Virus record (IMG/VR): IMGVR_UViG_3300006330_000002
Span: 1-37,415 of that record
Direction: 5' to 3' (one strand)
DNA: 37,415 nucleotides
Source of the DNA: a virus
Position numbers and translations under genes: made by a program. Positions 1 to 37,415 of this stretch are shown one piece after another. Each line of letters begins with the position of its first letter. Within the stretch, counting starts at the first letter, position 1. The notes beneath the pieces are model-generated. The model ran no database searches. It worked only from the letters and a program-made list of their open reading frames with translations, and was not told where the DNA came from.

Positions 1-4
1 GGAA

Positions 5-316
5 ATGAGCGGAAGACTCTCCAGCCCACTGCTGGCCACCCTGGCCCTTGTGCTGAGCACCGGCCTCGACGTTGCGGCCCAGGACATGCCGCTGGACCAG
101 GCGCTGGAAGGGCTGGGCCTATCACGCCCCGCCGCGCCTGCGGCGACCGGCGCGACCAAGTTCATGAACGGAACGACCAGCAACCTCGCCCGGCTGTCGG
201 CCGGCGACCAGGCGCGGATCGCCCCGGAGATCGTGAAGACGATGAAGCCCACCGCGCTCCTCGCGCTGCGCACCGCGCTCGATGCGCGCCTCCAGGAAGA
301 AGGGATCGAAGCATGA
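5..316 (+). CDS. Small exported protein of unknown function
   Basis: A 103-residue ORF of unrecognised family. The N-terminus looks like a Sec signal peptide: Arg4, a hydrophobic core at about residues 7-20 and a small-residue cleavage region ending VAA-Q near residue 25, which would leave a periplasmic or secreted protein of about 78 residues rich in Ala and Leu. Only four bases lie upstream, so the ribosome site and the start cannot be confirmed. Its stop overlaps the next start in an ATGA, placing it in the early phage operon rather than in host DNA. A single N-terminal transmembrane anchor is an alternative reading. Confidence 0.55.
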   Translation: MSGRLSSPLLATLALVLSTGLDVAAQDMPLDQALEGLGLSRPAAPAATGATKFMNGTTSNLARLSAGDQARIAPEIVKTMKPTALLALRTALDARLQEEGIEA

Positions 317-489
317 CACAGCAGCTGGACACCGTTGCCGATCGGATGGCTGAGGTGCGCGCAATCGCGGAGGAGGCTGATCGTTTCGCGACGCTCACGC
401 GGGCTCCCATGGCAGCCATGATCGCACGCCTTGCCCGCGCCGTCGAAGCCGACATGCGCGCCAATGATCCGACGGGGCTGGCGCTATGA
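313..489 (+). CDS. Small hypothetical early-operon protein
   Basis: A 58-residue ORF overlapping its upstream neighbour by four bases and its downstream neighbour by four. The product is acidic in its first half and Ala-rich, likely all helical, with no motif I recognise. Support for it being real comes from the tight ATGA chain on both sides and the lack of any other frame filling the gap. Function unknown. Confidence 0.5.
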   Translation: MTQQLDTVADRMAEVRAIAEEADRFATLTRAPMAAMIARLARAVEADMRANDPTGLAL

Positions 490-809
490 TCCGCCGGAGC
501 TTCTACAAGCATGATGTGCATTGCGCGGCCGATGGCTGCGACGTGCCGGTCGGCCGGGGCCGCATCTATTGCCGCGGCCATTATTACAGCCTGACCGATG
601 CGCTGCGCAGCCGCCTGTGGGCAGCCTGGCGCAAGGCGATGGACGCGCGGCGGGGATATACGCCGACGGACGTCCAGGCGCAGGCCAACCGCGCCTATCA
701 TGAGGCTTTCCTCGCCTGTCAGCAGCATCTGAGCCGCGACCCGCTGCCGGCGCATGCCGTGCCGGTGAGCGATAGCGCCGCAGGCCAGGGGATGGAGGCG
801 CGGCCATGA
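486..809 (+). CDS. Small protein with possible zinc-binding Cys/His cluster
   Basis: A 107-residue protein of unknown function. Residues 13-33 hold Cys13, Cys18, Cys29 and His32, spaced like a small zinc-binding knuckle (C-x4-C-x10-C-x2-H), with a basic helix following at about residues 40-55. This suggests a nucleic-acid-binding or structural zinc protein, as is common among short phage early genes, but I cannot name a family. The start overlaps the preceding stop by four bases and its own stop overlaps the next start, so it is translationally coupled on both sides. Confidence 0.6.
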   Translation: MIRRSFYKHDVHCAADGCDVPVGRGRIYCRGHYYSLTDALRSRLWAAWRKAMDARRGYTPTDVQAQANRAYHEAFLACQQHLSRDPLPAHAVPVSDSAAGQGMEARP

Positions 810-1030
810 GCAGCGCCAAGCTGACGGCCAAGCAGTTCCGGCTGCTCGAGACCTTGACGAAAGGCGCGATCGTCGCCCCCTGGTCAAGCATCGATCTGGT
901 CAAGCTCGCGCAGATGGAGCTGGTGATTGAAGCGTTCGCGTATGGTGCGAATGGTCGGCTTCACACCAGTAAAATCTGGACGCTGACCGAACAAGGACGG
1001 GATCGCCTGCGGAAGAGGTCGTCATCATGA
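806..1030 (+). CDS. Small winged-helix-like hypothetical protein
   Basis: A 74-residue protein. The pattern of helix, helix, then a segment ending in WTLTEQGRDRLRK resembles the C-terminal wing and last helix of compact winged-helix proteins, where a 'LTxxGxxxL' strand-turn-helix is common. This is pattern recognition, not a family assignment. It overlaps both neighbours by four bases in the early operon. It could be a small DNA-binding regulator; function unproven. Confidence 0.55.
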   Translation: MSSAKLTAKQFRLLETLTKGAIVAPWSSIDLVKLAQMELVIEAFAYGANGRLHTSKIWTLTEQGRDRLRKRSSS

Positions 1031-1743
1031 TCGCCGCACCGCGCCCGGAGCGTCATCCGCAGGACTGGTATGTCGAGCAGACGTGGACGGTCCGCGCGCT
1101 GATGCAGATGGTGGAATTCGACCGCGACCAGCAGCATGTCGTCTGGGACCCGTGCTGTGGCCTGGGCACCATCCCCTGCGCCTTTGCCGAGGCGGGGTTC
1201 GTCACGACGGGCACGGACATTGCCAACCGCTGGCTGCCGACCGCGCCCAAGCATCTGTTCCTGGGCGAGCATGATTTCCTGGGCGATCAGCGCCACACGA
1301 TGGAATATTGGGCGAAGCTGAGCATCGTCGCCAACATTCCCTATGGCGGCGCGCCGGGAATCGCGGAGCGGTTCGTGCGCCGCGCCCTTTCGCTCGCCAC
1401 CGATTTGGTCTGCGTCCTCGTCCCGCTGCGCTGGCGCGCGTGCGAAGGCCGTTTCGGCTTCTTCCAGGAATATCCGCCGTCCCTGAAGCTGGAGTTCTGC
1501 GACCGTCCGTCGATGCCGCCGGGCAGCGCGCTGGGCGCGGTGGACGCGCGGGGCAAGCCGACCGCGTGGAAGCGCGGCACCATCGATTATATGTGGCTGG
1601 TCTGGGACATTCGCGATCCCGCGACCGACACCGTCACCCGCATCATCCCGCCGCGCGCGCCTGCGCAGAAGATCGCCGATCGCGAATTCGACCTTCGGCG
1701 CGTGGGCGTGCTTCCCCCGCAAGCCATGGAGATCGCCGCATGA
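1027..1743 (+). CDS. DNA methyltransferase-like protein (class I SAM fold)
   Basis: A 238-residue protein with the two landmarks of a Rossmann-fold DNA methyltransferase. A motif I-like SAM site, D41-PCCGLGT, follows a short strand, and a motif IV-like catalytic tetrad, N103-IPY followed by GG, replaces the usual NPPY or DPPY. Motif I before motif IV with about 60 residues between them fits compact phage enzymes. Neither specificity nor target base can be read from the sequence, and Ile at the second position of the tetrad is unusual, so activity is uncertain. There is no restriction partner next door. It overlaps both neighbours by four bases. Likely role: modification of phage or host DNA. 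Confidence 0.7.
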   Translation: MIAAPRPERHPQDWYVEQTWTVRALMQMVEFDRDQQHVVWDPCCGLGTIPCAFAEAGFVTTGTDIANRWLPTAPKHLFLGEHDFLGDQRHTMEYWAKLSIVANIPYGGAPGIAERFVRRALSLATDLVCVLVPLRWRACEGRFGFFQEYPPSLKLEFCDRPSMPPGSALGAVDARGKPTAWKRGTIDYMWLVWDIRDPATDTVTRIIPPRAPAQKIADREFDLRRVGVLPPQAMEIAA

Positions 1744-1988
1744 CTGTCGCCTCCGCCCAGGCCGACCGCTTCCACCGTGCCCGTATCGAGTTTGTCGAGG
1801 CGATGGAGGCTGGCTGCTCGATCATCGAACTGCGCCAGCGCAAGGCCGCGCTTCGCGTCCGGTTGCGCGAGAGGGCGGAGCAATCGGTGCGCGATACGTC
1901 CGCGATCAATGGACGGCAGGGCCATGTGATCATCGACGAAGCGGCCGCCTTCGCGCGCTGGGACTCCCGCTGGATGATGAGGGACTGA
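1740..1988 (+). CDS. Small hypothetical early-operon protein
   Basis: An 82-residue, highly charged, mostly helical protein with many Arg and Glu residues and no recognised family. The frame is open further upstream, but the ATG at 1740 overlaps the methyltransferase-like gene's stop as ATGA, matching the pattern of the whole operon, so I take that start. Function unknown. Confidence 0.55.
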   Translation: MTVASAQADRFHRARIEFVEAMEAGCSIIELRQRKAALRVRLRERAEQSVRDTSAINGRQGHVIIDEAAAFARWDSRWMMRD

Positions 1989-1990
1989 TC

Positions 1991-2137
1991 ATGGCAAAGC
2001 CCCGCTACATCACCTTCTACGGCTATTTCGGCCCGACCTCGAATGTGAAGGACGCGCCGATCGCTATCGGTAGCGAGGCCATTGGACGCCTGCTCAAGGC
2101 CGTTCCAGCCCGCCCTCAAGACGGGGGCGCGAAATGA
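1991..2137 (+). CDS. Very small hypothetical protein
   Basis: A 48-residue ORF beginning two bases after the previous stop and overlapping the next gene by four bases. Its aromatic N-terminal stretch (ITFYGYFG, residues 7-14) resembles a beta strand. No family recognised. Reality is supported only by its fit in the coupled gene chain. Confidence 0.45.
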   Translation: MAKPRYITFYGYFGPTSNVKDAPIAIGSEAIGRLLKAVPARPQDGGAK

Positions 2138-2409
2138 CCGAGCAGCAGCATCGCACCTTCACCTTCGTCCGCGACCAGATCATGGCGACGGGTGTCTGCC
2201 CATCCATGGCGGAGATCGCCGAACATCTGAACCTCAAGTCGAAAAGCAATGTGGTGCGCGTGATCGACGCGCTGGTTCGGGATGGTCATCTGGTGCGCGG
2301 CGCGCGCCGTTCGCGGCGCAACCTGCACCTGGCCAATGACAATCTGGTGCATGTCGCCACGTCCGCATTGATCGCCGAGCTGGAACGGCGGGGAGTGCGG
2401 CTTGGCTAA
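2134..2409 (+). CDS. LexA-type winged helix-turn-helix regulator
   Basis: A 91-residue protein made almost entirely of a LexA-like N-terminal DNA-binding domain. Residues about 5-60 read as helix 1 (HRTFTFVRDQIM), a turn with G-x-C-P-S, a HTH (MAEIAEHLNLKSKSNVVRVIDALVRDGHL) and a wing rich in Arg. LexA itself has the same G-x-x-P-S-x-x-E-I start to its HTH. There is no peptidase domain, so it would not self-cleave. It overlaps the methyltransferase-operon side by four bases and precedes the transposase block. A regulator of early phage genes is the likely role; the operator is unknown. Confidence 0.75.
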   Translation: MTEQQHRTFTFVRDQIMATGVCPSMAEIAEHLNLKSKSNVVRVIDALVRDGHLVRGARRSRRNLHLANDNLVHVATSALIAELERRGVRLG

Positions 2410-2860
2410 AACGCGCGCCTCGATCGACCAGTTCGCCTTCACCTTCGACGCGCCGCAGCCTGCTACGTTGCCGGCGGCGCTGGCGGGCATGGACGCGCGG
2501 ATCGCGCGCACGGTCGCGCAGGCGCTGAAGGATGACGGGCGCGATCGCGGCATCATCGCGATCGAGATGAGCCAGCTGCTGGCCGAGGAAGTCAGCAAGG
2601 CGATGCTGGACGCCTATGCCAGTCCGGCGCGCGACGGCCACAATATCAGCTTTTCGCGCATGGCCGCGCTGATTGCGGTGACCAACCGCTTCGACCTGCT
2701 GGACCGCGAACTGCGCGCGATCGGCGCGGCCGTGCTGGTCGGCGACGAAATCTACACGGCCGAGATCGGCCACATCGACAGCGAAATTTCCAAGCTGCAG
2801 CAGCGCAAGAAGGACCTTTCGCGACTGCATCCAACGATAACGAGGAACCGTCGCAAATGA
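2402..2860 (+). CDS. Hypothetical protein preceding the transposase
   Basis: A 152-residue protein starting at TTG (2402), eight bases inside the previous gene and preceded by a purine-rich GGGGAG near 2390. No nearer ATG would retain the N-terminus. The middle is helical and the C-terminus (about residues 118-152) is a basic coiled coil rich in Lys and Arg. It overlaps the transposase start by four bases, so translation is coupled to A. I do not recognise the family; a DNA-transaction accessory role is possible from position only. Confidence 0.6.
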   Translation: MAKTRASIDQFAFTFDAPQPATLPAALAGMDARIARTVAQALKDDGRDRGIIAIEMSQLLAEEVSKAMLDAYASPARDGHNISFSRMAALIAVTNRFDLLDRELRAIGAAVLVGDEIYTAEIGHIDSEISKLQQRKKDLSRLHPTITRNRRK

Positions 2861-4812
2861 TCGCCACCGGGGGGAAGAACTGGTTCACCGCTGCCGAGCT
2901 GGCTGACATGGCGCTGCCGGGCCTGCCCGGCACCAAGCGCAAGGTCAATGAGCGTGCCGACCGCGAGAACTGGGCGCTGAGCGTCGACGACAATGGCACG
3001 CCCCGCGCGCGGCCCCGCAAGGGACGCGGCGGCGGGCTGGAATATCATCTGTCGCTGTTGCCCGACGCGGCCAAGGCCGAGCTGGTGCGCCGGGGCATCG
3101 CCTGGGTGCCGGCCAATGACGAATATGCCGTCGCGGTCACGCGACAGGCGCATGGCTGGGCCTGGTATGAGCTGCAGAGCGACAAGGTGAAGGCCGAGGC
3201 GCAGCGCCGCGCCGGCGTGCTGGACATGGTTGACGCCTTCGAAGCGGCCGGCATGGGGCGCACCGCCGCCGTCAACGCCACCGCCCAGGCGCAGAAGATC
3301 GGCGCCGGCACGCTGTTCAACTGGCTGCGCCTGGTCAACGGGGTGGCGCGGGAGGATCGACTGCCCGCGCTCGCGCCGCGCCGCAAGGGCGGCGGCCGGG
3401 AAGCCGATGTCGATGCCGGAGCCTGGGAACAGCTCAAGTCCGATTATCTGCGGCCCGAGCAGCCGACCTTCAGCAGCTGCTACTGGCGGACGGTGCATGG
3501 CTATGCCGCGCCGCGCGGCATCACCCTGCCCAGCGAGAAAACGCTTATGCGCAAGCTGGAGCGCGAGGTCGATCCGCGCCTGGTAATCGCGATGCGCAAG
3601 GGCATGGACGCGATCAAGGCGATGGTGCCCGCGCAGCAGCGCACGGTCGCGCACCTGCATGCGATGGAGCATGTCAATATCGACGGGCACAAGTTCGACG
3701 TGTTCGTCCGCTTCCCCGACGGCCGCATCGAGCGACCGATCCTGGTGGGCATCCAGGATGTCTACAGCCGCATGATGCTGGCCTGGCGCGTGGGCGATAC
3801 CGAAAGCGCGCTGCTCACGCGGCTGGCCTTCGCCGACCTGTTCAAGCGCTGGGGCGTGCCCAAGCGCGTCACAATGGACAATGGCCGCGCCTTCGCCTCC
3901 AAATGGATCAGCGGCGGCATCGAAAACCGATACCGCTTCAAAATCCGGGAGGAAGAGCCGCTGGGCCTGCTGCCGTCTCTCGGCATCGGGATCAGCTGGA
4001 CGCTGCCCTATAGCGGGCAGTCGAAGCCGATCGAGCGCGCCTGGCGCGACTGCGCCGACATGATCGCGAAAGACCCGCGCTGCGCGGGCGCCTGGTCGGG
4101 CAATCATGTCGACAACAAGCCGGAAAATTATCGCGAACGCGCCGTGCCACTGGCCGACTTCCTGGAGATCGTCGAGCAGGGCATGCACATCCACAATGAG
4201 CGCACCGGTCGCCAGACCGAAACGACGCGTGGTGGCAGCTTCGCCGATACCTTCATGAAGAGCTTCGCCGTGTCGCCGGTGGGCAAAGCGACCGAGGAGC
4301 ATATGCGCCTGGCGCTGCTGACCGGCGAGCAGCTCCGCGCCGATCGCAAGTCGGGCTTCGTGACGATCGCTGAAAATCGCTACTGGTCGCCGCAGCTCAG
4401 CAAGCATGCGAGCCAGCTGCTGACGGTCCGCTTCGATCCCGACGACCTGAGCCAACCGATCCATGTCTATGACAATGGCGGCCAGTTCCTCTGCACCGCA
4501 GAGCGCTGGGCAGCGTCGCGGTTCGACGACATGGGCCAGGCCAAGCGGACGGCGAAGCTGCGCGGCGACATCCGCAAGAGCGTGCGCCGCCAGCGCGAGA
4601 TCGAGCAGTTGCTGTCGGCCGAGGAGGTCGCGGCGAACATGCGGATGCGCCAGCGGACCGAGGACAAGCCGGAAGCGGCGGTCATCCGGCCCGCGCGCTT
4701 CCGGGGCAACACCGCGCTCAAACCCATTTCAGAGGGGTCTCAGGAGACCTCGCACGACCAGGTCATGGGCCAGCTGTCCAGCGTCATCGGACGCATGCGG
4801 CTGGTCGAATGA
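2857..4812 (+). CDS. A: Mu A-type DDE transposase
   Basis: A 651-residue homologue of phage Mu transposase A, which pairs the phage ends, nicks and joins them to target DNA for integration and replicative transposition. The N-terminal part (about 5-85) resembles the Mu enhancer-binding domain, and 100-240 the end-binding HTH domains. The catalytic core has D276 (NIDGH), D341 (TMDNG) and E393 (SKPIERAW), close to the D269/D336/E392 triad of MuA in number and spacing. The C-terminal tail would contact the B protein. It overlaps the upstream gene by four bases. Length matches MuA (663 residues), and no frameshift or missing catalytic residue is seen, so it appears intact. Confidence 0.97.
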   Translation: MIATGGKNWFTAAELADMALPGLPGTKRKVNERADRENWALSVDDNGTPRARPRKGRGGGLEYHLSLLPDAAKAELVRRGIAWVPANDEYAVAVTRQAHGWAWYELQSDKVKAEAQRRAGVLDMVDAFEAAGMGRTAAVNATAQAQKIGAGTLFNWLRLVNGVAREDRLPALAPRRKGGGREADVDAGAWEQLKSDYLRPEQPTFSSCYWRTVHGYAAPRGITLPSEKTLMRKLEREVDPRLVIAMRKGMDAIKAMVPAQQRTVAHLHAMEHVNIDGHKFDVFVRFPDGRIERPILVGIQDVYSRMMLAWRVGDTESALLTRLAFADLFKRWGVPKRVTMDNGRAFASKWISGGIENRYRFKIREEEPLGLLPSLGIGISWTLPYSGQSKPIERAWRDCADMIAKDPRCAGAWSGNHVDNKPENYRERAVPLADFLEIVEQGMHIHNERTGRQTETTRGGSFADTFMKSFAVSPVGKATEEHMRLALLTGEQLRADRKSGFVTIAENRYWSPQLSKHASQLLTVRFDPDDLSQPIHVYDNGGQFLCTAERWAASRFDDMGQAKRTAKLRGDIRKSVRRQREIEQLLSAEEVAANMRMRQRTEDKPEAAVIRPARFRGNTALKPISEGSQETSHDQVMGQLSSVIGRMRLVE

Positions 4813-4818
4813 AAGGGC

Positions 4819-4850
4819 CGTGGCGGGTGAGTTCGAAGGCGCCCGCCACG
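4819..4850 (+). other. 9-bp-stem hairpin in the A-B gap
   Basis: The 73-bp gap between A and B contains a perfect inverted repeat, CGTGGCGGG at 4819-4827 and CCCGCCACG at 4842-4850, with a 14-nt loop. No T-tract follows, so it is not a classical terminator. It may tune the A to B ratio through attenuation or mRNA stability; that is inference. Confidence 0.5.
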
Positions 4851-4885
4851 ACCGCAATGCTCGCGAAAGCAAGAGGACGGTTATC

Positions 4886-5866
4886 ATGAACAACGTAAAC
4901 GACATAGAGGAGACGGAGGGCTTCATCGCCGATCAGCGCGACTGGCTGATCGAGCATAAGCAGACCCGCGCGCTGAGCTGGGCGCAGTTGCAGCCGCTGA
5001 TCGGTCGGCCGGGCAGCACGCTGTCGCTGTTCAGCGCCGGCAAATATAATGGCGGCCCCTTTGCGAGCGGCAATGGTGAGATCGCCAAGCATATCTTCCG
5101 CTTCCGCCAGACGCTGGTCCGCCAGACCGAATTGAAGGTCGAGGCGCCCGATATCCCGACCTTCTTCGAGACGAAGACGGCGAGCGAGATCCATCACCTG
5201 CTGGCGTGGGCGCAGCGCGGCCGCATGTGCTATTGGGTCGGCGGTCCCGGAACGGGCAAGACGACCGCCGCCAAGGAATATGCGCAGCGCGCCAGCAACG
5301 TCTGGCATGTCGAAATCCTGCGATCGACCAAGACGACGATGGCGCTGTGCCATCAAATCCTGGAAGTGATGCGCGACTTCACCGGACCGACCGGCACGGC
5401 GCGGCTTTCCGCCTATGTGATGGGCAAGTTCCGCGACACGGGCGGGCTGCTGATCCTGGACGATGCGCAGAACCTGGACATCGACCAGATCGAGGAAGTG
5501 CGCGGATGGTTCGACCGGACCAATGTCGGCGTCGCCTTCATCGGCAATCCCAAGGTCGTGTCGCGCATGGAAGGCGGATCGCGCGCCGCCGACTTCGCCC
5601 AGCTCTACAGCCGGATCGGCATGCGCATGATCCGCGCGCTGCCGCTGAAGGACGATATCGAGGCGCTGGCGACCGCCTGGCAGGTGCAGGACGAACAGGT
5701 CGCCGCGACGCTGCACAAAATCGGGTCGAAGCCCGGAGGCCTGCGCAGCTGCACCTATGTGATGGAACTCGCCATGATGCTGGCGCGCGCCGACAATAGC
5801 GAGCTGACCGTGCAGCATGTGCATACGGCCTGGACGCAGCTGTCGTCCAACCCGGTGGTCGCATGA
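4886..5866 (+). CDS. B: Mu B-type AAA ATPase, target-DNA activator
   Basis: A 326-residue protein equivalent to Mu B, the ATP-dependent DNA-binding filament protein that captures target DNA and stimulates the transposase. The start at 4886 follows AGAGGA at about 8-nt spacing; the frame is open upstream but that part overlaps A out of frame. Residues about 15-80 form an N-terminal HTH-like region. The AAA core has Walker A GGPGTGKT at 119-126 and Walker B LLILDDAQ at 188-195, followed by an Arg-rich C-terminal domain that in MuB mediates DNA and transposase contacts. The gene lies just after A, as in Mu. All key ATPase motifs are intact. Confidence 0.93.
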   Translation: MNNVNDIEETEGFIADQRDWLIEHKQTRALSWAQLQPLIGRPGSTLSLFSAGKYNGGPFASGNGEIAKHIFRFRQTLVRQTELKVEAPDIPTFFETKTASEIHHLLAWAQRGRMCYWVGGPGTGKTTAAKEYAQRASNVWHVEILRSTKTTMALCHQILEVMRDFTGPTGTARLSAYVMGKFRDTGGLLILDDAQNLDIDQIEEVRGWFDRTNVGVAFIGNPKVVSRMEGGSRAADFAQLYSRIGMRMIRALPLKDDIEALATAWQVQDEQVAATLHKIGSKPGGLRSCTYVMELAMMLARADNSELTVQHVHTAWTQLSSNPVVA

Positions 5867-6198
5867 TCGGGGGCGCGGAGGTGGCGGCGGAGATCGCCGC
5901 GTTGAAGGCGCTGGTCGGCGTGCGATCGGACACCGCGCTGGCGGCAGCGATGCGGGTGAACCGTGCGACCGTGTGCATGTGGCGCCAGCGCAATCGCGTG
6001 CCGGAGGCGGCCAAGCATCGCGCCCGCATGATGGTCGAGCATGGGCAGGTCGAGCAGCGCGACACGCTGGAGCGGATCGCGTCTGAGATCGCGATGCTGC
6101 ACGACCGGCTGCAGGACATGCGCAAGAACCCGCTGGTCCTGGCAGACGATCTGGAGCGACTGGCATCGCGGGCGCGTGCGATCGGGCGCGCGCAATGA
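5863..6198 (+). CDS. Phage repressor-like helix-turn-helix protein
   Basis: A 111-residue protein. Residues about 10-50 match the small HTH of the phage CI-repressor-like family: SDTALAAAMRVNRATVCMWR reads as helix-turn-recognition helix, with W and R in the third helix. The C-terminal half (55-111) is a charged coiled coil suited to dimerisation, and there is no peptidase or signal domain. It overlaps B by four bases. In Mu the Ner regulator lies before A; here an HTH protein lies after B, so it may play a Ner-like role, but this is inference. Confidence 0.7.
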   Translation: MIGGAEVAAEIAALKALVGVRSDTALAAAMRVNRATVCMWRQRNRVPEAAKHRARMMVEHGQVEQRDTLERIASEIAMLHDRLQDMRKNPLVLADDLERLASRARAIGRAQ

Positions 6199-6362
6199 GC
6201 GGGCTGGTCGACAAGGCGCTGGACGCGCTGCTGACCGATCCGGCGACCGGCGAGCCGCTGGAGGATGCGGAGTTGCTGTCGCTCGGTATCGGCCTAGCCG
6301 TGGCGATCGCGGTCATCGTCACGATGATCTTTCTGGCGCTGGGCCTGGGAGCCGGACGATGA
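6195..6362 (+). CDS. Small single-span membrane protein
   Basis: A 55-residue ORF with an acidic N-terminal half and one strongly hydrophobic segment at about residues 29-51 (rich in Ile, Val, Ala and Leu), likely one transmembrane helix with a short basic tail. It overlaps both neighbours by four bases. No family recognised. Small early membrane proteins of phages often alter the host envelope or exclude other phages, but nothing here shows which. Confidence 0.6.
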   Translation: MSGLVDKALDALLTDPATGEPLEDAELLSLGIGLAVAIAVIVTMIFLALGLGAGR

Positions 6363-6745
6363 CGGCGGCGCTGCAACCCGAGGAGCGCCGCGTCGTGCAG
6401 CTGATGGTCGCGCGCCTGGCGCTGCGCGCGGCGCGGCCGATCGGCCGCGCCCGCGTCACCGACGTCATCGACCAAGTCGGTTATGAGCTGGGCATCGCCC
6501 GCTGCGATCTGATCGGCGACGATCGGCGCAAGGGCCTGTTCCGGGCGCGCGCAGCGATCTGCTGGGTGGCGCGCAAGGCGACCCCGGCGAGCCTGCCGCA
6601 GATCGGCGCGATCCTGGGCGGCCGCGACCATAGCAGCGTGCTGAACGCGTGCCGCCGCGCCGCCGACATGCGGGACAGCGACCCCGCCTTTCGGTGCCTG
6701 ACCGACCGGCTTGTCCGGCATTTTCGTGATCTGCAGGAGGACTGA
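6359..6745 (+). CDS. Stand-alone DnaA domain IV-like DNA-binding protein
   Basis: A 128-residue protein whose residues about 28-125 align along the whole C-terminal DnaA-box-binding domain of the replication initiator DnaA. The signature SLPQIGAILGGRDHSSV at 78-94 corresponds to the DnaA segment SLPEIG-x-FGGRDHTTV, followed by the expected helix with Ala-Cys-Arg. There is no AAA ATPase domain and no DnaB-loading domain. It can therefore be expected to bind DnaA-box-like DNA without initiating replication. The frame is open upstream, but the ATG at 6359 overlaps the previous stop. It sits between replication genes and gemA, suggesting a role in steering host replication or marking phage DNA. 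Confidence 0.88.
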   Translation: MTAALQPEERRVVQLMVARLALRAARPIGRARVTDVIDQVGYELGIARCDLIGDDRRKGLFRARAAICWVARKATPASLPQIGAILGGRDHSSVLNACRRAADMRDSDPAFRCLTDRLVRHFRDLQED

Positions 6746-6746
6746 C

Positions 6747-7475
6747 ATGGCCGCCACCGCCGCCAAGCCCGCGACATTCGCGTCCAATCCCCGTCGCCGT
6801 TCCATGCTGGCCATCGCCCATATCGCGCCCCAGCAGCTGGGCATGGACGATGACGACCGCGCCGCCACGCTGATGCGCGTCACCGGACGAATGAGCGCGG
6901 CGCATTGCACCGACGCCGAGCTGGAGCGGCTGGCCGCAGAGTTTCGCCGCCTCGGCTTCCGCAGCGCGCCCCGATCGGGCAAGCCGCCGCGCGCCGACCA
7001 TGCGCTGGCCCGCAAGGCGCGCGTCATGTGGATCAGCCTGGCGCATCTGTGCGCGGTGCGTGAAGCGCCCGAGGATGCCATCCGCGCCGACAAGGGCCTG
7101 GAAGCATTCGCGCAGCGGCAGCTGGGCTGCGCCCGTTTCCAATGGGCGAACCAGAACCAGGCCGACAAGCTGGTCGAGGCGCTGAAGGCCTGGGCGGAGC
7201 GGCATGGCTGGGACCAGTCGCAGCGCGGCCTGTCCAAGGCGACCTATGTGCATGCGCTGAAGGTCCGGCTGGCCGACGCCATCCTGGTGAAGCTGAAGCG
7301 CGCGGGAATCGCGGCGGCGGACTGGACGCTGGGCCAAGCGGCGTTTCGCCTGACCGGCATCGAGGCAGAGGGCGCATCGCTTTCCACCCAGGATTATGAG
7401 CGGATCGCCGCCGCCCTGGGCCGCAAGCTGCGCGACCATGGCGGCGACGGCGCGTTTCTGGAGGTGGCTCCATGA
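6747..7475 (+). CDS. gemA: GemA-like regulatory protein (Mu gp16, DUF1018)
   Basis: A 242-residue protein. Residues about 18-155 match the Mu gp16/GemA family: MLAIAHIAPQQLGMDDDDR at the start, then tGrMSAAHCTDAELERLAAEFRRLGF, a KARVMWISL helix and QWANQNQADKLVEALKAW. GemA is reported to affect host gyrase activity and early-to-late phage control. The ATG at 6747 follows CAGGAGG with 7-nt spacing; the longer open frame overlaps the previous gene and is less likely. An additional C-terminal region of roughly 80 residues follows the family core and is not accounted for by it. Confidence 0.9.
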   Translation: MAATAAKPATFASNPRRRSMLAIAHIAPQQLGMDDDDRAATLMRVTGRMSAAHCTDAELERLAAEFRRLGFRSAPRSGKPPRADHALARKARVMWISLAHLCAVREAPEDAIRADKGLEAFAQRQLGCARFQWANQNQADKLVEALKAWAERHGWDQSQRGLSKATYVHALKVRLADAILVKLKRAGIAAADWTLGQAAFRLTGIEAEGASLSTQDYERIAAALGRKLRDHGGDGAFLEVAP

Positions 7476-7612
7476 GCCGGCGTCACCATCATCACCTGGC
7501 GTGGGAATCGCAGCCGCTGGTCACGCCGAGCGTCAGGCCGCGCCGATACAGCCAGCGCATGCTGCTGCTGGTGGCGATCGTCGCCTTCCTGCTGGGGGTG
7601 CTGATCAGCTGA
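7472..7612 (+). CDS. Tiny membrane protein with His-rich N-terminus
   Basis: A 46-residue ORF overlapping gemA by four bases and touching the Mor-like gene at a single base (TGATG). The N-terminus has four consecutive His (5-8), a basic centre, then one hydrophobic helix at about 29-46 ending at the C-terminus, so it resembles a tail-anchored membrane protein. No family recognised. The His run might bind metal, which is only a guess. Confidence 0.5.
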   Translation: MSRRHHHHLAWESQPLVTPSVRPRRYSQRMLLLVAIVAFLLGVLIS

Positions 7613-7995
7613 TGGCCAACCCGCGCGTCACCGATCCCCGCAACGGCAAGATGTTCGCCGAGGTCGCCGATGTCATCGGCGAGCCGGCGACGATGACGCT
7701 GTGCGAGTGGTTCGGCGGCGTGCGCTTCTACGTGCCGCGCGCGATCGGCGCCAACGACAAGATCGCCCAGGCCATCGGCCGGGACGCCGCCAACAAGCTG
7801 GCGGAATATTTTCATGGCACCAACATCGACCTGCCCAAGGCCTATCTGGGACGCCAGCGCGTCGTGGAGCTTAAGGCGCAGGGATTGAACGCGCGCGAAA
7901 TAGCGCTTGCCACAGGCTACACGGATCGTCACGTTCGCCACATCCTTGCCGACGAGCGCGAGGATGACGGGCAGCTGTCTCTGCCAGGCTTCTAA
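7612..7995 (+). CDS. mor: Mor/C-family transcription activator
   Basis: A 127-residue protein of the Mu Mor (middle operon regulator) family. The N-terminal dimerisation part includes GGVRFYVPRAIGANDKIAQAIG (about 35-56), the stretch that in Mor carries the conserved Tyr-x-Pro strand followed by the basic helix. A C-terminal HTH at about 90-112 (GLNAREIALATGYTDRHVRHI) should contact DNA. Mor and C bind dyad sites upstream of weak promoters and recruit RNA polymerase. It is the last gene before a perfect palindrome (8007-8024) and the lysis operon. No second Mor/C paralogue is seen, so it may serve both middle and late functions. Confidence 0.9.
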   Translation: MANPRVTDPRNGKMFAEVADVIGEPATMTLCEWFGGVRFYVPRAIGANDKIAQAIGRDAANKLAEYFHGTNIDLPKAYLGRQRVVELKAQGLNAREIALATGYTDRHVRHILADEREDDGQLSLPGF

Positions 7996-8006
7996 GAGGC
8001 GCGCCG

Positions 8007-8024
8007 GGCGGAGATATCTCCGCC
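8007..8024 (+). promoter_or_regulatory. Late-operon operator palindrome, copy 1
   Basis: GGCGGAGATATCTCCGCC is a perfect 18-bp palindrome in the 63-bp gap between mor and the endolysin gene. Seventeen nucleotides (8006-8022) recur exactly at 20072-20088 before the second late block. The dyad centre is 43.5 bp before the A of the endolysin ATG, the distance at which Mu Mor sits from its transcription start. No Shine-Dalgarno sequence precedes that ATG. Likely the activator site of a late promoter. As RNA it could also fold and is followed by TTT, so an early-operon terminator is an alternative or additional role. Confidence 0.7.
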
Positions 8025-8058
8025 TTTAGGATGGGCCTTTCTCCCGCATAGCTTCCCC

Positions 8059-8700
8059 ATGAACGGGGACAATCACATCATCGTCGAGGGCTGGAGCCCG
8101 CGCTTCGCCAGCGCCGTCGACGCGCTGCTCGGTATCGAGGGCGGCTTCGTCGACGATCCGGTCGATCGCGGCGGCGCGACCAAATATGGCTGGTCGCTGC
8201 GCACGCTGATCGGCGAAGGAAAGATCGACCTGGACGGCGACGGGTTCGCCGATTTCGACCTGGACATGGACGGCGACATCGACGGCGCCGACGTGGCCAA
8301 GCTGACGCGCGGCGACGCCAAGTTCCTTTATCATCGTTGCTTCTGGCTGCGCCTCGACGCGGACAGCTGGGCGCGCCCGATCGGCGAGATGCTGTTCGAC
8401 CAGGCGGTCAATGGCGGCATGGTCGCGGCGAAGAAGCTGCTGCAGCGGGCGATCAACGCGAGCCTCACCAAATATCGGCTCAACACCCCGCTGCTCAAGG
8501 TGGACGGGGTATTGGGCGACAAGACCCGCGCAGCCATGGACGCCGTCGTCGCGGTGCCGGCAGCCGGCATGGCGGCGATCGTCATCGCCTATCGCGATGC
8601 GGCCAAGGATCGCTATCGCGCCATCGCCGCCGCCAACCCGTCACAGAAGCGATTCCTCGCCGGCTGGCTCAACCGCGCCGACAAGCTGGGGCGCAGCTGA
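8059..8700 (+). CDS. GH108 endolysin (N-acetylmuramidase-like) with EF-hand-like insert
   Basis: A 213-residue lysis enzyme expected to cut peptidoglycan in the periplasm. The GH108 core starts with GIEGGFVDDPVDRGGATKYG (25-44), where Glu27 is the predicted catalytic acid, and the C-terminal part (about 140-213) is a peptidoglycan-binding domain. Residues 57-78 contain two back-to-back Asp-rich loops: D57-x-D59-x-D61-G, and D67-x-D69-x-D71-G-D73 through Asp78. The second fits a 12-residue EF-hand calcium loop. There is no signal peptide, so release needs a holin or another route. It is the first gene after the palindrome and has no Shine-Dalgarno sequence before its ATG. Confidence 0.9.
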   Translation: MNGDNHIIVEGWSPRFASAVDALLGIEGGFVDDPVDRGGATKYGWSLRTLIGEGKIDLDGDGFADFDLDMDGDIDGADVAKLTRGDAKFLYHRCFWLRLDADSWARPIGEMLFDQAVNGGMVAAKKLLQRAINASLTKYRLNTPLLKVDGVLGDKTRAAMDAVVAVPAAGMAAIVIAYRDAAKDRYRAIAAANPSQKRFLAGWLNRADKLGRS

Positions 8701-9071
8701 TGGGCTGGATCGCCGCCTGGTTCGCTTCGGCTGGCCTCAGCGAAAGGCGCGCGCGGCAGATCGCGATCGGCGTGATCGTGCTGCTGATCCTCGCCGCGCT
8801 CTGGCTTGGGAAGATGGCTTACGACCGGGCGCTGATCGCCCGCCATGAACATGCCGCGACGACCGAGCAGCTGCGCGACGATCGCGCGGCCGATGCCGTC
8901 GCCGCCACCCGCCGCCGCGCGGACGACGCCCGGCTGGAGGCCGAGGCCGATGCCCTGGAAAGGATCACCGAAAATGCGATCGACCCGCTGGCTGCTCGCC
9001 GCCGCTATTATGACTGCGTCCGGCTGCAGCAGCAGGCCCGCGCCGCCGGCCATCTCACACCCGCCTGCTGA
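8700..9071 (+). CDS. Inner-membrane spanin-like protein (Rz-like)
   Basis: A 123-residue protein with one membrane helix at about residues 20-38 (IAIGVIVLLILAALWLG) and a long charged periplasmic helix to about 90, the plan of an i-spanin. It starts by overlapping the endolysin stop (ATGA at 8699-8702 region). An Rz1-like lipoprotein gene begins inside its 3' end in another frame, the classical nested Rz/Rz1 arrangement. In other phages the pair fuses inner and outer membranes at the last lysis step. Sequence identity to known Rz proteins is weak, so the call rests on topology and gene order. Confidence 0.75.
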   Translation: MGWIAAWFASAGLSERRARQIAIGVIVLLILAALWLGKMAYDRALIARHEHAATTEQLRDDRAADAVAATRRRADDARLEAEADALERITENAIDPLAARRRYYDCVRLQQQARAAGHLTPAC

Positions 9072-9270
9072 TGACCTGCGCTGCCAGGATGAACCGACCG
9101 CGCCCCTGTCGCCGGCAGGCGAGCTTTCGGCCGAACAGGTCGCAGCATTTGAACGCGATGCGCTCGCCTTCGACAGCGCCGCGCTGCTGGCCGGGCGCAG
9201 CTGCCGCGACGCGTTGGCGCGGGTGTGCCGCTGGCACCGCGCGCGCGGCATGGCGGTGACCTGCCCATGA
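8974..9270 (+). CDS. Outer-membrane spanin-like lipoprotein (Rz1-like), nested
   Basis: A 98-residue ORF that starts inside the Rz-like gene in a different frame and shares 98 nt with it. The start MRSTRWLLAAAIMTASGC has basic n-region, hydrophobic core and a lipobox-like A-S-G-C with Cys18 as the lipidation site. A Pro-rich stretch follows (RPAPPAISHPPAD), typical of Rz1. The frame is open further upstream, but only this ATG gives a lipoprotein signal. The C-terminal half is longer than most Rz1 proteins and has three more Cys. Ala rather than Leu at the lipobox -3 position is less common. It overlaps the next gene's ATG by four bases. Confidence 0.72.
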   Translation: MRSTRWLLAAAIMTASGCSSRPAPPAISHPPADDLRCQDEPTAPLSPAGELSAEQVAAFERDALAFDSAALLAGRSCRDALARVCRWHRARGMAVTCP

Positions 9271-11747
9271 GCATGTTCGGGACTCCTGCAACGGATGCAG
9301 CCCTGGAGGCGCGCGTCGCCCAGCTGGAAGCAGCGCTGGCGTCACTCTCCGGAACGGTGACCGGCAATGCCGGGGATGCGGCCGGTGCGATCGATGCGGT
9401 CGCACAGGACCGGCAGGCGGGCGACGCAGCCGGCCAGCAGGCCATCAATGATGCGGTCGAGGGAAGCGTGCGCCGCACCGAGCAGGTGGCGGGGCAATTG
9501 GGTGACGAGATCATCCAACGCGCGCAGGAAACTCAGCATCTTGGCGAACGGCTCGACGCGGTGCTGGACGACGCGGCCGAGGCAGCAGAGGAGGCTGCTG
9601 CTCCCCAGGTGGCGCTGGCCGCCTTTTATGCAGGCAATGCCGCCGACGAGCGCGCCGCCGCGTCCGCTGCTGCCCATGATGCCGCCCTCGCCCGTGACGC
9701 GGCGATGTCGAGCGGCACGCTTTACGCCACCATCGCCGAAGGGTTGGCGGCGTCCGCCGAGAACCAGGTATTCCGCGTGCTGAAGGTGAATGGCAAGGCG
9801 ATCGCCATCTACCGGAAGGTGGCCGGCGAGGCGGTCTATATCGACGGCTTCACCAGCGACGAGCTGGTCAGTCCGCTGGTCGAGCATATCGTCATATCGA
9901 CGACGCGGCCGACCGGCTTTGGCGATGCCTATGGCGCCAACATGTTCGACATGAGCGGCGGCCCTGATCGCCGTTACCCCCGCGCGCCGGGCATGCAGAT
10001 CGGGTGGGCCTTCATCACGTCGCAGGATGGCGATACCGACCTCGACAACACCTATGTGCGAGCGCGCGGCGTCAAGATGGGGAGCGGCGCGGTCTATGAT
10101 ACCGGCAGGTCGCCCTTTTCGGTGCGGGACTATTATGGCGCGACCCTGATCGACATGCATGGCGGGCCGCAGGGGCGCGCCCTGCGCACGGCCGGCGGGT
10201 TCCAGTTCGACGGCATCTATATGGGAGAGTCGTCGGGCGACCGCTTCATCGTGCGGGATGCCTATGGCGCCTGGCGCGAACTGGCATTCATCGACCAGTT
10301 GCCGGAGAGCGGCAACAGTGGCGGCACGTTCAACGACTATGCGGCGCGCGACGCGATCAACGTCGCTTGGTCGATGGCGGGGCGTGACGAAATCCTGCCG
10401 ATGGTGCAGCCGCTCGAACGCGACACCGTCTATCTGCTGGCCGGAGACGGGCAGAGCTTCGACCGGGGCAGCGCGGCTTATCCGCCGCTCACCACAGGCA
10501 CCCCGAACTATTCCGACATGTATGTCTATATGCTGGGCGATGCCAACCGCCCAGCCGGGCAGACGACGACGACCTACGACCCGCTGACGTCCGGCGACAT
10601 CAAGCCTCTCGCCGCGGTCGCGCACATCAACGGCGTCAAACAGACGAACGCGCAGCTGGAGGCGCTCGGGCCGGACACCAGCGTTCCGGCCGAAGGCCAC
10701 ATGATTTCGGCGGCCTACTGGTTCCGGCAGCAGTGCCTTGCCCATTTCGGCGTCAGCGAAGCGCCCGACATGCCGTTCGTGGTCATGCAGTGCGGCGTGG
10801 GAGGGCAGCCGTTGGCGGCGCTGCTGAAGGGAGCCAATCCCGAATATTATAACCGCATCCTGAGCGGCATGGATCAGGTGATGGCGCACCCCGATTTCGC
10901 CGGCAAGAAGTTCCGCGTCCTGCTGGTGGACTTCAGCCATGGCCAGGCCGATTATGCGGCAGGCACCGGTGGCGCGCACAATACCGAAGCGCTTTATTTC
11001 AATGGCGTGCAGCAGCTGCGCAATCAGCTCAACGCCGACATCGCGCTGCGGATTCCCGATCAGAAATTCCCGCCGGCCTGGTTCATCAGCCAGGCGACCG
11101 GGCCGTTCGTCACGGATGCGACCGACCTTCACGTCGCCAATGCGCAACTGCGCCTGTGCGCGGAGGTCCCCGGCTTCTTCTGGGCGCAGCCCGACTATCC
11201 GGTGGTCAATGTGCCATCGGGCCATCCCGACAATAACGGGCAGCGCTGGCGCGGCCAGTATCATGCGATCTGCTGGGGCGACGTGCTGCTGCGCGGGCGC
11301 AGGCCCGCCATCGTGCGCGCGCGGGCGGCGACGTGGAGCGCGACCAGCAACGAAGTCATCCTCGACCTTATCGGGCCAGGGCCGCTGGAGGCAGGCACGC
11401 CCTATGAAGGCTTCTCCCCGGTGTCGCTCTCGAACCTCGGCCTGTCCGCCCGCGATAGTGTCGGCGTCATCGATCTGAACGACGTGCGGTTCGTCGGCGC
11501 CATGACCATCGCCGCCACGCTGTCGCGCACGCCGCGCGAGGCCCCGGTCATCCTGGGCGGCACCAAGCTGGCGTCCAACGGCTATCTGGGGATCATGTCA
11601 CGATCCCGCGCGGTGTCGGCGGAGCACTATACCGTCATCCCCAACGCCGGCCAGCATCCGTCGGCGGCCGTGCCCGAACTGATCGACAAGCCCTATCCGC
11701 TGCACATCTGGTGTGCGGCCTTCTCACTCATCGCGGAGGAAATCTGA
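9267..11747 (+). CDS. Large SGNH-hydrolase/esterase with fibre-like N-terminus
   Basis: An 826-residue protein. Residues 1-165 are Ala-rich heptad-like sequence like tail-fibre stems. A beta region repeats a D-x-YGA unit at about 220, 288 and 331. From about 385 a SGNH/sialate O-acetylesterase-like domain begins: GDGQS with nucleophile Ser397, Gly512-Gly513 in the G block, a HGQADY block, and His653 in SGHPDNNGQRWRG. The Asp normally three residues before that His is Pro650 here, so the third catalytic residue must differ or come from elsewhere. Likely role: de-O-acetylation of a surface glycan, or a receptor-binding spike. The ATG at 9267 overlaps the Rz1-like stop. Its position beside lysis genes is unlike Mu. 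Confidence 0.7.
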   Translation: MSMFGTPATDAALEARVAQLEAALASLSGTVTGNAGDAAGAIDAVAQDRQAGDAAGQQAINDAVEGSVRRTEQVAGQLGDEIIQRAQETQHLGERLDAVLDDAAEAAEEAAAPQVALAAFYAGNAADERAAASAAAHDAALARDAAMSSGTLYATIAEGLAASAENQVFRVLKVNGKAIAIYRKVAGEAVYIDGFTSDELVSPLVEHIVISTTRPTGFGDAYGANMFDMSGGPDRRYPRAPGMQIGWAFITSQDGDTDLDNTYVRARGVKMGSGAVYDTGRSPFSVRDYYGATLIDMHGGPQGRALRTAGGFQFDGIYMGESSGDRFIVRDAYGAWRELAFIDQLPESGNSGGTFNDYAARDAINVAWSMAGRDEILPMVQPLERDTVYLLAGDGQSFDRGSAAYPPLTTGTPNYSDMYVYMLGDANRPAGQTTTTYDPLTSGDIKPLAAVAHINGVKQTNAQLEALGPDTSVPAEGHMISAAYWFRQQCLAHFGVSEAPDMPFVVMQCGVGGQPLAALLKGANPEYYNRILSGMDQVMAHPDFAGKKFRVLLVDFSHGQADYAAGTGGAHNTEALYFNGVQQLRNQLNADIALRIPDQKFPPAWFISQATGPFVTDATDLHVANAQLRLCAEVPGFFWAQPDYPVVNVPSGHPDNNGQRWRGQYHAICWGDVLLRGRRPAIVRARAATWSATSNEVILDLIGPGPLEAGTPYEGFSPVSLSNLGLSARDSVGVIDLNDVRFVGAMTIAATLSRTPREAPVILGGTKLASNGYLGIMSRSRAVSAEHYTVIPNAGQHPSAAVPELIDKPYPLHIWCAAFSLIAEEI

Positions 11748-11748
11748 C

Positions 11749-12561
11749 ATGGCCGGCATGACCTTGAATGTTGCGGACGGCGACTATTGGGCCGTGGGCA
11801 ATTTCGAAATGGACGCCCCACGCGGCGCGCGGCTGACCGCCATCTTCGGTTCGGCGATGTCCAGGATCACGCGCAACATGGCCGATCCGACCAATCCCAT
11901 GCGAGTCCGGGGGCAAGCGCCGGAGCTGTTCGATCATTATGCCCGCACGACCTCGGGCTTTCCGACCACGGCAAAATCACTCTGGACCGGGGTGGAAGCG
12001 ACCGCGGAATATTCGTGGTTCGTGGCCTGTCGCGGCGTCCGTCCGGACGTGTCGAACATCCCCCTGATCGGCAACCTGGCGTCGTCCTGGATCGACAACC
12101 CGACTATCGGTGCGTCGATCACCGGCCAGACCATGTTGCTGAACAATGTGGGCGCGGCCAATGACAACAAGTGGCGGCTGACCGGCCAGTGCACCGTCTA
12201 CAGCGGCAACCCGGCCACTGTCTCCAATTCGGTGGCCAGCACGGGGGACGTCGACTTTTCGGCCGATCCCTTCGTCATCTGCATGGTGCGGCGGAACGCT
12301 GCCGGCGTCATCACTGCCGAAATCGTGGGCGTCCTCCCCGCCGCCTCCGCCGCATCCGCTCTGCCCGCTGCGCTGGGCGGCGAGCTGGTGCTGGGCACCA
12401 CCTATACGGGCGTCGCCACAGGGCAGGCCGACATTGCCTTTGTCCATATGGCCGACGAATATCTGCCGGACGCAGAGGCCTACATGAACTGCCGCCAGAT
12501 CAGGCGCTTCTGCGACGATCATGGCTGCATGATCTACGCGCCGCTCGGGATTCCCGCCTGA
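11749..12561 (+). CDS. Companion of the esterase, possible beta-sandwich surface protein
   Basis: A 270-residue protein of unrecognised family, starting at ATG 11749 after GCGGAGGA with about 8-nt spacing, one base past the esterase stop. It is rich in small and beta-forming residues (GQTMLLNN, CTVYSGNP, ADPFVICMVRRN, IAFVHMADEYL) and resembles lectin or LamG-like beta-sandwich proteins. Four Cys are scattered. There is no signal peptide or membrane helix. Given its immediate coupling to the esterase, it may be a second receptor-binding or capping protein of the same spike; this is inference from position and composition. Confidence 0.6.
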   Translation: MAGMTLNVADGDYWAVGNFEMDAPRGARLTAIFGSAMSRITRNMADPTNPMRVRGQAPELFDHYARTTSGFPTTAKSLWTGVEATAEYSWFVACRGVRPDVSNIPLIGNLASSWIDNPTIGASITGQTMLLNNVGAANDNKWRLTGQCTVYSGNPATVSNSVASTGDVDFSADPFVICMVRRNAAGVITAEIVGVLPAASAASALPAALGGELVLGTTYTGVATGQADIAFVHMADEYLPDAEAYMNCRQIRRFCDDHGCMIYAPLGIPA

Positions 12562-12607
12562 GATGATGCAGCTCCTCGCCCTTTACCTTGGGATCGTCAT
12601 CTGAGCC

Positions 12608-13036
12608 ATGCGCCACCTTACGATTCCTCCCGCCCTGTTCCTGCCGACGTGGAGCGGCGCCGCGATCGCGGCCGGCGTGCAAGATGCCGCCGCGCCGATC
12701 GGCCAGGCGCTGGTGCATGTCGCCTGGCTCGGCATCAACGTGCCGATCGTCTCAGCGATCCTCGCTGTGCTGGGCGTGGTGCTGGCCCGGCCGATCGCGC
12801 CCAAGGGGCCGGCTCCGCTGACGCTGTGGCAGACGCTGTGCGTCTACGCGATTACGGCGCTGCTGCTCTTGTCCTGGGTGATCGAGCGGCGGCCCGGCTT
12901 CCTCTTCACCTTCGTCATGTCGATCGGCCTCAGTTTCTCGATCCTGTCGGTCCTCGAAATCATCGGCGACCAGGCGCGCGGCTTTTTCTCGCGGCTCGCT
13001 GCCGCATTCACGATCAAGGAGGGCAGTGATGCCTAG
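12608..13036 (+). CDS. Holin-like membrane protein
   Basis: A 142-residue protein with three clear hydrophobic segments at about 37-60, 76-92 and 97-119, a short basic loop between the first two and a charged C-terminus. Size, topology and position after the lysis and esterase genes suggest a holin that forms membrane lesions to release the cytoplasmic endolysin, but I recognise no named holin family. It overlaps the next gene by eight bases. Confidence 0.55.
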   Translation: MRHLTIPPALFLPTWSGAAIAAGVQDAAAPIGQALVHVAWLGINVPIVSAILAVLGVVLARPIAPKGPAPLTLWQTLCVYAITALLLLSWVIERRPGFLFTFVMSIGLSFSILSVLEIIGDQARGFFSRLAAAFTIKEGSDA

Positions 13037-13382
13037 CATTTTCGAGTGGGTGATCATCACCGCGATCATCGTGGGGATCGCCTATGTCGGCATCGTCCAG
13101 GCGCGCCGCGCGGGCCAGGCCAATCCCGTGTCCACCCGAAGACTGGAAAAGGAGCTGAGCGCCCTGTCCGGCAAGGTCGGCCAGCTTGGCGGGAAAGTCA
13201 CCGCGCTCACCCAGAAGGTCGACCAGGTCGAGCGCGAGAGCGTCACCCGGCACGATATCGAGGCGCTGAAGGAACTGATCGAAGCCAAGCATCAGGCGCG
13301 CGGCGACATGATGATCAGGGTCGAAGGCGACCTGTCGATCATCAAGAATTACCTGCTTGAGAAAGGGCTGGGAGGCCGCTGA
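13029..13382 (+). CDS. DUF2730-like protein (Mu gp25 type)
   Basis: A 117-residue protein with an N-terminal transmembrane helix at about 4-25 and a coiled coil from about 38 to 90 (LEKELSALSGKVGQLGGKV and following heptads), the pattern of the Mu gp25/DUF2730 family found just before packaging genes. ATG 13029 lies six bases after GGAGG (13018-13022); the GTG one codon upstream is a weaker choice. Function in Mu is unknown. Its stop overlaps the next ATG by one base. Confidence 0.75.
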   Translation: MPSIFEWVIITAIIVGIAYVGIVQARRAGQANPVSTRRLEKELSALSGKVGQLGGKVTALTQKVDQVERESVTRHDIEALKELIEAKHQARGDMMIRVEGDLSIIKNYLLEKGLGGR

Positions 13383-13684
13383 TGAGCGAGTTTTCAAACC
13401 TCTATGACGGCCATGTGCGCCTGGCCATCCTGCGCCTGCTGGACAGCCAGCCAGGCTATTGCGCCAATGACAGCGTGCTGGCGACGGCGGTGCAGGCGCT
13501 GGGCCTCAGCTGCACACGCGACCAGATGCGCAGCCACATCCACTGGCTGAAGGACGTCGGTGCTGCGACGCTGCTGACGCCCATGGATGGCGTGATCGTC
13601 GCGACCCTGACGGAGCGCGGCGCGGACGTCGCCAACGGCCGATCCACCATTCCGGGCATCCAGCGCCCCAGCCCCAAGGGGTAA
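13382..13684 (+). CDS. Winged-helix phage protein (Mu gp26-like position)
   Basis: A 100-residue protein. Residues 9-75 read as a winged helix: helix VRLAILRLLDSQPG, the pair NDSVLATAVQALGLSCTRDQMRSHIHWLKDVGA, then a wing LLTPMDGVIVATLTERGADVA. It resembles the small ArsR-like phage proteins that sit between DUF2730 and the small terminase gene in Mu-like prophages. It starts one base inside the previous stop and ends just before the small terminase gene. A role in packaging or regulation is not established. Confidence 0.75.
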   Translation: MSEFSNLYDGHVRLAILRLLDSQPGYCANDSVLATAVQALGLSCTRDQMRSHIHWLKDVGAATLLTPMDGVIVATLTERGADVANGRSTIPGIQRPSPKG

Positions 13685-13687
13685 GCC

Positions 13688-14254
13688 ATGCCGCGCAAGC
13701 GCGACACGCCTTCGTCGATCGACCGGCTGCTGCCGTCCATCCAGGAGCTGATCGGCCGCCTGCGCCGCGAAGGCCGCACGATCGATGAAATCCGCGCGAA
13801 ACTGATGGAGCTGGACGTTGACGTGTCGCGATCGGCGCTGGGCCGCCATGTCAAAAGCCTGGCCGACGTGCAGCGCCGCATGCGCGATTCCCGCGAGATC
13901 GCCAACGCCCTGGTCAATCAGTTCGGCGACCAGCCCGATAACAAGCTGGCCCAGGCCAATATCGAGCTGATGCACAGCGTCGTCATGCAGACGCTCACGC
14001 ATATGGAGGAGGATGAGGACGGCAATGTCCGGCCGCTGATGCTCGATCCCAAGGAAGCGATGTTCCTCGCCAGCGCGCTGTCGTCGCTCTCGACCGCCGC
14101 GAAATCCACCGACGACCGGCTGGAGAAAGCGGAAAAGCGCGCCGCGACGAAGGCGACGGCGGAGGCCGCGCAGAAGGCCGTTACCGCCGCGCGCGCGCAG
14201 GGCCTGTCGGCCGATGGCGTTGCGGCGATCCGCCACGCGGTGCTGGGCGCATGA
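13688..14254 (+). CDS. Terminase small subunit (DUF3486, Mu gp27-like)
   Basis: A 188-residue protein of the DUF3486 family. The N-terminus MPRKRDTPSSIDRLLPSIQELIGRLRREGRTIDEIRAKL leads into a HTH with SRSALGRHVKSL at about 51-62, the usual family signature. The middle carries an acidic helix and the C-terminus a charged Ala-rich coiled coil. It would recognise phage DNA ends and recruit the large subunit for headful packaging. It overlaps the large-subunit start by four bases, as expected for a complex made in ratio. Confidence 0.88.
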   Translation: MPRKRDTPSSIDRLLPSIQELIGRLRREGRTIDEIRAKLMELDVDVSRSALGRHVKSLADVQRRMRDSREIANALVNQFGDQPDNKLAQANIELMHSVVMQTLTHMEEDEDGNVRPLMLDPKEAMFLASALSSLSTAAKSTDDRLEKAEKRAATKATAEAAQKAVTAARAQGLSADGVAAIRHAVLGA

Positions 14255-15768
14255 AGCTGCCTCCCGAAGAGATCGCCCGGCGCGAGCGCGCCGCCGATCG
14301 CGCGGCGGCCGAGGCGGCGATCGTGCGCCTGCCCAGGGGCGACGTGCTGCTGGGCTACCAGGGCAAGACGGTCAAGCAGCTCTACACCGGCGTCTCGCTG
14401 CTGGTGATCGAGAAGAGCCGACGCATCGGCCTGACCTGGGGACTGGCCTCCTATGCGACGCTCCGCGCGGCCGCGTCGATGTCGGCCGGCGGCCAGAATG
14501 TCTGGTATATGGGTTATGACAAGGACATGACGCTGGAGTTTATCGAAGTATGCGCCATGTGGGCGCGCGCCTTCGACTGCGCCGTCGAGGAAATGGGCGA
14601 GGTCATCCTGGACGATGGCCCTAATGAGGGCATCAAGGCTTTCTCGATCCGCTTCGCCAGCGGCTTTCGCGTCACCGCGCTGGCCAGCGTGCCGCGCGCG
14701 CTGCGCGGCAAGCAGGGCATCGTCATCATCGACGAAGCCGCCTTCCACAAGAATGTGGACGAAGTGCTCAAGTCCGCGATGGCGCTGCTGATCTGGGGCG
14801 GCCAGGTCATCGTGGTCAGCACCCATGACGGCGTCGGCAATCCCTTCAACAAGCTGATCGGCGATGTGCGCGCGGGGACGCGGCGCGGCGAGGTGCTGAC
14901 CATCACCTTTGCCCAGGCGATGGCCGACGGCCTGTATGAGCGCGTCGCCCTGGTCGCGAAGACGAAAGGCAGCCAGATAGAGCCCAAGGCGGAATGGGAA
15001 GCGAATATCCGCGCCTCCTATGGCGATGACGCGGCCGAGGAGCTGGACTGCATTCCCAAGGTCGGGTCGGGATCGCTCATCTCGATCGAGGACATCATCC
15101 GCGCCGAACATGCCGAGGCGGGCGATCCGGACTTCTATGCCGGCGGTCTCTACGGCATCGGCCGGGACGTGGCGCGCCGACGCGATGGCCAGATCATGTG
15201 GGGCGGCGAGCTGGTGGGCGACGTGACCTGGGTGCGCGACGTCTATGACGAGGTCGGCCAGACCTTCGCGCATCAGGACGCCTATTTCGACAGCCTGTTC
15301 CTGAAGCGCCGCGTCCTGCGCGCGTGCATCGACCAGACGGGCATGGGCGAAAAGGTCGTCGAGGACGCGCAGCTGCGGCACGGCAGCTATCGGGTCGAAG
15401 GTGTGCTGCTCACCGGGCCGAACCGGCTCGACCTGGCGCTTGGCCTCGCCAGCGCTTTCCAGCTCGGCCGCATCCGCATCCCTGCCGCCGATCCGGTGCT
15501 GCGCGCGGACCTGATGGCGATCAAACGGGTGGGCAGCGAGGAAAGCGGATCTGTCCGCATCGTCAATGATGGCACGATCCATGCCGACCGCTTCTGGGCA
15601 GCCGCGCTGATGTGGCGTGCGCTGGGCGTGGAGGCGCAGATGATCGCCTATCGGCCAGTCGCCAAGCGGGCCTGGGACGATGCGCATGGCGGGGACGACA
15701 CGCCGCGCGGAATGACCCAGCGATCGCGGGCGCAGGCGCGCGGGCGCTTTGGCGGCAACGCCTGGTGA
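14251..15768 (+). CDS. Terminase large subunit (Mu gp28-like)
   Basis: A 505-residue packaging motor and nuclease. The ATPase part has a Walker A-like EKSRRIGLTW at 54-63 (the degenerate form usual for the Mu group) and Walker B GIVIIDEAAF with Asp161-Glu162. The RNase H-like nuclease follows, with Asp306 in YGIGRDVAR and Asp361 in ACIDQTGMGEK as metal ligands. Length matches Mu gp28. It follows the small subunit with a four-base overlap and precedes the portal gene by 17 nt. All motifs appear intact. Confidence 0.93.
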   Translation: MKLPPEEIARRERAADRAAAEAAIVRLPRGDVLLGYQGKTVKQLYTGVSLLVIEKSRRIGLTWGLASYATLRAAASMSAGGQNVWYMGYDKDMTLEFIEVCAMWARAFDCAVEEMGEVILDDGPNEGIKAFSIRFASGFRVTALASVPRALRGKQGIVIIDEAAFHKNVDEVLKSAMALLIWGGQVIVVSTHDGVGNPFNKLIGDVRAGTRRGEVLTITFAQAMADGLYERVALVAKTKGSQIEPKAEWEANIRASYGDDAAEELDCIPKVGSGSLISIEDIIRAEHAEAGDPDFYAGGLYGIGRDVARRRDGQIMWGGELVGDVTWVRDVYDEVGQTFAHQDAYFDSLFLKRRVLRACIDQTGMGEKVVEDAQLRHGSYRVEGVLLTGPNRLDLALGLASAFQLGRIRIPAADPVLRADLMAIKRVGSEESGSVRIVNDGTIHADRFWAAALMWRALGVEAQMIAYRPVAKRAWDDAHGGDDTPRGMTQRSRAQARGRFGGNAW

Positions 15769-15785
15769 AGTTGCGGAGACGATAG

Positions 15786-17474
15786 ATGGCCAATGACCTT
15801 GTTCCCTACCAGGCGCCCGACGTGCCGGCCCTGGTCGACCTGCGCGGCAAGCCGCTTCGCGCGGCGGTCCAGACGCTGACCTGCGAGATTGGCGGCCCGA
15901 CCCTGTCGGGCGTGCGCAACATCTGGTCGGGCCATCCGGCGCAGGGCCTCAATCCCGCCAAGCTCGCCTGCCTGCTGCGCGATGCCGAACAGGGCGACGC
16001 CACCGCCTATCTGGAGCTGGCCGAGGAGATCGAGGAGAAATACCCGCACTATAACGGCGTGCTGGGGGTCAGGAAGCGCGCGGTCGCGCAGCTGCCGATC
16101 CGCGTCGAGGCGGCGGGCGAGAGCGAGGAGGAAAAGGCAGACGCGGCGCTGGTGCGCGACTGGACAAAGCGGCTGACGCTGCAGGCGGAGCTGATCGAGA
16201 TCCTCGACGCCCTGGGCAAGGGCTACAGCGCGACCGAGATCATCTGGGAAACCGGCGAGACCTGGCTGCCCGCGCAGCTGAAGCGACGCGATCCCCGCTT
16301 CTTCGAATATGACCAGGCAACGGGCGAGCAGCTGCTGCTGAAGGGCGGCGAGGATGGCGCCAGCAGCGTGGCCAGCGCCTTGCCGCCGCACAAGTTCGTG
16401 GTCCACCAAACGGCGGCGAAGTCGGGCCTGCCGATCCGCGGCGGCCTCGCCCGCGTCGTGTCCTGGTATTATCTGTTCGCCAACTTCACGCTGAAGGACT
16501 GGATGACCTTCCTGGAGGTCTACGGCCTGCCCTTGCGCGTCGGCAAATATCAGAACGGCACCAGCGAGGACGATATTCGCCTGCTGGCCCAGGCGGTGGG
16601 GCAGATCGGATCGGATGCGGGCGCCGTCATCCCCCAGTCCATGGTCATAGAGTTTGTGCAGAGCGGCGGCGCCGCCGCCAATCCGGACATGTTCCGGGGG
16701 ATGCTCACCTATATCGACGATGCGGTCAGCAAGGTTGTCCTGGGGCAGACCAGCAGTTCCGACGCGAAGGCCGGCGGGCTGGGATCGGGCCAGGCGAACC
16801 TGCATGGCGATGTGCGCCAGGACATCGCCGACGCCGACGCGGTCGAGCTGAGCGCGACGCTGACACGCGACGTCGCGCTGCCGATTGTCCTGTTCAATCG
16901 CGGGCCGCGCAAACGCTATCCGCAGATCATCGTCGGCCGCCCCGACGCGGTCGACGTGAAGGAGTTCTTGGACGCCGCCGATCGGGGCGTGAAGATGGGC
17001 GTGCCGATCGCGGTGTCGACCTGGCGCGAGCGCACCGGCATCCCCGAACCGAAAGCGGGGGAGCCTGTCCTGATGGCCACTGCCCAACAGCCCGCCCAGG
17101 AGCCGCTGAAGGGGCAAGATGGCCCTGACCCCCGTCAGAAGCCGCGCAATGGCCTTTTAGACCCTTTGAAGCGGCCCTCAGGGGCAGATCGGGGTCAGGA
17201 GGTTCCGGCGGCTGCGCAGGATCGGCAGCCCGACGCCATCGACGCGATGATCGAGGAGGCGCTGGGCGACTGGGAGGGACTGGTCGATCCGCTGCTGGGA
17301 TCATTCGAGGAGCTGATCGCCGGGGCGACGTCGATGGAGGAAGTGCGCGAGTTGCTGGCGATGAAGGTTGGCGACGTCATCGCCGCAATGGATGTGGCCG
17401 CCATCACCCAGCTGGGCGAGCGCGTCGGGTTCGCCGGCAAGATTGCCGGGCTGATCGAAAAGCCGGGATTGTGA
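15786..17474 (+). CDS. Portal protein (DUF935, Mu gp29-like)
   Basis: A 562-residue protein of the DUF935 family, the Mu-group portal ring through which DNA enters and leaves the head. Family features include the opening region RNIWSGHPAQGLNPAKLA (about 45-62), KYPHYNGVLGVRKRAV (about 86-101), LIEILDALGKGYSATEIIWE (138-157) and GLGSGQANLHGDVRQDIADAD (about 336-356). After about residue 425 comes a Pro/Gln/Lys-rich low-complexity linker to about 480, then a helical tail, longer than needed for the core. The ATG at 15786 follows GCGGAGA. A convergent gene on the other strand ends 11 nt after its stop. Confidence 0.93.
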   Translation: MANDLVPYQAPDVPALVDLRGKPLRAAVQTLTCEIGGPTLSGVRNIWSGHPAQGLNPAKLACLLRDAEQGDATAYLELAEEIEEKYPHYNGVLGVRKRAVAQLPIRVEAAGESEEEKADAALVRDWTKRLTLQAELIEILDALGKGYSATEIIWETGETWLPAQLKRRDPRFFEYDQATGEQLLLKGGEDGASSVASALPPHKFVVHQTAAKSGLPIRGGLARVVSWYYLFANFTLKDWMTFLEVYGLPLRVGKYQNGTSEDDIRLLAQAVGQIGSDAGAVIPQSMVIEFVQSGGAAANPDMFRGMLTYIDDAVSKVVLGQTSSSDAKAGGLGSGQANLHGDVRQDIADADAVELSATLTRDVALPIVLFNRGPRKRYPQIIVGRPDAVDVKEFLDAADRGVKMGVPIAVSTWRERTGIPEPKAGEPVLMATAQQPAQEPLKGQDGPDPRQKPRNGLLDPLKRPSGADRGQEVPAAAQDRQPDAIDAMIEEALGDWEGLVDPLLGSFEELIAGATSMEEVRELLAMKVGDVIAAMDVAAITQLGERVGFAGKIAGLIEKPGL

Positions 17475-17485
17475 TGAGGCTTCGA

Positions 17486-18268
17486 TCAGCTGCTAGCGAC
17501 AACAATCCGACATTCCTGCTCCAGTCGTCGGATCAGCGCTCCAGCCTTGTCGGCAAAGGCCTTGAGGCTTTCTTCTGCTCCAAGCGGGACTCTCAACACC
17601 TGGTCGCTGATCATGATAGTGATATCGATTTCGAAGTCGAAAGGCACCTTCACGTCCCCTTTCATGCGAAGAAGTTCGCCCCTGTTTTGCTCACTGTCCC
17701 ATTTGAGCGCCGGCATGATGAGCTGACCGTCCTCGCCGACAATAGCTTGCGCCATCGTCACCTCCGCCACCCCTACATGGGTGCCGATCCCAATCGTGTG
17801 TTTCCGGTTCGCAATCTTGGCGAGCGCCCGAACCATATCATCGCCACCAGTGTAGGCGGGACTTGTAGGGAATGGTCCAAACTCAACCATCGCTTCGGCA
17901 ATCGGTTGAGGCAGCTGCAGGCGACTTATTTTTACTTCGCTGTCCCGGCGACTTTCACCCCAGGGAAAATAAATGTCGCGTTTGGGCGGGCCGTTGATCA
18001 GCATGTAGCAGGCGTGCGCCGCTTGATCCAAACCGTGCCGAACATTGAGCAGCGCTTCTGTCGCCTTGCGAGCAATCGACCGGTCCAGCGGTTTGGTAAG
18101 GTGCAACCACCAGATCGTGAAGCCCGAGCTAGGGTCTTCTTCCGTGTTAATGAAGGAGGCCAGTCCCGAATAATAAGTGCGACACAGCGCCTCGGTTTCG
18201 CGCAACGCGTCAGAAGCCCAGTCGATATACTCTCTCGCGCTTTTGAACGCTCTTTCGACTTCCGCCAT
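17486..18268 (-). CDS. Antisense cargo gene of unknown function
   Basis: A 260-residue protein on the minus strand, the only such gene in the window, wedged between portal and F. Start ATG at 18268 is preceded by GAGGA at about 6-nt spacing; an ATG 14 codons further upstream is less likely. Base composition is visibly lower in GC than its neighbours, suggesting separate acquisition. It is soluble and helical in the first half, with N-x-R-x-x-LD-x-A (LLNVRHGLDQAAH, about 87-99) and NRKH (about 167-170). These recall a widespread uncharacterised family with conserved NLRxxLDH and NxDKHR segments, some of which look HEPN-like. A phage-exclusion or host-fitness role is possible but unproven. Confidence 0.75.
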   Translation of the reverse strand: MAEVERAFKSAREYIDWASDALRETEALCRTYYSGLASFINTEEDPSSGFTIWWLHLTKPLDRSIARKATEALLNVRHGLDQAAHACYMLINGPPKRDIYFPWGESRRDSEVKISRLQLPQPIAEAMVEFGPFPTSPAYTGGDDMVRALAKIANRKHTIGIGTHVGVAEVTMAQAIVGEDGQLIMPALKWDSEQNRGELLRMKGDVKVPFDFEIDITIMISDQVLRVPLGAEESLKAFADKAGALIRRLEQECRIVVASS

Positions 18269-18289
18269 CTCAAATCCTCGACGCCCAAG

Positions 18290-18341
18290 TCCAGTCCCGC
18301 AGCATTCCAATCATTCTTCTGTTCAGCAAGGGGCCTCGACC
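18290..18341 (-). promoter_or_regulatory. Possible promoter of the antisense gene
   Basis: The 73 bp between the divergent starts at 18268 (minus) and 18342 (plus) includes an AT-rich patch at about 18303-18329. Read on the minus strand it contains TTGCTG, a 17-nt spacer and AATGCT, a weak sigma-70-like arrangement. An isolated minus-strand gene needs its own promoter and this is the only place for it, but the match is poor. Confidence 0.3.
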
Positions 18342-19949
18342 GTGACAGGGCCTGAAGAACTGCCCCCCGGCGCTGTGCCACCCGAGGAGGCGATCGCCTT
18401 CTTCCGGTCGAAGGGGTTCCGCATCGGCTTCAACTGGCAGGACGTGCTCAAGGCGGAGCATGTGCGCGCCTTTACCGTCGCCAAGGCCATGTCGCGCGAC
18501 ATATTGGAGGACATTCGCGCGGCGGTGGACAAGGCGATCGCCGAGGGCACGACGCTGGACACCTTCAAGGCGGAGCTGCGGCCGACGCTGGAGGCCAAGG
18601 GCTGGTGGGGCAAGAAGATCATGCTCGATCCCGCCACCGGCCAGCATGAGCTGGTGCAGCTGGGCAGTCCGCGTCGGCTGAAGACGATCTTCGACACGAA
18701 TGTCCGCACCGCCTACCAGGCCGGCAAGTGGGAACGCATCCAGCGCACGAAGAAGGCCTTCCCCTATCTGGAATATAGCAGCGTTATGGATGGCCGGGAG
18801 CGGCCCGAGCATCATGACTGGGACGGCACGATCCTGCCGGTCGATCATCCCTGGTGGGACACCCATTATGGTCCTTGCGACTGGAATTGTCGCTGCACCG
18901 CGATTCCCCGGTCGCAGCGGATGCTGGACCGCATGGGCCGCACCGTCGATGATCAGCCGCCGCCGGCCAATGACCTGCTGCCCTGGACCAACAGCCGCAC
19001 CGGAGAGACCGGCATGCTGGAAGCCGGCATCGGCAAGGGGTGGGATTATAATGTCGGCAAGGAATATCTGCGCGGCCTGGCGCCATCGCCGCTGCCCGAA
19101 AGTTTCGACCAGGGACCGGACGAGGTCGGCGCATCGGCGCGGTTGACCAGTGCCCAGAGCGGCCTGATCGACCGCTTCCTCAAAGCCTTCGGCATTGCGC
19201 CTGGCGGCGAGGCGATATGGATGGACAAGGAAGGCTGGCCGCTGTCGATCGGACGCGGCTGGTTCATCGCGCCTGGCGGTCGGGTGCAGATGCCTGGCGG
19301 CGCGGCCGGCGTGGCGATCGACCGGATCGCGGCGGCGATCGTCCAGCCCGACCGCATCGGATGGGTGTGGGTGCGGGGGCGGAACGGACGGGCGTTGCTG
19401 ATGCGCCGCTATGCCCGCACATTCGCTGGCATCACCACGCTGGTCGAGATCGGCCGCGACGGCTGGCGCTGGGTCTCAGGGCGCGCCAGTGAGATCGCGG
19501 CGGCTTACGACCCCCATCAGGCGCGCGACAGAAACGGGCGATGGACATCCGGCCATGCATTGGCGATCGGTTTCGCCACTGCTGCATCCTCTGGCGATGC
19601 ACCGACGCGTCATCGGCTTGGACCGGTGTCCGATCATGCGCGGGCGCAGCTGACCCGCCTGGGCTTGCGGGCTGACGCGAAGTCGGTGGAACTGGGGCGT
19701 GACGACGTTCGCCATATCCTGAAGCGCCACGGGCGGGATTCGCGCGGTCAGAAACCGATCGGGGCTGAAGACATCGCCAACGCCCGGACGATATTCAATC
19801 GCGGCACCATATCGCATGGGACGCCTCGGCTGAGCCGCAGCGGCAGTCCCATGGTGTTCGTGTCGGCGACAGTCGACGGGCACGACTATGCGGCGGCGTT
19901 CCAGATCGGGAAGCACCGGGTCAAGCTGACATCGCTCAGGAAGAGATGA
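18342..19949 (+). CDS. F: F-like head morphogenesis protein (Mu gp30) with toxin-like C-terminal domains
   Basis: A 535-residue protein starting at GTG 18342 after AGCAAGGGG; longer starts would run deep into the antisense gene. Residues about 11-190 are the Mu F / SPP1 gp7 minor head domain (EEAIAFFRSKGFRIGFNW, FTVAKAM, then HYGPCDWNCRCTAIPRS). Residues about 285-380 contain IVQPDRIGWVWVRG, RRYARTF and GWRWVSG, resembling phage BECR-type nuclease domains. After a YDPHQARDRNGRWT linker (389-402) a second domain holds VRHILKRHG (456-464), GQKPIGAEDIANAR (469-482) and a final beta sheet, again like the barnase-EndoU-ColicinE5/D-RelE group. It may be injected or act on the host; the nuclease function is inferred. 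Confidence 0.85.
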   Translation: MTGPEELPPGAVPPEEAIAFFRSKGFRIGFNWQDVLKAEHVRAFTVAKAMSRDILEDIRAAVDKAIAEGTTLDTFKAELRPTLEAKGWWGKKIMLDPATGQHELVQLGSPRRLKTIFDTNVRTAYQAGKWERIQRTKKAFPYLEYSSVMDGRERPEHHDWDGTILPVDHPWWDTHYGPCDWNCRCTAIPRSQRMLDRMGRTVDDQPPPANDLLPWTNSRTGETGMLEAGIGKGWDYNVGKEYLRGLAPSPLPESFDQGPDEVGASARLTSAQSGLIDRFLKAFGIAPGGEAIWMDKEGWPLSIGRGWFIAPGGRVQMPGGAAGVAIDRIAAAIVQPDRIGWVWVRGRNGRALLMRRYARTFAGITTLVEIGRDGWRWVSGRASEIAAAYDPHQARDRNGRWTSGHALAIGFATAASSGDAPTRHRLGPVSDHARAQLTRLGLRADAKSVELGRDDVRHILKRHGRDSRGQKPIGAEDIANARTIFNRGTISHGTPRLSRSGSPMVFVSATVDGHDYAAAFQIGKHRVKLTSLRKR

Positions 19950-20055
19950 TGTCCGTGCTGTCTTGTGTCCGAAGACCTAGACCTTGACGTCCGAAACGGC
20001 GCACGGCTCATGAACGATATAGCGCCGCGTCTGCTAACATGCAATGAACCGGTGA

Positions 20056-20077
20056 CCGCCCCCATTGGCCGGGGCGG
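20056..20077 (+). other. 7-bp-stem hairpin abutting the second operator
   Basis: CCGCCCC at 20056-20062 pairs with GGGGCGG at 20071-20077 around an 8-nt loop. The right arm overlaps the left part of the palindrome at 20073-20088, so the two structures are mutually exclusive if folded. No T-tract follows. It may be a weak stop for the upstream operon or chance in GC-rich DNA. The rest of the 176-bp gap (19950-20125) shows no convincing ORF. Confidence 0.4.
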
Positions 20078-20088
20078 AGATATCTCCG
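20073..20088 (+). promoter_or_regulatory. Late-operon operator palindrome, copy 2
   Basis: GGCGGAGATATCTCCG contains the perfect 14-bp palindrome CGGAGATATCTCCG (20075-20088), identical over 17 nt to the copy at 8006-8022. The dyad centre is 44.5 bp before the A of the ATG at 20126, one base from the spacing at copy 1. The gene it precedes lacks a Shine-Dalgarno sequence, as at copy 1. Here no T-run follows, so the terminator explanation does not apply. Both sites share a CAT(C)AGC element six bases before the ATG that could serve as the -10 region. Confidence 0.72.
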
Positions 20089-20125
20089 ACTAGAGCCGCC
20101 GCGCGCCCATGCCATCAGCATCGGC

Positions 20126-21178
20126 ATGAAGCGGGGCAATCAACAGCATCAGATCGTGGCGGCGGCGACGACCGAGGTGTCGGTCATCGACGGCGTGCCG
20201 GCGCAGCGCGTCAAGCTGCTGCCGATCGGCTCCATCGCGATGCGCGACAATCGCGGTCCATATCGCATCGTCGATGCCGCCCATGCGCAGCGCATCGTCG
20301 ACGCGACCAAGTCCTGGCTGGGCGGCGCCGACTTTAATTTCGACTATGGCCATTCGGTCCAGCGCGACCAGGCGGCGATCGCCGCCGGCTGGGCCAAGGC
20401 CGACAGCCTGAGCGTGGAGGCCGACGGCATCTATGCCTCGGTCGAATGGACCGACGCCGCCGCGCAGCGCATCGCCGCCCGCGAATATCGCTATCTCAGC
20501 CCGCTTTTCCTCGCCGCCAAGTCGGGCGAGGTGCTGCAGCTGAAGAACGCCGCCCTGGTCAATATCGGGGCCATCGACCTGCCGGCGATCGCCGCCGGCC
20601 TTTCCGGAGAAGAAGACGATATGAGCTTTGCTCTCATTGCGGCGGCGCTCGGCCTTGCGGCGACCGCCACCGAACAGGAGTGCGTGGCCGCCGCCACGTC
20701 GCTCAAGGAACAGGCAGATACCGCGCCGTCCACCAGCACCATCGCGGTCGCGGCCGGACTGGCGGAGGGCGCCAGCGTCGAGGAGATCGCCGCGTCCGTC
20801 ACCGCGCTCAAGAAAGGCGACCCGGCCAAGTTCGTGCCGGTCGAGCAGGTCGCGGCCGTCAACCAGCGGCTCAACAGCCTGGAGGCCGAGCGCGCCGAAC
20901 GCGAAGTCGCGGCGGCCATCGAGGGCGGCAAGCTGGTCCCGGCGCTCAAGGACTGGGGCCTCAACCTGTTCAAGACCAACGAGCAGGGCTGGCACGACTT
21001 CCTGGGCAAGGCCCCGGTCGTCGTCGCGGCCGGTAGCCAGATGGACGGCGGCAAGCCCGATGGCAGCGCGGCCGAGGACAAGCTCACCCCCGAGGAGGTC
21101 GCTGCCTGCGCTTTCCTGGGCATTAGCGAGGAAAACTTCCTCGCTGAGAAGAAGCTGAAGAAGGGAGCCGCCGCATGA
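20126..21178 (+). CDS. I: Head maturation protease I (Mu gp32-like), with scaffold region
   Basis: A 350-residue protein of the Mu I protease family, which processes the prohead and carries the scaffold in its C-terminal part. The N-terminal family core includes RVKLLPIGSIAMRDNRGPY (about 28-46), FNFDYGHSVQ (about 71-80), GIYASVEWTDAAAQRIAAREYRYLSP (about 98-123) and LKNAALVNIGAIDLPAIAA (about 140-158). After residue 165 the sequence becomes helical and acidic, typical of scaffold. It is the first gene after the second operator and has no Shine-Dalgarno before the ATG. It overlaps the next gene by four bases. Confidence 0.92.
   Translation: MKRGNQQHQIVAAATTEVSVIDGVPAQRVKLLPIGSIAMRDNRGPYRIVDAAHAQRIVDATKSWLGGADFNFDYGHSVQRDQAAIAAGWAKADSLSVEADGIYASVEWTDAAAQRIAAREYRYLSPLFLAAKSGEVLQLKNAALVNIGAIDLPAIAAGLSGEEDDMSFALIAAALGLAATATEQECVAAATSLKEQADTAPSTSTIAVAAGLAEGASVEEIAASVTALKKGDPAKFVPVEQVAAVNQRLNSLEAERAEREVAAAIEGGKLVPALKDWGLNLFKTNEQGWHDFLGKAPVVVAAGSQMDGGKPDGSAAEDKLTPEEVAACAFLGISEENFLAEKKLKKGAAA
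20621..21178 (+). CDS. Z: Probable internal-start scaffold protein (Z-like)
   Basis: An in-frame ATG at 20621, inside the protease gene and preceded by GGAGA at about 11-nt spacing, would give a separate 185-residue scaffold protein identical to the C-terminal half of protease I. In Mu the scaffold Z is made from an internal start of I in the same way. The start lies exactly at the junction where the conserved protease part ends. Whether it is used must be shown experimentally. Confidence 0.55.
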   Translation: MSFALIAAALGLAATATEQECVAAATSLKEQADTAPSTSTIAVAAGLAEGASVEEIAASVTALKKGDPAKFVPVEQVAAVNQRLNSLEAERAEREVAAAIEGGKLVPALKDWGLNLFKTNEQGWHDFLGKAPVVVAAGSQMDGGKPDGSAAEDKLTPEEVAACAFLGISEENFLAEKKLKKGAAA

Positions 21179-21585
21179 CCGCGATCGCTACGCCGCGCGT
21201 CAAGACGCGCAGCCGGGACGGCAAGCAGTTCGTGCGCAAGATGGCGCCGAGCAAGATCTTGGCGGGCACCATCGTGATGCTGAATTCGACGGGCTTTGCC
21301 ACCGGCGGCGCGACCGCCACCGGCCAGGTCGCCGACGGCGTCGCGATGGAGACGGTCGACAATGTCGGCGGCAGCTCCGGCGAAAAGTCGGTGCGCGTCG
21401 AAAAGGGCGTCTTCTGTTTCGAGAACAGCGCCTCGGCCGATGCCGTCGCCCTCGCTGACATCGGCGAAAACTGCTACATCGTGGACAACCAGACGGTCGC
21501 CAAGACCGACGGTTCCGCGACCCGCAGCGTCGCCGGCAAGATCGTGGACGTGGACGCCGAGGGCGTCTGGGTCCTGTTCGCCTGA
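21175..21585 (+). CDS. Head decoration-like protein
   Basis: A 136-residue, beta-rich protein between scaffold and major capsid genes. Features such as KILAGTIVMLNSTGFATGG (about 25-43), a middle run of Val, Gly and Ala strands and a C-terminal GKIVDVDAEGVWVLF resemble DUF2190-type or lambda D-like capsid decoration proteins, which sit at this place in many Mu-like prophages. It would stabilise the expanded head. It overlaps protease I by four bases and precedes the capsid gene by 22 nt. Confidence 0.7.
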   Translation: MTAIATPRVKTRSRDGKQFVRKMAPSKILAGTIVMLNSTGFATGGATATGQVADGVAMETVDNVGGSSGEKSVRVEKGVFCFENSASADAVALADIGENCYIVDNQTVAKTDGSATRSVAGKIVDVDAEGVWVLFA

Positions 21586-21607
21586 GCCGAAGAAGGAACC
21601 GCTCAAC

Positions 21608-22513
21608 ATGGAAATCAACCGGGGTAACCTCCAGACGCTCGGCACAGCCTTTTCCGGCCTGTTCCGTGGCGGCCTGGGCATGGCGCCGTCCGATTATCTG
21701 GACATCGCCACCGTCGTGCCGTCGAGCACCGGCAAGAATGAATATGGCTGGCTCAACCAGATGCGCGGCATGCGCGAATGGTTGGGCGACCGTGTGCTGA
21801 ACCAGATCAGCCAGTCCGATTATTCGATCAAGAACAAGGACTGGGAAGACACGATCGAAGTCGAGCGCAACGACATCGAGGACGACAATCTCGGCCAGTA
21901 TAACATGCTGTTCACCGAGATGGGCCGGGCCACCGCCGCGCATCCCAACGAGCTGGCGTTCGGCCTGCTCAAGCTCGGTTTCTCCACGCCCTGCTATGAC
22001 GGCCAATATTATTTCGACACCGACCATCCGGTGCTGGACGCGTTCGGCGACGTCACCTCGGTCGCCAATACCGATGGCGGCGCGGGCGCGCCCTGGGTCC
22101 TCTACGACCCGAGCCGCGTCACCAAGCCGATCATCTTCCAAGAACGCAAGAAGGCGCAGTTCATCGCCCGCGACAAGCTGGACGATGACAATGTCTTCTG
22201 GCGCAAGAAATATGTCTATGGCGTCGATGCCCGCTACAATGTCGGCTTCGGCTTCTGGCAGTTCGCCTGGGGCAGCAAGCAGACGCTCGACGCGGCGCAT
22301 TACGCCACCGCCCGCGCCGCCCTCATGAACATGAAGGGCGATTATGGCCGGCCGCTGGGCCTGCTGGGCGGCGCGCAGAAGCCGATCCTGCTGGTTCCGC
22401 CCAGCCTGGAAAGCGCGGCGCTCAAGATCGTCAACAATGAGTTGGGCGCCAATGGCGAGACCAACGAGTGGAAGGGAACGGCGACCGTCAAGGTCTCGCC
22501 GTGGCTCGGCTGA
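21608..22513 (+). CDS. T: Major capsid protein (Mu gpT-like)
   Basis: A 301-residue homologue of the Mu major head subunit T, which builds the icosahedral shell. Family segments include LGTAFSGLFRGGLG at the N-terminus, YGWLNQMRGMREWLGDRV (about 46-63), a DTIEVERNDIEDDNLGQY strand-turn (80-97) and YYFDTDHPV (about 134-142). The ATG at 21608 follows GAAGGAACC at 7-nt spacing, good for a highly expressed gene; the frame is open upstream but covers the previous gene. Length is close to Mu T. No targeting or membrane segment. Confidence 0.95.
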   Translation: MEINRGNLQTLGTAFSGLFRGGLGMAPSDYLDIATVVPSSTGKNEYGWLNQMRGMREWLGDRVLNQISQSDYSIKNKDWEDTIEVERNDIEDDNLGQYNMLFTEMGRATAAHPNELAFGLLKLGFSTPCYDGQYYFDTDHPVLDAFGDVTSVANTDGGAGAPWVLYDPSRVTKPIIFQERKKAQFIARDKLDDDNVFWRKKYVYGVDARYNVGFGFWQFAWGSKQTLDAAHYATARAALMNMKGDYGRPLGLLGGAQKPILLVPPSLESAALKIVNNELGANGETNEWKGTATVKVSPWLG

Positions 22514-23076
22514 TGCGCGGGGCTCTGCTGCTGACGGCTGCGAAAACGCCGTATCGCCGCGCCGGCCTGGCCTTCCCGATCGGGATGCCGCTGACCGTCG
22601 CGATCCGCTCGCTCACCGTCGTCCAGCTGCGCCAGCTGCTGGGCGATTCCCAGGTCACGGTCATGGTCGGGCAGGACAACGGCGCGTTTCTGCTGGTGCC
22701 CGAACTGACCGCCGCCGCGACGGACGCGCAGCTCCAGGCCTTTATCGACGCGGCCCCGCCGATCGAGATCGAGGCCATCCCCGCCGGCCCGATCGGACCG
22801 GAAGAGGAGCTGGCCGAACTGCGCCTGCGCCTGGCCGACGCGGCCGTCGCGCTCAACCAGGCGAACAGCCAGATCGAAACGCTGCAGGACGCCGCGAAGG
22901 CTTCCGCCGCCGAGCTCGTCGCGGCGCAGTCGGACGGCGAAGCGATGGGCGCGCGGATCGGGGAGCTGGAAGCGAAGCTGGCCGAGGCGAGCAAGGCCCC
23001 CGCCGCGCCCGCTGAAGCCAAGACGAAGGCCCCCGCCAAGGCCAAGCCGACCGACACCAAGCCGGCCGACGCATGA
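22513..23076 (+). CDS. FluMu-type protein after the capsid (Mu gp35-like)
   Basis: A 187-residue protein. The first 60 residues (KTPYRRAGLAFPIG, then SLTVVQLRQLLGDSQVTVMV) match the short N-terminal domain of Mu gp35 and Haemophilus FluMu HI1506 proteins. Residues about 95-150 form a coiled coil, and the C-terminus is an Ala/Lys/Pro-rich tail. Role is not known in detail; position suggests head completion or scaffolding. The start at 22513 overlaps the capsid stop by one base; an in-frame GTG lies four codons upstream. A 164-bp non-coding stretch follows. Confidence 0.75.
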   Translation: MRGALLLTAAKTPYRRAGLAFPIGMPLTVAIRSLTVVQLRQLLGDSQVTVMVGQDNGAFLLVPELTAAATDAQLQAFIDAAPPIEIEAIPAGPIGPEEELAELRLRLADAAVALNQANSQIETLQDAAKASAAELVAAQSDGEAMGARIGELEAKLAEASKAPAAPAEAKTKAPAKAKPTDTKPADA

Positions 23077-23081
23077 TCGCC

Positions 23082-23121
23082 ATGGCCGGCGCCGCGCATC
23101 CTCTCCGCCTGCGCCGGCCAT
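23082..23121 (+). repeat. 11-bp perfect inverted repeat, head-tail gap, first
   Basis: ATGGCCGGCGC at 23082-23092 and GCGCCGGCCAT at 23111-23121 are exact inverted repeats separated by 18 nt, giving a stable GC hairpin in RNA. It lies directly after the gp35-like stop in the only sizeable gap (23077-23240) between head and tail genes. No T-tract follows. Confidence 0.6.
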
Positions 23122-23160
23122 GAGCCGCCACCCCCTGCCAGCTCACCGGCGGGGGGACCA

Positions 23161-23209
23161 TCCGGGACGGGGCCGCGCCCCTGCACGGGTTTTCCGGTCC
23201 CGTCCCGGA
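23161..23209 (+). repeat. 11-bp perfect inverted repeat, head-tail gap, second
   Basis: TCCGGGACGGG at 23161-23171 and CCCGTCCCGGA at 23199-23209 are exact inverted repeats with a 27-nt loop, and the loop itself holds a smaller GGGG/CCCC hairpin. It ends 31 nt before the gp36-like start. Together with the first hairpin it could attenuate late transcription, mark an RNA processing site, or protect the head message; that is inference. Confidence 0.6.
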
Positions 23210-23240
23210 CCATGTTTCTAAAGGAGCTTCGTCGACCGCC

Positions 23241-23654
23241 ATGTTCGCCACCGCCGATGATATGCGCGCCCGGTTCGGCGAGGATGTGCTGGTCCAGCTC
23301 ACCGACCAGGATGGCTGGAACGCGCAGGCGATTGCGGCCGTCAACGTCAAGCTGGCGACCGCGACGTCGATCGTCGAAGGCTATGTCGCCAAATATCATG
23401 CGCCCGCCCCTGGCCGCGCGGTCCCGCCGCTGCTGATCGAGCTGACCTGCGACCTCGCCTATGTCCGGCTGCATCGCGCGCTGAGCGACGACCTCAAGGA
23501 TCGGCGCGACCAGGCGATGAAGCAACTGAAGGATATTTCCACCGGCCTGCTGAAGATCGACCAGGGCCTGCAGGACATCCCCGCGCGGGGCGGCGCGGTC
23601 ATCGTGCCCGATCGGCCCCGCACATTCAGCCGCGATTCCCTGGAGGGCTTCTGA
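23241..23654 (+). CDS. Mu gp36-like protein (DUF1320)
   Basis: A 137-residue protein of the DUF1320 family: F-A-T-A-D-D-M at the start, a first helix and ALLI-type motif PPLLIELTCDLAYVRLHR (about 62-79), then KQLKDISTGLLKID (about 94-107). In Mu-like phages it lies at the head-tail joint and is thought to be a head completion or connector protein. The ATG follows AAAGGAG with a long spacer of 14 nt. It touches the next gene's start at one base. Confidence 0.88.
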   Translation: MFATADDMRARFGEDVLVQLTDQDGWNAQAIAAVNVKLATATSIVEGYVAKYHAPAPGRAVPPLLIELTCDLAYVRLHRALSDDLKDRRDQAMKQLKDISTGLLKIDQGLQDIPARGGAVIVPDRPRTFSRDSLEGF

Positions 23655-24181
23655 TGCCCGGCACCGGCCTGTCCCTGACCGTCGAAGGCCTAGTCGACGT
23701 CGAGCGCCGGCTTGCGCGCCTGGCCGACCAGCTGGGTGACCTGACGCCGCTGATGGACATTCTGGGCATGGAGATCGAGGTCGACATCGAAGAGAATTTC
23801 GAGGGCGAGCATTCGCCCGCCGGCATCCCCTGGCCCAAGTCGCGGCGCGCGATGGAAACGGGCGGCAAGACGCTGACCGACACGCGCCGCCTGCGCGGGT
23901 CGATGACGCATGTTGCCCGCCCGCGATCGGTCGAGGTCGGGACGAACGTCGTCTATGCCCGCCGCCACGACCAGGGCTTTTCCGGCACCGAGCAGATCGC
24001 CAGTCACAAGCGCACGATGCGCCAGGTGTTCGGCGTCAGGCTGGCCGAGCCAATCATCGCCACGGTCAAGGCGCATAGCCGCAAGGTCGAGACGCCGCAG
24101 CGCCAGTTCATCGGCATTTCGGCCGACGGCCTGGCCGGCATCCGCGATCACGTCGCCGACTATCTGGACGCCGAGCAATGA
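23654..24181 (+). CDS. G: Virion morphogenesis protein (Mu gpG-like, phage tail S family)
   Basis: A 175-residue homologue of the Mu G / P2 S morphogenesis family, needed for tail completion and head-tail joining. Family marks are IEENFEGEHSPAGIPWPKSRRAMETGGKTLTDTRRLRGSM (about 45-84), where the Trp-x-x-L/S and TGRL-type segments lie, and RQFIGIS (about 155-161) near the end. In Mu, G follows gene 30 before the protease; here it lies between gp36 and gp37 genes, a different order. It overlaps the next gene by four bases. Confidence 0.88.
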   Translation: MPGTGLSLTVEGLVDVERRLARLADQLGDLTPLMDILGMEIEVDIEENFEGEHSPAGIPWPKSRRAMETGGKTLTDTRRLRGSMTHVARPRSVEVGTNVVYARRHDQGFSGTEQIASHKRTMRQVFGVRLAEPIIATVKAHSRKVETPQRQFIGISADGLAGIRDHVADYLDAEQ

Positions 24182-24837
24182 TCGCGGCGATCGAACTGGC
24201 GATCCTTGCCCGCCTGAAGGCGATGGAGCCGGCGCTGGGCTTTGCCTGGCGACGTCTGGAAACGCTGCCCGAGGATTGGGAAGCCTATCTGGGCGACATG
24301 AAGGGCGAACTGCGCGGCCCGGCCGCCTGGATCGGCTTCACCGGCTGGCGCAATGCGGAGATCGAGGACGGCCAGCTGGTCGTCGACGGCAGCTTCGGCC
24401 TGGTCGTCGCCAGCAGCAGCAGCCGGCCGGACGAACAAGCGCATCGCCATGGCGGCCCCAATCTCGCGGCCGAACCGGGCAGCTATCGCCTGGCGCTGGG
24501 CGCGGCCGCCGTGCTGGCGGACCAGATGCTGGACCTCGACCTGGTCGAGCCGATCAGCGTCGGCGATGCCGATCCGCTCAAGCGCAGCGCGCGCATGAAG
24601 GAGCTGAAGCTGTCGGCGCACGCGATGATGCTGGCCTGCCGCTTCCCGATCCTGCTGGCGGGCGACGACAGCGACGAAGCGCTGGAGGCGATCCACGCCA
24701 ATTGGGACATTCCCCTGTTTGGCGAACCCGACCCAGTCGATCGCGACCTGGTCGCGCCAGGCGCGCAGCTGCCCGACGACGCCCATGCCGACGCCACCGA
24801 TCACATCCGCCTAACCCAGGAGTCCGACCCGTCATGA
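24178..24837 (+). CDS. Mu gp37-like protein (DUF1834)
   Basis: A 219-residue protein of the DUF1834/gp37 family, a tail-terminator-type component. The N-terminus (IELAILARLKAM), the GPAAWIGFTGWR strand, a SYRLALGAAAVLADQMLDLDLVEPI helix-strand unit and the C-terminal FPILLAGDDSDEALEAIHANWDIP match the family plan. The last 30 residues are an acidic tail. Overlaps both neighbours by four bases. Confidence 0.82.
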   Translation: MIAAIELAILARLKAMEPALGFAWRRLETLPEDWEAYLGDMKGELRGPAAWIGFTGWRNAEIEDGQLVVDGSFGLVVASSSSRPDEQAHRHGGPNLAAEPGSYRLALGAAAVLADQMLDLDLVEPISVGDADPLKRSARMKELKLSAHAMMLACRFPILLAGDDSDEALEAIHANWDIPLFGEPDPVDRDLVAPGAQLPDDAHADATDHIRLTQESDPS

Positions 24838-25052
24838 GTTCACCGCTTCGCTTCTACCGGCCGGCGGCCGGACGTCTCATCCGCGATCCGGATGACGGAC
24901 TGCCGCTGCCGGCCCACGGCAAGGGCATCGCCTGGTCCAGTTTCTGGCAGCGCCGCCTGGACGATGGCGACCTGGAGGAGACCACCCAGAAGGCCGTCGA
25001 GGCGGCCGAGAAGAAGGCCGTCGAAGGCGGCAGCGACAAGGGAGCCGAATGA
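24834..25052 (+). CDS. DUF2635 small tail protein (Mu gp38-like)
   Basis: A 72-residue protein of the DUF2635 family: YRPAAGRLIRDPDDGLPLPAHGK at 8-30 followed by W-x-R-RLDDGDL at about 38-47. It always sits just before the sheath gene in Mu-like phages. The C-terminus is a charged, Lys/Glu-rich tail. Overlaps both neighbours by four bases. Confidence 0.87.
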   Translation: MSSPLRFYRPAAGRLIRDPDDGLPLPAHGKGIAWSSFWQRRLDDGDLEETTQKAVEAAEKKAVEGGSDKGAE

Positions 25053-26482
25053 TGGCCAGCTTCGCATTCGACAGCATCAGCACGGGCCAGCGCGTGCCCG
25101 GCAGCCAGGTCGAGATCAGCAACGTCCGCGCGTTGCAGGGCCTGCCGCCGGCGGTGCAGAAGATCCTGCTGATCGGCCAGTGCATCGGCGCTGCATCGAC
25201 GTCCGCGCCCGTGCGCGTCACCCGCCGGGACCAAGGCGCCGCAATTGCGGGGCGTGGGTCCATCCTGGCGGCGATGGTCGCGGCCGCGATCGACGCCAGC
25301 AAGGAAGTCGAACTATGGGCGATGCCGATTGCCGACAATGCGGCCGGCGTGGCCGCGTCGGCGACCCTGACGATCACCGGCCCCGCGACCGCTTCGGGCA
25401 CGCTGTCGGCGATGATCGCCGGCGTGCGCGTCACGACCAGCGTCAACAGCGGACAGGTGGCGACGTCGATCGCGTCCAACCTGGCGGCGGCGATCAACGC
25501 CCTTCCCGACCTGCCGGTCACGGCGACGGCAGCGGCGGCGGTCGTCACGCTGACATGCCGGCACAAGGGTGCGGTCGGCAACGAGATCGACGTGCGCACC
25601 AATTATTTCGAGGGCGAAAAGCTGCCCGCTGGCGTCGCCGTGACGATCGTGGGCATGGCGGGCGGCACGGGCAATCCGGACCTGACCAGCCTGATGGCCA
25701 GCCTGGGCGACGCGCAATATCAGACCTTCGCCATCGGCATGAACGACGCGGCCAACATGTCGATCATCGACGATGATCTGACCGGCCGCTGGGGCCCGCA
25801 GCGCCAGATCGAGGGGCGCGCCTATTTCGGCATGATCGCCGGCTGGTCGACGCTCGCCAGTTTCGGCGCGACGCGCAACGGGGTGCACAGCACCATCGTC
25901 GGCGGCCATCGCGTCCCGTCGCCGCCCTGGGCGATCGCGGCCGCCTTTGCCGCGGTCGCGGCGTTCAACCTGCAGATCGATCCGGCGCGGCCGCTTACCG
26001 ACCTGGTCGTGCCGGGGATTCGCGCGCCCAGCGCCGAACATCGTTTCAGCCGGCAGGAGCGCGAGCTGCTGCTGCGCGACGGCATTTCGACGTTCCGCGT
26101 CAATGCCGCCGGGGACGTGGCGATCGAGCGGCTGATCAGCTGCTACCAGGTGAACAGCGCCGGCTTCGACGACATCAGCTATCTGGACGTCCAGACCACG
26201 GCGACGCTGGGCTATTATCGCTACAGCTATCGCCAGCGCATGGCGCAGAAATTCCCCCGCGCGAAGCTGACCGACGACACGATCGCGGCGGTGAAGGCCG
26301 AGACGATCGCGCTGGCGCGCGAGTGGGAGGATGCGGGCCTGATGGAGGATGTCGAGGGCTTCCTCGCCGGCCTCATCATCGAGCGCGACGGTTCCAGCCC
26401 GACCCAGCTCAACACGCTGATGACGCCCGACACCGTCAACGGGCTGCTGCAGCTCGCCACCCGCATCGAATTCATCCTCTGA
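25049..26482 (+). CDS. L: Tail sheath protein (Mu gpL-like)
   Basis: A 477-residue contractile tail sheath subunit. It opens with the typical SFDSISTGQRVPGSQVEISN (about 7-26), and the C-terminal part has LSCYQ-like strand RLISCYQVNSAGFDDISYLDVQTTATLGYYRYSYRQRM (about 362-399), the stretch that docks onto the tube and neighbouring sheath strands. Two adjacent ATGs (25049 and 25052) are possible; the second has better spacing from GGAG. Presence of a sheath shows a myovirus tail. No frameshift. Confidence 0.94.
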   Translation: MMASFAFDSISTGQRVPGSQVEISNVRALQGLPPAVQKILLIGQCIGAASTSAPVRVTRRDQGAAIAGRGSILAAMVAAAIDASKEVELWAMPIADNAAGVAASATLTITGPATASGTLSAMIAGVRVTTSVNSGQVATSIASNLAAAINALPDLPVTATAAAAVVTLTCRHKGAVGNEIDVRTNYFEGEKLPAGVAVTIVGMAGGTGNPDLTSLMASLGDAQYQTFAIGMNDAANMSIIDDDLTGRWGPQRQIEGRAYFGMIAGWSTLASFGATRNGVHSTIVGGHRVPSPPWAIAAAFAAVAAFNLQIDPARPLTDLVVPGIRAPSAEHRFSRQERELLLRDGISTFRVNAAGDVAIERLISCYQVNSAGFDDISYLDVQTTATLGYYRYSYRQRMAQKFPRAKLTDDTIAAVKAETIALAREWEDAGLMEDVEGFLAGLIIERDGSSPTQLNTLMTPDTVNGLLQLATRIEFIL

Positions 26483-26518
26483 GGCGCATCTCAGCGGACG
26501 TTGAAAGGACAGTAAAAC

Positions 26519-26890
26519 ATGGCGAACAAGAACCAGGTCATCGGCCGCGCCAAGGTGAAGGTCGATGGCCAGCTGCTGGCGACCGCCGGCGACACCACGT
26601 TCGATCCGGGCGGCACCACCCGCGAACCCGTGCCGGGCGACTATGAGGCCGGGGCCTTTCGCGAAGCGGAACGCCGCCCGGCCAAGCTGGAGATCAGCCT
26701 GCTGACCAATGCCGGCTTTTCCGCGCCGGCGTGGGGCGCGATCGTCGAGTCCACCATCTCGATCGAGTTCGACAATGGCCAGGCCTGGGTGATGCGCGGC
26801 GCCTATTCCGAAGGCACGCCGTCGATCACGACCAGTGACGGCAAGGCCAAGGCCGTCGCCTACAGCCAGCCCGCCGAGCAGGTGTCGTGA
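26519..26890 (+). CDS. M: Tail tube protein (Mu gpM-like)
   Basis: A 123-residue tube subunit, in the expected place after the sheath. Family features: IGRAKVKVDGQLL at 8-20, GGTTREPVPGDYEAGAFREAERRPAKLEISLL (about 31-62) and a final beta hairpin YSEGTPSITTSDGKAKAVAYS. A good ribosome site (GAAAGGA) precedes the ATG, suiting a highly expressed protein. Stop overlaps the chaperone start at one base. Confidence 0.93.
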   Translation: MANKNQVIGRAKVKVDGQLLATAGDTTFDPGGTTREPVPGDYEAGAFREAERRPAKLEISLLTNAGFSAPAWGAIVESTISIEFDNGQAWVMRGAYSEGTPSITTSDGKAKAVAYSQPAEQVS

Positions 26891-27219
26891 TGGATCGCCG
26901 CGAACCGGGCAAGCGCCCCGCCTGGCTGAAGAGCGACAACAGCTATGACCTGCTGGTGCCCTTCGAATATGGCATCGGTCAGGATCGGTATGCCGTCGCC
27001 TCGCTGAAGCTGCGCCGTCTGACGGCCGCCGACATGCTGATCCTGGACGAAGCGATTCCCTACACCGAAAAGCTGCTGAAGATCGTCGAAGCGATGACGG
27101 GGCTGCTGCGCCCGGCAACGCTCAAGATCGACGCGGTCGACATGGACCGGATCGACGACATCCTGGGCTATTTCAGGGAGCCTGGTTCGGCAACTGGCGC
27201 GACCTCCTCGGCGAGCTGA
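26890..27219 (+). CDS. Tail assembly chaperone (Mu gp41-like)
   Basis: A 109-residue protein in the slot between tube and tape measure, where dsDNA phages encode the tail chaperone that coats the tape measure. Residues 20-85 (DLLVPFEYGIGQDRYAVASLKLRRLTAADMLILDEA, then LLKIVEAMTGL) match gp41/FluMu proteins: a short strand pair followed by a 'RRLTAAD' helix. The last 14 codons are Ser/Thr/Ala-rich and look like run-off after a missed frameshift. The ATG at 26890 overlaps the tube stop; a GTG one codon earlier is possible. Confidence 0.85.
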   Translation: MDRREPGKRPAWLKSDNSYDLLVPFEYGIGQDRYAVASLKLRRLTAADMLILDEAIPYTEKLLKIVEAMTGLLRPATLKIDAVDMDRIDDILGYFREPGSATGATSSAS

Positions 27220-27329
27220 AGCTCGTCCTGGGCTTCTCGCGCGCCGACATCTGGGCGCTCGACGATGCTGAATTGGAGTTCTGGCTGGACCAGGCGGACC
27301 GCATCGCGGCCGCCAGGGGGAATGAATGA
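27174..27329 (+). CDS. -1 frame extension of the tail chaperone (gp41-42 type)
   Basis: Reading one base back from the chaperone frame gives 51 codons from 27174 to the TGA at 27327-27329, with the conserved downstream chaperone pattern: a helix GNWRDLLGELKLVLGFSRADIWALDDAELEFWLDQADRI, where 'DIW-ALxxxELxxW' is typical. This frame is open back to a stop at 26946 and contains no ATG, GTG or TTG before the conserved part, so it can hardly be expressed alone. A plausible slip is tRNA-Phe from UUC to UUU in U-UUC-AGG (27171-27177), with the less-used Arg codon AGG in the A site. It overlaps the tape measure start by four bases. Confidence 0.78.
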   Translation, partial: QGAWFGNWRDLLGELKLVLGFSRADIWALDDAELEFWLDQADRIAAARGNE

Positions 27330-28888
27330 AGCTATCGCTGATCCTTGAGGCCATCGACCGGGCCAGCCGCCCGCTCGACCGGGTCGATCGCGCCACCGGA
27401 GGGCTGGGCCGCACGTCGCGTCGCGCAGCCGACGACGTTCGCGGGCTGGATCGGCGCATGGAAACGGCAACGCGCACGGCGGGGCGCATGGAGCGCGCCG
27501 CCCGTGGCGTCGGCTCCGGCTTGGCGGCAGCGTCCCGGCGCGGAGTCGGTGCGCTCGCCGCCCTCGACCGCCGCCTGAGCATCAGCCAGGCGCGCATGGA
27601 GAAGCTCGCATTTTCCGCTGGCACGCTGATCGGCAGCACCATTCGCGGCGGCGTGATCGCTGGAGGCGCTATCGCGGGCGCGGGGCTGTCGGCCGCGCTC
27701 TACAAGATCGTCACTGCTGGCCTGATGTTTGAAAAGTTCCGCACTCAGCTGACTGGACTGGAGGGATCGGCGGAGGCGGGCAACCGCGCTATGGAATGGG
27801 TGTCGGATTTCGCCGCTAAGACCCCCTATGAGCTGGCCGAGGTGATGGAAGCCTTCATCGCGTTGAAGGCCTATGGCATCGACCCGACCGACGGAACGCT
27901 GCGTGCGCTCGGAGACACGGCAGCAGGCATGGGCAAGGACCTCATGCAAGCGGTCGAAATGATCGCCGACGCCCAAACCGGTGAATTCGAGCGCATAAAG
28001 GAATTTGGGATCAAGGCTTCGGTCGCTGGGGACCAAGTCACCTTCCGCTGGCAGCGTAACGGCAAGGAAATGACGAAGACCGTGCGTCAGTCGGCCACCG
28101 AGATACGCAACGCCTTGCTTGCCATCATGGATCAGCGGTTTGCTGGGGGCATGGACCGTCTGGCGAGGACGACCGCAGGCAAGTGGTCGAACCTGATGGA
28201 TAGTCTGACCAAGTCCGCAAATCGCGTCTGGGAAGGCGGCTTCGGTAGTGCGGTCAATAAGCAGCTCGATCGCCTCAGTGGCTGGATAAGTCGAATGGAG
28301 CAGGATGGTTCGCTCAAAAAGTGGGCGGACGAAACCGGTGAGGGAATTGGCGACCTGGTGGAAACGCTTGGAGATGCCGACTGGTCAGGGATTGCAGGCG
28401 GGATTCGCAGCGTCGGCGGTGCCTTCAGCGACTTGGCAGGATTTCTTCGCGATGTTGATTATTACGGGGGCAAGGTGCGAGGCTTTCTCGCCGACGCCGA
28501 AAATCTTTGGGGATATCGCGATGCCTTGGGCAGCGTGAGTGCCGATCCGCGTGGCGGGCTTCATTATAACGCGCCGGGCTGGCTGAAAGCAAAGCCCGCA
28601 CCACGCAAGTCCGCACCATCGGGCGTGCCCTTCATCGGCGCAGCCGAACCGCAGACGCGTCCGTCTCCTCGGGCGGTGAGCGATGCGCAGTGGCGTCGCG
28701 CTCTGGGCGCTCCCCGAACACTGCCTACGCAGAAAGCAATCCCTGCCAAGCCTCAGGCCGCGCCGAAGGGCAAGCTGGAAATCTCGATCAAAACGCCCGT
28801 CGGCACAACAGCGCGCCCGACCAAGGTCGCCGCCACCGGTATGGACCTTGAAGTCAACACCGGCCGCGCCATGGGGGCGATCGCATGA
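27326..28888 (+). CDS. Tail tape measure protein
   Basis: A 520-residue protein that sets tail length. The N-terminus is a basic coiled coil (1-90). A hydrophobic Gly/Ala-rich segment at about 95-130 (GTLIGSTIRGGVIAGGAIAGAG) is of the kind that enters the host membrane. Residues about 140-310 form the tape-measure core (KFRTQLTGLEGSAEAG, PYELAEVMEAFIALKAYGID, GMGKDLMQAVEMIADAQTGEFERIKEFGI). The C-terminal third is Pro/Lys-rich. It is short for the family; by the usual rule of about 0.15 nm per residue the tail would be near 80 nm. From about 27700 to 28700 the DNA is less GC-biased than flanking genes. Confidence 0.9.
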   Translation: MKLSLILEAIDRASRPLDRVDRATGGLGRTSRRAADDVRGLDRRMETATRTAGRMERAARGVGSGLAAASRRGVGALAALDRRLSISQARMEKLAFSAGTLIGSTIRGGVIAGGAIAGAGLSAALYKIVTAGLMFEKFRTQLTGLEGSAEAGNRAMEWVSDFAAKTPYELAEVMEAFIALKAYGIDPTDGTLRALGDTAAGMGKDLMQAVEMIADAQTGEFERIKEFGIKASVAGDQVTFRWQRNGKEMTKTVRQSATEIRNALLAIMDQRFAGGMDRLARTTAGKWSNLMDSLTKSANRVWEGGFGSAVNKQLDRLSGWISRMEQDGSLKKWADETGEGIGDLVETLGDADWSGIAGGIRSVGGAFSDLAGFLRDVDYYGGKVRGFLADAENLWGYRDALGSVSADPRGGLHYNAPGWLKAKPAPRKSAPSGVPFIGAAEPQTRPSPRAVSDAQWRRALGAPRTLPTQKAIPAKPQAAPKGKLEISIKTPVGTTARPTKVAATGMDLEVNTGRAMGAIA

Positions 28889-30132
28889 GCGCGCCGGCAG
28901 GATGGCAGAAGGGCAGCTTTCGAGGCGCGGCCTTCCGGACCGAGGAGCAGGAGGTCACGGGCGGGCGGCGCGGCGTCGCCCATGAATTCCCGCAGGCGGA
29001 AAAGCCGGTGTGGGAAGATCTGGGCCGGTCGGCGCGGCGCTACCGCATCGACTGCCATATCACGGGCACGGACTATCCCGCCGGGGCGGACGCGCTGGCC
29101 GACGCGCTGGACCAGCCGGGCGCTGGCACGCTGATCCATCCCTGGCTGGGCGCGATGCAGGTGGCGGTGCCGCAGGATGGCTGGTCCCGGCGCGACAGCA
29201 CGGTCGACGGGGGCATCGCCTGGTTCTCGATCGAGTTCATCGAGACCGGCCTTCCTGCGCCGCAGACGGCATCCACCGACACCCAGGCCCAGGCGACAGC
29301 CGCCGCCGACACCACGATCGCCACCGCCCCAGCGCAGTTTGCCAGCGGCTATACGCTCGACGGCATCACCGGCTTTGTCGAACAGGCGGCGGGCGATGTC
29401 GTCCAGGCGGCGGCGCTGGCGGTGCGGGTCGAAGCGGCGCTGGCCGGCGGCGTGGGATCGACGCTCAGCCTGCTGGACTCGCAGCTGGGCCTGCTCGGGT
29501 CCGCCGGCGCGTTGCTGCGCGCGCCGCTGGACCTCGGCCTCTCCATCGTCGGCCTGGTCCAGACGCTTTCCGCGATCACCGGGCCGGGCGGCAGCGCGGA
29601 CCTGCCGCGCCGGGCGAGCAGCTTCAGGACGCTGATGGACTGGGGGAGTGATCTTGATCCGGTGATCGGCGGCACGCCGGCCCGCGCCGTGCAGACGGCG
29701 AACCAGGCGGCGATCGTGCAACTGGTGAACCTGGCCGCATCGGCCGAGCTGGTCCGCTGCCACGCCGCCACGGACTTCGCCTCCTATGACGATGCGGTCG
29801 CGGCGCGCGATGATGCCGCCGATCGGCTCGATGCGCTGGCGCTGCGCCAGGCGGACGCGGGCGACGATGCCGGCGCGGCGCAATATGATGCGCTGCGCCG
29901 CGCCGTCACCGCCGACCTGACCGCGCGCGGCGGCACGCTGGCGCGGCTGCAAACCCATGTGCCGGCCGTGACGATGCCGGCGCTGGTGATCGCGCAGCGC
30001 CTCTATGGCGATCCGGCCCGCATGGAAGAGCGCGCGGCCGAGATCGTGGCGCGCAACAAGGTGCCGCATCCCGGCTTTGTGCCCGGCGGCGCGGCTTTGC
30101 AGGTGCTGAGCGCGGAGGCGGCCAATGGCTGA
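28885..30132 (+). CDS. N: DNA circularisation/tail protein N (Mu gp43-like)
   Basis: A 415-residue protein with the DNA_circ_N family N-terminus: GSFRGAAFRTEEQEVTGGRRGVAHEFP (about 10-36), then YRIDCHITGTDYPAGADALADALDQPGAGTLIHPWLG (about 53-89). The rest is an Ala-rich helical body. In Mu, N is a baseplate hub component that links tape measure and baseplate. Overlaps the previous gene by four and the next by eight bases. Confidence 0.9.
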   Translation: MSAPAGWQKGSFRGAAFRTEEQEVTGGRRGVAHEFPQAEKPVWEDLGRSARRYRIDCHITGTDYPAGADALADALDQPGAGTLIHPWLGAMQVAVPQDGWSRRDSTVDGGIAWFSIEFIETGLPAPQTASTDTQAQATAAADTTIATAPAQFASGYTLDGITGFVEQAAGDVVQAAALAVRVEAALAGGVGSTLSLLDSQLGLLGSAGALLRAPLDLGLSIVGLVQTLSAITGPGGSADLPRRASSFRTLMDWGSDLDPVIGGTPARAVQTANQAAIVQLVNLAASAELVRCHAATDFASYDDAVAARDDAADRLDALALRQADAGDDAGAAQYDALRRAVTADLTARGGTLARLQTHVPAVTMPALVIAQRLYGDPARMEERAAEIVARNKVPHPGFVPGGAALQVLSAEAANG

Positions 30133-31183
30133 CGCGATTCCCGACCTGACCGAGACGGTCGAGCTGGCGATCGGCGGCATGATCTATGCCGGTTGGACCG
30201 AGGTGCGCGTCACGCGCGCGATCGACCAGATGTCGGGCAGCTTCAGCCTGTCGCTGTCCTGGAAAGACGATGCGCAAGGCCAGACTTTGCAGATCGCGCC
30301 CGACGATCGCTGCCAGCTCAAGATCGGCGGGGAAGCGGTGATCGACGGATGGGTCGATGCCGTCTCGCCCGAGATTTCGCCGGACGGCCACAGCATCCGC
30401 GTCGAAGGGCGCGACAAGTCGGCCGACCTGGCCGACTGTTCCGCGATCCACAAGCCGGGGAGCTGGGCGGGCGCGAAGGTCGAGCAGATCGCGGCCGACA
30501 TCGCCAGGCCCTTTGGCGTGTCGGTGTCCGCCAGGGCATCCACCGGCGCGGCGATCCGCAAGTTCGCCCTGCAGCAGGGCGAGACGGTGGCGGCGGCGCT
30601 GGAGCGGCTGCTGCGATTCCGCGGACTGCTGGCGGTGCCGACGGCAACCGGCGACCTGGAGATCATCACGCCCGATGTCGGCGCGCCGGTCGCGACGCTG
30701 GCCCTGGGCGTCAACATCAAGGCGGCGACCGGTCGTCAGGACCATCGCGAGCGCTTCAGCGACTATATCGTCAAGGGCCAGGCGCATGGCGACGATGACC
30801 GCCACGGCAAGACGGTCAGCCAGATCAGGGGCGAAGCCAAGGATGCCGCCGTGCGCCGTTATCGCCCGCTGCTGATCATGGCCGAGGAACAAAGCGACGG
30901 CGCCAGCGCGCTGACCCGCGCCAAGTTCGAAGCGGGCGTGCGGGCCGGCCGATCGCGCGGCGCGGACATCACCGTCGCGGGCTGGCGCACCGCAGCTGGC
31001 GGCGCGCTGTGGAAGCCCAATAGCCGCGTGCGCGTCCAGTGCGCGCCGATCGGCATGGCGGACGACGTGATGCTGATCGCCGCCGTCACCTTCACCAAGA
31101 GCGCCTTTGACGGGACGGTGACCGAATTGACGGTCTCTCCACCCGAAGCCTGGGCGCAGCTGCCGCAGAAGGAAGCCGCATGA
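30125..31183 (+). CDS. P: Baseplate hub protein P (Mu gp44-like)
   Basis: A 352-residue baseplate hub protein of the Mu gp44 type, related to T4 gp27, which forms the trimeric hub on which the spike sits. Typical segments are VRVTRAIDQMSGSFSLSLSW (about 27-46), VIDGWVDAVSPEISPDGHSIRVEGRDKSADLADCSA (about 74-109), and the C-terminal KPNSRVRVQCAPIGMADDVMLIAAVTFTKS. The frame overlaps N by eight bases, and the stop overlaps the spike gene by four. Confidence 0.92.
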   Translation: MADAIPDLTETVELAIGGMIYAGWTEVRVTRAIDQMSGSFSLSLSWKDDAQGQTLQIAPDDRCQLKIGGEAVIDGWVDAVSPEISPDGHSIRVEGRDKSADLADCSAIHKPGSWAGAKVEQIAADIARPFGVSVSARASTGAAIRKFALQQGETVAAALERLLRFRGLLAVPTATGDLEIITPDVGAPVATLALGVNIKAATGRQDHRERFSDYIVKGQAHGDDDRHGKTVSQIRGEAKDAAVRRYRPLLIMAEEQSDGASALTRAKFEAGVRAGRSRGADITVAGWRTAAGGALWKPNSRVRVQCAPIGMADDVMLIAAVTFTKSAFDGTVTELTVSPPEAWAQLPQKEAA

Positions 31184-31743
31184 GCGCCGTCAACGATGCC
31201 TTGAAGGCTCTTCGCGGGCGGGTGCAGATGATGGTCGGCCGCGCCGTGCTGGCCGCCGTCAATGACGATGCGACGCTGCAGACGCTGCAGATCGAACTGG
31301 CCTCCGACGAAGCGCAGGATGGGGTCGAGCATTTCCAGCCCTATGGCCTGGCCTACAAGCCGCATGTCGGGGCGGAGGCGATCGCCATGGCCGTCGGTGG
31401 GCTGCGCAGCCATGCGGTCGTCCTGACCGTCACCGACCGCCGTTATCGGCTGAAGGCGCTGAAGGACGGTGAGGTCGCTCTCTATGACGACCAGGGCCAG
31501 AAGCTGCTGCTCGGCCGCGAGGGCATCCTGATCGAAACGCCCAAGGACATCAGCATCCAGGCCGAAGGCGACTTCAACGTCGAGGCCGGCGGCACGGTGT
31601 CGATCAAGGGCGGGGGCGAGACGCTGATCGACGGCGCATCCATCCTGATCGGCGAAGGCGCGTCGCTGGCCGCCGCGCGCAAGTCCGACGCCGTGGCCGG
31701 GGGCGTGATCACCGGCGGTTCCAGCAAGGTGAAAATCGCATGA
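31180..31743 (+). CDS. Baseplate spike protein (Mu gp45-like)
   Basis: A 187-residue spike of the gp45/gpV type: OB-fold N-terminal domain (about 10-95), with HFQPYGLAYKPHVGAEAIAMAVGG, then a triple beta-helix (about 110-165) built of short repeats such as ILIETPKDISIQAEGDFNVEAGGTVSIKG. The trimer would pierce the outer membrane. The Mu homologue binds iron through a His-x-His near its tip; here no His occurs after residue 78, so the tip must be different or capped by another protein. Overlaps both neighbours by four bases. Confidence 0.9.
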   Translation: MSAVNDALKALRGRVQMMVGRAVLAAVNDDATLQTLQIELASDEAQDGVEHFQPYGLAYKPHVGAEAIAMAVGGLRSHAVVLTVTDRRYRLKALKDGEVALYDDQGQKLLLGREGILIETPKDISIQAEGDFNVEAGGTVSIKGGGETLIDGASILIGEGASLAAARKSDAVAGGVITGGSSKVKIA

Positions 31744-32027
31744 GGACGTCATCGCTCCGGAAGGGTGGCAATCGCAGCTGGCGGCGGGTTGATATGCAGG
31801 CGGACCGGATGCCGGCCGTCGCCGATCTGATGCGCGAAGCGGGGCCGCTGCTGGGTCAGGGCGTGCCGATCACGGCTCATATTCTCTATGACGGGCAACA
31901 CCGCCCACGGCGGGTCCATGCCACGTTCGCCGACGGGTGGCGGGCTACGCTGGTCATCTATGCCGACGGCACGGCTGCGCTGAGCCAGGCGCTCAAGGTC
32001 GTCACCGAATTGAAGTTGGCGCTATGA
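31740..32027 (+). CDS. Small hypothetical baseplate-region protein
   Basis: A 95-residue protein with a basic N-terminus and a beta-rich middle (ITAHILYDGQHRPRRVHATFADGWRATLVIYADGT). It is not in the standard Mu set between gp45 and gp46. It overlaps both neighbours by four bases, which supports expression. It might be a spike tip or baseplate accessory; function unknown. Confidence 0.6.
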   Translation: MRTSSLRKGGNRSWRRVDMQADRMPAVADLMREAGPLLGQGVPITAHILYDGQHRPRRVHATFADGWRATLVIYADGTAALSQALKVVTELKLAL

Positions 32028-32515
32028 CCGACCTCGCTCTTCACTTCGCGCCAGGCGCCTGGTCGGCCGACCTGTCGATCCTGGGCGGCGACCTCGCCAC
32101 TGACGACGGGCTGCGCACGGCCGTTATCATCTCGCTCTTCACCGATGCCCGCGCGCGCGCCGATGATCCGTTGCCCGAAGCGGACGCCGATCGGCGCGGA
32201 TGGTGGGGCGATTGCGGCAATGACGACGCAAACGACCGGACCGGATCGCGCCTGTGGCTGCTTACCCGCGCCAAGGCGGTTCCCGCGACCGCGACCCGCG
32301 CCCGCGATTATGCGCGCGAGGCGCTGGAGTGGCTGATCGAGGACGGGATCGCCGCCGCTGTCGAGGTGGAGGCCATGTTGGCGCTGGTCAGCGCATCGCG
32401 CGCCACCGCCGCGCTGCTGATCCGCGTCACGATCGTGCGGCCCGAAGGCGCGCGCCTGGCGATCGACTTCCTGTGGGACGCCGAGGCCAATCGCCTGATG
32501 CAGGAGCAGTCATGA
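32024..32515 (+). CDS. Baseplate wedge protein gp46-like
   Basis: A 163-residue protein of the phage GP46 family, related to gp25-like baseplate wedge proteins. It has the usual N-terminal LSILGGDLATDDGLRTAVIISLFTDARA (about 17-44), a D-RRGWWGD segment at about 57-63, and the helix-strand end with AIDFLWDAEANRL. The frame is open upstream, but ATG 32024 overlaps the preceding stop. It joins hub and J-like protein in the baseplate. Overlaps the next gene by four bases. Confidence 0.9.
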   Translation: MTDLALHFAPGAWSADLSILGGDLATDDGLRTAVIISLFTDARARADDPLPEADADRRGWWGDCGNDDANDRTGSRLWLLTRAKAVPATATRARDYAREALEWLIEDGIAAAVEVEAMLALVSASRATAALLIRVTIVRPEGARLAIDFLWDAEANRLMQEQS

Positions 32516-33561
32516 GCTTTGAACGTCCGACCCTGTCCCAGCTGATCGCCCGCATCGAGGATGACATCACGGCACGCCTGCCGGGCGCGGACAGCCGCCT
32601 GCGCCGCAATGCGCTCAACGTGCTGGCCCGCACCTATGCCGGTGCGATCCACGGCAGCTACGGGCTGCTGGACGATATCAGCCGGTTCCTGCCCGATGTC
32701 GCGGAGGCCGACCGGCTGGCGCGATGGGCCTCCATCTTTGGCCTGGCGCGCAAGGCGGCGGTCGCGGCGAGCGGCGCCGCCGCCATCACCGGCGCCAATG
32801 GCGTCACCGTGCCCGCCGGCACCGTCATGGTCCGTGCCGATGGCTTGCGATTCCTGGTGACCGCGCCCGCGACGATCGCCGCCGGCAGCGCCGCCGTCGC
32901 CCTCTCGGCCGAGAGCGCGGGCGCGTCGGCCGTGACCGCCGCCGGCCAGCAGCTGACATTCCTGTCCCCGGTCGTCGGGATCAACGCCACCGCGACCGTC
33001 GCGGCGGGCGGCATCACCGGGGGCGCGGATGAAGAGGATGACGAGTCGCTGCGCGGGCGGCTGCTGGCGCGGCTGCGCGCGCCGGTGCGCGGCGGTTCGG
33101 CCAGCGACTATGTCGCCTGGGCGCTGGAGGTGGCGGAGGTCACCCGCGCCTGGGTCTATTCCAACTGGGACGGGCTGGGCACGGTCAGGCTGCTGTTCGT
33201 CATGGACGGCCGCGCCAACGCCATCCCGCTGCCGGCCGACGTCGCGGCCGTCGCCGCCTATGTCGAAACGCTGCGACCGGTGACGGCGCAGGTGACGGTC
33301 GCCGCGCCGGTGGCCGATCCGCTGGACTTCGCCATCGCCCTGACGCCCGACACGGCCGAGGTGCGCGCGGCGGTGGAAGCGGAGCTGCGCGACCTGATCG
33401 CCCGCGAGGCCGAACCGGGCGGCACCATCCTGATCAGCCACATTCGCGAGGCCATTTCGATCGCGGCGGGAGAAACCGACCATGTGCTGGCCAGCCCGGC
33501 CGGCAACGTCACTGCCGCCGCCGGCGCGATCGTCACCATGGGGGCGGTCACATGGTCATGA
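32512..33561 (+). CDS. Baseplate J-like protein (Mu gp47)
   Basis: A 349-residue baseplate wedge protein of the J-like family. It begins SFERPTLSQLIARIEDDITARLPGADSRLRRN (2-33) with the typical RYAG-like LARTYAGAIHGSYG helix. The middle has DEEDDESLRGRLLARLRAPVRGGSASDYVAWALEVAEVTRAWV (about 174-216), the family hallmark. The C-terminus carries a short beta domain. It overlaps gp46 by four bases and the gp48-like gene by ten. Confidence 0.94.
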   Translation: MSFERPTLSQLIARIEDDITARLPGADSRLRRNALNVLARTYAGAIHGSYGLLDDISRFLPDVAEADRLARWASIFGLARKAAVAASGAAAITGANGVTVPAGTVMVRADGLRFLVTAPATIAAGSAAVALSAESAGASAVTAAGQQLTFLSPVVGINATATVAAGGITGGADEEDDESLRGRLLARLRAPVRGGSASDYVAWALEVAEVTRAWVYSNWDGLGTVRLLFVMDGRANAIPLPADVAAVAAYVETLRPVTAQVTVAAPVADPLDFAIALTPDTAEVRAAVEAELRDLIAREAEPGGTILISHIREAISIAAGETDHVLASPAGNVTAAAGAIVTMGAVTWS

Positions 33562-34247
33562 CGCTGATGCCGATGACGGCGGACGATTATGCCCAGCAGC
33601 TGCGCGCGCTGCTGCCGACTGGCGCCGCCTGGCCGCAGGAGCCCGACGCCGTGCTGAGCCAGCTGCTGGCGGGCGAGGCGGAGGAGCTGGCGCGGCTCGA
33701 CGCCCGCGCGCACCAGCTGCTCGACGAAACCGACCCGCGCACCGCCTATGAGCTGCTGGGCGATTGGGAGCGCGTGCTGGGCCTGCCCGATCCCTGCACG
33801 GCGGCCGCAACGACGCTGAGCGCGCGCCGGCTCGCCTGCTGGCGCAAGCTCGCCTACCAGGCGGGACAGACACCGGCCTTCTTCATCGCGCTGGCGGCGT
33901 CGATCGGCTTCGACATCGAGATCCACGAATTCGATCCGGACGTCGATGCCTATGACAGCAGCCTGGCGGCCGAGGTCGCCGCCGGTCGCTGGCGCTATAT
34001 CTGGCGCGTCCATGTGCTGAACGCCGGCACCTTCAACTATATGGTCGCGGGCGATCCGGCGGGCACGGCGCTGCTGGAGGGCGAGGCATCGCTCGACCTT
34101 GAATGCATCATCAGTGCGGCCAGGCCCGCCCACACCCATGTGATCTTCACCTACCCGCAAGACGACAATGTCGGCGAGCTGCGACTGGAGAGCGGCGCCC
34201 GGCGTCGGCTTGAAAGCGCGGCCCGCCTGCTGACGGAGGAGCAATAA
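33552..34247 (+). CDS. Tail protein gp48-like (DUF2313)
   Basis: A 231-residue protein of the DUF2313/YmfQ family found between the J-like protein and fibres: YAQQLRALLPTGAAWP (about 13-28), a helical middle with DPRTAYELLGDWERVLGLPDP (about 61-81), and the C-terminal CIISAARPAHTHVIFTY (about 187-203). Two ATGs (33552, 33558) could be the start. In Mu it caps the baseplate wedge and holds fibres. It touches the next ATG at one base. Confidence 0.88.
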   Translation: MVMTLMPMTADDYAQQLRALLPTGAAWPQEPDAVLSQLLAGEAEELARLDARAHQLLDETDPRTAYELLGDWERVLGLPDPCTAAATTLSARRLACWRKLAYQAGQTPAFFIALAASIGFDIEIHEFDPDVDAYDSSLAAEVAAGRWRYIWRVHVLNAGTFNYMVAGDPAGTALLEGEASLDLECIISAARPAHTHVIFTYPQDDNVGELRLESGARRRLESAARLLTEEQ

Positions 34248-34594
34248 TGGCGCTCGACAAGAAGGCATCGGAATTGCCCGACGCCACCAACCCCAGGACC
34301 GCGTCCTGGGCGGCCTATGAGGATGATGGCAGCGGGCCGACCGACGTCAGGATGACGATGGATATGGTCCGGCCCGGCGTGTCCGCATTCGGCCTGCGCC
34401 TGGCGCTCGGCGCGAACCTGCAGGCGGTCGCCGGGGCGATCAGCGCCGACATCACCGACCCGGTGACGATCCGCTGGCAGGCCGCCGCGCGCGTCGTCGC
34501 CGGCGATCCCCTGCACGCCTTCATCCAATCCACGCTGGGCTGGAGCGACAGCCAGATGACCATCTTGATGACCGCTGCGGCGGCTTACGAATGA
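34247..34594 (+). CDS. Small fibre-region protein
   Basis: A 115-residue protein of unknown family with the ribosome site GACGGAGGA before its start. The N-terminal ASELPDATNPRTASWAAYEDDGSGPTDVRMTMDMV resembles the opening segments of many phage fibre proteins, which repeat 'ELPxAT-x-DxxTxxVTM'. No coiled coil or signal peptide. It is probably a short fibre-connector or chaperone; position is the main evidence. Confidence 0.6.
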   Translation: MALDKKASELPDATNPRTASWAAYEDDGSGPTDVRMTMDMVRPGVSAFGLRLALGANLQAVAGAISADITDPVTIRWQAAARVVAGDPLHAFIQSTLGWSDSQMTILMTAAAAYE

Positions 34595-34605
34595 GGACGC
34601 ACTTC

Positions 34606-35226
34606 ATGATCAGGACCTTCCTCGCCGCGCTGCTCGCCCTCGTGAGCGCAGCGCCTTCCGCCATGGCGCAGCAGGCTGTGCCGCAGATGGGCATCGACAA
34701 GACGGGGAGCTGCCGCACCCTGAGCATCTATGACGCGACCAAGCCGGGCGCGGACAAGATGGTGCCGCTGCTCTGCGTCGACACGACGACCCACACCGCC
34801 CGACAGCCCAGCGCCGCCATCACCGGCGGCAGCATCACCGGCATCACCGACCTGGCCGTCGCCGACGGGGGCACCGGGGCCAGCACGGCGGCCAATGCGC
34901 GCACGAACCTGGGCGTCGATGTCCTGTTCATCGAGCGCCAGCAGTTTACCCCGTCCAGCGGGGCGACCGTGACGATCGCGCCCAGCACGGCCCGCACGGT
35001 CGAGGTCTACCTCAATCACACCTCCTCGCTCGCGTCGCTGACAGTGGCGTTCCCGACCCCGGTGGACGGGCAGCGTTTCCTGCTGCTCTGGCGCGAGGCG
35101 GTGACCAGCCTGACGATGACCGCGCCAACCGGCACGATACTCGGCGGGCTGACCTCCGCGCCCGTCAACGCCCGCACGGGCTGGGTCTACAATGCCGCCA
35201 CCGCCAGCTGGCACCGCTACTCCTGA
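34606..35226 (+). CDS. Fibre-like protein with a Sec signal peptide
   Basis: A 206-residue protein starting at ATG 34606, eight bases after GAGGA; an in-frame ATG at 34591 is alternative. Residues 1-19 look like a classical signal peptide: Arg3, a Leu/Ala core, and a cleavage site after A-M-A before QQ. The mature part holds VADGGTGASTAANARTNLGV (about 85-104), the Gly-rich hinge common in tail-fibre proteins, followed by beta-rich sequence. Virion fibres normally lack signal peptides, so this may be a secreted or periplasmic protein made from a fibre module. It has two Cys, in the first 60 residues. Confidence 0.7.
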   Translation: MIRTFLAALLALVSAAPSAMAQQAVPQMGIDKTGSCRTLSIYDATKPGADKMVPLLCVDTTTHTARQPSAAITGGSITGITDLAVADGGTGASTAANARTNLGVDVLFIERQQFTPSSGATVTIAPSTARTVEVYLNHTSSLASLTVAFPTPVDGQRFLLLWREAVTSLTMTAPTGTILGGLTSAPVNARTGWVYNAATASWHRYS

Positions 35227-35238
35227 AGGATCGGCACC

Positions 35239-35949
35239 ATGTTCAAGATCGACAGCCCCGGCTCCACATCCAGCGGCCGCTTCAAGGAAAGCCCGCTTCC
35301 CGCGACCCGCGTGACGGCCGATTGGCTCAACGCCGTCCAGGACGAAATCGTCGCGGTCATCGAGCAGATGGGCGACCTGGACCTCGACAAGCAGGATAGC
35401 GGCCAGCTGTGCGCGGCGATCACCGCCTATGTCGCGGCAAAGATGGCCGAGACGCTGGAGGCGGCCGACGAGGCGGCGACCGAAGCGCTGGACCCGACCA
35501 AGGCCAATGTCGAGCACGTCATCACCGACGACGCCGGCGGCGACGCGGTGCTGAACCCGCAGAACGCCGCCCAGCTGCTGGTCGCCATCCAGCGCATGAT
35601 CGGCCTCGGCATCGGGGGCCTGTTCACGATGACGACCGAGGGCGAGAACACCGACACCCAGCGCACGATCAGCTTCGCGGGCGGCCTGGTCATGCTCAAG
35701 ATGGGCTATCATCGCGAGACGATCGTCGATGAGGTCACCCGCAATGTGACCTTCACGACGCCGTTCCCCGGCGCCTGCTGGAACGTCATGACCCAGGGCG
35801 TCATCGCAGCCCCCAGCATCGATCGCGACATGTGGATGCAGATCATCCCCGGCAACACCACCCGCTTCGGCTTCACCGTCCAGTTCCAGACCGAGGACTC
35901 CCAGGGCCGCGCCTCCAGCGGCTTCGACTGGTGGGCCTTCGGGAACTGA
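35239..35949 (+). CDS. Tail fibre protein with gp53-like C-terminal domain
   Basis: A 236-residue fibre protein with AAGGA before its start. The N-terminus (FKIDSPGSTSSGRFKESPLPATRVTADWLNAVQDEIVAVIE) is the common attachment segment of Mu-group fibres, the middle an Ala-rich coiled coil, and the C-terminus (VTFTTPFPGACWNVMTQG ... GFDWWAFGN) matches the small receptor-binding domain of gp53-type fibres that ends in 'W-A-x-G'. It likely trimerises and binds the host surface. Hairpins lie just after its stop. Confidence 0.82.
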   Translation: MFKIDSPGSTSSGRFKESPLPATRVTADWLNAVQDEIVAVIEQMGDLDLDKQDSGQLCAAITAYVAAKMAETLEAADEAATEALDPTKANVEHVITDDAGGDAVLNPQNAAQLLVAIQRMIGLGIGGLFTMTTEGENTDTQRTISFAGGLVMLKMGYHRETIVDEVTRNVTFTTPFPGACWNVMTQGVIAAPSIDRDMWMQIIPGNTTRFGFTVQFQTEDSQGRASSGFDWWAFGN

Positions 35950-35954
35950 TGTGA

Positions 35955-35973
35955 TCCCGCCGATCAGGCGGGA
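35955..35973 (+). terminator. Hairpin after the tail fibre gene
   Basis: TCCCGCC (35955-35961) and GGCGGGA (35967-35973) form a 7-bp stem with a 5-nt loop, six bases after the fibre stop. A second stem, GGGGCG/CGCCCC, lies at 35979-35984 and 35991-35996. Neither is followed by a T-run, so termination is likely only if assisted. Confidence 0.45.
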
Positions 35974-36063
35974 GGCAAGGGGCGTTGGCGCGCCCCTCAA
36001 CCGCAGGAAGTGACCCTGCATCTCAGCGCTGATCAGGCGCAGTCGATCCCCGCCACCGGGCAC

Positions 36064-36081
36064 CCCGGCGGCCGGGCTTTT
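36064..36081 (+). terminator. Weak intrinsic terminator-like hairpin
   Basis: CCCGG (36064-36068) and CCGGG (36072-36076) pair around a 3-nt loop and are followed by CTTTT (36077-36081). It is short but has the right layout, and ends 11 nt before the methyltransferase start. Could separate late transcription from the right-end genes. Confidence 0.4.
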
Positions 36082-36092
36082 GAGGTGCAAAG

Positions 36093-36920
36093 ATGAAGGA
36101 AATGGAAATGCTCGCCCCGATCGCGCCGGTTCGCCCGGTCGCTGGGTATATCGGCGGCAAGCGCGCTCTGGCTAAGACGCTTGTGCCGATGATCGGGGCG
36201 ACCCCTCATGAATGCTATGTCGAGCCGTTTGTAGGAATGGGCGGCGTGTTCTTCCGTCGCGATCGCCGGCCGAAGGCCGAAGTGATCAATGACATATCCG
36301 CTGACGTCGCTAATCTGTTTCGATTGCTTCAGCGTCATTATCAGCAGCTGCTCGACGTGTTGAAATGGCAGATTGCCAGCCGCGCCGAATTTGAGCGGCT
36401 GCTGAGTGTCGATCCGGCGACGCTGACAGATTTGGAGCGGGCTGCGCGATTTCTCTATCTCCAGCGCATGGCGTTCGGAGGCAAGGTCATGGGCAGGTCC
36501 TTCGGCACCTCCACAAGCGGCGGCGCACGTTTCGATCTGAGTAAACTGGTTCCCATGCTGGAGGATGTGCATGAGCGGCTTGCAGGCGTGGCGATCGAGC
36601 GCCTGCCATATCATCGTCTCATCCCAAGATATGATCGGCCTCACACGCTGTTCTATCTCGATCCGCCATATTGGGGGTGCACGGACGACTATGGATGCAA
36701 CGTCTTTTCAGCAGCTGATTTCGAGCGTTTGAGCGCCCTCTTAAAAGCTGTGCAGGGACGCTTCATCCTGTCGATCAATGATGTCCCGGAAATACGCGAG
36801 TTGTTCTCCTGGGCCGACATCCGGTCTGTCGGTCTCAACTATCGGGTGAGTGGCAAGGTGACAGCGGCAAGCGAGCTGATAATAGTCGGCGCAGGCAGCG
36901 ACGATAGGGGGCGGCAATGA
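36093..36920 (+). CDS. D12-class N6-adenine DNA methyltransferase (Dam-like)
   Basis: A 275-residue enzyme of the MethyltransfD12 family (Dam, DpnM). It has the AdoMet motifs in D12 order: YIGGKRALAKTL at 19-30, motif I YVEPFVGMGGVFFR at 42-55 and catalytic motif IV DPPY at 190-193, with FDLSKLVP-like region between. It would methylate adenine in a short site, protecting phage DNA or altering host regulation. Target sequence cannot be read. It has no restriction partner here. Base composition is lower in GC than the structural genes, and the gene sits between a terminator-like hairpin and another foreign-looking gene. It overlaps that gene by four bases. Confidence 0.92.
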   Translation: MKEMEMLAPIAPVRPVAGYIGGKRALAKTLVPMIGATPHECYVEPFVGMGGVFFRRDRRPKAEVINDISADVANLFRLLQRHYQQLLDVLKWQIASRAEFERLLSVDPATLTDLERAARFLYLQRMAFGGKVMGRSFGTSTSGGARFDLSKLVPMLEDVHERLAGVAIERLPYHRLIPRYDRPHTLFYLDPPYWGCTDDYGCNVFSAADFERLSALLKAVQGRFILSINDVPEIRELFSWADIRSVGLNYRVSGKVTAASELIIVGAGSDDRGRQ

Positions 36921-37415
36921 CAAACGATCTGGTCACGATCGAACTTCAGCGAAAAGACGGGGAGCAAATCTTCATAAACCCTTACAGGGTCGCGGAGTTT
37001 GCCGACATTCTAGAGCAGACTGTGAAGGCCGCACTCCTCACAAACGAGGCAGGGCTCGAACCAGTGGCATATCTGGGTTCGGTAAAGACCGGCAGCCTGC
37101 TCCTGGCGTATAAGATCTTCCTCGCTCGCCCTGGGGTACGCGAAAAGCGTGAAATGATCGAGACAACCATGTTGGCGATGGAAGCGCTGCTTTGGGCGTA
37201 TAGCGCAATAGGCTGGGCCGGCGAGCGGCTGAAGCTGCTTGTCCCACAAGCACCGGCGGCTCCATACAGTCACGAACTAACCGTTCCCTTGCCACCGGAA
37301 ATGACAACTGGGATCGACCGGCAGCTTCAGAAGCTGGCAAAAGTCTCAATCGATGCCGAGTGCGACACGTGCAAGATCACCCTTCCCGACTGCGGCACCT
37401 ACGTGATGGATTTTG
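36917..37415 (+). CDS. Right-end gene of unknown function, truncated by window
   Basis: An ORF open to the window edge, with at least 166 codons. It overlaps the methyltransferase stop by four bases, so the two are co-translated. The visible sequence has mixed helix and strand, no signal peptide or membrane helix, and a C-x2-C pair (DAECDTCKITLPDC, about 149-162) near the cut. Codon use includes more AT-ending and rare codons than the structural genes, matching the methyltransferase. Family not recognised; the C-terminus is missing. Confidence 0.65.
   Translation, partial: MTNDLVTIELQRKDGEQIFINPYRVAEFADILEQTVKAALLTNEAGLEPVAYLGSVKTGSLLLAYKIFLARPGVREKREMIETTMLAMEALLWAYSAIGWAGERLKLLVPQAPAAPYSHELTVPLPPEMTTGIDRQLQKLAKVSIDAECDTCKITLPDCGTYVMDF

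Follow-up and report, generated by a model that had tools for sequence, protein, structure and literature searches.

The tail assembly chaperone gene of the phage examined here very probably undergoes programmed -1 ribosomal frameshifting in the manner of E/E+E' in phage P2, and, as judged from comparison of related sequences, the ribosome would slip at U_UUC before AGG. The window, i.e., the whole stretch of DNA that was analyzed, is a virus record of 37,415 bases carrying Mu-like genes; the phage is Mu-like and comes from Sphingomonas-type bacteria. The comparison supports the homology, the frame relation, the place of the frame switch, and the conservation of the slip site.

Organization of the locus

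The tail module of the window runs in the order sheath, tube, chaperone, and tape measure (Table 1), the chaperone gene lying between the tube and tape measure genes as in P2 E/E+E'-type systems. The -1 frame stays open over 26949-27329, as a sequence-only reading of the locus had stated, and spans the gap between the chaperone and tape measure genes; the start of the latter overlaps the end of the extension (27326 vs 27329). Read on from UUC at 27172-27174, this frame gives QGAWFGNWRDLLGELKLVLGFSRADIWALDDAELEFWLDQADRIAAARGNE, and the reading frames yield a fusion of chaperone and extension of 146 aa. The long upstream opening is no evidence in itself, because in several sister phages this frame is interrupted by a stop 12 nt ahead of the Phe codon. 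The shift had been assigned as -1, unlike the -2 shift of Mu, and this stands: the conserved frame is -1, whereas the -2/+1 frame closes at 27325 and neither the -2 nor the +1 frame contains a conserved extension.

Table 1. Features of the tail module, in window coordinates
Feature	Position	Strand	Remarks
Sheath gene	25049-26482		First gene of the tail module
Tail tube protein gene	26519-26890	+	PF10618 (E=2.2e-21), phrog_185
Tail assembly chaperone, 0-frame product, 109 aa	26890-27219	+	Open frame; ATG at 26890, stop TGA at 27217-27219
20-nt block TATTTCAGGGAGCCTGGTTC	27169-27188	+	Invariant in six phages
Proposed slip site U_UUC (tRNA-Phe, UUC to UUU)	27171-27174	+	
-1 frame extension, 51 aa (QGAWFGNW...RGNE)	27174-27329	+	phrog_10636 (E=4.8e-6); stop at 27327-27329
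Rare 0-frame codon AGG (Arg)	27175-27177	+	Next codon decoded after UUC
Post-slip 0-frame tail, 14 codons and stop	27175-27219	+	0-frame pN/pS 0.93
Tape measure protein gene	27326-28888	+	PF20155 (E=2.6e-15), phrog_973

Homologs of the chaperone and its extension

Relatives were gathered using as queries the tube and fused proteins, a segment of the tape measure protein, and a DNA pattern. A profile search with the extension (cutoff 0.01) listed 46 loci, the four weakest matches being uncertain; in all 46 (the last four weak) the extension is offset by -1 from the open chaperone frame, and the 0-frame stop is mostly found 37 or 46 nt past one fixed column. PF10109 (Phage_TAC_7: E, or 41 or 14) was matched by 12 of 13 sampled chaperone homologs (best 7.5e-14), the match of the window chaperone alone being weak and below the cutoff (E=0.071). 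PF06528 (Phage_P2_GpE) was matched by four of 13 sampled extensions (best 3e-5), while the window extension itself had no Pfam match; the E' frame of P2 matches the extension profile with E=7.4e-9 in a nine-sequence search. The label 'gp42-like', previously attached to the extension, is therefore wrong: it resembles P2 E'/GpE, and Mu gp42 is the tape measure protein.

Other searches contributed little. Annotated phages searched directly with the chaperone gave no match, a first contig scan of genomes with the sheath revealed no relative, and a second DNA pattern search gave a single genuine locus, known before, besides five chance matches. No plasmid genes similar to this system and no convincing match among solved structures were found. 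In Burkholderia phage KS10 (L138, 25000-25603), the +1/-2 frame, close to where the chaperone ends, matches the extension profile marginally (4.0 bits); the KS10 paper reportedly describes no frameshift.

The metagenome-type source might suggest a sequencing error, or the decay of what used to be a single-frame gene. Such an explanation is barely conceivable, as the same arrangement recurs in many separate assemblies, including the isolate genomes of Sphingomonas sp. AR_OL41 and Sphingobium ummariense RL-3, and both parts are under purifying selection. The RL-3 genome contains two different Mu-like tail modules, one (L005/L019) with UUC AGG and the other (L025) with UUC UUG. Two further genomes (G466, with L026/L027, and G753, with L140/L141) each gave two matches of identical score on opposite strands, a pattern that a transposable phage might produce on replicating.

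Change of the selected frame

The clade of the window comprises seven phages (the window, L002, L005, L018, L039, L118, and L025). Ratios of pN/pS were calculated for the six close ones (all but L025) and for a second set of six sister phages. In the close set, the 0 frame is the constrained one upstream of the Phe column (0.64 vs 1.68 for the -1 frame), and from this column to the 0-frame stop the relation is reversed (0.93 vs 0.09), the counts being summed over all pairs of related sequences, so that these ratios are descriptive and involve no independent-sample test. The sister phages behave similarly in the overlap (1.19 for the 0 frame vs 0.44 for the -1 frame), and past the overlap the -1 frame of the window's clade has a ratio of 0.63. 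In both clades, UUC 27172-27174 is thus the codon at which purifying selection leaves the 0 frame for the -1 frame. The 0-frame values in the overlap imply that the 0-frame tail of the chaperone is without detectable amino-acid constraint, which bears out the earlier remark that the chaperone ends in 14 low-information codons. The -1-frame values agree with a second remark, that this frame continues as a conserved extension up to 27329.

The longest invariant run in the aligned region of the six close phages is the 20-nt block, which lies on the slip site (shuffle P ~5e-5); no other invariant run exceeds 9 nt. The block can largely be explained by double coding and is no proof of an RNA-level signal, because both frames are read there.

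The 0-frame stop shows a peculiarity of its own. In L005, L018, L039, L118, and the sister phages it is a TAG formed by the -1-frame Leu codon CTA, which is very rare in the window (4/8231 codons); this suggests selection for early termination in the 0 frame. In the window and L002, the stop occurs three codons later.

Proposed slip and its position

The majority of ribosomes would read the chaperone to 27219, yielding the short product, while a minority, with tRNA-Phe on UUC 27172-27174, would slip back by one base. The anticodon is predicted to re-pair with UUU at 27171-27173, after which the -1 frame (CAG GGA GCC TGG...) would be read to 27329, giving the 146-aa fusion with the predicted junction ...LGYFQGAWFGNWR; the junction peptide at the slip would contain GYFQGAWFGNWR. 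The slip would involve a single tRNA on a Z_ZZN tetramer and not a tandem pair, because the tRNA-Tyr on the preceding UAU codon is unable to re-pair with CUA. The rare 0-frame AGG, set against the common -1 competitor CAG, probably aids the slip. The mechanism with a single tRNA, the contribution of AGG, the slip rate, and what the two products do are inferred.

The simple slip U-UUC before AGG (27171-27177) had been singled out in the sequence-only reading, and comparison with relatives strengthens the choice: U_UUC is the only codon position able to re-pair at -1 that is common to all seven phages of the clade, so that conservation of the site, earlier named as a check, is found within the clade. 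The clade reads GGC UAU UUC AGG at this column, with GGA in place of GGC in L002, and L118 carries the 20-nt block of the window; L025, which lacks the AGG, reads GGU CAU UUC UUG. At the frame switch, the in-frame Z_ZZN motif of the window is U_UUC. L025 has a -1-frame stop 15 nt upstream; from there to the 0-frame stop, no Z_ZZN motif other than U_UUC occurs. No X_XXY_YYZ heptamer occurs in frame within the permitted interval of the window, as claimed before, or of L002, L005, L018, L039, and L025; no tandem heptamer fits the clade, since re-pairing at -1 is open to tRNA-Phe (UUC to UUU) but not to tRNA-Tyr or tRNA-His. The site had also been called unusual. This is correct insofar as a heptamer is absent, but Z_ZZN tetramers are a recognized class of -1 frameshift motif in E. 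coli, where U_UU.C, tested with a pseudoknot, is the second most shift-prone after A_AA.G (PMC4066793).

A -1 slip at another place, e.g., at G_GGC_TAT two codons upstream or still farther upstream, is quite improbable. Although G_GGC could re-pair in the window (L002 has G_GGA), this site is missing from L005, L018, L039, L118, and L025, and both the invariant block and the frame switch are located at U_UUC. Even less probable is that the extension constitutes a separate small protein, made by internal initiation or by re-initiation after the stop. Most sister phages (L004, L026, L034, L035, and L036), as well as L039 from the window's clade, do have a -1-frame GTG or ATG (ATG in L039) a few codons before the slip site. 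In the sister clade, however, these codons are a by-product of the conserved 0-frame residues L-D-E-C, no Shine-Dalgarno (SD) sequence better than random DNA accompanies them, and the phages with them carry the classic heptamer U_UUU_UUU. The -1 frame of the window has no ATG, GTG, or TTG before 27273, in line with the earlier statement that no start precedes the conserved part, and L002, L005, L018, L025, and L118 have no methionine or valine codon just upstream.

Diversity of slip sites

At the homologous column, relatives have tandem motifs in place of U_UUC: U_UUU_UUU in six sister phages, U_UUU_UUG in L053, L054, L064, L099, L105, Bordetella phage PBb001, and P2, and G_GGU_UUU in L022 and apparently, judging from its two reading frames, in L140. 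The seven T of sister phages would permit a frame change by transcriptional slippage at a homopolymer run, but with only three T in a row at the site in the window's clade this possibility is close to negligible. More distant loci have their motif farther upstream (C_CCU_UUG, G_GGA_AAC or G_GGA_AAG, or G_GGG_GAG). Seven loci (L010, L062, L069, L084, L090, L100, and L111) read CTG GGG GAG (or GAA) where their relatives read CTG GGA AAC/AAG, and G_GGG in these chaperones is an apparent second kind of single-tRNA site at a heptamer column.

The tree built from the fused proteins places the U_UUC phages on a single branch (91/81), nested in a group (100/100) that includes the U_UUU_UUU phages as well. 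The tetramer was probably derived from a heptamer, since U_UUU_UUG occupies this column in relatives outside the group. Sites of the G_GGA_AAC/AAG and G_GGG_GAG types are intermixed on the tree, and a similar exchange between tandem and single-tRNA sites is suggested there.

Codon usage and possible stimulators

AGG is rare in the window genes, as noted earlier (19/8231 codons, or 2.3 per thousand), and in two sampled host genomes (4.3 and 1.9 per thousand), while its -1 rival CAG is common (35 per thousand in the window; 38 and 30 in the host samples). Stimulation of the slip by a rare Arg codon is thus plausible. The slow AGG is the best candidate stimulator, yet it is partly dictated by the -1 frame, in which CAG GGA is read over it, and it is absent in L025. 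That the slip rate is governed by AGG and not by RNA structure, in which case the chaperone ratio would follow the host supply of AGG-reading tRNA-Arg, is a doubtful proposition; if true, it would constitute a heptamer-free and structure-free frameshift in a structural phage gene, driven by codon supply.

Somewhat more credible, but still on the unlikely side, is that the slip occurs as proposed with a conserved RNA structure as the main stimulator and AGG as incidental. The region is GC-rich with a stable fold (-31 kcal/mol over 70 nt), and in E. coli, tetramers without a stimulator barely shift (~0.15%) and need a strong one (PMC4066793). However, the z-scores of the window (-1.4 and -1.7) are not significant, the fold is not common to all members, the covariation term downstream of the slip site is only -0.4, and P2 E+E' has also been reported without a hairpin (PMC3091744). 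Rfam gave nothing real at the locus, and no SD-like stimulator better than random DNA was detected upstream of the slip. Directly past the slip codon, AGGGAG (27175-27180) resembles the SD sequence of the sheath gene, AAGGGAG; L025 does not have it.

Implications

Searches for tail-chaperone frameshifts based on seven-base sites would miss cases such as that of the window. One homologous frame change is served by tandem motifs (U_UUU_UUU, U_UUU_UUG, C_CCU_UUG, G_GGA_AAC/G_GGA_AAG, and G_GGU_UUU) as well as by the single-tRNA sites U_UUC and, apparently, G_GGG. From the distribution of the motifs, tandem and single-tRNA sites seem to have replaced one another repeatedly, with the frame relation being kept. 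The natural phage pairs offer a means of testing whether a second slipping tRNA and a slow next codon are needed.

Comparison with known systems

The closest counterpart is E/E+E' of P2 (Peduovirus), in which the chaperone is likewise followed by a -1-frame extension directly before the tape measure gene. The P2 ribosome slips by -1 at TTTTTTG, giving products of 91 and 142 aa (PMC3091744), similar in size to those of 109 and 146 aa in the window; the P2 site, annotated in NC_001895, reads GGT TTT TTG. On the sequence evidence, the -1 frameshift in the tail chaperone of the window is of the P2 kind but has a different slip site; it is classified as a variant and not as an identical system because C_UAU_UUC_AGG stands in place of the canonical heptamer U_UUU_UUG.

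Mu gp41 has the same gene order (sheath, tube, chaperone, and tape measure), but its shift is -2 (annotated as verified in AF083977 and cited in PMC5009743), and its extension is not recognizably related to that of the window. A further likeness is that, judging from the two frames of its record, the apparent slip in Mu is at one glycine codon, GGG, followed by the Arg codon CGA. The G/GT system of lambda follows the same logic, as a short and an extended chaperone are made from one start; there, the short form is the one that binds the tape measure protein, and recruitment of tube subunits is added by the long form (PMC5009743). By analogy with lambda and P2, the short form in the window may coat or bind the tape measure protein, and the long form may also recruit tail tube subunits. 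U_UU.C is also shared with the Z_ZZN sites of IS1/IS3 elements, where U_UU.[U,C] are among the predominating tetramers (PMC4066793), although those sites drive transposase fusions and not tail chaperones. Whereas the E. coli tetramers were stimulated by a pseudoknot in the assays, no structural or SD-like stimulator was found in the window, where the candidate is the rare AGG that follows the slip codon.
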